The notes under the pieces: generated by a model
The model's input: only the letters and a program-made list of their open reading frames with translations
Databases searched by the model: none
Told to the model about the DNA's origin: nothing
Shown here: positions 1-64,000 of the stretch, piece by piece
Layout of the letters: the number at the start of each line of letters is the position of its first letter
How positions within the stretch are numbered: position 1 is the first letter of the stretch
Position numbers and translations under genes: made by a program
Assembly (NCBI RefSeq): GCF_002024165.1
Contig: NZ_MWQN01000001.1
Coordinates: 1,922,001-1,986,000 of the forward strand
Direction: 5' to 3'
From: Embleya scabrispora
Lineage (GTDB): Bacteria; Actinomycetota; Actinomycetes; Streptomycetales; Streptomycetaceae
DNA: 64,000 nt

Positions 1-71
1 TGCCAAGCACCGTCCGGCCGACGACACGTGTCCGAGACGGCTCGGCTCGACCCGGAAGGTGTTCACGGTCC

Positions 72-1064
72 ATGGCTGTCACGAATCTGCGGTTCAACCA
101 GGTCCTCCCCGGTCTCGACCGGCAGGAGATGTCCGCCCGCTACCGGGCCACCGTCGAGATGGCGGCCTTCGCGGACAAGAACGGGTTCGACATGATCAGC
201 CTGGAGGAGCACCACGGCGCGGACAACGCCTGGAGCCCGTCACCGCTGAGCACCGCGGGAGCGATATTCGGCGCCACCGAGCGCATCGGCGTGATCGTCT
301 GCGCGCTGCTCGCCCCGCTCTACGACCCGATCCGGCTCGCCGAGGACATCGCCGTCCTGGACAACATCAGCGGCGGCCGGCTCTCCCTGGTCGCGGGCAT
401 CGGCTACCGGCCCGAGGAGTACGCGGCGCTCGGCAAGGAGTGGAAGCGGCGCGGGAAGATCCAGGACGAGGTCCTGGAGACCCTGCTCAAGGCCTGGACC
501 GGCGAGCCGTTCGAATACCGCGGCACCACCGTACGGGTCACCCCGAAGCCGTTCACCGACCCGCACCCGATGGTCATGGTCGGCGGCACCGCGAAGGCCT
601 CCGTGCGCCGCGCGGTCCGGCTGCGCCTGCCGTTCTACGCGGCGGCGCCGATCCCGGAGCTGGAGCGGTACTACTACGAACTCGCCGCGGAGGAGGGCTT
701 CGAGGGCGGCTTCGCGATCCTGCCGCCGGTGAAGACCCGGATGATCTTCTGCACCGAGGACCCGGACAAGGCGTGGGCCGAGTACGGCGAATACTTCCTG
801 CACGAGGCCACCACCTACGCCGGCTGGCAGACTCCCGACATAGCCTCCGTCGTCGAGTCGTCGGCCACCACCGTGGCGGCGCTGCGCGAGGAGGGCATCT
901 ACTGCTGCCTCACCCCCGACGAGTGTGTCGAGATCGGGCAGGTCGGCGGCCTCACCGACGCGCTGATCCTGCACCCGCTGGTCGGCGGCCTGCCGATCGA
1001 CGCGGGCTGGGCCAGCCTGCAGTTGTTCAACGACAAGGTCATGCCGCGCAACGTCCCGGCGTAA
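72..1064 (+). CDS. LLM-class flavin-dependent oxidoreductase
   Basis: 330 aa, resembling bacterial-luciferase-like (FMN or F420-dependent) monooxygenases with a single TIM-barrel domain. An EHH motif lies near residues 45-47, followed by a typical core with GRLSLVAGIGYRPEEY near residues 110-125 and a conserved MVGGTA strand near residue 177. The ATG at 72 is the natural start, with a GGAAGG sequence about 12 bases upstream. The gene is alone on the plus strand and converges on smc, with a strong hairpin between them. Substrate and choice of FMN or F420 cannot be read from the sequence; a cofC gene at 24816 shows that the host makes F420. Confidence 0.85.
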   Translation: MAVTNLRFNQVLPGLDRQEMSARYRATVEMAAFADKNGFDMISLEEHHGADNAWSPSPLSTAGAIFGATERIGVIVCALLAPLYDPIRLAEDIAVLDNISGGRLSLVAGIGYRPEEYAALGKEWKRRGKIQDEVLETLLKAWTGEPFEYRGTTVRVTPKPFTDPHPMVMVGGTAKASVRRAVRLRLPFYAAAPIPELERYYYELAAEEGFEGGFAILPPVKTRMIFCTEDPDKAWAEYGEYFLHEATTYAGWQTPDIASVVESSATTVAALREEGIYCCLTPDECVEIGQVGGLTDALILHPLVGGLPIDAGWASLQLFNDKVMPRNVPA

Positions 1065-1072
1065 CACCCGTA

Positions 1073-1109
1073 CCGAGCGCCGCGCCCCCGCCCGGGGCGC
1101 GGCGCTCGG
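1073..1109. terminator. Bidirectional hairpin between the oxidoreductase gene and smc
   Basis: Perfect 16-bp inverted repeat (arms 1073-1088 and 1094-1109, 5-base loop) in the 52-bp gap between two convergent genes. There is no T-run on either side, which is common for GC-rich actinobacterial terminators. Confidence 0.7.
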
Positions 1110-1116
1110 GCATGTC

Positions 1117-4100
1117 TCAGCGCGCCGCCCCGCTCATCGGCTCGGCGTGCTCCGTCGCCTCCCGCCGATCCTCCTGCCGCAACCGCTGGCTGATCACCGT
1201 CGTCACGCCGTCACCACGCATCGAGACGCCGTAGAGCGCGTCGGCGACCTCCATCGTGCGCTTTTGGTGGGTGATCACGATCAGCTGCGAACTCTCCCGC
1301 AGCTCCGCGAAGATCCCGATCAGCCGCTGGAGATTCATGTCGTCCAGCGCCGCCTCGACCTCGTCCATCACATAGAACGGACTGGGCCGGGCCTTGAAGA
1401 TCGCCACGAGCAGGGCCACCGCGGTCAGCGAACGTTCGCCGCCGGACAGCAGCGACAACCGCTTGACCTTCTTGCCCGGCGGCCGGGCCTCGACCTCGAT
1501 GCCCGTGGTCAGCATGTCCTCCGGATCGGTGAGCACCAACCGCCCCTCGCCGCCGGGGAACAGCCGGGCGAACACCCCCACGAACTCCCGCGCGGTGTCG
1601 TGGAAGGCCGCGGTGAAGACCTGCTCGACCCGCTCGTCCACCTCCTTGACCACGGTCATCAGATCGCGGCGGGTCTTCTTCAGATCCTCCAACTGCTCGG
1701 TCAGGAAGTTGTGCCGCTCCTCCAGCGCGGCGAACTCCTCCAACGCCAGCGGATTCACCTTGCCGAGCTGTACATGCGCCTTCTCCGCCGCGCGCAGCCG
1801 CTTCTCCTGCTCGGCCCGGACGTACGGACGCGGCTGCGCCTCGGGCGCGTCCGGGTCGCGCGACTCGCCCTCGGCCGGCAACGACGCGGGCACGAGTCGG
1901 TCCGGGCCGTACTCGGCGACCAGCCCCTCGGCCTCGATCCCGTGCTCCTCCAACGACCGGGCCTCCAACTGCTCGACCCGCAGCCGCTTCTCCGCCCGCA
2001 GCATCTCGTCCCGGTGCACCGAGTCGGTCAACTTCTCCAACTCGGCGGCGAACTCCCGGGACCGCCCGCGCTCGCGGGCCAGCTCCGCCTCGCACGCGGC
2101 CCGGGCCGCCTCCGCCGCCTCACGCTCACCGCCGGCCCGCGCCAGCGACGCCTCCACGTGCCGCAGCAGCGCCTCCGCCCCCACGAGCACCGCCCGCGCG
2201 ATCCGCGCCTCCACCGCCAACCGCTCGCGGCGCCGCGCGGCCGCCGCGCGCGCCTCCCGCTCCGCCCGCGCGCCCCGGTCCAGCGCGTCGGCCCGACCCG
2301 CGAGCGAGCGCACCCGCTCCTCGTGGGTGCGTACCGCCAACCGGGCCTCCATCTCGGCCTGCCGCGCGCCGCTCGCCGCGCCCGCGAGCCGATCGCGCTC
2401 GGCGGTGTCCGGCTCCTCGTCGCCCTCGGCCGCGTTGTACTCCTCGGCACTCTCCAGGCGGGCCGCCAACTCCTCGGCCTTCGCCTCCTCCTGCTCCCGC
2501 GCCGCCTCGGCCGTGGCCACCGCGCCCGCCAACCGCTCGGCCTCACCCGCCGCCGCCCGGGCCTGGCCGCCGAGCCGACCCAACTGCTGCGCGGCCGCGG
2601 CCGCCCGGCGCTCCGCCTCGCGCCGCTCCGCCCGGGCCCGCTCGACCGCCGCCGCGGCCTCCCGCCGGCCCGCCACCGCGTCGGCCAGCGCGTCCTTCGC
2701 CGCGGCGCACCCGCGGGTCAACACGTCCAGCCGCGCGACCGCCTCGTCCACTGCGGCCTGTACCTCCAGCAGGCTCGGCGCACCCGCCGACCCGCCGTAC
2801 GCGAAGCCCTCGCCGACCAGATCCCCGTCCCGGGTCACCGCCCGCACCCCGGGCACCGCCCGGACCAGGTCCGCCGCTGCGCCGAGGTCGTCGACCACCG
2901 CGACCCGATCGAGCAGCGCGGCCAGCGCCCCGCGCAACGCCTCGGGTACGACCACCAGCCGCGTCGCGTACACCGCGCCCGCCGGCAGCGCGGGCCACCC
3001 CTCCGGCCCGGCGACCGCCGACCCCTCCACAGCGGCCCCGGCGAGCACCAGCGCCGCCCGCCCCGCGTCGTCCTTGCGCAGCAGCCGCAACGCGTCCACG
3101 GCCGGCTCCACGCCGTCCACCGCGATCGCCTCCGAGGCCGCCCCCAGGGCCGCCGCCACCGCCTGCTCGGCGCCGTGCTCCACGGTGATCAGCGCGGCCA
3201 CCGTGCCGAGCACGCCGGACAGGCGGTCACCGGCCGCGAGCAGCGCACCGCTGCCGTCCCGGCGTCGCAGCGCCGGCTCCAACGCCTCCTTGCGCGCGGT
3301 CACCGCCGACCGCTCCCGCTCCACCGCCTGCTCCGCGTCACGCGCCTCGGCCAACGCCTCCTCCGCGGCGACCAGCGCCTCCTCGGCGGCCGCCAACCGG
3401 GCCTCGATCGCCGCGAGCCCGGACCCGCCGTCACCGTCCTCGGGCGAACCCTCGACCCCGAGCCGCAGCTCCTCGTACTCCTCGCGCGCCGCGACCGCCC
3501 GCTCCCGCGCCTCGTCCCGGGCGCCGGCCAGCCGACCGATCTCGGCCTCCGCGGCGGCCACCCGGCTGCGCGCGGCGCCGACCTGTCCGACCAGCCGGGC
3601 CAGTCCCTCCCGGCGGTCCGCGAGCGCCCGGGCCACCACCTTGAGCCGGCCCTCCTCGGCGACCAGGGCCCGCTCCAACGCGCCGCGCCGCTCCACCGTC
3701 TCGGCGAGTTCGACCTGCGCCGACTCCAGCGCGGCGGCCAACTCCGCCTCCTGCTCGCGGATGCGCGCGGCCTCGCGCTCCATGTCCTCCGGGTCGCGCC
3801 CCCGCCGCTCGTCGGCCGGCGCCGCGCTCGCGTGCCGCAGCCGCTGGCCCGCCAGGCCCGCCGTCCCGCGCACCCGTTCGGCCAGCGCGGACAGCGTGTA
3901 CCAGGTCTCCTGGGCCCGAGCCAGGCGCGGCGCCATCGCCCGCACCTCGGCGTCCAATTCGGCCTCCCGGGCCTGGACCACGCCCAACTCGCGCTCGACC
4001 ACCGTGCGCCGCTCGCGCAGCACCGTCTCGTCGGCGACCTCCTCGGCCAGCGCGCGCCGCAGTCCCACCAGGTCGTCGGCGAGCAGCCGCAGCCGCGCGT

Positions 4101-4770
4101 CCCGCAGGTCGGCCTGGATCGCCGCCGCCCGCCGCGCCACCTGGGCCTGCCGGCCGAGCGGCTTGAGCTGCCTGCGCAGCTCGCCCGTCAGGTCCTGGAC
4201 CCGGTTCAGGTTGGCCTGCATCGCGTCCAGCTTGCGCAGCGCCTTCTCCTTGCGCTTGCGATGCTTGAGAACGCCCGCGGCCTCCTCGATGAACGCGCGT
4301 CGCCCGGTGGGGTCGGCCTGCAACACGGAGTCGAGCCGACCCTGGCCGACGATCACGTGCATCTCCCGACCGATCCCGGAGTCGGAGAGCAGCTCCTGGA
4401 TGTCGAGCAGCCGACAGGTGCTGCCGTTGATCTCGTACTCGGAGCCGCCGTTGCGGAACATCCGCCGGGTGATGGTGACTTCGGCGTAGTCGATGGGCAG
4501 CGCGCCGTCGGTGTTGTCGATGGTCAGGCTCACCTCGGCCCGCCCGAGCGGCGGCCGGCCGGCGGTGCCGGCGAAGATGACGTCCTCCATCTTGCCGCCG
4601 CGCAGCGTCTTGGCGCCCTGCTCCCCCATCACCCACGACAGCGCGTCGACCACGTTCGACTTGCCGGAGCCGTTGGGCCCGACCACGCACGTGATGCCGG
4701 GCTCGAAGCGCAGCGTCGTCGCCGACGCGAAGGACTTGAAGCCACGCAGGGTCAGACTCTTGAGGTGCAC
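1117..4770 (-). CDS. smc: Chromosome segregation protein SMC
   Basis: 1217 aa. Walker A GPNGSGKS is at residues 31-38. Two long Ala/Glu/Arg-rich coiled-coil arms flank a hinge at roughly residues 510-660. The C-terminal head carries the ABC signature LLSGGER near residue 1107 and Walker B FYVMDEVEAALDD near 1130. This is the SMC ATPase that forms condensin with ScpA/ScpB and organises the chromosome; the kleisin genes are not in this window. Length is close to the family norm of about 1190 aa. The ATG at 4770 begins directly with the conserved MHLKSLTLRGFKSF head strand, so the start is secure. Confidence 0.97.
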   Translation of the reverse strand: MHLKSLTLRGFKSFASATTLRFEPGITCVVGPNGSGKSNVVDALSWVMGEQGAKTLRGGKMEDVIFAGTAGRPPLGRAEVSLTIDNTDGALPIDYAEVTITRRMFRNGGSEYEINGSTCRLLDIQELLSDSGIGREMHVIVGQGRLDSVLQADPTGRRAFIEEAAGVLKHRKRKEKALRKLDAMQANLNRVQDLTGELRRQLKPLGRQAQVARRAAAIQADLRDARLRLLADDLVGLRRALAEEVADETVLRERRTVVERELGVVQAREAELDAEVRAMAPRLARAQETWYTLSALAERVRGTAGLAGQRLRHASAAPADERRGRDPEDMEREAARIREQEAELAAALESAQVELAETVERRGALERALVAEEGRLKVVARALADRREGLARLVGQVGAARSRVAAAEAEIGRLAGARDEARERAVAAREEYEELRLGVEGSPEDGDGGSGLAAIEARLAAAEEALVAAEEALAEARDAEQAVERERSAVTARKEALEPALRRRDGSGALLAAGDRLSGVLGTVAALITVEHGAEQAVAAALGAASEAIAVDGVEPAVDALRLLRKDDAGRAALVLAGAAVEGSAVAGPEGWPALPAGAVYATRLVVVPEALRGALAALLDRVAVVDDLGAAADLVRAVPGVRAVTRDGDLVGEGFAYGGSAGAPSLLEVQAAVDEAVARLDVLTRGCAAAKDALADAVAGRREAAAAVERARAERREAERRAAAAAQQLGRLGGQARAAAGEAERLAGAVATAEAAREQEEAKAEELAARLESAEEYNAAEGDEEPDTAERDRLAGAASGARQAEMEARLAVRTHEERVRSLAGRADALDRGARAEREARAAAARRRERLAVEARIARAVLVGAEALLRHVEASLARAGGEREAAEAARAACEAELARERGRSREFAAELEKLTDSVHRDEMLRAEKRLRVEQLEARSLEEHGIEAEGLVAEYGPDRLVPASLPAEGESRDPDAPEAQPRPYVRAEQEKRLRAAEKAHVQLGKVNPLALEEFAALEERHNFLTEQLEDLKKTRRDLMTVVKEVDERVEQVFTAAFHDTAREFVGVFARLFPGGEGRLVLTDPEDMLTTGIEVEARPPGKKVKRLSLLSGGERSLTAVALLVAIFKARPSPFYVMDEVEAALDDMNLQRLIGIFAELRESSQLIVITHQKRTMEVADALYGVSMRGDGVTTVISQRLRQEDRREATEHAEPMSGAAR

Positions 4771-5036
4771 GCGACGAAAGGGTAGTCGGCGGTGCCCACA
4801 CGATTGCCGCGCTCCGTCGACGGGACGGCGTGTCGAGTGCCCCGGATGGGGGTATCAAACGCTGGAAGCGAGCGGGTGGGCGGGCAAGGGGGATCGGCGG
4901 GGAAAACACCGGGGCGGTTGGCGAAAACACCGGGCGCGCGGATCGGCGGGCGCGCCGCACACGGGTCGCGCGGGGACCGAAGGAACAGGGAACGGGGTCG
5001 GAAACGACTGGGAAACGACAGACCCGGAAACGACAA
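4771..5036. other. Intergenic region upstream of smc
   Basis: No gene was seen. It holds a short direct repeat GAAAACACCGGG at 4902-4913 and 4923-4934, and the smc promoter region. The downstream neighbour has its own terminator at 5037-5058, so smc probably has its own promoter here. Confidence 0.4.
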
Positions 5037-5058
5037 AGGGACGCCTGAAGGCGTCCCT
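5037..5058 (-). terminator. Rho-independent terminator of the 68-aa gene
   Basis: Inverted repeat AGGGACGCCT/AGGCGTCCCT with a minimal loop, followed on the minus strand by TTTGTCGTTTCC. It lies 35 bases after the stop of the 68-aa gene. Confidence 0.7.
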
Positions 5059-5092
5059 GGTTATCGCTTACGGACCTACGCTCGCGTCAGCC

Positions 5093-5299
5093 CTATGCTC
5101 GCGACAGCGCGGGTTCCGCCGCGGAGACGTCGAAGCCGGCAAGCAGCTCGTCCGAAGCGGCGGCGTTGAGCGCGTCGTTACGCTCCTGGGCACGGACAAG
5201 TTCCGTTTCCAGGTCACGAACACGCTGCTGGAGCCGTCGATTCTCGGCGAGCAGTCGGGGATCGGGGCCACCGACGTAACCGAGAAGCGCCTTCGCCAT
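5093..5299 (-). CDS. Small conserved actinobacterial coiled-coil protein (unknown function)
   Basis: 68 aa, starting MAKALLGYVGG. Residues about 14-45 form a leucine/charge-patterned helix (LLAENRRLQQRVRDLETELV), a probable short coiled coil, followed by an acidic/Ala-rich tail. The ATG at 5299 is chosen because GGAGG lies 8 bases upstream; the in-frame GTG at 5314 overlaps that ribosome binding site. Small proteins of this kind are common in streptomycetes and no function is known to me. It is transcribed toward smc but is separated from it by a terminator. Confidence 0.85.
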   Translation of the reverse strand: MAKALLGYVGGPDPRLLAENRRLQQRVRDLETELVRAQERNDALNAAASDELLAGFDVSAAEPALSRA

Positions 5300-5648
5300 G
5301 AGAGGGTCCTCCACGCTGAAAATGAATGACCACGCAGATTCGCGGGTCTAAATGTGGCACCCGGCCGCAAGGCTCCTGATAGGGTGCGCGGGCTTCCAGC
5401 GTCGCACCAAAAGCGCAGGAGGTCAATATCATAACGGCACGATAACGGGACCTTCACCCGTTCAACGCGGTTTTCGCGGACCGGGGCGACGGTCGTCGTG
5501 CTGGGTGTACGAGATCATCTTTCGACGTCGGCGTCAAGAAGATTCCGGTTGTCCGCCAACTCCGGACAGCCGTGCCCTAGAGTCACACCGGCACCACACC
5601 CGTTCGGGTGAATCGACATCCCCCTGCCGGAAGGTGACGCGACCCTCC
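5300..5648. other. Divergent promoter region, no gene
   Basis: 349 bp between the 68-aa gene and the CAP-domain gene. It should contain both promoters. It includes an AT-richer patch at about 5405-5450 and a short CACCCGttCGGGTG palindrome near 5598-5611. No open frame with a credible ribosome binding site was found. Confidence 0.4.
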
Positions 5649-6485
5649 ATGGCCCGGCACAGTCGCACTCCGACGTCGGAACGCCCGCATCGACGACGCG
5701 CGAAGTCGCGACGGCGACGACTCGCCCCCCTGCTCGCCCTGTTGGCCGTACTCGCCGTGGGCGGCACGGTGGCCGGCATGGTCGTCTCGGAGCACGCCGG
5801 CGAGTCATCCGCCCGGCATGCGAGCGGTCCCGACGGCGACCGGGCCGGCCGGCCCTTCGACGGCTCGGGGCCGGCCGGCGCCGCCGCGGCCGACCGCACC
5901 GGCGACGAGGCGTCCCGCAGCCTGCTGCCGGGCGCGGCGACCACCGGCCGCACCGCCCTGCCGGATCCCGGCGCCGGCACCACGCCCGCCACGACCGCGC
6001 CGCCGAGCACCCCGAGCACCGCCGGCACCGGTACCGGCACGCCGAGCCCGAGCACCCCGCCGCCGAGCAAGCCCGCGGCGACGCCGTCCACGAGCGCGCC
6101 GAAACTGCCGAGCGACCCCGAGGAGCGGGTGCTCGCGCTGGTCAACGACGAGCGGGCGAGCGCGGGCTGCGGCCCCGTCAAAAACGACGCGAAGCTGGTC
6201 GCGCTGGCCCGCGCGCACAGCGCCGACATGGCCGCCCGCGACTACTTCGACCACAACACACCCGACGGGCAGACCCCGTGGGACCGGGCCGAGAAGGCCG
6301 GCGTGACCTACCTGGGCGCGGAGAACATCGCGCGCGGCCAAAAGACCGCCGACGCGGTGATGCGCGCCTGGATGAACAGCCCGGGCCACCGCCGCAACAT
6401 CCTCGACTGCTCGCTCACCAAACTCGGCGTCGGCATCCACGAGGGCACCGGCGGCCCGTGGTGGACCCAGGAATTCGGCCGCTGA
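5649..6485 (+). CDS. Exported CAP-domain (SCP/PR1-like) protein
   Basis: 278 aa. A strongly basic N-terminus (RRRAKSRRRR) is followed by a hydrophobic segment at about residues 25-45, acting as signal anchor or signal peptide. Next comes a Pro/Thr/Ser/Gly-rich linker to about residue 155 and a C-terminal CAP domain with HSADMAARDYFDH, GAENIARG and WMNSPGHRRNILD motifs. CAP proteins are extracytoplasmic with diverse and mostly unresolved roles; the linker suggests a cell-wall-spanning tether. The ATG at 5649 has GGAAGGTG about 12 bases upstream; an in-frame GTG at 5634 overlaps that site and is less likely. Convergent with the 200-aa gene that follows. Confidence 0.88.
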   Translation: MARHSRTPTSERPHRRRAKSRRRRLAPLLALLAVLAVGGTVAGMVVSEHAGESSARHASGPDGDRAGRPFDGSGPAGAAAADRTGDEASRSLLPGAATTGRTALPDPGAGTTPATTAPPSTPSTAGTGTGTPSPSTPPPSKPAATPSTSAPKLPSDPEERVLALVNDERASAGCGPVKNDAKLVALARAHSADMAARDYFDHNTPDGQTPWDRAEKAGVTYLGAENIARGQKTADAVMRAWMNSPGHRRNILDCSLTKLGVGIHEGTGGPWWTQEFGR

Positions 6486-6519
6486 CCCGCTCCACCCGCC
6501 CCGACACCGCGGGCCCGGG

Positions 6520-7122
6520 TCAGCAGGGGCCGACCCCGAGTCGATCCGCCAGCAGGCCGAACACGCGCAGCCCCGACTCGCCCTGGTTGCGCGCGAGCAC
6601 CCCCTCGATCGCGGGCCGGGTGGTGGGCCGGCCCGCCGCCCGGGCCCAGCGCACCGCCGCCGCGGCCACCTTCGGCCGGGCCCGAGTGAGCACCTCGGCC
6701 ACCTCGTCGCGCAGTTCGGCGTAACGCGCCGGCCGGAGCAGGTCGCCGTCGCGGTCGAAGACGTCGTCGCCGGTGCGCGCCGCCTCCAGTTCGAGCCGAC
6801 TCATCGCCAGATGCGCCGCCGCCTCGCCGGGGTTGAGCCAGGCCTCCCACTCCCCGGCCTCGCTCACCCCCTGGACGTGCGCCACGTGCGTCTCGAACAC
6901 CCAGCACACCAGCACCGGCGAGTCGGCCTTGGCCGCCAGCGCGGCGACCCACGGCCGCTCGAACGCGAAGGGGTCGTCGTCGTGCCGCACATGCGTCGCG
7001 GTCCAGCCGTCCGGCGACTCCCACATCGTTCGGGCCGGGTGCGCCGCGGCGTCCACGTACGGCGCGAACTCGGACAACGGTCGTGCCCCACGCACGACGA
7101 CGATGTCCCCGTTGAATCCCAT
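6520..7122 (-). CDS. Conserved hypothetical protein next to mutM
   Basis: 200 aa beginning MGFNGDIVVVRGARPLSEF. No recognised domain. The sequence is a mixed alpha/beta soluble protein with many Trp residues and an Ala-rich helical C-terminal half, and no signal or membrane segment. The start is the ATG at 7122 with GGGAG about 6 bases upstream. It begins only 23 bp after the mutM stop, so it is probably co-transcribed with mutM, and a linked gene at this place is familiar from other streptomycetes. Function unknown. Confidence 0.8.
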   Translation of the reverse strand: MGFNGDIVVVRGARPLSEFAPYVDAAAHPARTMWESPDGWTATHVRHDDDPFAFERPWVAALAAKADSPVLVCWVFETHVAHVQGVSEAGEWEAWLNPGEAAAHLAMSRLELEAARTGDDVFDRDGDLLRPARYAELRDEVAEVLTRARPKVAAAAVRWARAAGRPTTRPAIEGVLARNQGESGLRVFGLLADRLGVGPC

Positions 7123-7145
7123 GACACGCTCCCTGACTACCGTGC

Positions 7146-8024
7146 CTACGCCCCGACCGTCGCCCTGCGTGGCGTGCGCTGACAGGACGGACAGAAGTAA
7201 CTGCTGCGATTCATGAACGAGATGCGCCGGATGGGCGTCGCGCACCGGTTGCACGGCTCGCCCTCGCGGCCGTAGGCGTCCAGGCCGCGGGAGAAGTAGC
7301 CGCTCTCCCCGTTCACGTTGACGTACAGGCTGTCGAACGAGGTGCCGCCCGCCGCGAGCGCGTCGTTCATCACGTCGCGGGCCGAGGCGAGCAGCAGTGT
7401 GGTCTGCGCGAGGGTCAACCGTCCGGTCGGCCGCGCGCCGTGCAGTCGGCTGCGCCACAGCGCCTCGTCGGCGTAGATGTTGCCGATGCCGCTGACCAGC
7501 GACTGGTCCAGGAGCGCGCGCTTGACCTCGGTGTTGCGCCGACGCAGCGCGGCGTGGAAGAGCGTGTCGTCGAACAGCGGATCGAGCGGGTCGCGCGCGA
7601 TGTGCGCCATCGAGGGCGGCAGTTCGGCGCCGCCGCGCTCGACCGCGAGCCCGCCGAACGTACGCTGGTCGACGAAGCGCAACTCGCGGCCGCCGTCGGT
7701 GAAGCCGAAGCGCACGTGCAGGTGTTTCTCCCGGGGGGCCTCGGCCGGTTGCACGAGGAGTTGCCCGCTCATCCCCAGGTGCGCGAGCAGCGCGTCCTCG
7801 GGTTCGTCGGCGCCGGGCGCCACCAGCGGCAACCACAGATACTTGCCGCGGCGGCGCGCGGCGTGCACGCGGGTGCCGACGAGCGCGTCGGCGAAGTCCG
7901 CCGAACCCGCGAGATGGCGGCGGATCGCCCGCTCGTGGGTGACCTCGACACGCGCGATGGTGCGGCCCACCACCCACGTCTCCAGTCCGCGACGGACGAC
8001 CTCGACCTCGGGCAGTTCGGGCAC
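7146..8024 (-). CDS. mutM: Formamidopyrimidine-DNA glycosylase
   Basis: 292 aa. It has the N-terminal MPELPEVE motif, where Pro2 is the catalytic nucleophile and Glu3 the acid in this family, a conserved Lys in RRRGKYLWL near residue 57, and a C-terminal zinc finger (CNRC...CPSC near residues 255-285). It removes 8-oxoguanine and related oxidised purines and nicks the AP site. GTG start at 8024 with GGGGGAG 8 bases upstream. Followed closely by the 200-aa gene; separated from rnc by 160 bp containing a large inverted repeat. Confidence 0.96.
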
Positions 8025-8095
8025 GTGGGCACTCCCCCTGGAGACGGCGCGACTGAGGAAGCCGGACCCGGCGGGGCCGGGTTCGGGAATGCGAA

Positions 8096-8175
8096 AATGC
8101 CTGCCGGTAGGTGAGGTCGTGCCGGGCGACCACGGAGGTCGTCGACCGGTTCGAACTTACCTATCGGCAGGCATT
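8096..8175. repeat. Long inverted repeat between rnc and mutM
   Basis: Arms of 17 bases (8096-8112 and 8159-8175; 16 of 17 pair, one G-T) enclose 46 bases that also contain shorter self-complementary segments. In mRNA this would be an extended stem in the rnc-mutM spacer, either a processing site or a terminator. Confidence 0.65.
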
Positions 8176-8185
8176 GGCTCGGAGA

Positions 8186-8926
8186 CTAGGCGGTGGCCGG
8201 CGCGGTGCCGGAACCGTCTCCGTACTTGGCGCGGATCGAGTGCCAAGCGCTTTCGGCGGCCTGCTGCTCCGCCTCCTTCTTGCTCCGTCCGACGCCGGTG
8301 CCGTAATCGACACCCGCGACCCGGGCCAGGGCCGTGAAGGTCTTCTCGTGGTCGGGGCCGGTCTCGGAGACCACGTATTCGGGGACTCCGATGCCCGCCG
8401 CGGCGGTCTGCTCCTGGAGGCTGGTCTTCCAGTCCAGGCCCGCGCCGAGGTTCGCCGACTGCTCGATCAGCGGATCGAACAACCGGTGGATCAGCTCGGT
8501 CGCCGCGTCCAGGCCCTGGTCCAGGTACACCGCGCCGAGGATCGCCTCGAGCGTGTCGGCCAGGATCGAGGACTTGTCCCGCCCGCCGGTCCCCACTTCA
8601 CCGCGGCCGAGCCGGATGAAGGCGCCCAGGTCCAGTCGCCGACTGACGCCCGCGAGGGCGCGCGAGTTGACGACCGCGGCCCGCAGCTTCGCGAGCTGGC
8701 CCTCGGGCAGGTCGGGGTGCCTGCGGTAGAGCGTGTCGGTGACGACGAGGCCGAGCACCGAGTCGCCCAGGAACTCCAGGCGCTCGTTGGTCGGCAGCCC
8801 GCCGTGTTCGTACGCGTACGAACGATGGGTGAGGGCGCGTTCCAGAAGGGCGGCGTCGAGCGACCAGCCCAGCCGCCCTTCCAGATCCGCGTATTGCGCG
8901 AGTGATTCCGTCACCGGAACTACCAC
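8186..8926 (-). CDS. rnc: Ribonuclease III
   Basis: About 246 aa. The RNase III signature [12 protein letters not shown] is at about residues 45-57, with the second acidic cluster [15 protein letters not shown], then a C-terminal double-stranded RNA-binding domain ([10 protein letters not shown] ... [18 protein letters not shown]). It processes rRNA and structured mRNAs; in S. coelicolor the homologue (AbsB) also affects antibiotic production. The start is uncertain: GTG at 8926 (8 bp after the rpmF stop) or GTG at 8914 are both plausible. The tight rpmF-rnc spacing argues for one operon. Confidence 0.95.
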
Positions 8927-8934
8927 CGGCCTGA

Positions 8935-9108
8935 TCAGACGTCGAGGACCTGGCGGCGGTTGTAGGTGCCGCAGCTCGGGCACGCGATGTGCGACAGCTT
9001 GGGCTCACGGCAGCGCTCGCAGGTCACCAGGTTGGCGGCAGTGGCCTTCCACTGGCTCCGGCGGTGCCGGGTGTTGCTGCGCGACATCTTCCGCTTCGGA
9101 ACAGCCAC
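8935..9108 (-). CDS. rpmF: 50S ribosomal protein L32
   Basis: 57 aa, [20 protein letters not shown]..., with four zinc-ligand cysteines (C30, C33, C43, C46), the zinc-binding form of L32. GTG start at 9108 with GGAGAAG about 6 bases upstream. It sits 2 bp after the DUF177 gene, the common DUF177-rpmF arrangement, and just before rnc. Confidence 0.97.
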
Positions 9109-9110
9109 GG

Positions 9111-9710
9111 CTACTTCTCCTGGTTCTCGTCGGCGCCGGAGGCGCCGTCAACGTCGGCTTCGGCGGAAGGTCCGTCGAAGATGCTGGTCAGCTTCGCCCA
9201 CCGGGGGTCGGCGAGCTCGTGACTGTGGTCGGGGTCCTCCGCGAGCAGCGCTCCGCATTCGGAGCACAGGCCCGGGCAATCCTCCCGGCACAGCGGCGAG
9301 AGCGGCAGTGCGAGCACCGTCGCGTCCCGCAGTACCGGCTCCAGGTCGAACAGGTCGTCCTGAAGCCGGAGGGCGTCCTCGTCGGCGTCCGTGTCCGGGT
9401 AGACGTACAGCTCCTGGAAACGCACCGTGAGCTCGCGCTCGAGCGGTTCCAGGCACCGGACGCACTCACCGGTCAGCGGCACCTGTGCGACGCCGGTGAC
9501 CAGCACACCCTCCATGACCGCTTCCAGCCGGACACCCAGCCGGATCGGGACACCTTCGGGAGCGCCGATCACATCCGCCACACCCATGTCCACCGGGGCC
9601 GGCACGGTGCGGGACACCTTCAGCATGGATCCAGGCCGGCGCCCCAGCTCGCGTGTGTCGACGACGAGCGGTTTGCGGTGATCCAAGCGGTCCAGGGTGT
9701 TCCACCTCAT
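9111..9710 (-). CDS. YceD/DUF177 family protein
   Basis: 199 aa with the family core [17 protein letters not shown], a CVRC pair near residues 87-90 and a Cys-rich [12 protein letters not shown] motif near 145-156, then an acidic tail. The family is nearly always upstream of rpmF and has been linked to 23S rRNA accumulation in other organisms; the exact activity is unknown. ATG at 9710 with GGGAGG 9 bases upstream. Confidence 0.92.
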
Positions 9711-9888
9711 GCAGTGCCACCTCCCGTCGCCGGGAGGCTCGTATGGTCAGGGTGCCGACCCTCGGGGCACGCGAAAAACACGCCTCGGGCAGGGTCGGTC
9801 CGTAAGAGTATCGCAGCCCGCGCGCCAGGCCCCAAACGGGGCCATTCGAGCGGGACGCGCGAAGCGCCGGAGCGGGTCGGGCGAGCGG

Positions 9889-10842
9889 CTACTGCCGGCC
9901 GCCGTCCTGCTGGAACTGGCGCACGTCGATCAGGCTCGTGTCGAAGAAGCTGGTCTCGTCCAGCGACTGGCCGTAGCCGCCCTGCGGGTCGTAGGCGGGC
10001 TGCTGTCCGGTGTTCGGCCCGGCGTGGTGCTGTGCCTGGTCGTGCGGGCCCGGATACTGCGGCTGCCCGTGCTGATCGTACTGGCCCATGTCGTACTGGC
10101 CCTCGTAGCCGCCGGCGTAGCCGTTGTCGACGCCGGCGCCCTGCGCGTAGGCGGGCTGTCCGTAGCCGGGCTGCGCGTAGGTGTCCTGGCCGTAGGGGCC
10201 GGCCTGCGCGGGCACGGTCGGCGCGGCGGGCGGCGCGCTCGGGTACTCCGGCCGGCCGGGCTGCTGCTGTTGCTGCTGCGGAGCGGCGAACGTCTCCTCG
10301 TGGCCGTCGAGCTGGGCCTGGAGGCTGCCGGGGCGGGCCTTGGCCTGCGCGTCGGCCAACTCCTGCGCCTGCATGTACTCGCCCAGCTCGTCGGAGGGGC
10401 GCCGGCCGCGCATCTTGTCCCGGCCGCGGCCGATCGCGCCGAGCGTCTTGGTGAGCACCACCTCGAAGTTGGCCAGCTTCTGGTCGACGTAGTCGTCGGC
10501 CTCCTCGCGGATGCGCTGGGCCTCGTGGCGGGCCTCGGTCAGGATCCGCTCCGCCTCGCCGTACGCCTCGCGCGCCACCTCGGTGTCGGCGACCAGCGAA
10601 CCGCGCTCCTCGCGCGCCTTGGCCAGCACCCGCTCGGCCTCGCGACGCCCCTCCTCGATCACCGACTCGCGGTCGCCGAGCACCCGGCGGGCGTGCTGGA
10701 ACTCCTCGGGCAGCAGGTTCTTGAGTTCTTCGAGCCGGGCCACCACGTCCGCGCGATTGACCACGCAGGACGCCGACATCGGCATCGAGCGGGCGTTCTC
10801 CACCAGGGCGATCAGTTCATCGAGCTTGGGCTGCACGTCCAC
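9889..10842 (-). CDS. DivIVA-like coiled-coil protein with Gln/Pro/Gly-rich tail
   Basis: 317 aa. The N-terminal region (about residues 1-165) is a long charged coiled coil containing ARSMPMSASCVVNR, well conserved in actinobacterial homologues. The C-terminal half is low complexity, rich in Gln, Tyr, Pro and Gly, and includes a run of six Gln. Related proteins are often annotated as cell-division initiation or ATP-synthase-b-like; no enzymatic motif is present, so a structural or scaffold role at the membrane or pole is inferred. Start chosen at GTG 10842 because the homologous region begins VDVQPKLDELI and purine-rich GAGGAGAGAGAG lies upstream. Confidence 0.85.
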   Translation of the reverse strand: MDVQPKLDELIALVENARSMPMSASCVVNRADVVARLEELKNLLPEEFQHARRVLGDRESVIEEGRREAERVLAKAREERGSLVADTEVAREAYGEAERILTEARHEAQRIREEADDYVDQKLANFEVVLTKTLGAIGRGRDKMRGRRPSDELGEYMQAQELADAQAKARPGSLQAQLDGHEETFAAPQQQQQQPGRPEYPSAPPAAPTVPAQAGPYGQDTYAQPGYGQPAYAQGAGVDNGYAGGYEGQYDMGQYDQHGQPQYPGPHDQAQHHAGPNTGQQPAYDPQGGYGQSLDETSFFDTSLIDVRQFQQDGGRQ

Positions 10843-10950
10843 GGGCTTGCTCTCTCTCCTCAAACCGACGGTAGCCGTCGTGTTCGCCGGCATCGCGTGA
10901 CGGACCGACTCGCCCCGGGCGGTCGGCCCGGTGACGAGGCACGTGCCCCG

Positions 10951-11433
10951 TCAGCCCTGCGCGAGCCGCTCGGTGAGCCGACGTAGCACCGTCTCCGGCA
11001 CCAGGCCGGACACGTCGCCTCCGTACGTCGCGACCTCTTTGATGAGACTCGACGACAGAAAGCTGTAGAGGGGGTTCGTCGCGACGAACAAGGTCTCCAC
11101 TTCGGTAAGACCGTAGTTCATCTGGGCCATCTGCAACTCGTAGTCGAAGTCGGTGACCGCGCGCAGCCCCTTGATGATGGCCGGGATCTCGCGCTCCTTG
11201 CAGAAGTTGACCAGCAACCCCTCGAACGCCTCGACCCTGACGTTCCCGTACTGCTCGACCACCTCGTGGAGCATGTCGATGCGCTCCTCGATGGTGAACA
11301 GACCGGAGCGCTTGGCGCGATTGAAGCCGATCGCCACGTAGACCTCGTCGTAGAGGCTGGAGGCCCGGCCGATGATGTCCAGATGACCGTTGGTGACCGG
11401 GTCGAACGAACCGGGGCAGACGACTCGACGCAA
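10951..11433 (-). CDS. coaD: Phosphopantetheine adenylyltransferase
   Basis: 160 aa, exactly the family length when the TTG at 11433 is used (GAGGGG 8 bases upstream). It contains the nucleotidyltransferase motif TNGH in FDPVTNGHLDII and the C-terminal motif SSSLIKE. It transfers AMP to 4'-phosphopantetheine in the penultimate step of coenzyme A synthesis. Downstream of rsmD by 59 bp on the same strand, as in most bacteria. Confidence 0.96.
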   Translation of the reverse strand: MRRVVCPGSFDPVTNGHLDIIGRASSLYDEVYVAIGFNRAKRSGLFTIEERIDMLHEVVEQYGNVRVEAFEGLLVNFCKEREIPAIIKGLRAVTDFDYELQMAQMNYGLTEVETLFVATNPLYSFLSSSLIKEVATYGGDVSGLVPETVLRRLTERLAQG

Positions 11434-11492
11434 CGGAGGTTCCCCTCGAAATCGGGTGCCGGCGGGTCCGGACCCGTGATCCGGCCGCCTGA

Positions 11493-12062
11493 TCAGGCTT
11501 GCGCGGCGCGACCGTACCAGAGCGTTCCCTCGCCGTAGCGACGGGATCTGATCTCGTCGAAATCGGCGGGCCACGCGAATGGCCCACCGCGCGTGGCCCG
11601 TTCGACCGCGATCAGCGCGTCGGCCGCCAACCAGCCGTGTTCGGCGAGCGTGTCGAGCAGCGCGCCGACCTCACCGTCGGTGACCGCGTACGGCGGATCG
11701 AGGAAGACCACGTCGTACGGCTCGGCGGGGCAGCGCACGCCGACCGTCTTCTCCACCCGGGCCGGCCGCAGTTCCGCGCCGGGCAGGCCGACCAGGCGGA
11801 TGTTCTCCCGGACCACGCCGGCCGCCCCGGCGTCGGACTCGACCAGGAGGGCGTGCGCGGCGCCGCGGGACAGCGCCTCCAGACCGACCGCGCCGGAGCC
11901 GGCGAACAGGTCGAGCACCCGCGCGCCGTGCAGGGTGCCGCGCAGCGACTGGAGGGTGGAGAACAGCCCCTCGCGGGCCCGGTCCGAGGTCGGCCGGGTG
12001 TTCTCCCCGGGCGGGGTGCCGAGCCGGCGACCGCGCGCCGCGCCGGCGATCACCCGGGTCAT
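11493..12062 (-). CDS. rsmD: 16S rRNA (guanine(966)-N(2))-methyltransferase
   Basis: 189 aa. Substrate-binding N-terminus MTRVIAGAARGRRL, SAM motif I DLFAGSGAVGLEALSRG near residues 50-66, and the catalytic DPPY motif (VFLDPPY) near residues 121-127. It methylates G966 of 16S rRNA. ATG at 12062. In the usual pair with coaD. Confidence 0.95.
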   Translation of the reverse strand: MTRVIAGAARGRRLGTPPGENTRPTSDRAREGLFSTLQSLRGTLHGARVLDLFAGSGAVGLEALSRGAAHALLVESDAGAAGVVRENIRLVGLPGAELRPARVEKTVGVRCPAEPYDVVFLDPPYAVTDGEVGALLDTLAEHGWLAADALIAVERATRGGPFAWPADFDEIRSRRYGEGTLWYGRAAQA

Positions 12063-12338
12063 CCGCGCGCTCGCGAACGGGGGACGGCCGCGTGGGCGGC
12101 GACGGGGGCGGGTTCGGCGTACGTGTCCGGCATGGCGTCCACGCTATCGACTGCTCGCTGCCGACGGCATCCGGGCCCGAATACGGTGCGTGACGTGTCA
12201 TACACGCGGGGGTTCCCGATCGTATGGAGGGTGCACGGCGGGGGCGCCACCGTCGTGCGACGACCGTGTCGATCCGCCGCGTCGATCCGTGCGATCGACC
12301 GGCTCGGCGACATCCACCCCACGCACCGGGAGATCCCG

Positions 12339-12710
12339 ATGAAGCTCCGCACCCTTCTCGCCATGGCCGTGGCGGGCGTCGCGCTGGCCGCGTCCGGCGC
12401 GGCCCCGGCGGTCGCCGCCTCGGCTGCCCCGCGAAGCGCCGCGGCGAACTGCTACGTGGACAGCAACGGCACCCTGCACTGCGGCAACGGCGCGAGCGAC
12501 CTGCGCTCGGAGCCGTTCTTTTGGGCCCCCGTGGTCAGCCGGCTGACCACCACGTACAGCTACTTCAGCTGCTGGACCGAGGGCGACCCGCACTCGGGCG
12601 GCAACAACATCTGGTACTACACCGACGGTGACGACGGCGGGCACGGCTTCCTGCCCGCGCAGCGTGTGCTCACCCCGCAGGACCCGATGCCGGGCATGTA
12701 CCACTGCTGA
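12339..12710 (+). CDS. Small secreted SH3-like protein
   Basis: 123 aa. Signal peptide MKLRTLLAMAVAGVALA... with probable cleavage after an AxA at residues 26-28. The mature part of about 95 aa carries four Cys (CYVDSNGTLHC, SCWTEG, C-terminal YHC) and an SH3b-like pattern with WYYTDGDDGGHGFLP. No catalytic residues. ATG with GGGAG about 7 bases upstream. The membrane protein encoded convergently at 12822 ends with a similar WY...GWLP pattern, so the two may belong to related folds. Confidence 0.85.
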   Translation: MKLRTLLAMAVAGVALAASGAAPAVAASAAPRSAAANCYVDSNGTLHCGNGASDLRSEPFFWAPVVSRLTTTYSYFSCWTEGDPHSGGNNIWYYTDGDDGGHGFLPAQRVLTPQDPMPGMYHC

Positions 12711-12727
12711 CCGGCTCGACCCGGCGT

Positions 12728-12760
12728 GGCCGGGGGGCGGGAGTCTTCCCTCCCCCGGCC
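12728..12760. terminator. Bidirectional terminator between convergent genes
   Basis: Nine-bp perfect outer stem GGCCGGGGG/CCCCCGGCC with an inner GGGA/TCCC extension, between the secreted protein gene and the anti-sigma-like gene. Confidence 0.6.
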
Positions 12761-12821
12761 GCGTCCGGCCGTCGGGCCCGTGCCGGAAGGGCCCGGGCTC
12801 ATGCGCCGGGTCGGCGCCGGC

Positions 12822-13400
12822 TCAGGTGCAGTCCGGGACCTCGGTCTCGTTGCGGGTGCGCACACCGGGCAGCCAGCCCTCGGCGCCGGTGCCCAGGACC
12901 ACCACCCGATACCAGTGCCGGGAGGCGACACCGGTCTCGTCGGTCACCCGCGGGCCGTCGGCGAGCAGGCAGACCAGGAGCACCCGGTCGCCGTGCCAGA
13001 CCCGGTCGGCCAGGTCGGCCGTCCGCGACGACAGGGCCGGCTTGCGGAAGACACCGAGCGAGCACTCGATCGTGCGCAGCGCCCGGCACGGCTGCTCCGA
13101 GTTGTACACCTCGCCCTGCACGCTGGCCGCGCGCGCGGCCGGCGGCTTGGGCGTCGGCCGCTCGGCGGGGTTGTGCCGCCCGGCCAGGAACGCGCTCAGG
13201 CCGACCACGGCGACCACCACGACGGCCGCGAGCGCGGTCGCGAACGCTCCGCGCCACCTCGGGCGCGGTGCCGGCCGGCGCATCGCCCGCGCGGCGAGGC
13301 CGGGCGGTTCGGCGCAGTCGGCGTCCGCGTCGCGCAGCCGCAGGCGTAGTTCGCGAACCGCCTCGTCGGGGTCGTCGAGGTCGGGGGGCGACGGATTCAC
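12822..13400 (-). CDS. Membrane protein, probable anti-sigma partner with SH3-like outer domain
   Basis: 192 aa. Cytoplasmic N-terminus of about 60 residues (acidic, Arg-rich), a single transmembrane helix at about residues 63-82 (ALAAVVVVAVVGLSAFLA), then an extracytoplasmic domain with several Cys and a WYRVVVLGTGAEGWLP pattern. Its GTG overlaps the sigma factor stop by four bases (GTGA, 13397-13400), so the two are translationally coupled. This layout is typical of ECF sigma/anti-sigma pairs. No canonical zinc anti-sigma HxxxCxxC motif is visible, so the assignment rests on context. Confidence 0.75.
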   Translation of the reverse strand: MNPSPPDLDDPDEAVRELRLRLRDADADCAEPPGLAARAMRRPAPRPRWRGAFATALAAVVVVAVVGLSAFLAGRHNPAERPTPKPPAARAASVQGEVYNSEQPCRALRTIECSLGVFRKPALSSRTADLADRVWHGDRVLLVCLLADGPRVTDETGVASRHWYRVVVLGTGAEGWLPGVRTRNETEVPDCT

Positions 13401-13942
13401 CGGGTCACTCCTTCGTGCCGGTCCCGGCGGCGGAACCGGCCGGTGGGGCCGCCCAGGCCGGCGCGCAAGCGGGTCAGGGCGCGCTCGCGCGAGCGGGACA
13501 CCGTTCCGCGGTGCACGCCCAGGATCTCGGCGGCCTGATCGATCGTGTAGCCGTCCAGGTCGACCAGCAGCACCGCCGCGGCCTGCTTGGCGGGCAGCGA
13601 GCCGAGCATGCGCACCGCCTCCCACTCGGCCTCGCGCCGGGCGATCGGGTCGGCGGAGCCCGCGTGCGCGTGCTCCGGTTCGGGCGGCTCGGCCAGCAGG
13701 ACCTGTCGACTGCGCACCCGCCATATGTCGCGGGTGACGCTGACCATCGCACGGAACGCGTACGCGTACGGCTCCGGGTGGCCCAGGAGCCGGTCGGGTC
13801 TGCGGGCCAGTTTCAGGTAGGTCTCGTGCACCGCGTCCTCGGCGCTGCCTTCGCCGGCGAGCAACACGGCCCGCCGGTACAACCGAGGGAGCAACCCGCA
13901 GAAGAGCGCGTCGAAGCCCTCGTCCCCCGTACGTGCGTCCAT
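13397..13942 (-). CDS. ECF-type RNA polymerase sigma factor
   Basis: 181 aa. Region 2 spans about residues 15-85 (LLPRLYRRAVLLAGEGSAEDAVHETYLKLARRP) and region 4 residues 113-160 with a helix-turn-helix (YTIDQAAEILGVHRGTVSRSRERALTRLR). Probably directs a small regulon in response to an envelope signal through the coupled membrane protein downstream. ATG at 13942. Confidence 0.9.
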   Translation of the reverse strand: MDARTGDEGFDALFCGLLPRLYRRAVLLAGEGSAEDAVHETYLKLARRPDRLLGHPEPYAYAFRAMVSVTRDIWRVRSRQVLLAEPPEPEHAHAGSADPIARREAEWEAVRMLGSLPAKQAAAVLLVDLDGYTIDQAAEILGVHRGTVSRSRERALTRLRAGLGGPTGRFRRRDRHEGVTR

Positions 13943-14027
13943 GGCCCATTGGTAACCAACCGGCCGGGCGTCGCGCGTGCTCCGAACGGGTGATCGCGGG
14001 GGGCGCGTCGAAGCGGAGCGAGGGCGG

Positions 14028-16301
14028 TCAGCCCTTGTCGAGGTACTCCGCGCGCTCGTCGTCCAGGATGCTGGCCAGCGCGCTGCGCAGGTCGGGGTGC
14101 TCGGTCAGGTCGGGGTCGGTCGTCACGATCGAGCTCGCCTCCTCGCGGGCGGCCACGATCAGGTCCTCGTCCCGGACCACCTCCAGCATGCGCAGCGAGG
14201 AGCGGGAGCCGGACTGCGCGTCGCCGAGCACGTCGCCCTCGCGGCGTTGTTCGAGGTCGATCCGGGACAGCTCGAAGCCGTCCAGGGTCGCCGCCACCGC
14301 GTCCAGGCGTGCGCGCGCCGAGGTGCCGCCGGGCATCTCGCTGACCAGGAGGGTGAGTCCGGGGGCGCTGCCCCGGCCGACCCGGCCGCGCAACTGGTGC
14401 AGTTGGGAGACGCCGAACCGGTCGGCGTCCATGATCACCATCGCGGTCGCGTTGGGCACGTTGACGCCGACCTCGATCACCGTGGTCGCGACCAGCACGT
14501 CCACCTCGCCGGCGGTGAACCGGCGCATCACGTCGTCCTTGTCCTCGGGCGCCATCCGGCCGTGCAGCACCGCGACCCGCAGACCGGCCAGCGGGCCATC
14601 ACCGAGCGCGGCGGCGATGTCGAGCACGGCCAGCGGCGGCCGACGCTCCTCGGCCCCGCCGTCGGCGTCGGCGCCGATGTCGTCGGGGTCGTCCGGGTAC
14701 GCCTCGGCGGGCAGGTCCTCGTCCCGCTTGCGGGCGCCCTTCTTCGCGGCCTTCGTCCCGGCCTTCTTCTTCGCCTTCGGATCGTCGTCCTCGTCGCCGA
14801 TCCGCGGGCAGACCACGTACGCCTGATGGCCCTTGCCCACCTCCTCGCGCACCCGCTCCCAGGCGCGGTCGAGGAAGTGCGGCTTCTCCTTCGCCGGGAC
14901 CACGTGGGTGGCGATCGGCGAGCGCCCGGAGGGGAGTTGGGCCAGGATCGAGGTCTCCAGGTCGCCGAAGACGGTCATCGCCACGGTGCGCGGGATCGGC
15001 GTCGCGGTCATCACCAGCAGGTGCGGCGGCCGCTTGCCCTTGCCGCGCAGCGCGTCGCGCTGCTCGACGCCGAACCGGTGCTGTTCGTCGACCACCACCA
15101 GACCCAGGTCGTGGAACTCGACCCTGTCCTCGATCAACGCGTGCGTGCCGATCGCGATGCCGGCCTCGCCGGTGACCAGATCGAGCAGCGCGGCCCGGCG
15201 CGCGGCCACCCCCATCGACCCGGTGAGCAGGGTCACCTTGGTCCCGACCTCGGATCCGCCCAGCATCCCGGCCCCCTCGGCCAGCGGCCCGAGCATCTCC
15301 ACGATCGACCGGTAGTGCTGCTGGGCCAACACCTCGGTGGGCGCCAACAACGCCGTCTGCCCCCCGGCGTCCACCACGGTGAGCATCCCCCGCAGCGCGA
15401 CGAGCGTCTTGCCGGCCCCCACCTCGCCCTGGAGGAGGCGGTGCATGGGGTGCTCGCCGGCCAGGTCGGTCTCGATCTCGGCGCAGACCTCCTTCTGGCC
15501 GTCGGTGAGTTCGAACGGCAGGCGGGCGTCGAAGGCGTCGAGGATGCCGTCGGGACGGCGGGGGCGGGCCACCGCGGACTGGGCGCGGGCGTCGCGGCGG
15601 CGGCGGGCCAGGGCGATCTGCAGGACGAACGCCTCGTCCCACTTGAGCCGGTCCTTGGCCGCGGCGACGTCCTCCCAGGAGGTGGGGCGGTGCACCTGGA
15701 CCAGGGCCTCGGCCAGTCCCGGCATACCGCGCCGGGTGCGCATCTCGGCGGGCAGCGGGTCGCCGATCTCACCGAGCGTGTCCAGCGCCATCCCGACACA
15801 CTGGGCGACCTTCCAGGACGGCATGTTCGCCGCCGCCGGGTAGACCGGGATCAGCGCGCCGGCGAACACGTTCGCCACGCCGTCCTCGTCGTCCTCGCCG
15901 ATCAACTGGTAGTCGGGCCGGCTGAGCTGGACGGCGTTGTTGAACCGGCCCACCTTGCCCGCGAACAATCCGCGCCGGCCGGGCCGCAGTTCCTCTTCGC
16001 GCCAGGCCTGGTTGAAGAAGACCAGGGTGAGTTTGCCGCGCCCGTCGGTGACCTCGACCTCGAGCAGGTTGCCGCGCCGATTGCGGAACGGGCGCTTGGT
16101 CACCTTGGCGATCTCCGCCATCACGGTGACGTGCTCCTCGGGCTCCAGGCGCGAGAGGTCGGTCAGGCGCCCGCGCTCCGCGTAGCGCCGGGGGTAGTGG
16201 CGCAGCAGATCTCCGACGGTGTCCAGCTTGAGGGATTTGGCCAGCACCGTCGCCGTGCGGTCGCCGACGAGTTTCTTCAGCGGTTCGTCAAGGCGCGACA
16301 T
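14028..16301 (-). CDS. recG: ATP-dependent DNA helicase RecG
   Basis: 757 aa. N-terminal OB/wedge domain, Walker A GEVGAGKT near residue 291, DEQH box ([10 protein letters not shown]) near 403, and motif [11 protein letters not shown] in the second lobe. It remodels stalled forks and Holliday junctions. Between the two helicase lobes (about residues 499-554) is a low-complexity insert: Lys/Ala-rich, then Asp-rich. It is not part of the family core and is likely a surface linker. ATG at 16301, 9 bases inside the open frame; the ribosome binding site is weak. Confidence 0.95.
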
Positions 16302-16360
16302 GCCGCCCAACGGTACTGGGCGGTGGTGTCATCGACGTGGTCCAACCGCCGGGTCGGCGG

Positions 16361-18022
16361 CTATTCGACCCCGATCAGCAGCGGATACACCTCCTGGCCG
16401 CCCTCGTAGACCATCACGTCCACGCCGAGCCGGGTGGCCCGCAGGTGGCGCTCGATCGCGGCGGCCAGGCCCGGCGGGCAGGCGCTGCCGGTGACCAGGG
16501 TGACCAGTTCGCCGCCGCCGGCGAGCATCCGGTCCACCACCACCGTGCCGGTCTCGCGCTGGTCCCGGCCGATCACCGCGATGTCGCCCTCGATCACGCC
16601 GAGCACGTCGCCCGCCTGGCACACGCCGGCCATCGTCCACGACTCGCGGACGGCGACGGTGAGCGCGCCGTAGCGGGTCGCGCCGGCGGCCGAGGTCATC
16701 CCCACGATGTCCTGGTCGAAGCGCCGACCCGGCTCGTGCACGGCGAGCGCGGCCAGGCCCTGGACGGCCGCCTTGGTCGGGATCACCTGGACCCGCACGC
16801 CCGCCGCCTGGGCCTGCTGGGCGGCCACCCCGGCCACCGCGTGGCAGTCGGCGTCGTTGGGCAGCAGCACCACCTCGCGCGCCTCGGTCCGCCGGATCGC
16901 GTCCACCAGCACGCTCGTGGACGGCCCCCGGCCCGGCCCGGCCTGCACGACGTGCGCGCCGTTCTCCGCGAACAGCGTGGCCAGGCCGTCGCCGTGGGCG
17001 ACCGCGACGATCCCGCGCGTCGGCGCGGGTTCGGGGGCCGCTGTGCCGACGAGCACCCGCTCCAGGTGGGTGATCCGGATCCGGTGCGGGCGGCCCGCGG
17101 CGATGCCCGCCTCGACGGCGGCGCCCGCGTCGTCCACGTGCACGTGCACGTTCCACAAGCCCTCGCCGCCGACCACCACGAGCGAGTCGCCGAGCGCGCC
17201 CAGCCGCTCGCGCAGCGCCGGCAGCGCGTCGTCGGGCGCGTCGAGCAGATAGATCACCTCGAACCCGGGCCCGCCGCCGGCGTCCTCCTCGGACCCGAGG
17301 GGGTCGGCGTACGGGACCGGGACGGGCGTCTGCACCTGGTGCGGGGAGATCCGGTACGCCGAACGCTCGCCGGTGACCACCGCGAGCAGCGCGTCGAGCA
17401 GCACGGTCAGCCCGCGCCCGCCGGCGTCCACCACGCCGGCCCGGCGCAGCACGTCCAACTGCTCGGGGGTACGCGCCAGCGCGCCGCGGGCGGCGGTCGC
17501 GGCGGCCCGCACCACCGGTCGGATCTCCTCCCCCGCCGCGGCCGCCGCGTCGGCCGCGGCCCGGGCCACGGTGAGCATGGTCCCCTCGACCGGCCGGGCC
17601 ACCGCGGCGTACGCGGCGTCGGCGGCGGTGCGCAGCGCGTGCGCGAGGGCGAGCCCGGCGGGCACCTCCCGGCCGCTCTCGCGCGCCGCGACCTGCTCTG
17701 CCTCGAATCGCTCGGCCATGCCGCGCAGGAGTTGGCTGAGGATCACCCCGGAGTTGCCGCGCGCGCCCAACAGCGCGCCGTGCGCGAGCGCCCGGAAGGC
17801 GCTCGGCAGATCGGGTTCGGGCAGGTCGGCGCCGAACAGCGCGTCGACCTCGGCGGTTCCCGATTCCAGGGTCAGGAACAGGTTCGTGCCGGTGTCGCCG
17901 TCGGGCACGGGATACACGTTGAGCGCGTCGATCTCCTCGCGCGCCCGACCCAGCAACTCCAGCGCGACGCGACCCCAGCGGCGTACCGCCGGACCGTCCA
18001 GCTCTCCCAGCAGGCCCTGCAC
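16361..18022 (-). CDS. DAK2-domain kinase, FakA/YloV-like
   Basis: 553 aa. N-terminal DAK2/DhaL domain with PDGDTGTN at residues 40-47, GARGNSG and a second conserved block, followed by the C-terminal domain typical of YloV/FakA proteins. In Firmicutes FakA, with a FakB lipid-binding subunit, phosphorylates fatty acids; no FakB (DegV) gene is in this window, so activity is by family only. Start placed at GTG 18022, five bases after AGGAGG; the next GTG upstream lies inside that ribosome binding site. Gene order DAK-recG is common in actinobacteria. Confidence 0.9.
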
Positions 18023-18271
18023 GCCCACCTCCTGTACGAATCCGATTGTGCGCGTCCCGTTCGCCGGCAGGTTATCGAGACGGGGAGCGGTGAAGCGGCC
18101 GACCCGGATGGGTTAGGCTTGGCGGGAAGCATGGCGAGATCGACCGATTGCCCATGCCCGGATCATCCCGGGTTCGCGCATCGCCCGGTCCGTCGGTTAC
18201 TCTTCTGCGGTTGTCCGGCATTCGCCGGCACGTGTTCGTACGCAATTCCCATTCGTCTTTGGAGTGTTCCC

Positions 18272-18457
18272 GTGGCTGCCAACTGCGACGTCTGCGGCAA
18301 GGGGCCGGGCTTCGGCAACAGCATTTCGCACTCTCACCGCCGGACGCCCCGTCGCTGGAACCCCAACATCCAGACGGTGCGTGCGAAGGTCGGTGCCACG
18401 CCGAAGCGCCTCAACGTCTGCACCTCGTGCATCAAGGCGGGCAAGGTTTCCCGCTAG
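18272..18457 (+). CDS. rpmB: 50S ribosomal protein L28, zinc-binding form
   Basis: 61 aa, beginning [25 protein letters not shown] in translation, with both CxxC pairs intact (C5/C8 and C50/C53). This is the C+ (zinc-containing) L28 variant; actinobacteria often also have a C- paralogue elsewhere, induced by zinc starvation. GTG at 18272 with GGAG 8 bases upstream. Divergent from the DAK gene. Confidence 0.97.
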
Positions 18458-18478
18458 TCGCGCGACCGTTCGACTTCT

Positions 18479-18516
18479 CGAAGGGCCGGTTCACCCCTGG
18501 GTGGACCGGCCCTTCG
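18479..18516. terminator. Terminator of rpmB, shared with thiD
   Basis: Arms 18479-18495 and 18500-18516: a 17-bp stem with one G-T pair and a 4-base loop, 21 bases after the rpmB stop and between convergent genes. Confidence 0.75.
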
Positions 18517-18584
18517 GCATGTCCGGGGCGGGTGCGCCGGCACAGGCCCGGGAATCGACCGTCTCCCCCGGGCCCGTCCCCCGC

Positions 18585-19385
18585 TCAGAACCCGTCGCGC
18601 CACCGCCACGCGTGGTCCACCGGGCCGATGCCCTCGCCGAGCGGGAACCCGGCCCGGATCGCGCCGGTGACGTACTCCTTCGCCGCCGCCACCGCGTCCG
18701 GCACGGTGTCGCCGAGCGCGAGCCGCGAGGCGATCGCGCTCGCCAGCGTGCAGCCGGTGCCGTGGGTGTGCCGGTTGTCGTAGCGCGGGCTGGTGAACCA
18801 CCGCTCGTCGGTGCCGTCGAAGAGCAGGTCCGCGGCCTCGCCCTCCAGGTGGCCGCCCTTGACCAGGACCCAGTCCGGGCCGAAGCCGAGCATCGCCTCG
18901 GCCGCGCCGCGCATGTCGGCGCGCTCGCGCACCTTGTGGCCGGTCAGCAGTTCGACCTCGTACAGGTTGGGGGTGACCAGCGTGGACACCGGCAGCAGGC
19001 GGGTGCGCAGGGTCTCCAGCGCGTCGTTGGCGAGCAGCGTGTCGCCGTGCTTGGACGAGGCCACCGGGTCGACCACCACCGGCACCCGTACCTCGCCCAG
19101 CAGTTCGGCGACCACCGCCACCAGGTTCGGCGACGCGAGCATCCCGGTCTTGATCGCCTGCACGCCGATGTCGTCCACCACGCTGCGGAACTGGGCCCGC
19201 ACCGCCTCGGCGGGAAGCTCCCAGTAGCCCTGGACGCCGAGCGAGTTCTGCGCGGTCACCGCGGCGATCACGCTCATCCCGTGCACGCCGTGGGCCAGCA
19301 TCGTCTTCAGATCGGCCTGGATCCCGGCGCCGCCGCCGGAGTCGGAGCCGGCCACCGTCAGCACGCGCGGAGGAGTCTGCACCAT
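18585..19385 (-). CDS. thiD: Hydroxymethylpyrimidine/phosphomethylpyrimidine kinase
   Basis: 266 aa ribokinase-fold kinase. Substrate/ATP motif [14 protein letters not shown] at residues 12-25 and the C-terminal anion-hole/catalytic block [13 protein letters not shown] near residue 210. It carries out the two phosphorylations of HMP in thiamine biosynthesis. ATG at 19385 with only a weak AGG upstream. It lies 68 bp downstream of thiL on the same strand, so the two probably form a thiamine operon. Confidence 0.95.
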
Positions 19386-19453
19386 GCCGTGCAGCCTATC
19401 CGCGCCCGTCTCGGGCCCACTTTCCCGCCCCCGAAGGACTCGATCGACGACCC

Positions 19454-20404
19454 TCAGCCCCGGTCGAAGTGATCCCACCCGCCGGCGACGTCGGGGTCGC
19501 GCCCGTCCACGGTGACCCCCGTGCCCGTGTGCACCCGTCCGATCACCCGCCAGCGCGCCGGCAGCGCGGTTCCCGCCGGGAAGGTGGCCGCGAGCGCGTG
19601 GTCCTCACCGCCCGTGAGCACCCAGTTGAGCGGGTCGGCGCCGAGCGCGCGCGCCACGTCGCGCATCTGCGCCGGTACGTCCAGCCGGTCGGACAGCACG
19701 TCGATGCGCACCCCGGACGCGCGCGAGACGTGTCCCAAATCGGCGAGCAGACCGTCGCTGACGTCGATCATCGAGGTCGCGCCCAGGACCGCCGCGCCGG
19801 GCCCGGCGTCGTAGGGCGGCTCGGGCCGGCGGTGCGCCTCCACGAACGCGCGCGGCGCGCGATGCCCGTGGCCCAGGATCGCCAGCCCCGCCGCCGACCA
19901 GCCCAGCCAGCCCGCGACCGCGACCACGTCGCCCGGCCGGGCCCCCGAGCGCACGACCGGGGCGCGCCCCTGGAGGTCGCCGAGCGCGGTCACCGCGACC
20001 GTGACCGTGTCGCTGCCGACGACGTCGCCGCCCGCCACACCCGCGCCGACCACCGCGCACTCGTCGCGCAGGCCGTCGTACAACTCCAGCGCCCACCCGG
20101 TGGGCAGGTCCGGCGGCCCGCACAGCCCGATCAGCAGCGCGGTCGGCACCGCGCCCATCGCCGCGACGTCCGCCAGGTTCTGCGCGGCGGCCTTGCGGCC
20201 CACGTCGTACGCGGTCGACCAGTCGCGCCGAAAGTGCCGACCCTCGACGAGCAGGTCCATGGTGGCCACCACCCGACCGTCGGCGGCGGTGACCACGGCG
20301 GCGTCGTCGCCCGGGCCCAGGGACACGTGCGGCCCCGTCGGCACGCGCGCGACCAGCGCCCCGATCAGGCCGAACTCGCCGAGATCGCCCAGCGTCCCGC
20401 TCAT
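19454..20404 (-). CDS. thiL: Thiamine-monophosphate kinase
   Basis: 316 aa PurM/ThiL family. Motifs include [10 protein letters not shown] near residues 29-38, [19 protein letters not shown] and GGDVVGSD, and the C-terminal [12 protein letters not shown]. It phosphorylates thiamine monophosphate to the diphosphate. The start ATG at 20404 faces a 220-bp divergent region containing a heptamer repeat array. No TPP riboswitch-like sequence was seen upstream. Confidence 0.95.
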
Positions 20405-20456
20405 CGCCGCTCTCCTGCCATGCCCATCAGCCCTGATCCGCCTCGTCGACCATGTT

Positions 20457-20505
20457 TGTTCGGGGTGTCCGTTCGGGATTGCCTGTTCGGGGTGTCGGTT
20501 CGGGA
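20457..20505. repeat. Four GTTCGGG heptamers in the thiL/Lrp divergent promoter
   Basis: GTTCGGG occurs at 20458, 20471, 20485 and 20498 (spacings 13, 14 and 13), arranged as two nearly identical 22-base units with one base difference. It lies 53 bp upstream of thiL and about 120 bp upstream of the Lrp-like gene. The regular spacing suggests a protein-binding array. Confidence 0.6.
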
Positions 20506-20624
20506 ACCGTCACCTTGTGATGCGTCGGCTCCCGCTGTGGTCGCCGAGCCCCGCCGGGCCGACAATGGTCGCAGCAGCGGGGGTCCCGTCAAGATCCCAT
20601 CATCCTGCGCGCCGGGAGGCCGTG

Positions 20625-20861
20625 GTGGTACAGGCATACATCCTGATCCAGACCGAGGTCGGCCGTTCGGCGTCGGTGGCCAGAGCCGTCGCCGCACTGC
20701 CGGGGGTGACCCGGGCGGACGACGTCACGGGCCCCTACGACGTGATCGTGCGGGCCGAGGCCACCGACGTGGACCAGTTGGGTCGCATGGTGGTCGCCGA
20801 GGTGCAGCGCATCGACGGCATCACCCGCACCCTGACGTGTCCGGTGGTCAACCTGGGCTGA
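20625..20861 (+). CDS. Stand-alone Lrp/AsnC ligand-binding (RAM) domain protein
   Basis: 78 aa: MVQAYILIQTEVG...GVTRADDVTGPYDVIVRAEA...GITRTLTCPVV. It matches the C-terminal effector-binding domain of Lrp regulators and lacks the DNA-binding HTH entirely. Such proteins form oligomers and may sense amino acids, but cannot bind DNA on their own. GTG at 20625 with GGGAGG about 6 bases upstream; the adjacent GTG at 20622 is closer to the ribosome binding site. Confidence 0.92.
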   Translation: MVQAYILIQTEVGRSASVARAVAALPGVTRADDVTGPYDVIVRAEATDVDQLGRMVVAEVQRIDGITRTLTCPVVNLG

Positions 20862-20923
20862 CCCGGCGAACGCGTGCGATGCGCCGGGGCGACCCGGCCG
20901 ACGAGTGCGACCCCCGGCGCGCC

Positions 20924-20929
20924 TAGGAT
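20924..20929 (+). promoter_or_regulatory. Candidate -10 element of a leaderless DUF3515 transcript
   Basis: TAGGAT ends 7 bases before the GTG at 20937 and no ribosome binding site is present. That geometry places transcription start at or next to the start codon. The -35 element is not clear. Confidence 0.5.
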
Positions 20930-20936
20930 CGAAGTC

Positions 20937-21446
20937 GTGCGCCCTCACCGTGTTCTCGCATGCCTGTTTCCGGTCCTCGTGGTGTCCGCGACGGGGTGCA
21001 CCGACGGATCGGGGCGAATCGACGTGACCGCGCCGACGCCGGCGCCGGGGGCGGCGACCGAGGCGTGCGGGGCCCTGCACGACGCGTTGCCGAGCAAGGT
21101 GATGGACGCCGGGCCGCGCGAGACGTCGCGGAAGTCGCCGCTGACCGCCGCGTGGGGCGATCCGGCGATCGTGCTGCGCTGCGGGGTGGGGCTGCCCGCG
21201 TCGATGCGGGTGATCGATCCCGCCGAGGCGGGCAAGGTCCCGAACAACTCGGTCAACGTGAACGGCGTGTACTGGGCCTTCGAGACGTACTCCGGCGGAA
21301 CGCGCTTCACCACCCTCTACCGGCGGGCCAACGTCGAGGTGTCGGTGCCGAAGAAGTTCGCCGAACCCGCCGCACCGCTGACCGACCTCGCGGACGCGGT
21401 CGAGCGCGCGGTGCCGGCCACACTGGATCTGTCCGACGACGCGTGA
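20937..21446 (+). CDS. DUF3515 family lipoprotein
   Basis: 169 aa. A short signal peptide ends in a lipobox (SATGC, Cys near residue 21), so it is a predicted lipoprotein. The body contains the DUF3515 features ACGALHDALP, AWGDPAIVLRCGVGLP and the C-terminal SVPKKFAEPAAPLTDLADAV. Function unknown; this family often lies near ddl and thiL in actinobacteria, as here. GTG start, probably leaderless. Confidence 0.88.
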   Translation: MRPHRVLACLFPVLVVSATGCTDGSGRIDVTAPTPAPGAATEACGALHDALPSKVMDAGPRETSRKSPLTAAWGDPAIVLRCGVGLPASMRVIDPAEAGKVPNNSVNVNGVYWAFETYSGGTRFTTLYRRANVEVSVPKKFAEPAAPLTDLADAVERAVPATLDLSDDA

Positions 21447-21476
21447 GCGGCGGCCGGGAGGCCGGCCGCCGCTCAC
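21443..21476. terminator. Bidirectional terminator between the DUF3515 gene and ddl
   Basis: Perfect 15-bp arms 21443-21457 and 21462-21476 with a 4-base loop. It overlaps the last codons of the DUF3515 gene and lies 26 bp beyond the ddl stop. Confidence 0.75.
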
Positions 21477-21501
21477 GTCGTCCGGGGATCGGGCCCGGCG
21501 C

Positions 21502-22644
21502 CTACCGCAGCAGCGCGTTGGGGCGGCGCAGCGCCGCCGAGATCAGCCGGTCGACCAGTTCGGGGTAGTCCACGCCGGTGGCCTGCCACACGCTCGGGTA
21601 CATCGACACCGGCGTGAAGCCCGGCATCGTGTTCACCTCGTTGATCACGAAGTGCCCGTTCTCCAGCAGGAAGAAGTCCACCCGGGCCAGGCCCTCGCAG
21701 GACAGCGCCTCGAAGGCGGCGATCGCGAGTCGCTGCACCTCGGCGGTCTGCTCCTTGGTCAGTTCCGCCGGCACGTCCAGTCGGGTGCCGTTGTCGGGCA
21801 GGTACTTGGCCGCGAAGTCGTAGAACTCGTGGCCGCCGCCGACCCGGATCTCGGCCGGCACACTCGCGCGCGGCCCGTCCTCGAACTCCAGTACGCCGCA
21901 CTCGATCTCACGGCCCGTCAGCATTCCCTCGACGATCACCTTGGGGTCGTGCCGGCGGGCTTCCTCGATCGCCGCGTCCAGGTCCTCGATCCGGTGCACC
22001 TTGGTGATGCCCATGCTGGAGCCGGCCCGGGCGGGCTTGACGAACACCGGGAAGCCCAGCGAGGACACCGCCTCGCGCACGGCGGCCGGGTCGCGCTCCC
22101 ATTCCCGGGGGCGGACCGTGGCATACGGGCCCGAGGGCAGGCCGAAGCCGGTGAACAGGGCCTTCATGTATTCCTTGTCCATGCTCGCCGCACTGGCCAG
22201 CACACCCGACCCCACGTAGGGCACCTGGGCCAGTTCCAGGAAGCCCTGGAGCGTGCCGTCCTCGCCGTAGGGGCCGTGCAGGAGCGGGAAGACCACGTCG
22301 ATCTCGCCCAACAGCTTGGGCAGCATGCCCGGTTCGAGCACGGTGATCTCGCGCGCCGTGGGGTCGGCGGCCAGGATCAGCGGCGCGGTGGACTCCGCGA
22401 CGTCGGTGACCTCGGGCAACCGGTCGCCCTGGATCGCCAGTCGCGCCGGATCGTCCCCGACGAGCATCCAGCGCCCGTCGGTACCGATCCCGATCGGCAA
22501 CACGTCGTACTTGGAGCGGTCGATCGCGGCCAGCACACTCCCTGCGGTGACGCAGGAGATCGCGTGCTCGGAGCTGCGGCCGCCGAAGACGACCGCGACG
22601 CGGGGGCGCGAGGAGAAGTGGGGGGTGCCCGAAAGGTCGTTCAT
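21502..22644 (-). CDS. ddl: D-alanine--D-alanine ligase
   Basis: 380 aa ATP-grasp ligase. N-terminal VVFGGRSSEHAISCVTAGSV, the omega-loop EFYDFAAKYL with Tyr as expected for D-Ala:D-Ala rather than D-Ala:D-Lac ligases, the ATP-grasp acidic residues in LARVDFFL and the Mg-binding INEVNTMPGFTP. It makes the D-Ala-D-Ala dipeptide for peptidoglycan. ATG at 22644. Next to gpsA, a conserved actinobacterial arrangement. Confidence 0.95.
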   Translation of the reverse strand: MNDLSGTPHFSSRPRVAVVFGGRSSEHAISCVTAGSVLAAIDRSKYDVLPIGIGTDGRWMLVGDDPARLAIQGDRLPEVTDVAESTAPLILAADPTAREITVLEPGMLPKLLGEIDVVFPLLHGPYGEDGTLQGFLELAQVPYVGSGVLASAASMDKEYMKALFTGFGLPSGPYATVRPREWERDPAAVREAVSSLGFPVFVKPARAGSSMGITKVHRIEDLDAAIEEARRHDPKVIVEGMLTGREIECGVLEFEDGPRASVPAEIRVGGGHEFYDFAAKYLPDNGTRLDVPAELTKEQTAEVQRLAIAAFEALSCEGLARVDFFLLENGHFVINEVNTMPGFTPVSMYPSVWQATGVDYPELVDRLISAALRRPNALLR

Positions 22645-22750
22645 GGTCGAACAACCCTATCCCGGACGGCGTTCGAGCGCAGGAACGGCCCGCCGGGACG
22701 ACGCCGACCGGACCGCGGCGAAGGCGCCGCGACCCGGTCGACGCCGCCGG

Positions 22751-23755
22751 TCACGACTGGTATCGCTCGGGCTTGGCGGAGCGGGAGAGCAGGGCCATGC
22801 CGACGGTCGGGGGTTTGCCGCCGTGCATGATCGACACGACCACGTCGGTGATCGGCATCTCGACGCCGTACCGACGGGCCAGCATCTGTACCGATTCACA
22901 GGACTTGAAGCCCTCGGCGATCTGCCGGCTGTCCCGGACGGCCTCCTCGATCGGCGTGCCGCGGCCGATCTTCTCGCCGAAGGTGCGGTTGCGCGACAGC
23001 GGCGAGGTACAGGTCGCCACCAGGTCGCCGAGGCCGGCCAGGCCCGCGAAGGTGTGCGCGTCCGCGCCCATCGCCGCGCCCAGGCGGGCGGTCTCGGCCA
23101 GACCGCGGGTGATCAGCGTCGCCTTGGTGTTGTCGCCCATGCCCATGCCGTCGGCCATCCCCACGGCGAGCGCGATCACGTTCTTGACCGCGCCGCCGAG
23201 TTCGCAGCCGACCACGTCGGTGTTGGTGTACGGGCGGAAGTAGGACGTGTGGCACGCCTCCTGAAGTCGCCGGGCGACCTCTTCGTCGGTGCACGCGACC
23301 ACACTCGCGGCGGGCTGGCGCTGACCGATCTCCATCGCCAGGTTGGGGCCGCTGACCACCGCGATCCGGCCCTCGGGCACACCGGCGACCTCGCGGATCA
23401 CCTCGCTCATCCGGTTCGCGGTGCCCAGTTCGACGCCCTTCATCAGGCTGACCAGGATGGCGTCGTCGGACAGCAGCGGCGCCCACGCGGTGAGGTTGCC
23501 GCGCAGGGTCTGCGACGGCACCGCCAACACCACGAACTCCGCGCCCTCGGCGGCCTTGGCGGGATCGGTGGTGGCCTCGATCCCGACCGGCAGCGCGATG
23601 CCGGGGAGGTATTCCTCGTTCTCGTGCCGCGTGTTGATCGCGTCGGCCTGCTCCGGGCGCCGCCCCCACATCATCACGTCGCACCCCGCCTCGGCGAGCA
23701 CGATCGAGAAGGCGGTCCCCCAGGACCCCATGCCGAATACCGCGCACCGCGTCAT
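22751..23755 (-). CDS. gpsA: Glycerol-3-phosphate dehydrogenase [NAD(P)+]
   Basis: 334 aa. Rossmann motif GMGSWG at residues 8-13, SLMKGVE, catalytic Lys in GGAVKNVIA and the substrate motif GLAGLGDL. It supplies sn-glycerol 3-phosphate for phospholipids. The ATG at 23755 overlaps the plsC stop by four bases (23752-23755), so the two lipid genes are translationally coupled. Confidence 0.96.
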
Positions 23756-24561
23756 GCGCGACCGCCCCGGGTGCCGTCGGTGTCGCCGTCCGGGTCGCCG
23801 GCCGACGTGTCGTCGGCGACGTCGGCGGGCTCGACGCCCTCGGCCGGGCCCTTGCGGCCCGACCCCCGGCGCACGCCGGCGTTCGGCGGGGCCGGTTCGT
23901 CCCGCAGCTTGACCAGCAACTCGGTGATGGACTCCATGATCCGATCCGTCGCACCGCGCAGCACGTCGGCGGTCAACTCGCGCCCCCGGAACTCGTCCAG
24001 GTCGACCGGCGGGCCGGCCAGCACGTGCATCGTCTTGCGCGGCAACAACCGGGGTCGTTTCGTGTACGGCGGCAACAACTCGTGCGCCCCCCACTGCGCG
24101 ACCGGGATCACCGGCGCACCGGTGGTCAGCGCGATCCGGGCCGCGCCGGTCTTGCCGAGCATCGGCCACAACGTCTTGTCCCGGGTGATGGTGCCCTCCG
24201 GGTAGACCGCGACGCACTCGCCCTTCTCGACCGCCTCCACGGCCGCGCGGAACGCGAGCGCGGCGTCGGCGGAGTCCCGGTACACCGGGATCTGCCCGGC
24301 GCCGGCCAGCACCCGCCCGACGAACGGGATCTTGAACAGGCCGGATTTGGCCAGGAAGCGCGGCACTCGGCCGGTGTCGTACTGGAAATGCGCGTAGGTC
24401 AGCGGGTCGACATAGGAGATGTGGTTCACCGCCGTGACGAACCCGCCCGACGTCGGGATGTTCTCGGTGCCCCGCCAGTCGCGTTTGGTGAACAGCAACA
24501 GCAGGGGCTTGACCACCACGACCGCCAGGCGGTACCAGAAACCGATCCTTCGGCGGGCCAC
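23752..24561 (-). CDS. plsC: 1-acyl-sn-glycerol-3-phosphate acyltransferase
   Basis: 269 aa. Acyltransferase motif NHISYVD at residues 46-52 (HX4D) and YPEGT at 120-124, with an N-terminal membrane-associated segment ([13 protein letters not shown]). The last 55 residues are acidic, Gly/Asp-rich and not part of the family core. It acylates lysophosphatidic acid. GTG at 24561 with GGGAGG 7 bases upstream. Coupled to gpsA. Confidence 0.93.
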
Positions 24562-24652
24562 CGGCGTTCCTCCCGTTCATGTGGTTCAAATTCGTAAGTG
24601 TGTCGGCGCGGACGCACACCGCGATATTCCGCGGCCGTGTCGCTCCTCACAC

Positions 24653-24709
24653 CATCGACGTTCCCCGCGTGCGGCGTGGAACATCGATGCTGGCGGAACA
24701 TCGATGCTG
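24653..24709. repeat. Operator-like repeat cluster between plsC and cofC
   Basis: GGAACATCGATGCTG occurs twice (24678-24692 and 24695-24709, period 17), preceded by an inverted copy CATCGACGTTCC at 24653-24664 (11 of 12 match). Together they form a three-site array in the divergent promoter region. Confidence 0.65.
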
Positions 24710-24815
24710 TACGGGCGGACCCCATAGTTTCCCCTGGGCCTTCCGCATTGTCGAGAAACGTCCTCGTCGACCGATGAGGATATGGGCTTACGGTACGGAT
24801 GCGAGGATCTTGCCG

Positions 24816-25535
24816 ATGTCCCCCGCCACGGGTTCCACCGCCCCGCGCCGCGCCGCGGGCTCCGGCGACCGCGTCCGATCCGCCCCGCCCCGCTGGCGGC
24901 TCGTGGTGCCGGTGAAGCCGCTGTCGATCGCCAAGAGCCGCCTCGCCGGCACGATCGGGCCCGGCCATCGGCCCGAACTCGCCCTCGCCTTCGCGCTCGA
25001 CACCGTCCGCACCGCGCTGACCTGCGACCGGGTGCACGGGGTGCTCGTGGTCACCGACGACGCGCGGGTCGCCGCGGCGATCCGGGCGCTGGGCGCCGAT
25101 GTCGTGGCCGATGTCGGCGCCGGGCTGAACGCCGCGCTCGCCCACGGTGCCCGGATCGCCGGCGCGGCCCGACCGCACACCGGCGTCGCGGCCCTGTCCG
25201 CCGACCTCCCGGCGTTGCGGGCCGAGGAGTTGGATCGGGTACTGGCCGCCGCGACCGGTGTGCGGCGGGCCTTCCTGGCGGACGCGGCGGGGGTGGGCAC
25301 CACGTTGCTCGCGGCCGCGTCCGGGGTGGCGTTGGCACCGGGCTTCGGCGGCCCCTCGCGGGCCCGTCACCTGGCCTCGGGTGCGGTCGAACTCACGCCC
25401 TACGACGTGGATTCGGTGCGCCGGGACGTGGACACCGGCGAGGATCTGCGGGCCGCGATCGGGCTCGGGGTCGGCGCGGCCACCGCCGCGGTACTCCCGT
25501 CCGTGCCGTTTCTGCCGCGCGCGGCCGCCTCCTGA
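24816..25535 (+). CDS. cofC: 2-phospho-L-lactate (or phosphoenolpyruvate) guanylyltransferase
   Basis: 239 aa. Nucleotidyltransferase core LVVPVKPLSIAKSRLAG near residues 27-43, VLVVTDDARVAAA, LSADLPAL and the C-terminal GPSRARHLASGA. CofC/FbiD activates the lactyl side chain of coenzyme F420. ATG at 24816 with GAGGAT 9 bases upstream; an upstream in-frame ATG at 24776 would only add a poorly conserved Arg/Ala-rich leader. No cofD or fbiB was seen in the window. Confidence 0.88.
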   Translation: MSPATGSTAPRRAAGSGDRVRSAPPRWRLVVPVKPLSIAKSRLAGTIGPGHRPELALAFALDTVRTALTCDRVHGVLVVTDDARVAAAIRALGADVVADVGAGLNAALAHGARIAGAARPHTGVAALSADLPALRAEELDRVLAAATGVRRAFLADAAGVGTTLLAAASGVALAPGFGGPSRARHLASGAVELTPYDVDSVRRDVDTGEDLRAAIGLGVGAATAAVLPSVPFLPRAAAS

Positions 25536-25582
25536 CGCCGCGTCGGTTCCGCGGCGGGTCCAACGGCGGTGACAATGGGGGC

Positions 25583-25795
25583 ATGCAGGGCACCGTGTAC
25601 ACCTTCGAGACCGACTCGCGTGAGGGCGTCGTGCTGCTCGACGACGGCTCTCCCGTGCCCTTCGACGCGGCGGCGTTCGACGCCGGCGGGATGCGCTTCC
25701 TGCGCCCCGGCCAGCGGGTTCGGATGACCCTGGACCCGGCGGGCGGGCGGGTGGTGCTGGTGACGCTGCACACACTGCCGGATCCGCTGCGCTGA
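25583..25795 (+). CDS. Small OB-fold-like protein, cold-shock-like
   Basis: 70 aa: MQGTVYTFETDSREGVVLLDDGSPVPFDAAAFDAGGMRFLRPGQRVRM in part. The five-strand pattern and GxVyxF...GxVLLDDG resemble cold-shock/OB-fold proteins, but the RNP motifs of classic Csp proteins are absent. It is a recurrent small protein in streptomycetes. No ribosome binding site; a GACAAT 8 bases upstream could be the -10 of a leaderless transcript. Confidence 0.82.
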   Translation: MQGTVYTFETDSREGVVLLDDGSPVPFDAAAFDAGGMRFLRPGQRVRMTLDPAGGRVVLVTLHTLPDPLR

Positions 25796-25844
25796 CCCCG
25801 CCGGCCGCGACCGGCGCCGACGGGCCGGGTCACGGTCGAACATA

Positions 25845-25890
25845 CGGCGACGGGCCGGAACCCCGAGGTGGGGGTTCCGGCCCGTCGCCG
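25845..25890. terminator. Strong bidirectional terminator next to hupS
   Basis: Perfect 20-bp arms (25845-25864 and 25871-25890) with a 6-base loop, between the 70-aa gene and the convergent hupS gene. Confidence 0.8.
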
Positions 25891-25926
25891 GCGTACGTCT
25901 ACCGCCGGCTCACCACGTCCGTCGCG

Positions 25927-26724
25927 TCAGGCCTTCTTGGCCGCGCGCTTGGTCGCGGGCTTCTTGGCCGCGGGCGCCTTGGCGGCGGCGGGCTTGGCCG
26001 CGGCCGGCTTGGCGGTCGCGGCCTTCGGCGCGGCCTTGGTCGCCTTCGCCTTGGTCGTCGGAGCCTTGGCCGCGGCCGGGGTGCTCTTGACGGCCTTGGT
26101 GGTGGTGGCCTTGGTGGTGGTCGCGGCCTTGGCGGTGACCTTCTTCGCCGCGGCCGGCTTGGTCGCCGCCTTGGTCGCCGCCTTGGTCGCCGGCGCCTTG
26201 GTCGCCTTCTTGGCGGCGGGCTTCGCGGTCGCCGGAGTCTTGGCCGCGGCCGCGGTCTTGCGCGTCGTGGCGGCCGGGGTCTTGACCGCGGCGGCGCGCG
26301 AGGTCGCCGGCTTCGCCGACGCCTTGGTCGTCGCGGTGGTCTTGCGGGTGGTCGCCTTCGCGGCGGGCGCCGCGGCGTCCGTCGCGACCACGCGCGGAGT
26401 CGGGCTGCTCTTGGCGGCCGCGCTCTTCACGTTGGGCTTCGGGAGCTTCTTCGTCCCGCTGGTGTAGTCCTTGAAGCCCTGGCCCGCGCGGAAGCGCGGC
26501 ACCGAGGTCTTCTTGACGCGCACCCGCTCACCGGTCTGCGGGTTGCGGGCGTATCGAGCCGGACGGTCCACCTTCTCGAACGAGCCGAAGCCCGTGATGG
26601 ACACCCGGTCTCCCGCCGTCACCGCACGAACGATGGTGTCGAGGACGGCATCGACTGCCTCTGCGGCGGCCTTGCGGCCACCCAGTCGGTCAGCGACCGC
26701 CTCGACGAGCTGCGCCTTGTTCAC
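25927..26724 (-). CDS. hupS: HU-family nucleoid protein with long Lys/Ala-rich tail
   Basis: 265 aa. Residues 1-95 are a complete HU domain (MNKAQLVEAVADRLGG, GFGSFE at 46-50, RNPQTGE arm at 60-66). Residues about 100-265 are a disordered basic tail built from Lys-Ala-Ala/Thr-Lys-Pro type repeats, similar to the histone-H1-like tail of the sporulation-associated HupS. At about 165 residues this tail is longer than the roughly 120 recalled for S. coelicolor HupS. GTG at 26724 with AGGGGAAG just upstream. A good promoter lies at 26774-26802. Confidence 0.93.
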   Translation of the reverse strand: MNKAQLVEAVADRLGGRKAAAEAVDAVLDTIVRAVTAGDRVSITGFGSFEKVDRPARYARNPQTGERVRVKKTSVPRFRAGQGFKDYTSGTKKLPKPNVKSAAAKSSPTPRVVATDAAAPAAKATTRKTTATTKASAKPATSRAAAVKTPAATTRKTAAAAKTPATAKPAAKKATKAPATKAATKAATKPAAAKKVTAKAATTTKATTTKAVKSTPAAAKAPTTKAKATKAAPKAATAKPAAAKPAAAKAPAAKKPATKRAAKKA

Positions 26725-26773
26725 GTCTTCCCCTTCGGAAACCGATGCCGGGACAGTTCAGCCGGCATTGGGC

Positions 26774-26802
26774 ACGCTAAGCATCCAAAAGTGCCGAAGC
26801 AA
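26774..26802 (-). promoter_or_regulatory. hupS promoter
   Basis: On the minus strand -35 TTGCTT (26797-26802), 17-base spacer, -10 TAGCGT (26774-26779), about 50 bp before the hupS start codon. The spacing is ideal for the housekeeping sigma factor. Confidence 0.55.
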
Positions 26803-26840
26803 TTACCGAACGGGCGAATCACCCTTGTGTCGCAACGGAT

Positions 26841-27080
26841 TCAGGCTTCGGCGGTGTCCCGCGAACTCGCGGGCCCCGCGTCCAACTCGTCCATCAACTT
26901 GGTCAGTCGCCGGTCGGCGTCCGCCAAATCGTGCTTTGCCGCGTCGGTGATGACCAACAAGCGGCGGATTAGCGCCACTTTCGCCTCGTTCGGTAGTCGG
27001 AGCCTACGCACCCGGGCGTGGGCGACCTTCAACCGGGTGGCCAGTTCGGCGAAGAGTTCCACTTCTTCGAACTCGTTCAC
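26841..27080 (-). CDS. Small conserved hypothetical protein
   Basis: 79 aa from the GTG at 27080 (VNEFEEVELFAELATRLKVAHARVRRLRLPNEAKVALIRRLLVITDAAKHDL in part). Mostly amphipathic helices; no domain recognised. An ATG at 27122 would add 14 residues with a CHNC pair and cannot be excluded. A gene like this sits between hup and leuD in other streptomycetes as I recall. Possibly regulatory or structural; function unknown. Confidence 0.75.
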   Translation of the reverse strand: MNEFEEVELFAELATRLKVAHARVRRLRLPNEAKVALIRRLLVITDAAKHDLADADRRLTKLMDELDAGPASSRDTAEA

Positions 27081-27171
27081 GTGTCGGCCTTGGTGCTCCA
27101 CACCGCAATTGTGACAGCTCATCCGCCTATGGGCACAACGGGGCGGCCATTGGGGCGAACCCCGAACACGC

Positions 27172-27203
27172 GAACGGCGGGACGCGATCGCGTCCCGCCG
27201 TTC
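27172..27203. terminator. Perfect palindromic terminator after leuD
   Basis: A 32-base perfect palindrome (27172-27203), 41 bases beyond the leuD stop. The T-rich flank is on the plus-strand side. Confidence 0.7.
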
Positions 27204-27243
27204 ATTTTCGGCCGATCGGCCTATTGTGCAAGGGAGTTCGTGA

Positions 27244-27840
27244 TCAGCCCACCGGCTGGGTGCGCGGCAGCCAACCGGGCCGGCCCGCCTCGAACGAGGT
27301 GATGTCCTCTTCGTGACGCAGGGTCAGACCGATGTCGTCCAGTCCCTCCAGGAGACGCCAGCGGGTGTAGTCGTCGATCTCGAAGTCGGCGACGATCTCG
27401 CCCGCGCGCACCTGACGACCCACCAGATCGACGGTGATCTCGGCGGTCGGGTCCGCCTCGGTCAGCGCCCACAGGCGTTCGACGGTCTCCTGCGGCAGCA
27501 CCACGGTCAGCAGCCCGCCCTTTTGCGAGTTGCCGCGGAAGATGTCCGCGAAGCGCGCCGAGATCACCGCCTTGAACCCGTAGTTCTGCAGCGCCCATAC
27601 GGCGTGCTCCCGGGAGGACCCGGTGCCGAAGTCGGGACCGGCCACCAGGACCGTGGCACCGGCGCGCTCGGGCCGGTTCAGCACGAACTCCGGGTTCTTG
27701 CGCCAGGCTTCGAACAGACCGTCCTCGAACCCGTCGCGGGTGACCTTCTTGAGCCAGTGCGCGGGGATGATCTGGTCGGTGTCCACGTTGCTCTCGCGCA
27801 GCGGGACGGCCGTTCCGGTGTGGGTGGTGAAGGCTTCCAT
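27244..27840 (-). CDS. leuD: 3-isopropylmalate dehydratase small subunit
   Basis: 198 aa aconitase swivel domain. [13 protein letters not shown] near residues 18-30, [17 protein letters not shown] near 68-84 and [11 protein letters not shown]. With LeuC it isomerises 2-isopropylmalate to 3-isopropylmalate in leucine synthesis. ATG at 27840, three bases after the leuC stop. Confidence 0.97.
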
Positions 27841-27843
27841 GGC

Positions 27844-29256
27844 TCAGACTCCTGCGGTGCTCAGGTCGGCGGGGGCGGCCAGGTGGCCCAGCACGGCGGT
27901 CGCGGCCGCGACCTGCGGCGAGACCAGGTGGGTACGGCCGCCCTTGCCCTGCCGTCCCTCGAAGTTGCGGTTGGACGTGGACGCGCTGCGCTCGCCGGGG
28001 GCGAGTTGGTCGGGGTTCATGCCCAGGCACATCGAGCAGCCCGCGTAGCGCCATTCGGCGCCGAACTCGGTGAACACCTTGTCCAGGCCCTCGGAAACGG
28101 CCTGGAGCGAGACCCGCACCGAACCCGGAACGACGAGCATCCGCACACCGTCGGCGACCTTGCGGCCCTTGACGATGTCGGCCACCTCGCGCAGGTCCTC
28201 GATCCGGCCGTTGGTGCACGAGCCGACGAAGACCGTGTCCACCGCGATGTCGCGCAGTTTCTGGCCCGCCGTCAGACCCATGTACGCGATGGCCTTCTCG
28301 GCCGCCGCGCGCTCGACCGGGTCCTCGATCGCGACCGGGTCCGGCACCGACTCGGCCAGCGGCGCGCCCTGGCCGGGGTTGGTGCCCCAGGTGACGAACG
28401 GCGAGAGTTCGGCGGCGTCGATCACCACTTCCTTGTCGAACACCGCGTCCTCGTCGGTGACCAGGCTCCGCCAGTACGCCACGGCGGTGTCCCAGTCGGC
28501 GCCCTGCGGCGCGTGCGGGCGGCCGTCCAGGTACGCGAACGTGGTCTCGTCCGGGGCGATCATGCCCGCCCGGGCGCCGGCCTCGATCGACATGTTGCAC
28601 ACGGTCATCCGGCCCTCCATCGAGAGGTCGCGGATCGCCTGGCCGCGATACTCGATGACGTAGCCCTGACCGCCGCCGGTGCCGATCCGCGCGATCACCG
28701 CGAGGATCAGGTCCTTGGCGCCGACCCCCTCGGGCAGCGCGCCCTCGACGGTCACCGCCATCGTCTTGAACGGCGCCATCGGCAGCGTCTGGGTGGCCAG
28801 CACGTGCTCGACCTGGCTGGTGCCGATGCCGAACGCCAGCGCGCCGAACGCGCCGTGGGTCGCGGTGTGGCTGTCGCCGCAGACCACGGTCGTACCCGGC
28901 TGGGTCAGCCCCAGTTGCGGGCCGACCACGTGCACGATGCCCTGTTCCACGTCGCCCAGCGAGTGGATCCGGACCCCGAACTCGGCGGCGTTCTTGCGCA
29001 GCGTCTCGATCTGGGCGCGCGAGACCGGGTCCGCGATGGGTTTGTCGACGTCGAGCGTCGGCGTGTTGTGGTCCTCGGTCGCGATCGTGAGATCGGTGCG
29101 CCGGACCGGGCGACCGGCCTGCCGCAGACCGTCGAACGCCTGCGGACTGGTCACCTCGTGCAGCAGGTGCAGGTCGATGTAGAGCAGGTCCGGCTCGCCC
29201 TCCGCGCGACGCACCACGTGTGCGTCCCAGACCTTCTCCGCGAGTGTCCGTCCCAT
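27844..29256 (-). CDS. leuC: 3-isopropylmalate dehydratase large subunit
   Basis: 470 aa. [4Fe-4S] cluster cysteines in VFVGSCTNG and in [10 protein letters not shown], plus [10 protein letters not shown] and [18 protein letters not shown] at 29256 with GGAGGG 6 bases upstream. Divergent from ndgR, whose IclR-family homologues (NdgR, AreB) are known to act on leuCD. Confidence 0.97.
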
Positions 29257-29440
29257 CGCTGTCCCTCCGGCCGGCGCCATTGCCGGCGCTGTGTGTCCCT
29301 CGTGTCGCGCGGGTGCGGCTGATTCCGTATCCGCGATCGACGCCCTGACGCGTGCCCACGTCCCGACGGCTCCCGGCTGTTCTCCGGTGGTCGGCTCGGC
29401 GCGTTGCGCCACTGTGCCGGCACCGGGGCGGACCGTGGAC

Positions 29441-29469
29441 TTGCGTCTCGTAATCCGAGACGGCAATAT
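29441..29469 (+). promoter_or_regulatory. ndgR promoter with embedded 17-bp inverted repeat
   Basis: -35 TTGCGT (29441-29446), 17-base spacer, -10 CAATAT (29464-29469). The -10 ends 6 bases before the ndgR ATG, so the transcript is probably leaderless. The inverted repeat GTCTCGTAATCCGAGAC (29445-29461) overlaps the -35 and fills the spacer, the position expected for an autorepressor. The same GTCTC-N7-GAGAC element is found upstream of ilvB. Confidence 0.65.
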
Positions 29470-29475
29470 CAAGGC

Positions 29476-30201
29476 ATGGACAACTCTAGCGGAGTCGGCG
29501 TTCTCGACAAGGCCGCTGTCGTGCTGGCCGCGCTCGAAGCCGGTCCCGCCACGCTCGCGGGACTCGTCGCCATCACCGGTCTTGCCCGGCCCACGGCGCA
29601 TCGACTCGCGGTCGCCTTGGAGCACCACCGTCTGGTCGCCCGCGACATGCAGGGCCGCTTCGTGCTCGGCCCGCGGCTGGCCGAGCTGGCCGCCGCGGCC
29701 GGCGAGGACCGGCTGCTCGCCGCCGCGCACCCGGTGCTCGCGCACATGCGCGACATCACCGGCGAGAGCGCGCAGCTCTACCGACGCCAGGGCGACATGC
29801 GCGTGTGCGTGGCCGCGGCCGAGCGGCTCTCCGGCCTGCGCGACACCGTCCCCGTCGGCAGCACGCTGCCGATGAAGGCGGGTTCGGCCGCGCAGTGCCT
29901 GCTCGCCTGGGAGGAGCCGGAGCGGCTGCACCGGGGGCTGCAGGGCGCGCGGTTCACCGCCACCACGCTCTCCGGTGTGCGGCGCCGCGGCTGGGCGCAG
30001 AGCATCGGCGAACGTGAGCCGGGCGTCGCGTCCGTCTCCGCCGCCGTGCGCGGCCCCAGCAACCGCGTGGTGGCCGCCGTGTCCGTCTCCGGCCCGATCG
30101 AGCGGCTGACCCGGCACCCGGGGCGGCTGCACGCGCAGGCCGTGATGGAGGCCGCCGCCAAGCTGTCCGACGCACTGCGCCGGGCCCAGGTGGAGGTCTG
30201 A
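29476..30201 (+). CDS. ndgR: IclR-family regulator of branched-chain amino acid genes
   Basis: 241 aa. N-terminal winged HTH at about residues 8-65 ([30 protein letters not shown]) and a C-terminal IclR effector domain. Length and position next to leuCD match NdgR (S. coelicolor) and AreB (S. clavuligerus), which control leucine and other amino acid genes. ATG at 29476; only AAGG precedes it and the promoter geometry favours a leaderless message. Confidence 0.92.
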
Positions 30202-30329
30202 CGCCGCCGACCCCGGACGCCGCCGGGCGTCCGGGCCGGCACCGCCGGGCGATCGCCGTCGCGGCCCGCGCGGGGTGTACCGCCGACCACCCGCGTCGGC
30301 GCCGCACCCGTACCCGCACCCGGGAAAAC

Positions 30330-30365
30330 GAAGAAGACCTCCCGCGAGTGCGAGAGGTCTTCTTC
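30330..30365 (-). terminator. Terminator of the tRNA-Gln/tRNA-Glu cluster
   Basis: 12-bp perfect stem (30330-30341/30354-30365), followed on the minus strand by GTTTTCCC, 7 bases past the last tRNA. Confidence 0.8.
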
Positions 30366-30372
30366 TTCGAGG

Positions 30373-30445
30373 TAGCCCCGACGGGATTCGAACCCGCGCT
30401 ACCGCCTTGAGAGGGCGGCGTGCTAGGCCACTACACAACGGGGCC
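30373..30445 (-). tRNA. tRNA-Glu (CTC)
   Basis: 73 nt cloverleaf. Acceptor stem GGCCCCG/CGGGGCT (G1-U72 pair), discriminator A, anticodon loop CTCTCAA giving anticodon CTC, T-arm with GGTTCGAATCC. The CCA end is not encoded. Identical in sequence to the copy at 30501-30573. Confidence 0.96.
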
Positions 30446-30500
30446 TCGTATTGCCGGTGTTGCTCCGAGCCGCCGCCGAGGCGACACGGTGACGATCTGG

Positions 30501-30573
30501 TAGCCCCGACGGGATTCGAACCCGCGCTACCGCCTTGAGAGGGCGGCGTGCTAGGCCACTACACAACGGGGCC
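30501..30573 (-). tRNA. tRNA-Glu (CTC), second copy
   Basis: 73 nt, the same sequence as the neighbouring tRNA-Glu, 55 bp upstream of it on the minus strand. Read from the same cluster between tRNA-Gln and the terminator at 30330-30365. Confidence 0.96.
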
Positions 30574-30623
30574 AGATCGCAATCATCAACTCTTACCAGC
30601 GACATCGCCCGAAGGCGATGCAG

Positions 30624-30695
30624 CTGGGGTACCAGGACTCGAACCTAGACTAACGGAACCAGAAACCGTCGGGCTGCCAATTACCCCATACCCCA
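30624..30695 (-). tRNA. tRNA-Gln (CTG)
   Basis: 72 nt. Acceptor stem TGGGGTA/TACCCCA with G discriminator, anticodon loop TTCTGGT giving CTG, T-arm GGTTCGAGTCC. The anticodon stem closes with a T-T mismatch. First gene of the minus-strand tRNA cluster. Confidence 0.94.
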
Positions 30696-30879
30696 ATGCT
30701 CGATCCTTCGCGTTACCCGGGGGCTTTTGCGAGGACTTCGCTCCGTGCCGCTCCCTTGCGGGGCGGCACGAGAAGAACTTTACCCGATGAGGCGCGCGTG
30801 ACCAAAACGGGTTACCGGTCCCCCGTTCGAACCACCACAAGTCCGGCCGGCCCGCCCGCGACGTGCGCGGACGACCCGT

Positions 30880-31680
30880 TCAGCCGCGCTTGACCACGGT
30901 GTTCGTGAGGGTGCCGACGCCACCCACGGTGACCGAGACCCGATCGCCCACGTGCAGCGGTCCGACTCCCGCCGGCGTGCCGGTCAGCAGCACGTCGCCG
31001 GGCAGCAGCGTCATCGCCTGGGTGACGTGCACGATCAACTCGGTGACGGTGCGGATCATCTGCCCGGTGCCGCCGGCCTGGCGCACCTCGCCGTTGACCG
31101 TGCACGCCACGGTCAACCCCTCGCCCTCGGTGACCTGGTCGAGCGTGATGTCGGTCTCCACCCACGGGCCGAGCGGACAGAAGGTGTCCATGCCCTTGGC
31201 CCGGCCCCACTGGCCCTCGGTGCGCTGCAGGTCGCGCGCGGTCACGTCGTTGGCGCAGGTGAAGCCGAAGATCACCTCGGCCGCCCGCTCGGCGGGCACG
31301 TCGCGGCACATCCGGCCGATCACCACGGCCAGTTCGGCCTCGTGGTGCACCTCATCGGAGATCTGCGGGTACGCGATGCCGTCGCCGTGTCCGATCACGG
31401 ACGTGGACGGCTTGAGGAAGGTGATCGGCGCGTCCGGAAGCGCGCTTCCCATCTCGGCGGCGTGCGCGGCGTAGTTCTTGCCGATCGCCACCACCTTGCT
31501 GGGCAGCACCGGTGCGAGCAGGCGCACCGAGGACAGCGCGTGTTGCGCGCCGGTGGGCCGCAGTTCGCCGAAGGGGTGGCCCGCGAGGGCGTGTACGACC
31601 AGCGACTCGGGTCGGTCGGCGTCGCCGGTCACCACCCCGAAGGAGACGGAATCGTCGGTGGAGAACCTGGCGATGCGCAC
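30880..31680 (-). CDS. Fumarylacetoacetate hydrolase family protein
   Basis: 266 aa. FAH-family fold with VVAIGKNYAAHAAEMG near residues 63-78, metal ligands in HHEAELAVVIGR near 111-122 and ANDVTARDLQ, and the C-terminal LLPGDVLLTGTPAGVGPL. Probably a Mg-dependent hydrolase, decarboxylase or isomerase of 2-oxo acids; the specific substrate cannot be assigned. GTG at 31680 with AAGGGTG upstream. Confidence 0.92.
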   Translation of the reverse strand: MRIARFSTDDSVSFGVVTGDADRPESLVVHALAGHPFGELRPTGAQHALSSVRLLAPVLPSKVVAIGKNYAAHAAEMGSALPDAPITFLKPSTSVIGHGDGIAYPQISDEVHHEAELAVVIGRMCRDVPAERAAEVIFGFTCANDVTARDLQRTEGQWGRAKGMDTFCPLGPWVETDITLDQVTEGEGLTVACTVNGEVRQAGGTGQMIRTVTELIVHVTQAMTLLPGDVLLTGTPAGVGPLHVGDRVSVTVGGVGTLTNTVVKRG

Positions 31681-31860
31681 GATGGGGTCACCCTTGCCGG
31701 AGAGTCACGAACGAGACGTGCCCAAGGCTACGCGGGCGCGACGCGGGTCGGCGTCGCGCCGCGACGGATGCGGGGCGACGAGCGTGACCGGTGCGAAGGG
31801 TGCGAAGGATGCGAGGAGTGTGCCGAGTGCGGCCGGCGGTGGATCCGGGACGGTGACGGC

Positions 31861-32046
31861 TCAGGCAGAGGCGGCGGCGTCGACGGGGGCGTCCATCAGG
31901 TTCGTCCGCCGGGGGTTCGCGGTGCGCACCTCGACGATGACCGGCTGCGCGGCGGCATCTGCCATGCGCTGACGCGGCAGTACCGCGTCCACCTGCGTAC
32001 GCCTGGGGTTGGCCGTGCTCGGGCGGTGCGTGCTGATGGTGTCCAC
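31861..32046 (-). CDS. Candidate small peptide with duplicated TANPRRT motif
   Basis: 61 aa from GTG 32046 (VDTISTHRPS...), or 90 aa from a TTG at 32136. The motif TANPRRT occurs twice, as TANPRRTQVDA and TANPRRTNLMDA, separated by about 25 residues. No signal peptide, membrane segment or recognised domain. GGGAA lies only 4 bases before the GTG. It is 180 bp upstream of the FAH gene on the same strand. Codon use looks like real coding sequence in this frame, but I do not recognise the product. Confidence 0.5.
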   Translation of the reverse strand: MDTISTHRPSTANPRRTQVDAVLPRQRMADAAAQPVIVEVRTANPRRTNLMDAPVDAAASA

Positions 32047-32574
32047 TGTTCCCGGTTCTCGCTGTTCTCGCTCGTTCTCGTCCACAGGTGCGCGCGGGGT
32101 GCGATGTCGTGCACCCTCTGCGGTCTTGCCCGCCAAGATTACCCGTGGTTACGTCGGGGGTGGTCACGGGTCACCCACGGCTTGCTGCTTACCGACCGCA
32201 CATCACGGTTTACACCAGGTGTTCGAGCCGGCACATCAATATGTGATTTTCACCTCCCCGGAACCTCGACAAACGTATGGCATTTTGCCCCTGATCGTCC
32301 GTTAATACCGGTTGATTACCACCCGAAACGGCTTAACCGTCGAGATCGGGTTGAATCACGGTTTGTCCGGACCCCGCTATCTTGTTGCGGCCCCGTGGCT
32401 GTGCTGAAATGCCTGCGACCACGGGGGTGGTTCCCAACAAGCGGAGTTCCTTCACCTTGTCGCGCGAGCGCGACGGAGGTGCCCTGGGAAGAACGCGAAT
32501 CCAGGGATTTACGCGCACACGAGCCTCGCCTTACCGGCGGGTCTAACGACTGGTCACAAGAGGTTGCGACGCTA
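32047..32574. other. Upstream regulatory region of the conservon
   Basis: No convincing gene. The part from about 32150 to 32400 is clearly AT-richer than its surroundings, with several TTGA and TATCT-like hexamers, and most likely contains the conservon promoter. No riboswitch or tRNA was recognised. Confidence 0.4.
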
Positions 32575-35500
32575 GTGCAGGGACGTCGGAAGAAGCAGCA
32601 CGACTCCGCAGGGGCCCCGGCCACGGCCGGCCCCGCCACGCCGGAGGTGCGAGCCCCGCAGCAAGCCAGCGGACCCCAGGACGCCAACGAGACCCCCGAC
32701 TCCGTCGGGGACTCCATAGCCGGCGCCGGGGCAGCCCGGCCCGCCGGGACGGCACCGTCCCGGCTCAAGTTGCTGTTCTCGATCAGGAACTGGCGCATCC
32801 GTACCCGGATCACCGCGCTGCTCCTGCTCCCGGTCGTGGTCGCCGCGTTGCTCGGCGGCCTGCGTATCCAGTCGTCGATCGACAAGACGCAAGAGATGGA
32901 CACGGTGCAAAAGGCGTCGGCCATCATCGACCAGGCGTCGACGCTGGCCGCGTGGCTGGAGCAGGAACGCGACCTGCTCGCGCAGGCGAGCGTGGCTCCG
33001 CCGGTGGATCTGACGGGCGAGGTGAACAAGGCCAAGAAGACCACCGACGATCAGGTCACCGTCTACAACGCGACCGCCGCGAAGCTGAACACCGACTCGA
33101 TGCCGGTGCTCGGTGCCACGCTCAAGGACATCGGCCACTCGCTGACGGAGCTCAACCGCACCCGTCAGGACGCCTTCAAGACCAGCACCCGCAGCACGAT
33201 CGACGCCTACAACAAGATGATCCTGCAGCTGCTGCAGATCAACCAGGAGGCGCCCGAGGTCACCCGTGACGCCGACCTGATCCAGGGCGCCCGCGCGCTG
33301 GGTTCGTTCGGCGAGGCGAAGGCGTACGCGTCCTCGCAGCGGGCCGCGGTCGTCGCGTACGCGCTCAAGCCGAACGACCTCCCGCTGGAGGCGGGCGAGA
33401 CGCTCGCGCGACTGAACGAGGGCGAGCAGAACGCGATCCGCGCGTTCATCAGCGTCGCCCCCGCCGACTGGAGCGCGCTGTACAAGTCGGGCGTCAGCCG
33501 GGACAAGATCACCCTGGTCGAAGAGGCCTTCCAGCAGTTCAAGGGCATGGTCGGCGCCGCGGTGTCCGCTCCCAAGCCCGGCGGCAACGCCAAGCTGGAC
33601 AACATCGCCGACTTCAACCAGCAGACCTGGTGGACACTGTCCACGGACAAGATCGGCGCGCTCGGTCAGGTCGAGGCCCAGCTGGGCAAGAAGCTGACCG
33701 CCACCGCGAAGGACCTGCGCGACCAGGCCCGTACCGACGCCCTGGTCAACACGATCCTCGTCGTCGGCGCGCTGTTGATCACCATCCTGCTCGGTGTGAT
33801 CGTGGCCCGCTCGCTGGTGCGTTCGCTCAACACGCTGCGTCGGTCCGCGCTCGAGGTCGCCGAGGAGCGGCTGCCGGAGACGGTGCGCCGGCTCTCCGAG
33901 TCGGACCCGGGCGACGTGGACCTGGCCATCGAGCCGATCGGCGTGTTGTCCCGGGACGAGATCGGCCAGGTGGCGCGCGCGTTCGACGCGGTGCACGCCG
34001 AGGCCGTGCGACTCGCCGCCGAACAGGCCCTGCTGCGTGGCAACGTCAACTCGATGTTCGTCAACCTCTCGCGCCGCAGCCAGAGCCTGATCCAGCGTCA
34101 GCTCGCGCTCATCTCCGACCTGGAGAACCGCGAGGCGGACCCGGACCAGCTGGCCAACCTGTTCAAGCTCGACCACCTCGCCACCCGCATGCGCCGCAAC
34201 GGTGAGAACCTCCTGGTGCTCGCGGGCGAGGAGCCGGGCCGGCGCTGGACCCGACCGGTTCCGCTGGTCGACGTGCTGCGCGCCGCGGCCTCCGAGGTGG
34301 AGCAGTACGAGCGGGTCGAGTTGGGCGCGCTGCCCACCACCGACATCGCCGGTCGCGCGGTCAACGACCTCGTGCACCTGCTCGCCGAGTTGCTGGAGAA
34401 CTCCACCACGTTCTCCAGCCCGCACACCAAGGTCCGCGTCACCGGCCACATCCTTCCCGACGGCCGGGCGCTGATCGAGATCCACGACAACGGCATCGGG
34501 CTCACCGGCGACGACCTCGCCGACGCCAACCAGCGGCTGGCCCGTCCGCCGGTGGTGGACGTGTCCATCTCGCGTCGCATGGGTCTGTTCGTGGTCGGCC
34601 GACTGGCCACCCGGCACGGCATCCGCGTCCAGCTCCGGCCGGGCGAGGGTGGCGGTACCACCGCGCTGGTCATGCTCCCGATCGAGCTCATCCAGGGCGA
34701 CCGCCCCGGGGGCGGCGACGGATGGAGCAAGGGCGGCGACAAGACCGCGGCGGCGGTGTCCGGCTGGAGCGAGGAACTGCCCTCGGCCACGCCCGCCGCG
34801 CCGGCCCTGCCCGGTCCCCGGGTGGGCAGCCGGGCGCAGGAGCGCAACCGGCGGCGCGAGCTGCCGCAGCGCAGCGCCGAGACGCCGGTGCAGCCGGTCA
34901 ACCAGCCGCCCCAGCCGGCGCCGGTCGCCGACAACCGGCCCGCCCAGGCGCCGGTGCAGCAGGAGCCGTCCTACGGCAGCACCCAGTCCTTCGAGGCCCC
35001 CTCCTTCCAGGACGCCTCGACCGGGCAGGACACGCCGTACCCGGGCACGGTGAACCCGTTCGCGAGCGAGCCGGGTGTCCACAGCACCGGTGCGCACCGC
35101 GCGCCGAGTTCGCCGCCGCCGGCCACACCCGGTCGGGACAATCCGTTCGCCCCGGTCGGGCCGCCGGCCCGGGACCAGGACACGGGCGCCTTCCCGGCCG
35201 CGCCGCCGGCGCCGATGTTCGGCACCGTCGAGGACAACCTCGGAGTCGAGGCACAGCAGGCGCAGTTCGGCACGGACACCGGGTCCTTCCCGGCCGCACC
35301 GCAGTTCGGTGACGACACGGCACGCGGGGGTGACACCTCGCAGTTCGCGTCCCCGTTCGGATACGCGGACGAGCCGCGCCCCCAGGCCGACGTGGACCCG
35401 CTCGGATACGAGTCCGGGCAGCCGTTCGGCGGCCCGGGTGCGGAGCTCGCACCGCTTCGGGACGAGCCGCAGCGCCCGACCTGGGGCACCGAGTACGACG

Positions 35501-36633
35501 AACTCACCCCGGTGGCGCCGCTGCCGCCGATCGAGCCCGTCGCGCCGCCGGCCGAGGTGCCGTCCGGCTACGACGCACCGCGCCGGGAGGAGTTGACCCG
35601 TCGCGACGAACTGCCGCGGCGGGCGCCCGAGTCCGGCGACGAACTCGGGATGGACACCGGCGACGCGCTGCCCGTGCTGCGCGGCCCGGCGCAGACGCGT
35701 CCCCTGCCGATGCGGTCGGAACAGGACGAGCACACCCGGGCCGAGCAGGTGCGCGGCCCGCAGGGCGATGTGCGGCCGGCGGTCTCGCCGTTCGAGCCGG
35801 CCGGTCCGGGTCGTTCGGAAACCGGTCCGTTCGCGCCCGTCGGTGCGCAGGAAATCGCCGAACAGGTGCCTGCTCCGTCCGAGTTGGACATGAGTGCGCC
35901 CCCGAGCACCGGGGACGACGGTAGGCTTCCCATCTTCGACACACTCGAGTCGGACTGGTTCCACCGCCAGGGCAACCGCGGCGGTCGGATGCGTGCCGCG
36001 CAGGTCCGTTCCACGCCGCGAGGCGGGGAGCGAGCCGTACCGGCAGGCGAGCAGACGCTCCCGGATCCGGGTCCGTTGGGCGACCTCGATCGTCGGGTGC
36101 CGATGGCGACCAATCCGCCGCAGGCACCGGCCGAGCCGGCACCGGCGTTCGGAGGTGGGCGTCAGCAGCCCGCCACCGACATGTTCGGGACGCCGACGGA
36201 GCCGGACGAGGTCGTCGAGCAGTCCGCCGCGGTCTCTCCCGTCGGCGGCCCGCAGGGGCCGCAGTCGGGTTGGTATTCCGCGGGCGACGACGGTTGGCGC
36301 GCGGCCGAGGCCGCTCGTGAGCCGTCCTCGGGTGGCACCACCGGAGCGGGCCTGCCCCGACGTGTGCCCCGCGCCAACCTGGTGCCGGGCGGCGTCGAGC
36401 AGTCCGGCGGGGCTCAGGCCCCGGGTCACACGGGTGCGGGCTCTGCCGCGGCCGGGTCCCGTCGGGAGCCGGGTCGACCGACCGCGCCGAGCGGGCCGGG
36501 CCTGTCCCGGTCGCCCGACGAGGTCCGTGGACGGCTGACCAACTTCCGCCGGGGCATCCAGCAGGGTCGCACCGCCGGGGCCGGGGGATCCGCCCCTCGA
36601 CCTCGTGACGAGAACAACCAGGAGCAGGCATGA
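32575..36633 (+). CDS. cvnA: Conservon sensor histidine kinase (CvnA type)
   Basis: 1352 aa. First membrane helix at about residues 79-97, an extracytoplasmic nitrate/nitrite-sensor-like helical domain to about 390, second helix at about 391-413, HAMP, a His-containing dimerisation helix (FKLDHLATRMRRNGENLL near 530) and an HATPase domain at about 594-704 (ELLENSTTFS, IHDNGIGL). Residues 710-1352 are a long Pro/Ala/Glu-rich disordered tail ending in two conserved motifs: GLPRRVPRANLVPG (about 1259-1272) and [17 protein letters not shown] (about 1311-1327). GTG start; its stop overlaps the next gene by ATGA. It heads a cvnABCD-type operon; the locus matches cvn1 of S. coelicolor as recalled. 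Confidence 0.9.
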   Translation: MQGRRKKQHDSAGAPATAGPATPEVRAPQQASGPQDANETPDSVGDSIAGAGAARPAGTAPSRLKLLFSIRNWRIRTRITALLLLPVVVAALLGGLRIQSSIDKTQEMDTVQKASAIIDQASTLAAWLEQERDLLAQASVAPPVDLTGEVNKAKKTTDDQVTVYNATAAKLNTDSMPVLGATLKDIGHSLTELNRTRQDAFKTSTRSTIDAYNKMILQLLQINQEAPEVTRDADLIQGARALGSFGEAKAYASSQRAAVVAYALKPNDLPLEAGETLARLNEGEQNAIRAFISVAPADWSALYKSGVSRDKITLVEEAFQQFKGMVGAAVSAPKPGGNAKLDNIADFNQQTWWTLSTDKIGALGQVEAQLGKKLTATAKDLRDQARTDALVNTILVVGALLITILLGVIVARSLVRSLNTLRRSALEVAEERLPETVRRLSESDPGDVDLAIEPIGVLSRDEIGQVARAFDAVHAEAVRLAAEQALLRGNVNSMFVNLSRRSQSLIQRQLALISDLENREADPDQLANLFKLDHLATRMRRNGENLLVLAGEEPGRRWTRPVPLVDVLRAAASEVEQYERVELGALPTTDIAGRAVNDLVHLLAELLENSTTFSSPHTKVRVTGHILPDGRALIEIHDNGIGLTGDDLADANQRLARPPVVDVSISRRMGLFVVGRLATRHGIRVQLRPGEGGGTTALVMLPIELIQGDRPGGGDGWSKGGDKTAAAVSGWSEELPSATPAAPALPGPRVGSRAQERNRRRELPQRSAETPVQPVNQPPQPAPVADNRPAQAPVQQEPSYGSTQSFEAPSFQDASTGQDTPYPGTVNPFASEPGVHSTGAHRAPSSPPPATPGRDNPFAPVGPPARDQDTGAFPAAPPAPMFGTVEDNLGVEAQQAQFGTDTGSFPAAPQFGDDTARGGDTSQFASPFGYADEPRPQADVDPLGYESGQPFGGPGAELAPLRDEPQRPTWGTEYDELTPVAPLPPIEPVAPPAEVPSGYDAPRREELTRRDELPRRAPESGDELGMDTGDALPVLRGPAQTRPLPMRSEQDEHTRAEQVRGPQGDVRPAVSPFEPAGPGRSETGPFAPVGAQEIAEQVPAPSELDMSAPPSTGDDGRLPIFDTLESDWFHRQGNRGGRMRAAQVRSTPRGGERAVPAGEQTLPDPGPLGDLDRRVPMATNPPQAPAEPAPAFGGGRQQPATDMFGTPTEPDEVVEQSAAVSPVGGPQGPQSGWYSAGDDGWRAAEAAREPSSGGTTGAGLPRRVPRANLVPGGVEQSGGAQAPGHTGAGSAAAGSRREPGRPTAPSGPGLSRSPDEVRGRLTNFRRGIQQGRTAGAGGSAPRPRDENNQEQA

Positions 36634-37058
36634 CTGAGAAGTCGTTGAGCCAGGCCGCGCAGAACCTGAACTGGCTGATCACGAACTTCGTGGACAACAC
36701 CCCCGGGGTGTCGCACACGGTCGTGGTCTCCGCGGACGGCCTGCTGCTCGCCCTGTCCGAGGGCTTCCCTCGCGACCGGGCCGACCAGCTCGCCGCCGTC
36801 GCATCGGGTTTGACCAGCCTGACCCAGGGTGCGTCCCGTATCTTCGAGGGCGGGCACGTCACCCAGACGGTCGTGGAAATGGAACGGGGTTTCCTCTTTA
36901 TCATGTCGATTTCGGACGGCTCCTCGTTGGCCGTGCTGGCGTCGCCGGAGTGCGACATCGGCCTGATCGGCTACGAGATGGCCCTGCTCGTCGATCGCGC
37001 GGGTGCCGTGCTCACGCCGGCGCTGCGCGCCGAACTCCAAGGTGCACTGCCGCGATGA
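36630..37058 (+). CDS. cvnB: Roadblock/LC7 domain protein (CvnB type)
   Basis: 142 aa Roadblock/LC7 fold: LNWLITNFVDNTPGVSHTVVVSADGLLLALSEG in part. In conservons it is thought to act with the small GTPase, MglB-like. Overlaps cvnA and cvnC by ATGA on both sides, so translation of the whole set is coupled. Confidence 0.94.
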   Translation: MTEKSLSQAAQNLNWLITNFVDNTPGVSHTVVVSADGLLLALSEGFPRDRADQLAAVASGLTSLTQGASRIFEGGHVTQTVVEMERGFLFIMSISDGSSLAVLASPECDIGLIGYEMALLVDRAGAVLTPALRAELQGALPR

Positions 37059-37429
37059 CACCTTCGGATATGTCCGATCACGGGGACCAGGAGTTTCACG
37101 AGACCCTGGTCCGCCCGTATGCCATGACCGGTGGTCGTACCCGGCCTCGTTACCAGCTCGCGCTGGAGGCATTGGTCACCACGACACCTCAGGTGGCCAA
37201 TCCACCCGGCCTGTTGCCCGAGCACCAGCGCATCTGCGCGCTGTGTCGGGAGGTCAAGTCGGTAGCCGAGATCTCGGCTCTGCTCACCATCCCGCTCGGT
37301 GTCGCCCGCGTCCTCGTCGCGGATCTCGCCGAAGCCGGCCTGGTGGTCATCCACCAGCCCGGGAACGACCAGGGGCAGCCGGACGTCACGCTGCTCGAAA
37401 GGGTGCTCAGTGGACTTCGCAAGCTCTAG
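37055..37429 (+). CDS. cvnC: DUF742 protein (CvnC type)
   Basis: 124 aa with the DUF742 winged-helix-like core (LVRPYAMTGGRTRP, HQRICALCREVKSVAEISALL, LGVARVLVADLAEAGLV). Its role in conservons is unknown but it is always third in the set. ATG at 37055 overlapping the cvnB stop; it overlaps cvnD by 20 bp. Confidence 0.93.
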   Translation: MTPSDMSDHGDQEFHETLVRPYAMTGGRTRPRYQLALEALVTTTPQVANPPGLLPEHQRICALCREVKSVAEISALLTIPLGVARVLVADLAEAGLVVIHQPGNDQGQPDVTLLERVLSGLRKL

Positions 37430-38000
37430 CCCGGGCCCGGTCCCCGCCAGGTCCTCCACCACGTCGGCGAAGATCGTCGTCGCCGGCGGATTCGGCGTGG
37501 GCAAGACCACGCTCGTCGGTGCCGTCTCGGAGATCGCTCCGCTGCGTACCGAAGCGGTCATGACGTCCGCCAGCGCCGGGGTCGACGACCTGTCGGCGAC
37601 GCCGGACAAGCAGACCACCACGGTCGCGATGGACTTCGGTCGCATCACGCTGGACGAGGATCTGATCCTGTACCTGTTCGGTACTCCGGGTCAGCACCGA
37701 TTCTGGTTCATGTGGGACGACCTGGTCCGCGGCGCGATCGGCGCCGTGGTTCTGGTGGACACCCGCCGACTCGCCGATTGTTTCCCCGCGATCGACTACT
37801 TCGAGAACAGCGGTCTGCCGTTCATCGTCGCGTTGAACTGCTTCGACGGATTGCAGACCCACCACGCGGAGGATGTCCGCGAGGCATTGCAAATAGGGCC
37901 CGACACCCCGATCGTGAGCTGTGACGCACGGCGCCGCGAATCGGCCAAGTCGACCCTGATCACGCTGGTCGAGCATGCTCTGATGGCTCGCCTGCGCTGA
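37410..38000 (+). CDS. cvnD: Conservon small GTPase (CvnD type)
   Basis: 196 aa Ras-like ATP/GTP-binding protein. P-loop GGFGVGKTT near residues 22-30, G3 motif FGTPGQHRFWF (DxxG replaced by GTPGQ, as usual for this family) and NCFD as G4. GTG at 37410 inside the cvnC frame with AAAGGG 7 bases upstream. Ends the conservon; a strong terminator follows. Confidence 0.94.
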   Translation: MDFASSSPGPVPARSSTTSAKIVVAGGFGVGKTTLVGAVSEIAPLRTEAVMTSASAGVDDLSATPDKQTTTVAMDFGRITLDEDLILYLFGTPGQHRFWFMWDDLVRGAIGAVVLVDTRRLADCFPAIDYFENSGLPFIVALNCFDGLQTHHAEDVREALQIGPDTPIVSCDARRRESAKSTLITLVEHALMARLR

Positions 38001-38046
38001 CCTTCGGGTCCTGTTCCACCTGTTTTTTTCGTATCGTGCACCACCA

Positions 38047-38085
38047 CCTCTCAGGCGAATCCCATTGCGGGGTTCGCCTGAGAGG
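38047..38085 (+). terminator. Terminator of the conservon operon
   Basis: 17-bp stem (38047-38063/38069-38085, one G-T pair, 5-base loop) 46 bases after the cvnD stop. Confidence 0.75.
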
Positions 38086-38291
38086 CGTTGTCGCCGCGCG
38101 AACGCACGAGGCAGGATTCCCGAGGGTTGTACGGGGAATTCGACAAACGTGTGACAGGACGCGGCGACATGCCCGGCCGAGTCCCCGCCTCGGCCCACGC
38201 ATTGCTAGGGTCCTCCCATAGCCATCTGTTGCCCAATTGATATCAGAACGTTTTGAGGCGCAGGCCCAACAACGAACCGAGGTGGGGTTCG

Positions 38292-38780
38292 GTGGACGAC
38301 AACAGCAGGCGCGCGGCACAAGCGGCCCGCCTTCCGATGGTCGACGGAACGACCGAATCGGGGCTGCCGCGAAGGCCCCCGCAGGCGAACCTGCTGCCGG
38401 GCGCGGCGGCCGAGGAGTTCGGCCTCGATCGTGAGCTATCCGTCTCCCGGGAGCCGGAAGAGGTCCGGGGGCGTCTGGAACGCTTCGCCGTCGGACGCGA
38501 GTTGGCACGTCTCGAGGAGAGCGAACCGCTGCTGCCGCCGAACCCGATGACCGCGGCCAGTCCGCTGGCCTCCTCCCCCGTGCGGGCGCCCGCCCCGCCG
38601 GCTCCGCCTCAGCCCCGGACGGCGACGCCGGCCACTCCCGTGCCGCCCACCACAGCGCCCGTCCCGCCCGCTCCGTCCGTGCTGCCGGCCCCGCCGCCGG
38701 GGGCCCTGTCGCCGCTGCCGGCGGGTTGGGACGAACCGTGGGGCGACGGGTGGCGTTCGTTCCGCCCCGGCCGCCCCTGA
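38292..38780 (+). CDS. Small protein carrying the conservon-kinase tail motifs
   Basis: 162 aa. Residues 24-37 read GLPRRPPQANLLPG and residues 52-70 SREPEEVRGRLERFAVGRE, closely matching the two conserved motifs at the far C-terminus of the upstream sensor kinase. The rest is a Pro/Ala/Thr-rich tail ending WDEPWGDGWRSFRPGRP. No catalytic domain or membrane segment. GTG at 38292 with AGGTGGGG about 8 bases upstream; a TTG at 38253 would extend it. It lies after the conservon terminator and so probably has its own promoter. Could be an adaptor or competitor for whatever binds the kinase tail. Confidence 0.75.
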   Translation: MDDNSRRAAQAARLPMVDGTTESGLPRRPPQANLLPGAAAEEFGLDRELSVSREPEEVRGRLERFAVGRELARLEESEPLLPPNPMTAASPLASSPVRAPAPPAPPQPRTATPATPVPPTTAPVPPAPSVLPAPPPGALSPLPAGWDEPWGDGWRSFRPGRP

Positions 38781-38799
38781 CGGCTCGTCACATCGGTCG

Positions 38800-40428
38800 C
38801 TACGCGCCGTCCGGACCCTCGGTGTGCCGTACACCGGGGGTCAGGCCCGCCTTGAGCAGTCCGTAGGTGTACGCGTCCTCCAGGGCCTGCCACGACGCGG
38901 CGATCACGTTCTCCGCGACACCGACGGTGCTCCACTCCTGCTTGCCGTCGGTGGTCTCCACCAGCACGCGCGTGATCGCGTCGGTGCCGTGCCGGCCCTC
39001 CAGCAGCCGGACCTTGTAGTCCATCAGCTCGAACGTCGCGAGCTGTGGGTAGATGCGCTCCAGGGCCAGCCGCAGCGCGCGGTCGAGCGCGTTGACCGGG
39101 CCGTTGCCCTCGCCGGTCGCCACGATCCGCTCGCCCTTGGCGTGGAGCTTCACCGTCGCCTCGTTGACCGGGATTCCGTCGCCACGCTGCTCGCTGATCG
39201 CGCGCCACGACTCCAGGGTGAAGAACCGCGCCCGGCCCAGGCTTTCGTCCCGCAGCAGCAGTTCGAACGACGCGTCGGCCGCCTCGTAGGTGTAGCCCGC
39301 CGCCTCGCGCTCCTTGACCTGGTTGACCACCCGGCCGACCAGGTCCTTGTCGTCGGAGAGGTCGTAGCCCAGCTCGCGGCCCTTGAGTTCGATCGAGGCG
39401 CGGCCGGCCATGTCCGAGATCAGCATGCGCATGTCGTTGCCGACCCGGGCCGGGTCGATGTGCTGGTACAGGTCGGGGTCGACCTTGATCGCGGACGCGT
39501 GCAGGCCGGCCTTGTGCGCGAACGCGGACACGCCCACGTAGGGCAGGTGGGTGGACGGGGCGAGGTTGACCACCTCGGCGATCGCGTGTGAGATCCGCGT
39601 CATCTCGCGCAGCTTGCCCTCGGGCAGCACGCGCATGTCGTGCTTGAGCTCGAGGTTTCCGACCACCTGGAACAGGTTGGCGTTGCCGACCCGTTCGCCG
39701 TAGCCGTTGGCGGTGCACTGGACGTGCGTGGCGCCGCCCTCGACGGCCGCGAGGGTGTTGGCCACCGCGCAGCCCGTGTCGTCCTGCGCGTGGATGCCGA
39801 GGCGGGCTCCCGTGACCGCGTGCACCTCGGTGACGATTTCGCGGACCCCGGTGGGCAACATGCCGCCGTTGGTGTCGCACAGCACGACCACCTCGGCGCC
39901 CGCGTCGTGCGCGGCGGCGACCACGCTCAGCGCGTACCGCGGGTTGGCCCGGTAGCCGTCGAAGAAGTGCTCGCAGTCGACGAACACCCGACGGCCCTGC
40001 GCGCACAGGTGCGCGACGGTGTCCCGCACCATCTCCAGGTTCTCGTCGAGCGTGGTGCGCAGCGCGAGCGAGACGTGCTTGTCGTGCGACTTGGCCACCA
40101 GGCACACGACCGGCGCGTCGGAGTCGAGCAGGGCCTGCACCTGGGGGTCGGCGGCGGCGGTGGTGCCGGCCTTGCGGGTCGAGCCGAAGGCGACCAGGAC
40201 GGCGTTGACCAACCGCAGTTCGTCCTTGGCCCGGCGGAAGAACTCGGTATCGCGCGGCACCGCGCCGGGCCAGCCGCCCTCGATGAAGCCGACGCCGAAG
40301 TCGTCCAGATGGCGGGCCACGGTGAGCTTGTCGGACACCGTGAGGTTGATGCCCTCGCGTTGTGAACCGTCCCGGAGCGTGGTGTCGAAGACGTGGAAGG
40401 CGCTCGGGTCGGTCGTCGTGGGGTGCAT
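38800..40428 (-). CDS. cimA: (R)-citramalate synthase
   Basis: 542 aa. HMGL-like barrel with FDTTLRDGSQREGINL near residues 12-27, FIEGGWPGA, the metal-binding HAQDDTGCAVAN, and a C-terminal LeuA-type allosteric dimer domain. Condenses pyruvate and acetyl-CoA to citramalate, opening a threonine-independent route to isoleucine. ATG at 40428 with GGGAG 6 bases upstream; the ATG at 40440 overlaps that site. Preceded by a leader peptide and attenuator. Confidence 0.95.
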   Translation of the reverse strand: MHPTTTDPSAFHVFDTTLRDGSQREGINLTVSDKLTVARHLDDFGVGFIEGGWPGAVPRDTEFFRRAKDELRLVNAVLVAFGSTRKAGTTAAADPQVQALLDSDAPVVCLVAKSHDKHVSLALRTTLDENLEMVRDTVAHLCAQGRRVFVDCEHFFDGYRANPRYALSVVAAAHDAGAEVVVLCDTNGGMLPTGVREIVTEVHAVTGARLGIHAQDDTGCAVANTLAAVEGGATHVQCTANGYGERVGNANLFQVVGNLELKHDMRVLPEGKLREMTRISHAIAEVVNLAPSTHLPYVGVSAFAHKAGLHASAIKVDPDLYQHIDPARVGNDMRMLISDMAGRASIELKGRELGYDLSDDKDLVGRVVNQVKEREAAGYTYEAADASFELLLRDESLGRARFFTLESWRAISEQRGDGIPVNEATVKLHAKGERIVATGEGNGPVNALDRALRLALERIYPQLATFELMDYKVRLLEGRHGTDAITRVLVETTDGKQEWSTVGVAENVIAASWQALEDAYTYGLLKAGLTPGVRHTEGPDGA

Positions 40429-40489
40429 GGGTTCTCCCATCGGTCAGAAATGGCGGGCCCGCGCGCGGGTGCTCGCCGCATGGATGGCG

Positions 40490-40527
40490 CGGCAAACAAA
40501 AAGACCCCTCGCGGTCGCGAGAGGTCT
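40490..40527 (-). terminator. Attenuator hairpin and T-run upstream of cimA
   Basis: Stem AGACCTCTCGCG/CGCGAGGGGTCT (40502-40527, 11 of 12 pairs) followed on the minus strand by TTTTTGTTTG (down to 40490), about 60 bases before the cimA start codon and 25 bases after the leader-peptide stop. An intrinsic terminator facing the gene it precedes is the mark of transcription attenuation. Confidence 0.8.
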
Positions 40528-40551
40528 GCGTGCGGGCGGTGGGCGGTTCGC

Positions 40552-40617
40552 TCACCCCTTGTGGGGGGATCGGCCCGTTGCCGGCACGCTGCGGCTAATA
40601 ATGAGCCACTGCTGCAT
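40552..40617 (-). CDS. Leader peptide of the cimA attenuator
   Basis: 21 codons, MQQWLIISRSVPATG..., with Leu-Ile-Ile at codons 5-7 and Val at 11, then TGA. No ribosome binding site; a CAAAAT -10-like hexamer (40626-40631) ends 8 bases before the ATG, so it may be leaderless. Position, branched-chain codons and the following terminator support ribosome-mediated attenuation. Confidence 0.72.
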   Translation of the reverse strand: MQQWLIISRSVPATGRSPHKG

Positions 40618-40809
40618 GGTTCGGAATTTTGGCACACTCGGCGGCGCGTGGTCGGGCGGTCTCAGCATGTGGTCGGTACGGATTTTTGTTTTGCCCACCC
40701 GCTCCACCCGTTGCGTCAGGTGGACGAGCTGCGGACTACTGCGGAGACGGCGCCCGCCACCACCGAGCCGAACGGGGCCGCCCCCGGAGGCTGCTGCGGA
40801 TCCGGCCGC

Positions 40810-40888
40810 TCCCCGGCGCGTCAGCGCCCACGAGGTGATCGTCGACCGGTGATCGACGAGCGTGCGAGGAGAGCGGCCGGAGGCCGCC
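40810..40888. repeat. Dispersed repeat, copy A (downstream of ilvE)
   Basis: Shares two blocks with 43881-43946: a block starting TCCCCGGCGCGTCAGCGCCC and a block GCGAGGAGAGCG-CCGGAGGCCGCC. Both copies lie just after the 3' end of an amino acid gene (ilvE here, serA there). The GGCC-rich part is self-complementary. The rest of 40618-40941 holds the cimA leader promoter and no gene. Confidence 0.6.
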
Positions 40889-40941
40889 GCGGCGTAGCCG
40901 CACCGCGCGCAGCGCGGCTTTCCAGAGCGGCCGGAGGCCGC

Positions 40942-42069
40942 CTAGATCCTGTGGGTCCAGCCGTGGGTGTCCTCTGCGCGGCCGGTTTGGATGTCGACCA
41001 ACGCCTTGCGCAGTTCCATCGTGATCGGGCCTGCCTCGCCCGTGCCGACCGTCCAGTTCGCGGTGGTGGACTTGACCGAGCCGACCGGGGTGATCACCGC
41101 GGCGGTGCCGCAGGCGAAGACCTCGGTGAGGGTGCCGTTCGTGTTGCCCTCGCGCCAGTCGTCGACCGAGATCTGCGCCTCCTCGGCGGCGTAGCCGCGG
41201 TCGGCGGCCAGCCGCAGCAGCGAGTCGCGGGTGATGCCGGGCAGCAGCGAGCCGGTCAGGCGCGGGGTGACGATCCGCGCGTCCCTGCCCTCCCCGTACA
41301 CGAAGTACAGGTTCATCCCGCCCATCTCCTCGATCCAGCGACGCTCCACCGCGTCCAGCCAGACCACCTGGTCACAGCCCTGCTCCAGGGCCTGGGCCTG
41401 GGCGACCAGGGACGCGGCGTAGTTGCCGGCGCACTTGGCCGCGCCGGTGCCGCCGGGCACCGCGCGCACGTACTCCTGGGAGAGCCAGACCGAGACCGGC
41501 TTGACGCCGCCCGCGAAGTAGGGGCCTGCGGGCGAGGCGATCACCACGAACAGGAACTCGTTCGAGGGCCGCACGCCGAGTCCGACCTCGGTGGCGAACA
41601 TGAACGGTCGGATGTACAGGCTCTCCTCGGGCGCGCTGGGCACCCAGGCGACGTCCTGGCGGATCAGCGCGTCCACCGCGGCCACGAACAGGTCCTGGGG
41701 CAGTTCCGGCATGGCCAGGCGGCGCGCGGAGTGCTGGAAGCGCTCGGCGTTGGCGTAGGGCCGGAAGGTGGCCACGCTGCCGTCGGGGCGGCGGTAGGCC
41801 TTGAGCCCTTCGAAGATGGACTGCGCGTAGTGCAGCGTCATGTTCGCGGGGTCGATGTCCAGGGACGCGTAGGGGGTGAGCTGCGCGTCGTACCAACCGC
41901 GTCCGGCGCTCCACCTGATCGTCACCATGTGCTCGGTGAACACGCGGCCGAAGCCCGGGTTCTCCAGGCGTGTGGCGCGCTCGGTGTCGCTCAGCGGGTG
42001 CGCGGTGGGCTTGAGGTCGATCGACAGGGATGCCTGGAGGGCGGGCTCCTGTGGGGCGGCAGTCGTCAT
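40942..42069 (-). CDS. ilvE: Branched-chain amino acid aminotransferase
   Basis: 375 aa fold-type IV PLP enzyme. FEGLKAYRRPDG, YIRPFMFATE, the PLP Lys in GTGAAKCAGNYAASL and GTLTEVFACGTAAVI. It performs the last step of Leu, Ile and Val synthesis. ATG at 42069; the ribosome binding site is weak (GGACGAG). The intergenic gap to leuB (244 bp) contains a short CGTCGAC-N7-GTCGACG hairpin at 42273-42293. Confidence 0.96.
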   Translation of the reverse strand: MTTAAPQEPALQASLSIDLKPTAHPLSDTERATRLENPGFGRVFTEHMVTIRWSAGRGWYDAQLTPYASLDIDPANMTLHYAQSIFEGLKAYRRPDGSVATFRPYANAERFQHSARRLAMPELPQDLFVAAVDALIRQDVAWVPSAPEESLYIRPFMFATEVGLGVRPSNEFLFVVIASPAGPYFAGGVKPVSVWLSQEYVRAVPGGTGAAKCAGNYAASLVAQAQALEQGCDQVVWLDAVERRWIEEMGGMNLYFVYGEGRDARIVTPRLTGSLLPGITRDSLLRLAADRGYAAEEAQISVDDWREGNTNGTLTEVFACGTAAVITPVGSVKSTTANWTVGTGEAGPITMELRKALVDIQTGRAEDTHGWTHRI

Positions 42070-42313
42070 GGCTGGTTCTCGTCCTTCACCGTGGAGTATG
42101 GCGGGGCTGGGGCTGCGGGTACCCGGCTTCCCGCACATGGACGTACTGGAAGTGTCCCGGGAACCGCACCCGCGTTCCACCCGGTGAGACGTTAACGCAG
42201 TCGACCGGGATCCCGACAGGCGCGGCCCCCGTCCCGCCGAACGACCGACTCGCCGGTCCGGCAGGGGGCACGCGTCGACGGTCCCGGTCGACGGACGTGG
42301 TGGTGCCGGCGAA

Positions 42314-43357
42314 TCAGCCGGCTACTCGGGCCGCGAGCGCGTCGCCGATCTGCGACGTGGTGCGCGCGCCGAGGGTCGCCCGCTCGGCGAGGTCGGCGTA
42401 CACCGCGGCCTCGACCCGGCGGGCCTCCTCGGTCCGGCCGAGGTGTTCGAGCAGCATGGCCACCGACAACACCGCGGCGGTGGGGTCGGCCTTGCCCTGG
42501 CCGGCGATGTCCGGCGCGGAGCCGTGCACCGGCTCGAACATGGACGGGAACTCGCCCGACGGGTTGATGTTGCCGCTGGCCGCGAGGCCGATGCCGCCCG
42601 CGATGGCGGCGGCGAGGTCGGTGATGATGTCGCCGAAGAGGTTGTCGGTGACGATCACGTCGAAGCGCTCGGGCTGGGTGACCATGAAGATGGTCGCCGC
42701 GTCCACGTGCAGGTAGTCGGTGGTGACGTCGGGGAAGTCGGCGGCCACGGCCTGGAAGATCCGCGTCCACAGGTGTCCGGCGTGCACCAGCACGTTGTTC
42801 TTGTGCACCAGGGTCAGCTTCTTGCGCGGCCGGGCCTGGGCGCGGGCGAACGCGTCGCGCACGACCCGCTCGATGCCGAACGCGGTGTTGACGCTGACCT
42901 CGGTGGCCACCTCGTGCTCGGTGCCGGTGCGCAGCGAGCCGCCGTTGCCGGTGTACGGGCCCTCGGTGCCCTCGCGGACCACCACGAAGTCGATCTTCGC
43001 GTCGGGTCCGAGGGGTGAGACCACGCCCGGCGCCAGGCGGGCCGGGCGCAGGTTGACGTGGTGGTCGAAGGCGAAGCGGAGCTTGAGCAGCAGGCCCCGC
43101 TCCAGGACCCCCGAGGGCACGCTGGGGTCGCCGATGGCGCCGAGCAGGATCGCGTCCCGGTCGCGCAACTCGGCGAGCACGCTGTCGGGCAGCGTCTCTC
43201 CCGTGCGGTGGTACAGGCGGGCACCGAGGTCGTACTCGGTGGTCTCCACCTTGACGTCGGCCGGGAGTACGGCGCCGAGGACCTTCAGACCCTCCGCGAC
43301 CACTTCCTGACCGATGCCGTCACCGGGAACCACTGCGAGACGAATGCTGCGAGACAT
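42314..43357 (-). CDS. leuB: 3-isopropylmalate dehydrogenase
   Basis: 347 aa, the shorter actinobacterial LeuB type. [12 protein letters not shown] at residues 9-20, substrate loop [24 protein letters not shown], Mg-binding [15 protein letters not shown] and [15 protein letters not shown]. Oxidatively decarboxylates 3-isopropylmalate. ATG at 43357. A 30-codon frame with a good ribosome binding site lies 58 bp upstream. Confidence 0.96.
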
Positions 43358-43415
43358 GCGGGGACCCTACCTTTCGTCCCATGGGCCGACATGCGGCGTC
43401 CGGATGATGGGACGC

Positions 43416-43508
43416 TCAGCGCTCCTCGTCGGACGGGCCTCCGTTGTCGCGCCGGTCGAGGGCGCGCTGGAGGGCTCGGGCGGCGTTGCGGCGCGTGGTT
43501 TCGTCCAT
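43416..43508 (-). CDS. Candidate 30-aa small protein upstream of leuB
   Basis: MDETTRRNAARALQRALDRR... 30 aa, highly charged, a single probable amphipathic helix with an acidic end (SDEER). ATG at 43508 with AAGGA 9 bases upstream. It is in the same direction as leuB and likely on its mRNA. It is not rich in Leu/Ile/Val, so it is not an attenuator peptide of the ordinary kind. The rest of 43509-43976 contains the leuB promoter region, a GACATCGATGTC palindrome at 43651-43662, the serA terminator and a dispersed repeat. Confidence 0.5.
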   Translation of the reverse strand: MDETTRRNAARALQRALDRRDNGGPSDEER

Positions 43509-43800
43509 GACTGCACTTCCTTCACAAGGCGGCGACTACACGGTGTGCGACGGACACGTGCGAGAGCCTTGTGGGCGTGCCGAAATTTCCTGCCGTACGG
43601 GGATTTCCGGGAACGGAAGGAGCCGTCTTCCTTCACGGTAGGCGACGAACGACATCGATGTCTGCAATTTACTCGGAGTTCCTACTATCTGAGACCGACA
43701 CCCCTCGAACGGCCCAGACGGCGGACGCCACACGGAGCCGACCGGCACGCTCCGCACGGCCATCGGTCCGGCCGACGGGACAAGGCCCCGGACGCAATGC

Positions 43801-43833
43801 CGAAGGCCCGGGAGGAAACCTCCCGGGCCTTCG
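43801..43833 (-). terminator. Terminator downstream of serA
   Basis: Perfect 15-bp stem CGAAGGCCCGGGAGG with an AAA loop, 144 bp past the serA stop. Confidence 0.75.
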
Positions 43834-43880
43834 AGGTGAAGCGGCCGAACGTTGTGCCGCGTCGAGACGACTTGGGCAGT

Positions 43881-43946
43881 TCCCCGGCGCGTCAGCGCCC
43901 ACGATGTGACCGTCGAGCGCGGCGAGGAGAGCGCCCGGAGGCCGCC
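43881..43946. repeat. Dispersed repeat, copy B (downstream of serA)
   Basis: Second copy of the element at 40810-40888, in the same orientation relative to the upstream gene. It lies 31 bp after the serA stop. Shorter than copy A because the central GTCGACCGGTGATCGAC segment is missing. Confidence 0.6.
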
Positions 43947-43976
43947 GGCGGCGCAGCCGCCCCGCGCGACGCGCGG

Positions 43977-45566
43977 TCAGTCCTCCAGGTTCACCGAGCG
44001 CACGAACGCGGCGCCGATCTCCTCGGCGATGGCGTTCAGGATCTGCGGCTCGACCGTGGTGTCCACGGTCAGCGCGACCAGCGCCTCGCCGCCCTTGGCG
44101 GCGCGGGCGACCTGCATGCCGGCGATGTTGACGCCCGCCTCGCCGAGGTGGCGGCCGATCACGCCGACCACGCCGGGCTTGTCGGCGTAGCGCAGGAAGA
44201 CCATGTGCGCGGTGAGCACCAGGTCCACGTCGAAGCCGTGCACCTCGACGATCTTCTCGATGTTCTTCGGGCCCGCCAGGGTGCCGGAGACCGAGATCTC
44301 CTCGCCGTCGGTGAGCGTGCCGCGCACGGTGACCAGGTTGCGGTGGTCGGGGCTTTCCGAGCCGGTGGTCAGCCGGATCTCCACGCCGCGCTCCTGGGCG
44401 AGCAGCGGGGCGTTGACGTAGGAGACCGATTCCTCCACCACGTCGGCGAACACGCCCTTGAGCGCCGCCAGCTCCAGCACCTTCACGTCGTGCTGGGTGA
44501 TCTCGCCGCGCACCTCGACATCGAGGCGGACCGCGACGCCGCCGGCCAGGGCGGTGAAGATCCGGCCCAGCTTCTCGGCCAGCGGCAGACCCGGGCGCAC
44601 GTCCTCGGCGATCACGCCGCCCTGCACGTTGACCGCGTCCGGCACCAGTTCGCCGGCGAGGGCGAGCCGTACCGACTTGGCCACCGCGACGCCGGCCTTC
44701 TCCTGCGCCTCGTCGGTGCTCGCGCCCAGGTGCGGCGTGGCCACCACGTTGTCGAACTCGAACAGCGGGCTGTCCGTGCACGGCTCCTTGGCGAACACGT
44801 CGAGCCCGGCGCCGGCGACCCGGCCCTCCTTGAGCGCGGACGCCAGCGCGACCTCGTCGACGATCCCGCCGCGCGCGGCGTTGACGATCCGCACCGTCGG
44901 CTTGACCCGGCGCAGCGCGTCCTCGCCGATCAGACCCAGCGTCTCCGGGGTCTTCGGCAGGTGCACGGTGATGAAGTCGGACTGCTCCAGGACCTCGTCC
45001 AGGGTGAGCAGTCGCACGCCCATCTGCGCGGCGCGGGCGGGCTGCACGTAGGGGTCGTAGGCCACGATGTTCATCCCGAACGCGGACATGCGCTGCGCGA
45101 CCAGGACGCCGATCCGGCCCAGGCCGACCACGCCGAGGGTCTTCTCGGACAGCTCGACGCCGGTGTACTTGCTGCGCTTCCACTCGCCGTTCTTGAGCGC
45201 GGCGCTGCCCTGCGGGATGTTGCGCGCGACCGAGATGATCAGGCCGCAGGCCAGTTCGGCGGCGGTGACGATGTTCGAGGTCGGCGCGTTGACGACCATC
45301 ACGCCGGCCTTGGTGGCGGCGGGGACGTCGACGTTGTCCAGGCCCACGCCCGCGCGCGCGACGACCTTGAGCTGCCGGGCCGCGGCGATCGCCTCGGCGT
45401 CCACCTTGGTGGCGCTGCGGATCAGGATGGCGTCGACGTCGGCGATCGCGGACAGCAGCTCACCGCGGTCGGCACCGTCGCAGTGGCGGATCTCGAAGTC
45501 GGGTCCGAGGGCGTCGACGGTGGCCGGCGACAGTTCCTCGGCGATCAGAACGACGGGCTTGCTCAC
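43977..45566 (-). CDS. serA: D-3-phosphoglycerate dehydrogenase
   Basis: 529 aa, the long form: catalytic and NAD domains (GLGRIGVLVAQRM near residues 148-160; Arg, Glu and His of the active site in NAARGGIVDE, DVFAKEP and TPHLGAST), then an intervening ASB domain and a C-terminal ACT domain that normally binds serine. First step of serine synthesis. GTG at 45566 with GAAGGAAAA just upstream. A candidate -10 TAGGAT (plus strand 45641-45646) and an overlapping palindrome lie upstream. Confidence 0.97.
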   Translation of the reverse strand: MSKPVVLIAEELSPATVDALGPDFEIRHCDGADRGELLSAIADVDAILIRSATKVDAEAIAAARQLKVVARAGVGLDNVDVPAATKAGVMVVNAPTSNIVTAAELACGLIISVARNIPQGSAALKNGEWKRSKYTGVELSEKTLGVVGLGRIGVLVAQRMSAFGMNIVAYDPYVQPARAAQMGVRLLTLDEVLEQSDFITVHLPKTPETLGLIGEDALRRVKPTVRIVNAARGGIVDEVALASALKEGRVAGAGLDVFAKEPCTDSPLFEFDNVVATPHLGASTDEAQEKAGVAVAKSVRLALAGELVPDAVNVQGGVIAEDVRPGLPLAEKLGRIFTALAGGVAVRLDVEVRGEITQHDVKVLELAALKGVFADVVEESVSYVNAPLLAQERGVEIRLTTGSESPDHRNLVTVRGTLTDGEEISVSGTLAGPKNIEKIVEVHGFDVDLVLTAHMVFLRYADKPGVVGVIGRHLGEAGVNIAGMQVARAAKGGEALVALTVDTTVEPQILNAIAEEIGAAFVRSVNLED

Positions 45567-45655
45567 GGTTTTCCTTCGCCTGCTGCGATGACGGGTGGTC
45601 GCGTGCGAAGCCGCACGACGGGTGGCCTGACGCGTGGCCGATCCTACCGCCGCCT

Positions 45656-45671
45656 TGTGAAGGACTTCACA
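45656..45671. promoter_or_regulatory. Palindrome at the serA promoter
   Basis: TGTGAAG-GA-CTTCACA, a perfect 7-2-7 inverted repeat about 10 bases upstream of a TAGGAT -10 hexamer read toward serA, so it would sit over the -35 region. Candidate operator. Confidence 0.45.
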
Positions 45672-45774
45672 GATGTCCGATGTGTGGACGCCGGCATGCG
45701 AGACATTGTTTCTGACGGCCAGTCAGGTCGAGGTGTCGATCGGCGGGACCGCCTCGGGCGGCCCGCGGCGGTGC

Positions 45775-46167
45775 TCAGTCGGCCGCCAGGAACCAGCCGA
45801 TGGTGACCCGGCGCTGCCCGTTGAGGTCGAGGATGACCACCTCGCCGGACCCGGGCCGGGGCAGCGGCGCGGTGCCGCCATAGGGCAGCAGGCGTGCTTC
45901 GCCGTCGTCGACCTGTACCTCGGCCACCGGCGCGTCCTGCGAGCCGCGCCGCCAGGTGACCCACCAGATGCCGTCGTCGCCGCACTGGAATTCGAGATGC
46001 ACCCTGGACACGAACAGCCAGTCGGCCGGTGTCACGAGGTGGCAGCGGGTCGCGTCGCGACCGACCGCCAACGTCGCCCCCGGCCGGCTCGGCGCGCTTG
46101 CCATCAGCATGGCAACCGTCGCCGCGTCGTCCGCCCCCGACGTCGACGCCATGTTGAGATCGAGCAC
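45775..46167 (-). CDS. FHA-domain protein, short paralogue
   Basis: 130 aa. FHA-like core with VGRD at residues 35-38 and WLFVSRVHLEF at 50-60, corresponding to the GR and SxxH phosphothreonine-binding signatures. It ends after the FHA domain and lacks the C-terminal module of its two upstream paralogues. GTG at 46167 with GGGAGG 5-6 bases upstream, giving VLDLN to match the MLELN/MLELI starts of the paralogues. Last gene of the accessory block. Confidence 0.8.
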   Translation of the reverse strand: MLDLNMASTSGADDAATVAMLMASAPSRPGATLAVGRDATRCHLVTPADWLFVSRVHLEFQCGDDGIWWVTWRRGSQDAPVAEVQVDDGEARLLPYGGTAPLPRPGSGEVVILDLNGQRRVTIGWFLAAD

Positions 46168-46245
46168 CGGTTCCTCCCCCACGCTCCTGGTCGTCAGATC
46201 CTCGGTCCGTCCCCCGTGCCGCCCGCCCCTCGGGCCGGCCCGCCG

Positions 46246-47067
46246 TCAGTCGTTCGAACCGCCGCGCCGGCCGCACGGGCACGGCTCGTGTCCCACAATG
46301 CCGCAGACGACCGCGGTCTGCGCGATCAGGTCCCACCCGCCGTGGACGTGCGGGGTGGTGTCCAGGTAGTCGGGCCCCAACAGATGGTTCAGTTCGGGGC
46401 AAAGATCCGAACTATAGAAATCCCTGCGCAATTCGGTCTTGCAGCGCTCGACCGTGGCCTTGGCCATGTACAACATCTCGCACAGCTCGTCGGTGGTGCG
46501 CGGACGCTTGGTGGCCCTGCCGTGGATCCAGTCGCACGACATCGCCGCCAGCACCTCCAGGCGCACCCCTTGCAGCTTGTCGCGCAACTTGTCCGGGGCC
46601 GCGTCGATCGTGTCCACCCCGCCGCCGCCGAGCCCGACCTCGTCCGTCGGCCGGATCGGCTGCATCGCCCGCCACGCGAGCACCACGCTGCGCCGCCGGG
46701 CCAGATCGCTGACCAGGATGCTTCCGCTGGTCCGCGCCGGCAGCGGCAGGATCGCGCCGTACGGCATGTCGTGCGAGGTCTCGCCGCGCTTGATCCGCAC
46801 GATCGCCACCGGTGTGTCCCGCGTCCCGCGCGGCCATTCCACCGTCCAGCCGCGGTCCTCGCTGTACTCGAACACGAGGTGCTTGCGGGAAACGAAAAGC
46901 CAGTCGTGCGGGGTCAGCAGCGGTCGGCACGTGCTGGGATCGCGGCCCACGAACACCCGCGCGCCCGCCACGCCGGGCGTGCGCACGCTCTTGGGGTTCG
47001 GCAGCGGATCCCGTTCCGCCTCGCGACCGTCCTCCAACGCCGTGAACGACATGTTCAGTTCGAGCAT
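46246..47067 (-). CDS. FHA domain fused to HTH-like module, paralogue 2
   Basis: 273 aa. FHA signatures VGRDPSTC near residue 40 and WLFVSRKHLVFEY near 56-68; residues about 165-225 contain a helix-turn-helix-like segment (TTDELCEMLYMAKATVERCKTELRRDFYSS); the C-terminal part has CPELNHLLGPDYLD, HVHGGWDLIAQTAVV and a terminal CPCG. Very similar to the next gene over its whole length, so a tandem duplication. ATG at 47067 with GAGGGG close upstream. Probably reads a Thr-phosphorylated partner and acts on DNA or transcription; this is inference. Confidence 0.8.
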   Translation of the reverse strand: MLELNMSFTALEDGREAERDPLPNPKSVRTPGVAGARVFVGRDPSTCRPLLTPHDWLFVSRKHLVFEYSEDRGWTVEWPRGTRDTPVAIVRIKRGETSHDMPYGAILPLPARTSGSILVSDLARRRSVVLAWRAMQPIRPTDEVGLGGGGVDTIDAAPDKLRDKLQGVRLEVLAAMSCDWIHGRATKRPRTTDELCEMLYMAKATVERCKTELRRDFYSSDLCPELNHLLGPDYLDTTPHVHGGWDLIAQTAVVCGIVGHEPCPCGRRGGSND

Positions 47068-47098
47068 TTTCCCCTCGCCCCCTCCCGGGTCCCACCGC

Positions 47099-47923
47099 TC
47101 ACCTGGTACCCGCGTGCGGGGCGTCGGCACCACACGGACAGGGACCGCGTCCCGTTATTCCGTGGGTGACCGCCGTCTGCGCTATCAGGTCCCAGCCGCC
47201 GTGCACGTGCCGCACGGTGTCGAGGTAGTTCGGACCGAGCAGGGAGTTCAGCTCCGGGCACAGGCCCGAGCTGTAGAACTCGCGACGCAACTTGGTCTTG
47301 TACCGCTCGACCGTGGCGGCCGACAGGTGCAGCAGGTCGCACAGTTCCTTGGTCGACTTGGCGCGCTTGACCGGACGGCCGTGCACCCAGTCGCAGGACA
47401 GCGCGGCCAGCACCTCCATCTCCGTCTCGGAGAGGCGGTTCTGCAGCACGAACGGCGCGACGTCCTGGGTCTCGGGCACACCGACGTCGGGCTCGGTCGG
47501 CTCCTCGCCGGGGCGTTGCGGCAGGGACACCCGCCACTCCACCAGGACCCGCCGCCGCCGGGCGAGGTCGGTGACCACCACCCGGCCCGGGCGCAGCGAA
47601 CCCAGCGGCAGCGTCGCGCCGTAGGGCACCGGTTCGGACACGCCTTCGCGGTCGATCTGGACGAGCGCCACCGGACGCGGGTGCGAACCCTGGAGCCACT
47701 CCACGCTCCAGCCGCGTTCCAGGGAGTAGACGAACTCCAGGTGCACCCGCGATACGAAGCGCCAGTCCTTCGGCGTGACCAGGCCACAGCGCGACGGGTC
47801 CCGGCCGATCGCGATCTTCTTGCCGGGCTCGCTTTGCACCTTCACCGTGCGCGGCCGGGCCAGGTCCGACTCCTGCTGGTCGGCGTCGTCCGACGTCGCC
47901 ACGGTGAGGATCAGTTCGAGCAT
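47099..47923 (-). CDS. FHA domain fused to HTH-like module, paralogue 1
   Basis: 274 aa. FHA core with IGRDPSRC at residues 39-46 and WRFVSRVHLEF at 54-64; HTH-like region about 165-216 (LSETEMEVLAALSCDWVHG, STKELCDLLHLSAATVERYKTKLRREF); conserved C-terminal SLLGPNYLDTVRHVHGGWDLIAQTAV and CPCG. Start at ATG 47923 to align with the paralogues; an ATG two codons earlier is possible. 31 bp upstream of paralogue 2. Confidence 0.8.
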   Translation of the reverse strand: MLELILTVATSDDADQQESDLARPRTVKVQSEPGKKIAIGRDPSRCGLVTPKDWRFVSRVHLEFVYSLERGWSVEWLQGSHPRPVALVQIDREGVSEPVPYGATLPLGSLRPGRVVVTDLARRRRVLVEWRVSLPQRPGEEPTEPDVGVPETQDVAPFVLQNRLSETEMEVLAALSCDWVHGRPVKRAKSTKELCDLLHLSAATVERYKTKLRREFYSSGLCPELNSLLGPNYLDTVRHVHGGWDLIAQTAVTHGITGRGPCPCGADAPHAGTR

Positions 47924-47984
47924 CGCCATCCGTCCGGTCTCGTGCCCCGCCCTGGGGCATCGCCCATCTTCGCCCGGTGAACCG

Positions 47985-49688
47985 TCACCAGGCCGTTCCG
48001 CCGTCCGACCGTAGGGCCCCGGGGGTACCCGACGCATCCTCCGATTGTTCCCTGGGGTCGGCGCCGGAGCGATGACCTTCCGGAACGGGCAGTGCGTCGC
48101 ATTCGACCACGACCGCCGTGGCGTCGTCGTCACCGCTCTCGACGGCCGTCCTGGTCAAGGTCGTTGCGGCGTGGAAGGGGTCGCCGTGCACCAGGTCGGC
48201 GACCGTTTCGTCGGGCAGGTGGCCGACGCCGTCCGTGGCGAGGACCACACGGTCCCCGGGGTGCAGTTCGATGCGTTGCAGTTCGGGCTCGGGCGCCTGG
48301 GAGCCGCCGAGGGGGGTGGAGGTGAGCAGCCAGGGGCGGCCGAACTCGGCGGCGTTGCCCTGTTCGGTGAGCCGGAACGCCCGGCCGCCGCGGACCAGCC
48401 AGCACACGCTGTCGCCGCAGCCGGCCAGGTGCAGCCGGCCGTGTTGCAGGACGGCGGCCACCACGGTGGTGCGCATGCCCTCGTACTGCGCGACCCCGTG
48501 CCGGCGCACCGCCAGGTCGGCCACCGCGATCGCCGCGCCGAGCCGGTCGCTCCACCCCGCGGACAGGTCGGCGGCGGCGAGTTCGGACACCAGGGTGCGG
48601 ACGGCGACGTCGGCCGCGTACCAACCGGCGGGGTGGCCGCCGAGGCCGTCGGCGACGATGAAGACCTCGCCCGTCGCGGCGTAGCGGTCGTCGTTGTCCC
48701 GCGCGGTCAGCTCCGGGCCCAGGCCCCGTCGTTCGCGGCGGGCGGCCCGGCGGCGGCCGGGGTGGGAGGAGGTCGACCAGGCGGACGCCTGCACGCCGAG
48801 CGGCGGGCCGCTGCGGGCCCGGATCTCCTCCTCGGTCGCCTCGGCGCGGCGCAGGCTGTCGCTGCGCGAGGTGGTGGGCACGTCGAGTTCGTCGGGCTCC
48901 TCGACGGCGTCCGCGGCGACCGGCAGCAGTTCGGTCCGCGCCTCGGGCGTCGGGGCCGCCTCCGGGGCGTGCGGCGTCTCGGGTGCGCGCGCCGCGTCGG
49001 GCGTGTAGGGCGTCTGCGGCACCCCGGCCGCCTCGGGCGTGTACGGCGGCTCCGGGACGCGCGGCGGCTCCGTGGGCATCGGCGGCACCGTGGGCGGGGG
49101 CGGCACGGCGGGCGCGGAGGCGAGCGTGGTGTCGGTGGAGCCGGCGGCGGCGATCGTGGGCGGCGGGGGCACCGCCTCGGCCCGGGACTCGGAGCGCACC
49201 GCGGGCGGGGTCACCGTGTGCGGCACCGGGTCGGGCGCGGGCTCGGCGTCCGCTGCCTCGGCCGCGAAGGTCTCGGCCGGTCGGGGCGCCCGGTCCCGCG
49301 GGGACGCCGCTCGCGCGCCGTCGGGCTCGCCGACCGCGGTCGGCGCGTGGTCGGTATCCGGCCGCTCGGCCGGCGCGGCGTCGTGGTCGAATTCCGGCCG
49401 GTCCGCCGGAGCCGCCGGGTCGGCCGGCTCGGCCGCGAAGGTGTCGTCGAACCCGCGTGGCGCCCGCGCCTCGACGGCCGGTTCGGCCACCGGCTCCGGT
49501 GCGGCCGACGGCTCGACCGGCGTCCGGGTCGGCGCGTCCTCGAAGTCGAGGTAGAGGTCACCGAAGATGTCGTCGTCGACCGCGGCCGGCCGCTCCGCGC
49601 GCAACTCGTCCTGCCGCAGCGTCCGTTCCGGGAAGCCACCGCGAGCCGGCACGGTCGTCTCCCGACCCGAGTCCCCTCTGCCCCTCAT
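47985..49688 (-). CDS. PP2C-type Ser/Thr phosphatase with long disordered N-terminus
   Basis: 567 aa. Residues about 1-305 are Pro/Ala/Glu-rich with Pro-Tyr/Pro-His-Thr-Pro-Glu-Ala repeats. The PP2C domain spans about 310-545 with ARDNDDR, VADGLGGHPAGWYAADVA, CGDSVCWL, VVLATDGVG and DDDATAVVVE, so all metal-site Asp motifs are present. It would oppose Ser/Thr kinases; no kinase is in the window. ATG at 49688 with GGAG about 11 bases upstream. Adjacent to the FHA genes, as expected for a phospho-signalling set. Confidence 0.85.
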   Translation of the reverse strand: MRGRGDSGRETTVPARGGFPERTLRQDELRAERPAAVDDDIFGDLYLDFEDAPTRTPVEPSAAPEPVAEPAVEARAPRGFDDTFAAEPADPAAPADRPEFDHDAAPAERPDTDHAPTAVGEPDGARAASPRDRAPRPAETFAAEAADAEPAPDPVPHTVTPPAVRSESRAEAVPPPPTIAAAGSTDTTLASAPAVPPPPTVPPMPTEPPRVPEPPYTPEAAGVPQTPYTPDAARAPETPHAPEAAPTPEARTELLPVAADAVEEPDELDVPTTSRSDSLRRAEATEEEIRARSGPPLGVQASAWSTSSHPGRRRAARRERRGLGPELTARDNDDRYAATGEVFIVADGLGGHPAGWYAADVAVRTLVSELAAADLSAGWSDRLGAAIAVADLAVRRHGVAQYEGMRTTVVAAVLQHGRLHLAGCGDSVCWLVRGGRAFRLTEQGNAAEFGRPWLLTSTPLGGSQAPEPELQRIELHPGDRVVLATDGVGHLPDETVADLVHGDPFHAATTLTRTAVESGDDDATAVVVECDALPVPEGHRSGADPREQSEDASGTPGALRSDGGTAW

Positions 49689-49949
49689 GTGTCTCACGCT
49701 CCACGATGTCGGACCGGAACGGCAAGTCCGGTGCGGCGATAGCACTGCCTCGTTCAAGCATGCTGCCTCGAATGCGCCGGTGGCATGTGAACCGGAGGCC
49801 AATTCCCTCGGGTTTCCCGGATCCGCCGGCTTCGACGCATCCGGATCGCGCGGGCGACGGTCCCCCACGCGCGCCCCGGCACGGCGCCCGGCCGGCGCGC
49901 ACCGACACCCGACGCGCACGCGGGTTCGACGCGGGGTTCCCACACGGGT

Positions 49950-50465
49950 TCAGGAACGCCCGGTCCGGATCGCTTCCGAGCCGTCCGCGAGCAACCCCGC
50001 GAGTGCGGCCCGGCCGCGCGAGAGGCGGGCCTTGATGGTCCCCTCCGGCGCCCCCTCGTGCGCGGCGATCTCGGCCACCGACAGGCCGCCCATGTGGTGC
50101 ATCACCACCGCGCGCCGCTGCGCCTCGGGGATCTGCCGCAACGCGGTGACCAGCGCGACCGATTCGGGGCCGGGCGCGGGCAGGTCGCGGTCCGGACCGT
50201 GTCGGATCCAGCTCTTGAGCGCGGTCCGGGTGCGCCGCCAGCGGCTGACCGCGATGCGCTGGCCCACCAGTCGGATCCAGGCGACCGGGTTCTCGTACGA
50301 ACTGATCCGGTCCCAGTCCTTCCAGGCCCGGATGTAGGCCTCCTGCGCGGCCTCCTGGGCCTCGCCGAGATCTCCGGTCAGCGCGTACAGGTGGGCGACC
50401 AGGGCGCCGTGGCTCTCCGCGTAGAACACGTCGAAATCGGGGCGATCGCCCTTGTCCCGTCCCAT
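49950..50465 (-). CDS. ECF-type sigma factor (SigE/SigM-like)
   Basis: 171 aa. Region 2 with LYALTGDLGEAQEAAQEAYIRAWKDWDRI near residues 27-55 and WIRLVGQRIAVSRWRR; region 4 with PEAQRRAVVMHHMGGLSVAEIAAHEGAPEGTIKARLSRGRAAL near 113-155. ATG at 50465 with GGGGGAA upstream. The gap to the PP2C gene is 261 bp. The likely partner is the small membrane protein encoded just upstream. Confidence 0.9.
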   Translation of the reverse strand: MGRDKGDRPDFDVFYAESHGALVAHLYALTGDLGEAQEAAQEAYIRAWKDWDRISSYENPVAWIRLVGQRIAVSRWRRTRTALKSWIRHGPDRDLPAPGPESVALVTALRQIPEAQRRAVVMHHMGGLSVAEIAAHEGAPEGTIKARLSRGRAALAGLLADGSEAIRTGRS

Positions 50466-50519
50466 TGTGTTCCCCCGCGTCCCGTCGCGGCGTGTTTCGT
50501 CCTGCCGTGACCCGGTACT

Positions 50520-50822
50520 TTATCCGGCCCCGGGCGTGCATCCGATCCCGGTTCGGGTCGCCGAATCCCCGGCCCGGGTTTCTCTCCCCCACCCACGCAC
50601 GCGAAGCGGTGATCGGTTCCGTGTACCGACCAACCGAGTCCCGGCGACGTATACCAGCGCCACCGTCAGACCGGCGCCGAACAGCGCCCGGCGCACCTGC
50701 CTGCGCCGGGCGCACAGCGCGCGGATCGGGGGGCGCCCGGCTCCCGGGGCGGCGGCGAGGAGGCGACCCACATCACGTTCGAGCGCGCCGAACACACCGG
50801 CGATCGCCTCCTCCTCGGTCAT
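50520..50822 (-). CDS. Small single-pass membrane protein beside the sigma gene
   Basis: 100 aa: N-terminal acidic helix MTEEEAIAGVFGALERDVGRLL, a basic stretch, one transmembrane helix at about residues 65-85 (ALFGAGLTVALVYVAGTRLV) and a basic tail. It is 54 bp upstream of the sigma gene. Possible anti-sigma or membrane anchor, but no anti-sigma motif is seen. ATG at 50822 with GGGGGA about 9 bases upstream. Confidence 0.62.
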   Translation of the reverse strand: MTEEEAIAGVFGALERDVGRLLAAAPGAGRPPIRALCARRRQVRRALFGAGLTVALVYVAGTRLVGTRNRSPLRVRGWGRETRAGDSATRTGIGCTPGAG

Positions 50823-50940
50823 GGTCGTGCATCCCCCGTCACTCACCCTGCCGGGCCGTGTGACACGTCCGGTACGGTGCACACGCGCGCCGGCACGCGG
50901 GGGTTGCGCCCGGGCGCGCGGTCGGGCGGGCGGATCGCCC

Positions 50941-52971
50941 TCACGGCCGGCCCATCGCCTCCCTGGCCCGGTCCTTGCCGACGGTGAAGTTGACGTTCGA
51001 GGTGGTGTCGTAGCCGGGCAGTTCGTTGTCCCGACCGTGCGTGTGCGCCCAGTCGGCGGCGATCTGCTGCATGTAGCCGCGCCCCCACGCGTGTTGGTCG
51101 GCGATCTCGCGGTCGGTCTGTGCCGAGGTGTCCACCTGGCTGTTCTGCGCGGCGTGGTCGGCGGTCAGCATGACCACCCGGGACAGCGGCTCGGCGACCA
51201 TGGTCGGCAGCGGGCTCATCTTGACCGCGCCGGCGACCACGTTGGCGGCGCCCTTGCCGGTCCAGGTGGTCTGATCGTTGTACTCCTTGTCGCTGACCAC
51301 CTGCTGGTTGCGCATCGCCTCGGTGCGCACCTCGTCCAGCATCCCGACCACCTGGGCCGAGTCGGCCAGATGCTGGTCGGCGGAGATGCCGGCGGGCGGG
51401 TTGCCGGTCGAGATGCGTTCCAGACCGACCGCGATGAAGGCGTGTTCGGCGTCGGCCATCTGTCGGAACGCCTTGGGGTCCTCGGCGAGGACCGCCATCG
51501 TGCGCATCAGGTCGTGGTCGGGGGTGCCGCCGAGGAACGCGGCCCGGGCCTCCCCCGAGTCCGGGAACAGCGGGTCCGGGCCCGAGGATCCGCCCGCGCG
51601 GTCGTTGCGCAGCTCGTTGTGGATGTCGGGCATGTACGAGGCCACCGCGTTGGTGACGCTGTCCCGGTAATCGGCGAAGTGCCCGCCCGGGCCCTCCTGT
51701 CCCACGGTGTGCATCGCGTCGGCGAAGATCCGCGCGCCCGCCTCGGTGTGCGCACCGCCGGTGCTCGCGCCGGCCGGATGCCCGGTGGCGGCGGCTTCGA
51801 AGGCCTGGCCGAACAGGTCGGCGGGCGAGCCGGGTCCGGTCTCGTTGCCCCAGTCCCGCCGCTTCATCAGGTAGTGCAGGTTGTCGCCCGACTTCGGGTC
51901 GAAGACCTGCTCGGCTGCGGCGGGGTCGCGCCCGAGCGCGTGCATCAGACCGGACAGCTGGTCGAGGTCGTGCCCGTCGGGCCCCATCGCCGCCGCCGGC
52001 ACCGGGAAACGGTCGGATGTCGGCGGGATGGGCTCGTGCGGGTGGTAGCCGTCCCGGTCGAAGGCGACCATGTCCCTGCCCACGTCGGCGAGGAATCGCG
52101 TGTCCCAGTCCCCCTGGTGCAGCCAGTTGCCGATCAACTGGTATCCGGCGAGGTGGTGCTTGGGGATGTCCCGGAGTTCGTACGACGTGCGACCGGCGGC
52201 CTTGAGCCCGTCGATCCAGTTCCGCGTGACGTGCGGCTGCCCGGCGGACCGCGTGGCGGTGGCCAGGTTGGCGCCCAGCGAGTCCTGGATCGCGCGCAGC
52301 TTGTCGATGGTGGATTCGGGGATGTTGACGCCGGTCCCGTTGCGTCCCTTGTTGATCACGTCCGTCTCGAGCTGCAACAGCCCTTCCGGGCCCAGGGAGT
52401 TCAGCAGGTTGGTGGCGAAGATCGACGACTTCTCGTTGCCGTGCAGGAGGTTGCGCAACTCCTCGATCTCCTCCGGCGTCAGCGACTCGACCCGCTTGGC
52501 CAACTCCGCGGCACGGATGGAGTCGGGCAGTTCGCCGCCGCCGACCGCGTTCGCGTTGAACGAGGTGGCGCCGGCGCCGATGTCGCCCTCGAGTGCCGAG
52601 GCGGCACGCGCGTCGGCGTCGGTCGCGTCGTCGAGCGCGCTCCGGAACCTGTGCCGGAACTCCTCCGCCAGTCCCGTCATCTTGTTCGTGTGCGCCTCGA
52701 TGTCCTGCGGATCCGGTTGATGGCCCTGCGCCTCGAGCGGTCCCCACGTGAGCGATCCGTCGTCGTGCACCGTCAACTCGTGCGCCCGGGCGTCGGCGAT
52801 CGCGTCCGTCAACCGTTTCTTCGCCCCGCCGATGTCGTCCGCCGCGTCGCGCAGGATCGCGCAGATCGCCCGGAGTTCGGTCTTGCCGCCCTCGAACACC
52901 TCGTCCAGGCCCCGGTATCGGGCCAGCGTGGCCTTGGCGGAGGGTCCGTCCCACTGACCGGTCACCGTCAA
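50941..52971 (-). CDS. Large ESX/WXG100-like actinobacterial protein
   Basis: 676 aa from a TTG at 52971, but the frame stays open for 29 more codons upstream and those codons (ALRESAQEFYDFASWLDHNQ...) look like genuine helical protein continuous with VTGQWDGPSA. The most natural start is GTG 53071, three bases after the upstream stop, which reaches this frame only by a one-base shift at 53058-53059. The N-terminal 130 residues are WXG100-like helices; the rest is a large soluble domain with Gly/Asp-rich loops, similar to a family found in streptomycetes (possibly DUF6571; uncertain). Possibly a type VII-linked exported protein or toxin-like protein. No catalytic motif recognised. Confidence 0.72.
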   Translation of the reverse strand: MTVTGQWDGPSAKATLARYRGLDEVFEGGKTELRAICAILRDAADDIGGAKKRLTDAIADARAHELTVHDDGSLTWGPLEAQGHQPDPQDIEAHTNKMTGLAEEFRHRFRSALDDATDADARAASALEGDIGAGATSFNANAVGGGELPDSIRAAELAKRVESLTPEEIEELRNLLHGNEKSSIFATNLLNSLGPEGLLQLETDVINKGRNGTGVNIPESTIDKLRAIQDSLGANLATATRSAGQPHVTRNWIDGLKAAGRTSYELRDIPKHHLAGYQLIGNWLHQGDWDTRFLADVGRDMVAFDRDGYHPHEPIPPTSDRFPVPAAAMGPDGHDLDQLSGLMHALGRDPAAAEQVFDPKSGDNLHYLMKRRDWGNETGPGSPADLFGQAFEAAATGHPAGASTGGAHTEAGARIFADAMHTVGQEGPGGHFADYRDSVTNAVASYMPDIHNELRNDRAGGSSGPDPLFPDSGEARAAFLGGTPDHDLMRTMAVLAEDPKAFRQMADAEHAFIAVGLERISTGNPPAGISADQHLADSAQVVGMLDEVRTEAMRNQQVVSDKEYNDQTTWTGKGAANVVAGAVKMSPLPTMVAEPLSRVVMLTADHAAQNSQVDTSAQTDREIADQHAWGRGYMQQIAADWAHTHGRDNELPGYDTTSNVNFTVGKDRAREAMGRP

Positions 52972-53050
52972 CGCCCTTGCGTCGACCCGGATCAGCTGCT
53001 GGTTGTGGTCCAGCCAGGACGCGAAGTCGTAGAACTCCTGGGCCGATTCG

Positions 53051-53071
53051 CGCAGCGCCTAAGTCGACCAC
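53051..53071 (-). other. Apparent +1 frameshift at the 5' end of the large ESX-like gene
   Basis: On the minus strand GTG GTC GAC TTA is followed by GGC; removing one G of the GG at 53058-53059 joins this start to the long downstream frame and gives a 709-aa protein without the in-frame TAG. A ribosome binding site AAGGTGGG precedes the GTG. Confidence 0.65.
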
Positions 53072-53073
53072 GG

Positions 53074-53454
53074 TCAACCCACCTTCCCGGCAAGGGAGAT
53101 GGTGACCGCGTGCTCGTTGCGCTCGTAGTTGTCGGCGATCGAGTACAGCCCGTCGGAGATCTCGCCCAGATCGGTGGTCAGCCGCGCGATCTGGTCCTTC
53201 CACCGCGCGGTGGTCAACGGGGCGGCCAACCGCCAACCGGCGCACGCGGTCCTGGCGCTCGGCGCGTCCGGCACCGACCGCACGGTGTTCACCTCGCCGG
53301 CCATCACGTGCAACGTCTTGGCGGAGGTGCGCAGTTGTTGCGCCTCGACCTTGGTCTTGTCGTTCGGACCGGTGGTGCCGCCGCTGCCGGGTGGGATCAC
53401 GGTCTGCGGCATACCGGGGTTCAGGACGCTCCGGATCTTCGAGGGATCGCTCAT
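53074..53454 (-). CDS. ESX/WXG100-like small protein
   Basis: 126 aa. Disordered Pro/Gly N-terminus, then a helical hairpin from about residue 30 to 120 with the loop SARTACAGWRLAAPLTTARWKDQIARL, comparable to WXG-type substrates and chaperones. Ends TGA two bases before the presumed start of the large ESX-like gene, so the two form an operon. ATG at 53454 lies inside a 9-8-9 inverted repeat and has no clear ribosome binding site. Confidence 0.72.
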   Translation of the reverse strand: MSDPSKIRSVLNPGMPQTVIPPGSGGTTGPNDKTKVEAQQLRTSAKTLHVMAGEVNTVRSVPDAPSARTACAGWRLAAPLTTARWKDQIARLTTDLGEISDGLYSIADNYERNEHAVTISLAGKVG

Positions 53455-53477
53455 GATCGCCGAGTCAAGCGATCATG
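53452..53477. repeat. Inverted repeat over the start codon of the ESX-like gene
   Basis: CATGATCGC-N8-GCGATCATG, perfect 9-bp arms. One arm contains the start codon of the 53074-53454 gene. It could be an operator or an RNA hairpin hiding the start. Confidence 0.55.
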
Positions 53478-53540
53478 GGATGGCGTTCGAAACCGACGCG
53501 TGGTAAAGCCCGCGTGAACGGCGGGGGCCCGATCCGGAAA

Positions 53541-53569
53541 GTGCCCCGGACCGATCCGGTCCGGGGCAC
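53541..53569 (-). terminator. Terminator of ilvC
   Basis: Perfect 12-bp stem GTGCCCCGGACC with a 5-base loop, followed on the minus strand by TTTCC, 34 bp after the ilvC stop. Confidence 0.75.
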
Positions 53570-53603
53570 CCATGCCGCCGTGTGGCGGGCAACTCGTCGA
53601 GGA

Positions 53604-55283
<1,680 letters not shown>

Positions 55284-55313
55284 CTATGCCTTCCTGATGC
55301 CCTGTCGGCCTGT

Positions 55314-57059
55314 TCAGTCGTCCGAGTCGCCGAAGTCGGGACGCACGTCGCGCGCCGCCATGACCTCGTCGTTGGAGGAACCGGCCGCGACCATCGGCCA
55401 CACCATCGCGTCCTGGTGGACGACGAAGTCGATGACCACGGGCGCGTCGTTGATCGACATGGCCTTGTGGATGGTCTCGTCCAGCTGGTCCGGGCTCTCG
55501 CAGCGCAGTCCGACGCAGCCCATCGCCTCGGCGAGCTTGACGAAGTCGGGCAGCCGGCGGCTCTGCAGGTCGGTGTTGGAGTAGCGCTCGTTGTAGAAGA
55601 GCGTCTGCCACTGGCGGACCATGCCCAGGCTGCCGTTGTTGATGATGGCGACCTTGATCGGGATGTCGTTGACCGCGCAGGTGACCAGTTCCTGGTTGGT
55701 CATCTGGAAGCAGCCGTCGCCGTCGATCGCCCACACCGTGGTGTCCGGCATGCCGGCCTTGGCGCCCATCGCGGCGGGCACCGAGTAGCCCATGGTCCCG
55801 GCGCCGCCGGAGTTGAGCCAGGTGTACGGCTTCTCGTAGCGGATGAACTGCGAGGCCCACATCTGGTGTTGCCCGACGCCGGAGGCGAAGATCGTGTCCG
55901 GGCCGGAGATCGCGCCGAGGCGCTCGATCACCAGTTGCGGCGACAGCGAGCCGTCGGCCGGCAGGTCGTAGCCCAGCGGGTAGGTGTCGCGCCAGCGGTT
56001 CAGCGCGGTCCACCACTCCTGGTAGTCGCCGAACCGGCCGGCCTCGTGCTCGGCCTGGACCGCGACCACCAGGTCGGCGATCACCTCGCGGGCGTCGCCG
56101 ACGATCGGCACGTCGGCGGTGCGGTTCTTGGAGATCTCGGCGGGGTCGATGTCGGCGTGCACGATGGTGGCGTGCGGCGCGAAGGTGTCGAGGCGGCCGG
56201 TGACCCGGTCGTCGAAGCGGGCGCCCAGGGCGAAGATCAGGTCCGACTTCTGCAGCGCGGTGACGGCGGCGACGGTGCCGTGCATCCCGGGCATGCCCAG
56301 GTGTTGCGGGTGGCTGTCGGGGAACGCGCCGAGCGCCATCAACGTGGTGACCACGGGCGCGCCGGTCAGCTCGGCGAGGATCTTCAGCTCGGCCGACGCG
56401 TGTGCCTTGAGCACGCCGCCGCCGACGTACAGGACTGGGCGCTTGGCCTCGCTGAGCAGCCGGGCGGCCTCGCGGATCTGCTTGGCGTGCGGCCGGGTGA
56501 CCGGGCGGTAGCCGGGCAGTTCGGGGGTGCCGTTCCAGACGAAGTCCGTGGTCGCCTGGAGGGCGTCCTTGGAGATGTCGACCAGGACCGGGCCGGGCCG
56601 GCCGGTGGAGGCGATGTGGAACGCCGCGGCGATCGTGGGCGCGATCTCGGCCGGGTCGGTGACCAGGAAGTTGTGCTTGGTGATCGGCATCGTGATGCCG
56701 CAGATGTCCGCCTCCTGGAAGGCGTCCGTACCGATCGCGGCGCTGGCCACCTGGCCGGTGATGGCGACGATCGGCACCGAGTCCATGTGCGCGTCGGCGA
56801 TCGGGGTCACCAGGTTGGTCGCGCCGGGGCCGGACGTGGCCATGCACACCCCGACCTTGCCGGTGGCCTGGGCGTATCCCTCGGCGGCGTGGCCGGCACC
56901 CTGCTCGTGCCGGACCAGGACGTGGCGCACCTTCGTCGAGTCCATCATCGGATCGTAGGCGGGAAGAATCGCGCCCCCGGGAATGCCGAAGACCGTGTCC
57001 ACCCCTGCGGCTTCCAGGGAGCGGATCAGCGCTTGGGCTCCTGTCACCTGATCGGTCAT
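55314..57059 (-). CDS. ilvB: Acetolactate synthase large subunit
   Basis: 581 aa ThDP enzyme. Catalytic Glu in [16 protein letters not shown] near residue 52, [11 protein letters not shown], the FAD region [13 protein letters not shown] and the ThDP motif [14 protein letters not shown]...NNGSLGMV. First common step of branched-chain amino acid synthesis. ATG at 57059. Transcription is preceded by a leader peptide, an attenuator and two inverted-repeat operators; ilvB, ilvN and ilvC follow in the same direction. Confidence 0.97.
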
Positions 57060-57131
57060 GCTGTCGTCTCTTCTCGATCTGAAGTCGGCATATCGAGTGG
57101 GGCGCGAGGCCCGGACCCGTCGGACTGCAAC

Positions 57132-57167
57132 AAAAAACCCCCCGTGCCGTTAGGCAAGCGAGGGGGG
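57132..57167 (-). terminator. Attenuator hairpin and T-run upstream of ilvB
   Basis: CCCCCC/GGGGGG outer stem with an inner TGCC/GGCA stem (57138-57167), followed on the minus strand by six T (57132-57137). It lies 20 bases after the leader-peptide stop and about 73 bases before the ilvB start codon. Confidence 0.85.
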
Positions 57168-57187
57168 CGCGCGAACCGACTCTGTGG

Positions 57188-57229
57188 TCAGTTCACGCGC
57201 TTCTCAAGTACGAGGATTCGGGTCTGCAT
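57188..57229 (-). CDS. Leader peptide of the ilvBNC attenuator
   Basis: 13 aa, MQTRILVLEKRVN then TGA. Ile-Leu-Val-Leu at codons 5-8 and a further Val are the control codons. It resembles ilv leader peptides of other actinobacteria. GAGAGT 7 bases before the ATG, with TTGACA 18 bases further up, suggests a leaderless transcript. Confidence 0.85.
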   Translation of the reverse strand: MQTRILVLEKRVN

Positions 57230-57236
57230 GCCCGCG

Positions 57237-57266
57237 ACTCTCCCTCTGCGCCGGTATACGTGTCAA
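57237..57266 (-). promoter_or_regulatory. ilvB leader promoter
   Basis: -35 TTGACA (57261-57266), 18-base spacer, -10 GAGAGT (57237-57242) on the minus strand. The -10 ends 7 bases before the leader ATG. Confidence 0.55.
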
Positions 57267-57298
57267 GCCGGGCCCTGACACGTCTCACGATACGAGAC
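57258..57298. promoter_or_regulatory. Two overlapping inverted repeats upstream of ilvB
   Basis: ACGTGTCA-N10-TGACACGT (57258-57283) overlaps the -35 element. GTCTCACGATACGAGAC (57282-57298) directly abuts it and has the same GTCTC-N7-GAGAC form as the repeat in the ndgR promoter. Candidate sites for NdgR and a second regulator. Confidence 0.6.
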
Positions 57299-57404
57299 CC
57301 GATGTCCAGATTCGATCAAGTTCGCAGGCAGGCGGGGGGCATGGCCACAGGGCCGCGAGCAGTGGGGCGGGGCGCGGAGGTGGTGGCGGGTGGGTGGTGC
57401 GGGG

Positions 57405-60245
57405 TCAGGTCTGGGGGCGGGGGACCTGGACCGGCAGGGGGGTGCGGGCTTCCGGGAGGGGGTCGGGTCTCGGGCCTCGGACGGCACTGTTACCCAAAGG
57501 GGTTTGGCCCAGTACGTCGAAGATCGCGTCGCCGGACACCGCCGGGTGGAACCACGTGCCCTGGCCCTGCTGACAGCCCATTTCGCGGAGTATGTCGACC
57601 TGCGCGTGGCTGTCGATGCCCGCCGCCACCAGGGTCAGCCCGGAATCCAGGCCGAGCCGCACGATGGTCGAGGTGAGCACGGTCAGGTGCGGGCAGGTGC
57701 CGACCTCGGCGACGAACGACCGGTCGATCTTGAGCGCGTCCACCGGCAGCCGGCGCAGGTAGGTCAGCGAGGAGTGGCCGGTGCCGAAGTCGTCCAGCGA
57801 CAACCGCACGCCGAGGCGCCGCAACACCGCGATGCGGCCGAGCAGCAAGTCGTCGCCGTCGGGCAGCACGTTGTCGATGATCTCCAGGGTGAGCGCGGTG
57901 GCCGGCAGGTCGGCCGCGTGCAGCGTCTCCTCCAGCACCTCCAGGAAGCCCGGACCGGTCAACTGGCGGGCGGCGAGCCCGACCGTGACGCCGATGTCGT
58001 GGCCGCCCGCGCGCCAGGTCGCGGCGGCGAGCGCGCTCTCCTCCAGGAGGCGGCGGCCCACCGGTGACAACCGCCCGTCGGCCCCCGCCGTCAGCCGCAC
58101 GTGGTCGGGCCGGGCCGGCACCGCGCCGTCCTCGACGCGACACAGCGCCGCCTCGACGTCGCGGACGCGGCCGGTGTCCAGGTCCACCACCGGCTGGTAC
58201 GACACGGCCAGCCGGCCGTCGCGGTCCACCCGGCGGCGGCCCGCGGCCCGGGCCGCCCGGCGTTCCACGTCGGCGTCCATGTCCGGGGTGTAGACCTCGA
58301 CCCGGCCCTTGCCGCCGTCCTTGGCCCGGTACATCGCGGCGTCGGCGTGCCGCATCAGGTCGGCCGGGGCGATTCCGGGCGCGGAGAAGGCGATCCCGAT
58401 GCTGGCCGCGACCCGGACCTCGCCGTCGGCGATCCGGTACGGCGCGGACAGCGTGGACAACAACCGCTCGGCGATCTCGCGGATCGCGCGCGGACTCGGG
58501 TCGCCGACCAGCAGCGCGGCGAACTCGTCGCCGCCGAACCGGGCCACCGTGTCGCCGATCCGGACCGCGTGTTCCAGCCGCCGGGCGGCCTGGACGAGCA
58601 GTTCGTCCCCCGCGGTGTGCCCGTAGTTGTCGTTGACCGCCTTGAACCCGTCCAGGTCCACGAACAACACGGCGATGGTGGGGGTGACCCCGCGCCGCTG
58701 GGCCAGCGCGTGCTGGATCCGGTCCTCGAACAGGGCCCGGTTGGGCAGATCGGTGAGCCGGTCGTGGAAGGCGTCGTGTTCCAGCTGGGTCTGCAACTTG
58801 ATCCGGTCGGTGACATCGCGGCTGTTGAAGATCAGCCCGTCGCCGTAGCGGTTGACCGCCGACTCGGTGTGCAGCCAGACGCCGCCCGCCGAGCGGATCC
58901 GGCACTCCACCCGCACCATCGCGGGATCCGCCTCGCCGGCCGGCAGCGTGCCGTCCAGGAACGCCCGCAACTCGCGCTGTACCCGGGCGCTCTCCTCCGG
59001 GTGGATGAGCAGTTCCAGCCGGGTGCCGACCAGTTCCTCGGGCTCGAACCCGTACACCCGGCGTACCGCGTGGCTGACGTACTGGAGCACGCCGTCGCTC
59101 GCCGCGATCATGATCACATCGCTGGAGCCCTGGACGAGGGAGCGGAAGTGGCTCTCCTTGGCGGACAACTCCTGGGCCATGAAGACGTTGTCGACCAGCG
59201 TGATGGCCTGCCGCAGCACCAACGTGACCAGCACGGTCGCGCCGACCCCGAGCACCACCTTGTCCGGCGCGTGGCCGGCCACCGCGCCGCCGAGCACACC
59301 GGCGGTACACACTGCGGCGGCGATATAGGGGGTGAGGGCGGACAACATCGAGATGGTCCGGTGCCGGGGCCGCTCGTGCGCCTCGACCCCCTGGCCCGTC
59401 CACGGCGCGATGGCGAGCAGCAGGCTGCCCGCGAACCAGCCCGCGTCGAGCAGGCCGCCGGAGCGATATCCGCTGTTCAGCCCGGGTGTGGTCCACAGCG
59501 CGTCGCTCATCACCGTGACCGCGAGCCCGACCAGGGCCAGATTCAGTGCCGCGCGATCCCCGGAACCCGCCCGAAAACGCAATCCGAGGACCATGCTGAT
59601 CATCAGGATGTCGAGCACCGGATAGGCGAGCGTGAGCACGATCTTGATGATGTCCGAGCGGTCCCCGCTGGTATTGCGGGCCAGCGCCAGGCTCCAGCCG
59701 AGGGTGAACAGCGAGCCCGCGATCAGCCAGCCGTCCAGGGCCATGCAGGTCCACGCGGCGATCCCGCGCGGGCGTTGCGCGACGAGCAGCAGGCCGGCGA
59801 TGGTGGGCGGCGCGAACAGCAGGAAGATCACGTCGGTCGGCCCCGGCGTGGGCACCGGGACGCCGAGCACGACCTCGTACCAGCCCCAGATGCCGTTGCC
59901 GAGCGAGACCATCGTGGCGGAGAACGCGAACAGCGCCCAGGACAACCGGGCCCGGCCGGTCTCGTGCACGGCCTTGAGCGCACACGAGACCGCCGCCACG
60001 GCCGCGGCGGCGGCCAGACCGAAGTCGCCCATCGCAAGCGACAGTGTCGGATTGCCCCAACCCTGGAGCGCACCGATCGCATACACGAGGCACAGCGGCA
60101 CGATCAGGTACTTCAACTGCCGCTGCGCAGGGGTGTCGGCCAAGATCAGCAGCCGCACCGGGTCGTCGTGGCTCGGCCACTCCGGCAGTGGTCCCCCGGC
60201 ATTCCGCACTCCCCTCTGCCCGAAGTCGCCGCCGCGGCGCTTCAC
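57405..60245 (-). CDS. Membrane PAS-GGDEF-EAL protein (c-di-GMP turnover)
   Basis: About 946 aa. Roughly nine hydrophobic segments over the first 360 residues, a PAS domain (SSDVIMIAASDGVLQYVSHAVRRVYG), an intact GGDEF active site (ARFGGDEFAALL) with the usual FVDLDGFKAVND, then an EAL domain. In the EAL domain DDFGTGHSSLTYL and LKIDRSFV are kept, but EAL reads EAA and the loop-6 glutamate is lost (AEGI/VE is AAGID), so cyclase activity is likely and phosphodiesterase activity doubtful. The start is uncertain: GTG 60245 is used, GTG 60209 is an alternative. A BldD-like box lies upstream. Adjacent to ilvB as in other streptomycetes. Confidence 0.88.
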   Translation of the reverse strand: MKRRGGDFGQRGVRNAGGPLPEWPSHDDPVRLLILADTPAQRQLKYLIVPLCLVYAIGALQGWGNPTLSLAMGDFGLAAAAAVAAVSCALKAVHETGRARLSWALFAFSATMVSLGNGIWGWYEVVLGVPVPTPGPTDVIFLLFAPPTIAGLLLVAQRPRGIAAWTCMALDGWLIAGSLFTLGWSLALARNTSGDRSDIIKIVLTLAYPVLDILMISMVLGLRFRAGSGDRAALNLALVGLAVTVMSDALWTTPGLNSGYRSGGLLDAGWFAGSLLLAIAPWTGQGVEAHERPRHRTISMLSALTPYIAAAVCTAGVLGGAVAGHAPDKVVLGVGATVLVTLVLRQAITLVDNVFMAQELSAKESHFRSLVQGSSDVIMIAASDGVLQYVSHAVRRVYGFEPEELVGTRLELLIHPEESARVQRELRAFLDGTLPAGEADPAMVRVECRIRSAGGVWLHTESAVNRYGDGLIFNSRDVTDRIKLQTQLEHDAFHDRLTDLPNRALFEDRIQHALAQRRGVTPTIAVLFVDLDGFKAVNDNYGHTAGDELLVQAARRLEHAVRIGDTVARFGGDEFAALLVGDPSPRAIREIAERLLSTLSAPYRIADGEVRVAASIGIAFSAPGIAPADLMRHADAAMYRAKDGGKGRVEVYTPDMDADVERRAARAAGRRRVDRDGRLAVSYQPVVDLDTGRVRDVEAALCRVEDGAVPARPDHVRLTAGADGRLSPVGRRLLEESALAAATWRAGGHDIGVTVGLAARQLTGPGFLEVLEETLHAADLPATALTLEIIDNVLPDGDDLLLGRIAVLRRLGVRLSLDDFGTGHSSLTYLRRLPVDALKIDRSFVAEVGTCPHLTVLTSTIVRLGLDSGLTLVAAGIDSHAQVDILREMGCQQGQGTWFHPAVSGDAIFDVLGQTPLGNSAVRGPRPDPLPEARTPLPVQVPRPQT

Positions 60246-60390
60246 GGCACTGCACCGGCCCTCACACCCCAGCCGTGAGGCGGGGCGGTCGACGCCGGCG
60301 CGACGGGGGTGCGACACCCGACCGTGCGCGTCTCTCAACGCCCCACGACTCGGACGATACACCAACCCGTCACTGTGAGCTTGTCATTCT

Positions 60391-60403
60391 CAACACAGAG
60401 TAA
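60391..60403. promoter_or_regulatory. BldD-box-like palindrome upstream of the GGDEF-EAL gene
   Basis: CAACACAGAGTAA matches 8 of 9 fixed positions of the BldD consensus TnACnC(A/T)GnGTnA, about 145 bp before the chosen start codon. BldD is the c-di-GMP-responsive regulator of streptomycete development. Confidence 0.5.
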
Positions 60404-60706
60404 CTAATGATGCCCTGCATGGGAGTCCCTTCCCGTGCATTTGTGACAAAGTCCCGACACTGGGCGGAAAGAGGGGCTCTGATCAGGGAAAACCTGGGAG
60501 TTTCAGGGAGCGTCCGGAGGCCGTCGCGGGCCCCGAGAGCGCATTCGGAGCCCGCCGCGGGGCATGGCGGGGCTCGATCGGGACTCCCGATTCGAGGCCC
60601 GACTCGGTGACCGGCGACGCGGCGGGAGAACTCGGACGGCCGAGCGCGGAACCGGCGCGGACGGGCGCGGAGGGCTCACGCGCGGAGCGGGACGGCGCTC
60701 GCGGGC
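60404..60706. other. Intergenic region, no gene seen
   Basis: About 300 bp between the GGDEF-EAL gene start and the DUF2079 gene end. It contains an imperfect inverted repeat TGCATGGGA/TCCCGTGCA at 60416-60439 and no supported open frame. Confidence 0.4.
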
Positions 60707-62275
60707 TCAGTTCCGCTGGAGCAGCACCGCGCCCGGCTCCCGGGCCACCTCGGTGAACCCCTGCCCGATCAGGTAGGCGATCCAGTACCGGGCCCAGTCC
60801 TTGTTGTCGCCCCACACCTCGATCGCCGCATAGCCCGGGCCGGGCAGGATCGTCGGGAAGTCGGTCACCCGGGCCCGTGAGGTCAACTGCGGCGAGAAGC
60901 TCATCGTCGCCGACACCGTGGCGTCGTCCGGCACCCGGTCGAGCACCTTGTGCGCGGAGCGCACCCGGTCCTGGACCATCCAGGTGCGCTTGTGCAGCAG
61001 GTCCATCAGCGGGAAGTCGCGCGCGAACGCCATCGACACCGCCAACGGCACGATCGCGGCCTTGACCGCGTAGCGGCGCAGCCAATCCACGTGCGACGCG
61101 CGCAGTTTCACCACACCGTCCACGAACGCGGCGAACACGATGGGCATCAGCACCGCGCTGTAGTGGAAGTAGGTGCCCCAGTAGAACGTGTTGCTGGAGG
61201 TGAACCGCCACAGGATGGTGGGCGCGATCATCGCCACCAGCGGCGAGCGCAGCGCGATGAACCCCGTGGGCAGCAGCAGCATGAACAGGGTCATCCACTT
61301 GACGCTGGGGAACACCATCGACTTGGGCAGTTCGATCACCAGATCGGTGAGCGGCACCTGGCTCAGCGAGGTGGACGGGTCGGCGGCGCCGGAGCGCTGG
61401 GACGAGTCGAGATTGCCCCAGAACGCGTAGGTGTCGTTGGGGTTGATCGCCGGCAGCAGCACGAAGATCGCCAGCGCGAACGCGGTGACGCCGATCAGCA
61501 CGTGGACGACGGCCAACTTCCAGCGGCGCAGCACGAGCAGCGGTACGGCCGCGGCGGCCAGGGTCAGCCCCAGGTCCTCCTTGACCAGGACCAGCGGCAA
61601 CCACCAGGCCAGCGCCTGGACGTGCCGGCCGAGGAGGAACCGGTCGAGGCCGAAGGCGAGCAGCGGTACCGCGAACGCGATCTCGTGGAAGTCGAAGGAG
61701 ATCGCCGACTGGATGCCCCAGGACAGCCCGTACGCGATGCCCACGCCGGCGGCGCCGAGGGTGCCGAACGCGCGCGCGGCGATCCGGGTGATCGGGACCA
61801 CCGAGATCGCGACCAGGAACGCCTGGGCCACCAGCAGGGTGCCGGCGCCGGGGAAGATCCGGTAGATCGGGCCGAGCAGCGCCAGGATCGGGTGGAAGTG
61901 CTCGCCGAGCACGTTGAACCCGGGTGCCCGGATGTCCGACACCGGCGCCTCAAAGTGCGCGTAGGACCGGACCACCTGTTCGAACAGACCCAGGTCGTAC
62001 GCGTGCGTCTCCATCCGGCGGTGGCGCAGCAGCGAGTGGGCCGTGTAGATCGCGAAGAAGATCGCGGCGAGCAGATACGGGAGGCCGCCGGGGCCGATCC
62101 GGTCCCGGGCGCGCTCGACCACGGTGCGGAGGCGGAGGTCGTGTTCACCCGATCGGGGGGCGATGATCGCCCCGTCCGCGACCGCCGGGGCGGTTGGCGC
62201 GTCGCCCGGCGCGGCCGGTCCCGATGCCTCGAACCGCTCGTGAACAGCGCCGTGCGCCATCCCCCTGTCGTCCAT
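60707..62275 (-). CDS. DUF2079 polytopic membrane protein
   Basis: 522 aa. After a soluble N-terminus of about 60 residues there are about 10-12 transmembrane helices, with conserved AYDLGLFEQVVRSYAHFE near residues 90-107, GEHFHPILALLGP, ISFDFHEIAFAVPLLAF and WWLPLVLVKEDLGL. DUF2079 resembles GT-C type lipid-linked glycosyltransferases (acidic residues in the first loop), so a polyprenyl-phosphate-sugar-dependent transferase is plausible but unproven. ATG at 62275 with GGAGAG 5-6 bases upstream. Confidence 0.86.
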   Translation of the reverse strand: MDDRGMAHGAVHERFEASGPAAPGDAPTAPAVADGAIIAPRSGEHDLRLRTVVERARDRIGPGGLPYLLAAIFFAIYTAHSLLRHRRMETHAYDLGLFEQVVRSYAHFEAPVSDIRAPGFNVLGEHFHPILALLGPIYRIFPGAGTLLVAQAFLVAISVVPITRIAARAFGTLGAAGVGIAYGLSWGIQSAISFDFHEIAFAVPLLAFGLDRFLLGRHVQALAWWLPLVLVKEDLGLTLAAAAVPLLVLRRWKLAVVHVLIGVTAFALAIFVLLPAINPNDTYAFWGNLDSSQRSGAADPSTSLSQVPLTDLVIELPKSMVFPSVKWMTLFMLLLPTGFIALRSPLVAMIAPTILWRFTSSNTFYWGTYFHYSAVLMPIVFAAFVDGVVKLRASHVDWLRRYAVKAAIVPLAVSMAFARDFPLMDLLHKRTWMVQDRVRSAHKVLDRVPDDATVSATMSFSPQLTSRARVTDFPTILPGPGYAAIEVWGDNKDWARYWIAYLIGQGFTEVAREPGAVLLQRN

Positions 62276-62364
62276 GTCTCTCCGTCCCGGTCGCGTGCGC
62301 GGGGCACACCGTATCGGTGGCGGCCCCACGCCCCAGCAGAGCGCGACCGTACGGTCCGAGTCGC

Positions 62365-63315
62365 TCAGCGACGCACGATGTTGACCGGAGTCACCCCTTC
62401 GGACCAGCGTTCGAGCTGCCGACGGATCAAGCGCAGGGCGCGCGGCAGGAAGGCGGACGAGCTGCCGCCGACATGCGGGCTGATCAACACGCCGGGGGCG
62501 AAGCGCAGCGGGTGGTCGGCGGGCAGCGGCTCGGGATCCGTGACGTCCAGGGCGGCCCGGAGCCGCCCGCTCCGCACCTCGGCGAGCAGCGCCCCGGTGT
62601 CCACGACGGGGCCGCGCGCGACGTTGACCACCAGCGCGCCGTCGGGCAGTCGGGCCAGGAAGTCGGCGTCGACCAGGGCGCGGGTGTCCTCGGTGAGCGG
62701 GACGGTGAGGATGATCACGTCGGTGTGCGGCAGCAGGTCGGGCAGTTCGCCCATCGCCCGGACCGGTCCGTGCACGCCGTCGCGCGGGGTGCGCGCGACC
62801 CGGACCACGTCTACCTCGAAGCCCTGGAGCCGGCGGTCGACGGCCTCGCCGATGGCGCCGTACCCGAGGATCAGCACCCGCTTGTCGGCCAGCGCGGGGT
62901 AGAACCCGGAGCGCCACTGCCCCGCGTCCTGACCGCGGACGAAGCCCGGGATGTCGCGCAGCGCGGCGAGGGTCAGGGCGAGGGCGAGTTCGGCGGTGCT
63001 GGTCTCGTGGATGCCTCGGCCGTTGCACAGCAGTACGCCGGGCGGCAGGTACGGCAGCACGTGCTCGTAGCCGGCGGTGAGCGTCTGGATCAGCCGCAGG
63101 CGGGGCATGTCCGCGATCCGCTCCAGCGTGTGCGGGGCGAACGTGTAGGGCAGCACGTACAGCTCGACCTCGGCGGCGGTGTCGGGGATCGGGCCGTCGG
63201 CTCCGTCGTAGACGTCGATGCGGGAGCCCGCGCCGCCTTCGCCGCTCAGTGCGGTGGGGATGGGGGCGAGTTGTTCGAGGCTGTAGGGGACCCAGATTCT
63301 GCCGTCGCTGACCAT
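62365..63315 (-). CDS. D-isomer-specific 2-hydroxyacid dehydrogenase
   Basis: 316 aa. NAD-binding GYGAIG near residues 155-160, active-site Arg in NVARGPVVD, Glu in DVTDPEPLP and His in ISPHVGGSS, so the catalytic triad is complete. No ACT or ASB domains, unlike serA. Substrate unassigned (glyoxylate/hydroxypyruvate or phosphite-type possibilities cannot be told apart). ATG at 63315; TACAGT 7 bases upstream and no ribosome binding site suggest a leaderless transcript. Divergent from the lipoprotein gene. Confidence 0.9.
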   Translation of the reverse strand: MVSDGRIWVPYSLEQLAPIPTALSGEGGAGSRIDVYDGADGPIPDTAAEVELYVLPYTFAPHTLERIADMPRLRLIQTLTAGYEHVLPYLPPGVLLCNGRGIHETSTAELALALTLAALRDIPGFVRGQDAGQWRSGFYPALADKRVLILGYGAIGEAVDRRLQGFEVDVVRVARTPRDGVHGPVRAMGELPDLLPHTDVIILTVPLTEDTRALVDADFLARLPDGALVVNVARGPVVDTGALLAEVRSGRLRAALDVTDPEPLPADHPLRFAPGVLISPHVGGSSSAFLPRALRLIRRQLERWSEGVTPVNIVRR

Positions 63316-63407
63316 GGCAGGAACTGTAGATGTCGGGCGGCGAGCCGTCCGCCGGGGCGGGGGCACATTAGGGTCGAGGAGTCCCGAGATGGTGGGTGGT
63401 GTTTCCG

Positions 63408-64000
63408 GTGCGCAGTAGGCGTCCGAGGGCTGGCTGGTCCTCCCTCGTGCTCGTCGTCGCGCTGGCGACCGGGCTCACCTCGTGCGGGGGTGGCGGCGAG
63501 TCGGACGATCACCGGGTCACGCCGGTGCGTTCGGCCACGCCCGTGCCCGGGACCGGGGCGCCGAACGTGCCGGCCGGGCCGACCGCGACCGCGCCGCCCG
63601 AGCCGGTGGTCGCCGGGGAACTGGCCCGAGACCTGAACACGCCGTGGGGTGTCGCGGTGCTGCCGGACCGGGACGCGCTGGTGTCCTCGCGCGACACCGG
63701 GACGATCACCCGGTTCGGACCGGGCACGGTGCCGCCGGTGCCGGTCGGGACGGTGCCCGGCTCCGTGCATCGTGGGGAGGGGGGTCTGCTGGGGATCGCG
63801 GTGTCGCCGAGGTTCGCGACCGATCACTTCCTCTACGCGTACCTCACCACCGATCGGGACAACCGGATCGTCCGGATGACCTACGTGCCGGGGCAACCGC
63901 TCGGGCAGCCCGAGGTGTTGCTCGACGGGATCCCGGCCGGCTCGAACCACAACGGCGGCCGGATCGCGTTCGGCCCGGACGGCATGTTGTACGCGGGCAC
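63408..64000 (+). CDS. PQQ-type glucose/sorbosone dehydrogenase lipoprotein (cut by window edge)
   Basis: First 197 codons of a longer gene. Signal peptide with lipobox LTSC near residues 25-28, a Pro/Thr/Ala-rich spacer, then the beta-propeller start of the soluble aldose sugar dehydrogenase family: LNTPWGVAVLPDRDALVSSRDTG, HRGEGGLLGIAVSPRF, LYAYLTTDRDNRIVRM and GSNHNGGRIAFGPDGMLYAG, which contains the catalytic His motif NHNGG. GTG 63408 is the chosen start; GTG at 63396 and 63399 are in frame. The 3' end lies outside the window. Confidence 0.85.
   Translation, partial: MRSRRPRAGWSSLVLVVALATGLTSCGGGGESDDHRVTPVRSATPVPGTGAPNVPAGPTATAPPEPVVAGELARDLNTPWGVAVLPDRDALVSSRDTGTITRFGPGTVPPVPVGTVPGSVHRGEGGLLGIAVSPRFATDHFLYAYLTTDRDNRIVRMTYVPGQPLGQPEVLLDGIPAGSNHNGGRIAFGPDGMLYAG

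Follow-up and report, generated by a model that had tools for sequence, protein, structure and literature searches.

A probable isoleucine-sensing attenuator with adjoining hairpins before the citramalate synthase gene cimA of Embleya scabrispora and other actinomycetes

The spacer between ilvE and the citramalate synthase gene cimA in Embleya scabrispora raises the question of whether cimA is governed by a leader that senses the position of a ribosome and, if so, by what kind of switch. It lies in what we call the window, the whole 64,000-nucleotide stretch of DNA analysed here, on whose minus strand leuB, ilvE, the spacer and cimA follow one another in this order. The original prediction, made from the letters of this stretch, had read a 21-codon leader with Leu-Ile-Ile codons, a GC-rich hairpin shortly after its stop codon and a T tract, all facing cimA, as a leader-peptide attenuator. 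We found each of these parts on the minus strand and the downstream gene to be the one named (Table 1), and we conclude that the element probably controls cimA by ribosome-mediated transcription attenuation in response to charged tRNA-Ile, with a conserved helix, P1, as its antiterminator. If true, this would explain how antibiotic producers regulate the citramalate route to isoleucine, and it would offer a single element whose removal could raise cimA expression. Intermediates of the isoleucine pathway also feed branched fatty acids and polyketides.

Read 5' to 3', the spacer carries a TGAGACC box, a -10-like hexamer, the 21-codon ORF (uORF) with its ATT ATT, and an 11-bp hairpin followed by a T tract. 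The uORF opens with an ATG at 40617 and closes with TGA at 40554-40552, with CTC ATT ATT at 40605-40597, and the terminator stem, of 11 pairs around a GACC loop, begins 24 nt past that stop codon. The cimA ORF opens at 40440, and its second ATG, about 65 nt past the T tract, is the likelier start because a GGGAGA box precedes it. The region 40640-40430 folds with a z-score of -3.30 (0 of 200 shuffles were as good). P1, present in the minimum-energy fold of the window and recognised as conserved through comparison, has its 5' strand inside the uORF, beginning 7 nt past the last Ile codon. The ORF and hairpin that had delimited the feature thus stand, and P1 has to be added to them; likewise, the leader and terminator of the predicted switch hold, and the antiterminator that the prediction lacked has its candidate in P1. 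The same spacer also contains two exact copies of AGAGCGGCCGGAGGCCGCC at 40870-40942, with one further copy in the whole genome, and, on the plus strand at 40681-40693, GATTTTTGTTTTG, which resembles the T tail of the attenuator on the opposite strand and which, by eye, is missing from the spacer of E. hyalina (L002).

Table 1. Parts of the putative cimA attenuator and the gene that follows it, in window coordinates.
Feature	Position	Strand	Basis
TGAGACC box, upstream of the leader promoter	40658..40664	(-)	conservation of GAGAC
-10-like hexamer CAAAAT, 8 nt before the uORF start codon	40626..40631	(-)	hexamer scoring, 127 loci
uORF/leader peptide MQQWLIISRSVPATGRSPHKG*, probably leaderless	40552..40617	(-)	reading frame and in-frame conservation
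Control codons ATT ATT (Ile-Ile)	40597..40602	(-)	Ile codon counts in 127 loci
P1 helix, 5' strand GCGTGC-C-GGCA, last base unpaired in the window	40579..40589	(-)	alignment, double changes
P1 helix, 3' strand C-GCC-C-GCACGC, flush with the terminator	40528..40538	(-)	alignment, gap counts
Intrinsic terminator, 11-bp stem 40527-40502, then TTTTGTTT	40494..40527	(-)	hairpin; pairing in 36 sequences
cimA, citramalate synthase, likely start 40428	38800..40440	(-)	TIGR00977, 632.6 bits against a cut-off of 450

We compared 130 regions upstream of cimA, in 127 of which the leader was readable (one, L113, stops short of the leader and is outside the uORF and P1 counts; in L126 and L129 the P1 strand was positioned manually). 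That a uORF was assigned in all 127 is true by construction, because the assignment demanded an Ile codon near P1. The stricter combination of a promoter-like hexamer, a start codon and an in-frame Ile-Ile near P1 was present in 111 of the 127 loci and in none of the 127 sequences of any of 50 shuffled sets. When the start codon was set by the hexamer alone, the ATTAT motif was in frame with it in 51 of 51 distinct leaders, 7 loci without a hexamer and 5 without ATTAT being left out of this count; as such conservation is absent from the shuffles, chance is excluded. A short ORF with codons for the end product of the pathway, in all 51 leaders isoleucine, is what an attenuator is expected to have. 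Two Ile codons are found in 114 leaders, one in 10 and three in 3, the last of them separated from P1 by 1-11 nt (by 7 or 8 nt in 108 of the 127), and they are written ATT in 215 of 247 cases, compared with 2 of 1464 in the cimA genes of 80 named loci.

The assigned uORF starts 6-8 nt after the best hexamer in all 127 loci (6 nt in 106, 7 nt in 16 and 8 nt in 5), and this hexamer reads CAGACT in 74 of them; the uORF is probably leaderless, and transcription would start next to its start codon. Of 121 distinct upstream regions, 107 have GAGAC no more than 75 nt upstream of the uORF, where shuffles predict about 15, and in 106 its first base lies at -44 to -46 relative to the uORF start. The TGAGACC box is possibly the site of a regulator or part of the promoter; NdgR was considered as its binder and rejected, as the 15-bp motif printed in the section of PMC4340878 drawn on here differs. 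The hairpin could also be an ordinary terminator, accompanied by a promoter between ilvE and cimA and by a small ORF of no consequence, and it does follow ilvE on the same strand in the window. Such a reading is hardly credible in view of the in-frame ATT codons of all 51 distinct leaders tested, found in none of the shuffles, of the covariation of P1 described below, and of the conserved promoter-like region upstream of the uORF, which places the terminator between a promoter and cimA.

Comparison narrows the control codons of the predicted leader from Leu-Ile-Ile to Ile-Ile: the residue preceding the Ile pair may be L, M, T, V, S, P or Q, and, as judged from these sequences, the sensor would be Ile alone, with Leu not conserved. 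Past the Ile codons, the frame varies by lineage over nearly the same RNA (GSRRAGPQ, GSSAPVRSGH, or G followed by a stop), and since the reading frame is free there, it is the RNA, not the peptide, that is conserved. The comparison across Streptomycetaceae that had been suggested as a check returned conserved Ile codons and a conserved terminator. Conservation of the leader as a peptide was rejected, as third codon positions before the Ile codons are not the most variable (entropies 1.36, 0.94 and 1.06 over 33 distinct leaders), so that only the Ile codons seem to matter. The length of 21 codons is shared by the window and E. hyalina only, its nearest relative (with a CimA that is 99% identical), the other two genomes of the genus having leaders of 15 codons. 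A hairpin, P0, with the Ile codons in its loop was also considered and rejected (mean -5.62 against -5.55 kcal/mol for shuffled sequences, with 25 of 60 shuffled sets as low, in 62 leaders).

The P1 helix and the terminator are both supported by comparison. In an alignment of 36 of 39 sequences (A1; L026, L073 and L108 were left out), 96.5% of the P1 cells are paired, with both-sided changes at 6 of its 10 pairs, as are 97.2% of the cells of the terminator stem, and when the partners are shifted by 1-3 columns, the paired share over all helices falls from 96.9% to 30-60%. Class-wide, 13 of 21 pairs show double changes, including 6 of the 10 P1 pairs, and 0 of 500 shuffles reach as high, in an alignment of 40 matches that was fitted to the covariance model, holds a few rows from genomes that also went into that model and includes one row that is a partial antisense match to a terminator. 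As in known attenuators, the intrinsic terminator lies between the leader ORF and the structural gene; its 5'-arm motif or a variant, in a pattern widened to variants noticed by eye, precedes 128 of 130 cimA genes, L119 and L122 being without it. P1 and the terminator abut: no nucleotide separates them in 112 of 116 distinct cimA loci, the rest having a gap of 1 or 3 nt, and none does in 28 of 39 class matches, where the gap is otherwise 1 nt. In 26 of these 39 class matches (alignment A2, L171-L206 leaders) the uORF ends in TAG, which touches the base of P1; the stop codon is TGA in 2 and neither of these in 11, and the choice of TAG may be structural. A T-box or other known RNA was rejected, as Rfam, T-boxes and riboswitches included, gave no match up to E = 10 in 40430-40700 and, in the whole window, only tRNAs at gathering scores.

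In attenuators of the E. coli trp type, a leader peptide with control codons is followed by a terminator, the position of the ribosome is the sensor, and antiterminator and terminator share a strand. The ribosome-sensing parts of the cimA element are alike, but P1 and the terminator share no base, either in the alignment or in the folds, and the element fails this classical test of strand sharing; its nearest counterparts are the attenuators with adjacent hairpins at actinobacterial ilvB genes. In the sections of the reports drawn on here, the "fast" attenuator of Corynebacterium glutamicum ilvBNC and the ilvB-II motif likewise have a uORF start beside the transcription start and control codons for branched-chain amino acids (PMC11857589, PMC10272879), and the antiterminator and terminator hairpins of ilvBNC are neighbours, as they are here (PMC11857589). 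Unlike in the cimA element, where the pairs of P1 and the terminator do not overlap in the alignment and zero bases are shared, the ilvBNC hairpins have a boundary trinucleotide, GCC, in common (PMC11857589), and the codons are Leu/Val with ilvB as the target, instead of Ile only with cimA (PMC11857589, PMC10272879). Table 4 of a study of S. lividans leader peptides (leuL1, leuL2, ilvL, trpL and others) also reports control codons, with two leaders called leaderless and leuL2 followed by a terminator, but none of the eight in this part of the source lies at cimA (PMC8079986). In agreement with the original prediction, which knew of none described for cimA, we found no cimA attenuator in the open full-text literature searched, broader topics being judged by title among the matches listed. 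For SCO5529, which we take to be cimA of S. coelicolor, the same literature yielded, by title, only a paper on Lon protease. A term look-up in the main text returned neither citramalate nor cimA for one study (PMC2965389) and no citramalate for another (PMC8269248), which reports 96 novel premature transcription units in its supplement, where cimA may already be listed.

Sequence and comparison provide the parts of a putative switch, namely the uORF, its in-frame Ile codons, P1, the terminator hairpin, their geometry and the link to cimA, and these would work together as follows. RNA polymerase would start at or beside the uORF start codon, and a ribosome would load at the leaderless 5' end. 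In the presence of ample isoleucine, it would translate as far as the stop codon and cover the 5' strand of P1, P1 would not form, and transcription would terminate before cimA, near 40494-40502. With isoleucine short, it would stall on the two ATT codons, its leading edge not quite reaching P1; the helix would then form and, flush with the base of the terminator, would keep the latter from completing, so that the polymerase would read into cimA, which would be induced on starvation.

We folded 117 distinct loci with the ribosome-covered RNA removed (a footprint of 13 nt counted from the start of the A-site codon, a length taken as general background; the sets of cimA loci overlap in organism, and distinct sequences number 117 for folding and 116 for the gap count). 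P1 was above 0.5 in 114 of the 117 loci when the first Ile codon occupied the A site and in only 59 when the last one did, while a ribosome on the stop codon covered the 5' strand of P1 in all 117; by computation, P1 is a second structure that forms or not according to where the ribosome stands. At equilibrium, the terminator was above 0.5 in 117, 117, 117 and 114 of the 117 loci in the four ribosome states, with or without P1. Before its 3' arm is made, the 5' arm of the terminator pairs upstream with a mean of 0.38 when the ribosome is at the stop codon and of 0.03 and 0.22 when it is stalled, which in these models is the wrong direction for a classical competitor. The switching step is one that we infer, because P1 and the terminator share no base: if cimA expression is to increase as isoleucine declines, P1 has to be the antiterminator, and, with no shared base and no covarying base-sharing partner, we propose that the abutment itself may hinder completion of the terminator stem within the polymerase.

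It is also conceivable, if unlikely, that the element is an isoleucine attenuator whose true antiterminator is a base-sharing structure that our folding missed, with P1 serving as a scaffold or pause hairpin. The candidates would be the apical loop of P1 or the segment past the stop codon, pairing with the 3' arm of the terminator as in the Corynebacterium ilvB-II motif, which is drawn that way in the part of PMC10272879 drawn on here, and many loci do have ACCCC-like stretches between the P1 strands that are able to pair with this arm. However, folding of the 117 loci revealed no base-sharing antiterminator, and in 114 distinct loci the pairing energy averaged -9.92 kcal/mol for own and -10.00 kcal/mol for swapped partners (229 of 300 permutations as low), with 17 of 100 shuffled middle segments as low. 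A pseudoknot between loop and terminator was rejected as the antiterminator for this lack of covariation between own and swapped partners.

Less probable still is a reversed role, in which P1 protects the terminator or pauses the polymerase in favour of termination and expression needs a ribosome to break it. P1 and the terminator do coexist in minimum-energy folds, and in classical attenuators a hairpin in the leader favours the terminator, but P1 is covered most by a ribosome at the stop codon, a position reached with plentiful isoleucine, so that a protector would have cimA expressed at the wrong time. The precedent of Mycobacterium tuberculosis ilvB1 also points the opposite way (PMC13236596). 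In the sections of that report drawn on here, which include reporter support, a ribosome at the stop codon of the ilvB1NC uORF masks the antiterminator and stalling at the control codons frees it, and a change of control codons abolished induction; the codons are LVVI and the gene is ilvB1, unlike in the cimA element, and the likeness of the two drawn here is one of logic (PMC13236596).

For an attenuator with P1 as its antiterminator speak the in-frame Ile codons, the over-use of ATT, the covariation of P1, the ribosome geometry, the abutment and the linkage to cimA, and also the recurrence of the same architecture before ilvB, ilvA, leuA and leuS, with Val/Ile, Ile or Leu codons. Against it stand the folding of the terminator in all ribosome states, the direction of the upstream pairing of its 5' arm, the formation of P1 in about half of the loci with the last Ile codon in the A site, the 10 of 127 leaders that have a single Ile codon, and older work on S. 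coelicolor, as summarised in the part of PMC1262725 drawn on here, in which codon changes in the ilvB leader were without effect and mutations of this leader did not fit simple attenuation; the same part states that, upstream of genes from amino-acid pathways beyond those it lists, conserved structures were not seen.

The association with cimA extends over the class. A covariance model built from the 36 sequences finds the element in 157 of 296 genomes sampled across the class (threshold E = 0.001), and cimA is present in 236 of these 296. The element is a structured RNA that is missing from Rfam 15 and would be present in more than half of the sampled actinomycete genomes. A match lies 7-213 nt upstream, on the same strand, of at least 111 of 150 cimA genes, a lower bound in that the comparison spans the 150 model matches and 150 cimA genes listed (of 236 genomes with cimA), that L220 and L221 carry the element by eye and were missed by the model, and that G175 and G260 also have model matches. 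Around further matches, 30 of 40 stretches hold cimA. With leader, terminator and position at cimA kept across Streptomycetaceae and well beyond, the predicted reading as a leader-peptide attenuator is supported. A wider sample of the phylum gave matches in 28 of 198 genomes, of which 18 lie outside the class and score more weakly (best E 5.8e-11).

Some of the 39 listed cimA genes without a listed match lack the element, among them L212-L216, five genes of one family (f20) that were inspected by eye. In the three genomes of the same family that do have a match (L183, L210 and L211), the element instead precedes a threonine-dehydratase-like gene, and its leader contains one ATT; the protein of L183 has its best match to threonine ammonia-lyase models, at 301 bits below the curated cut-off of 496, and matches Pfam PALP above its cut-off, and the downstream genes of L210 and L211 were assigned by eye. 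This family would represent a natural swap of the attenuator between two routes to 2-oxobutyrate. Elsewhere, the element precedes ilvB (L170 by test, L202 and L203 by eye), leuA (L204 by test) and leuS (L198 by test, L169 by eye), in leaders with Val/Ile or Leu codons. In the genome of E. scabrispora itself, the leuS leader, with Leu codons, matches the cimA model with E = 1.3e-7 (L198 and L169 being leuS leaders), and the leuS matches suggest an architecture common to leader-peptide attenuators of actinobacteria.

The nearly invariant junction of 0-1 nt between P1 and the terminator raises the question of whether a hairpin can stop an intrinsic terminator by abutting alone. Tentatively, and with rather less confidence than in the attenuation of cimA itself, we consider it possible that a class-wide family of elements, studied here chiefly at cimA and present also at ilvB, ilvA, leuA and leuS, switches without a shared strand, a ribosome-gated abutting hairpin blocking the terminator in the exit channel of the polymerase by its position alone, and that one family of organisms has this element at its threonine-dehydratase gene and not at cimA.

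A second full copy of the element is found in the genome of E. scabrispora (L168:2403-2519, corresponding to G000:C2:103902-104018; leader MRRRAIITDGVPTPG*; model E = 9.6e-23). It precedes an ORF of 106 amino acids with a sub-threshold match to the ACT domain (16.2 bits, cut-off 27), and the gene after this ORF is of the GoxA/LodA type, below cut-off. The second copies in G150 and G231 (L205 and L186) also precede small ORFs, which look similar by eye.
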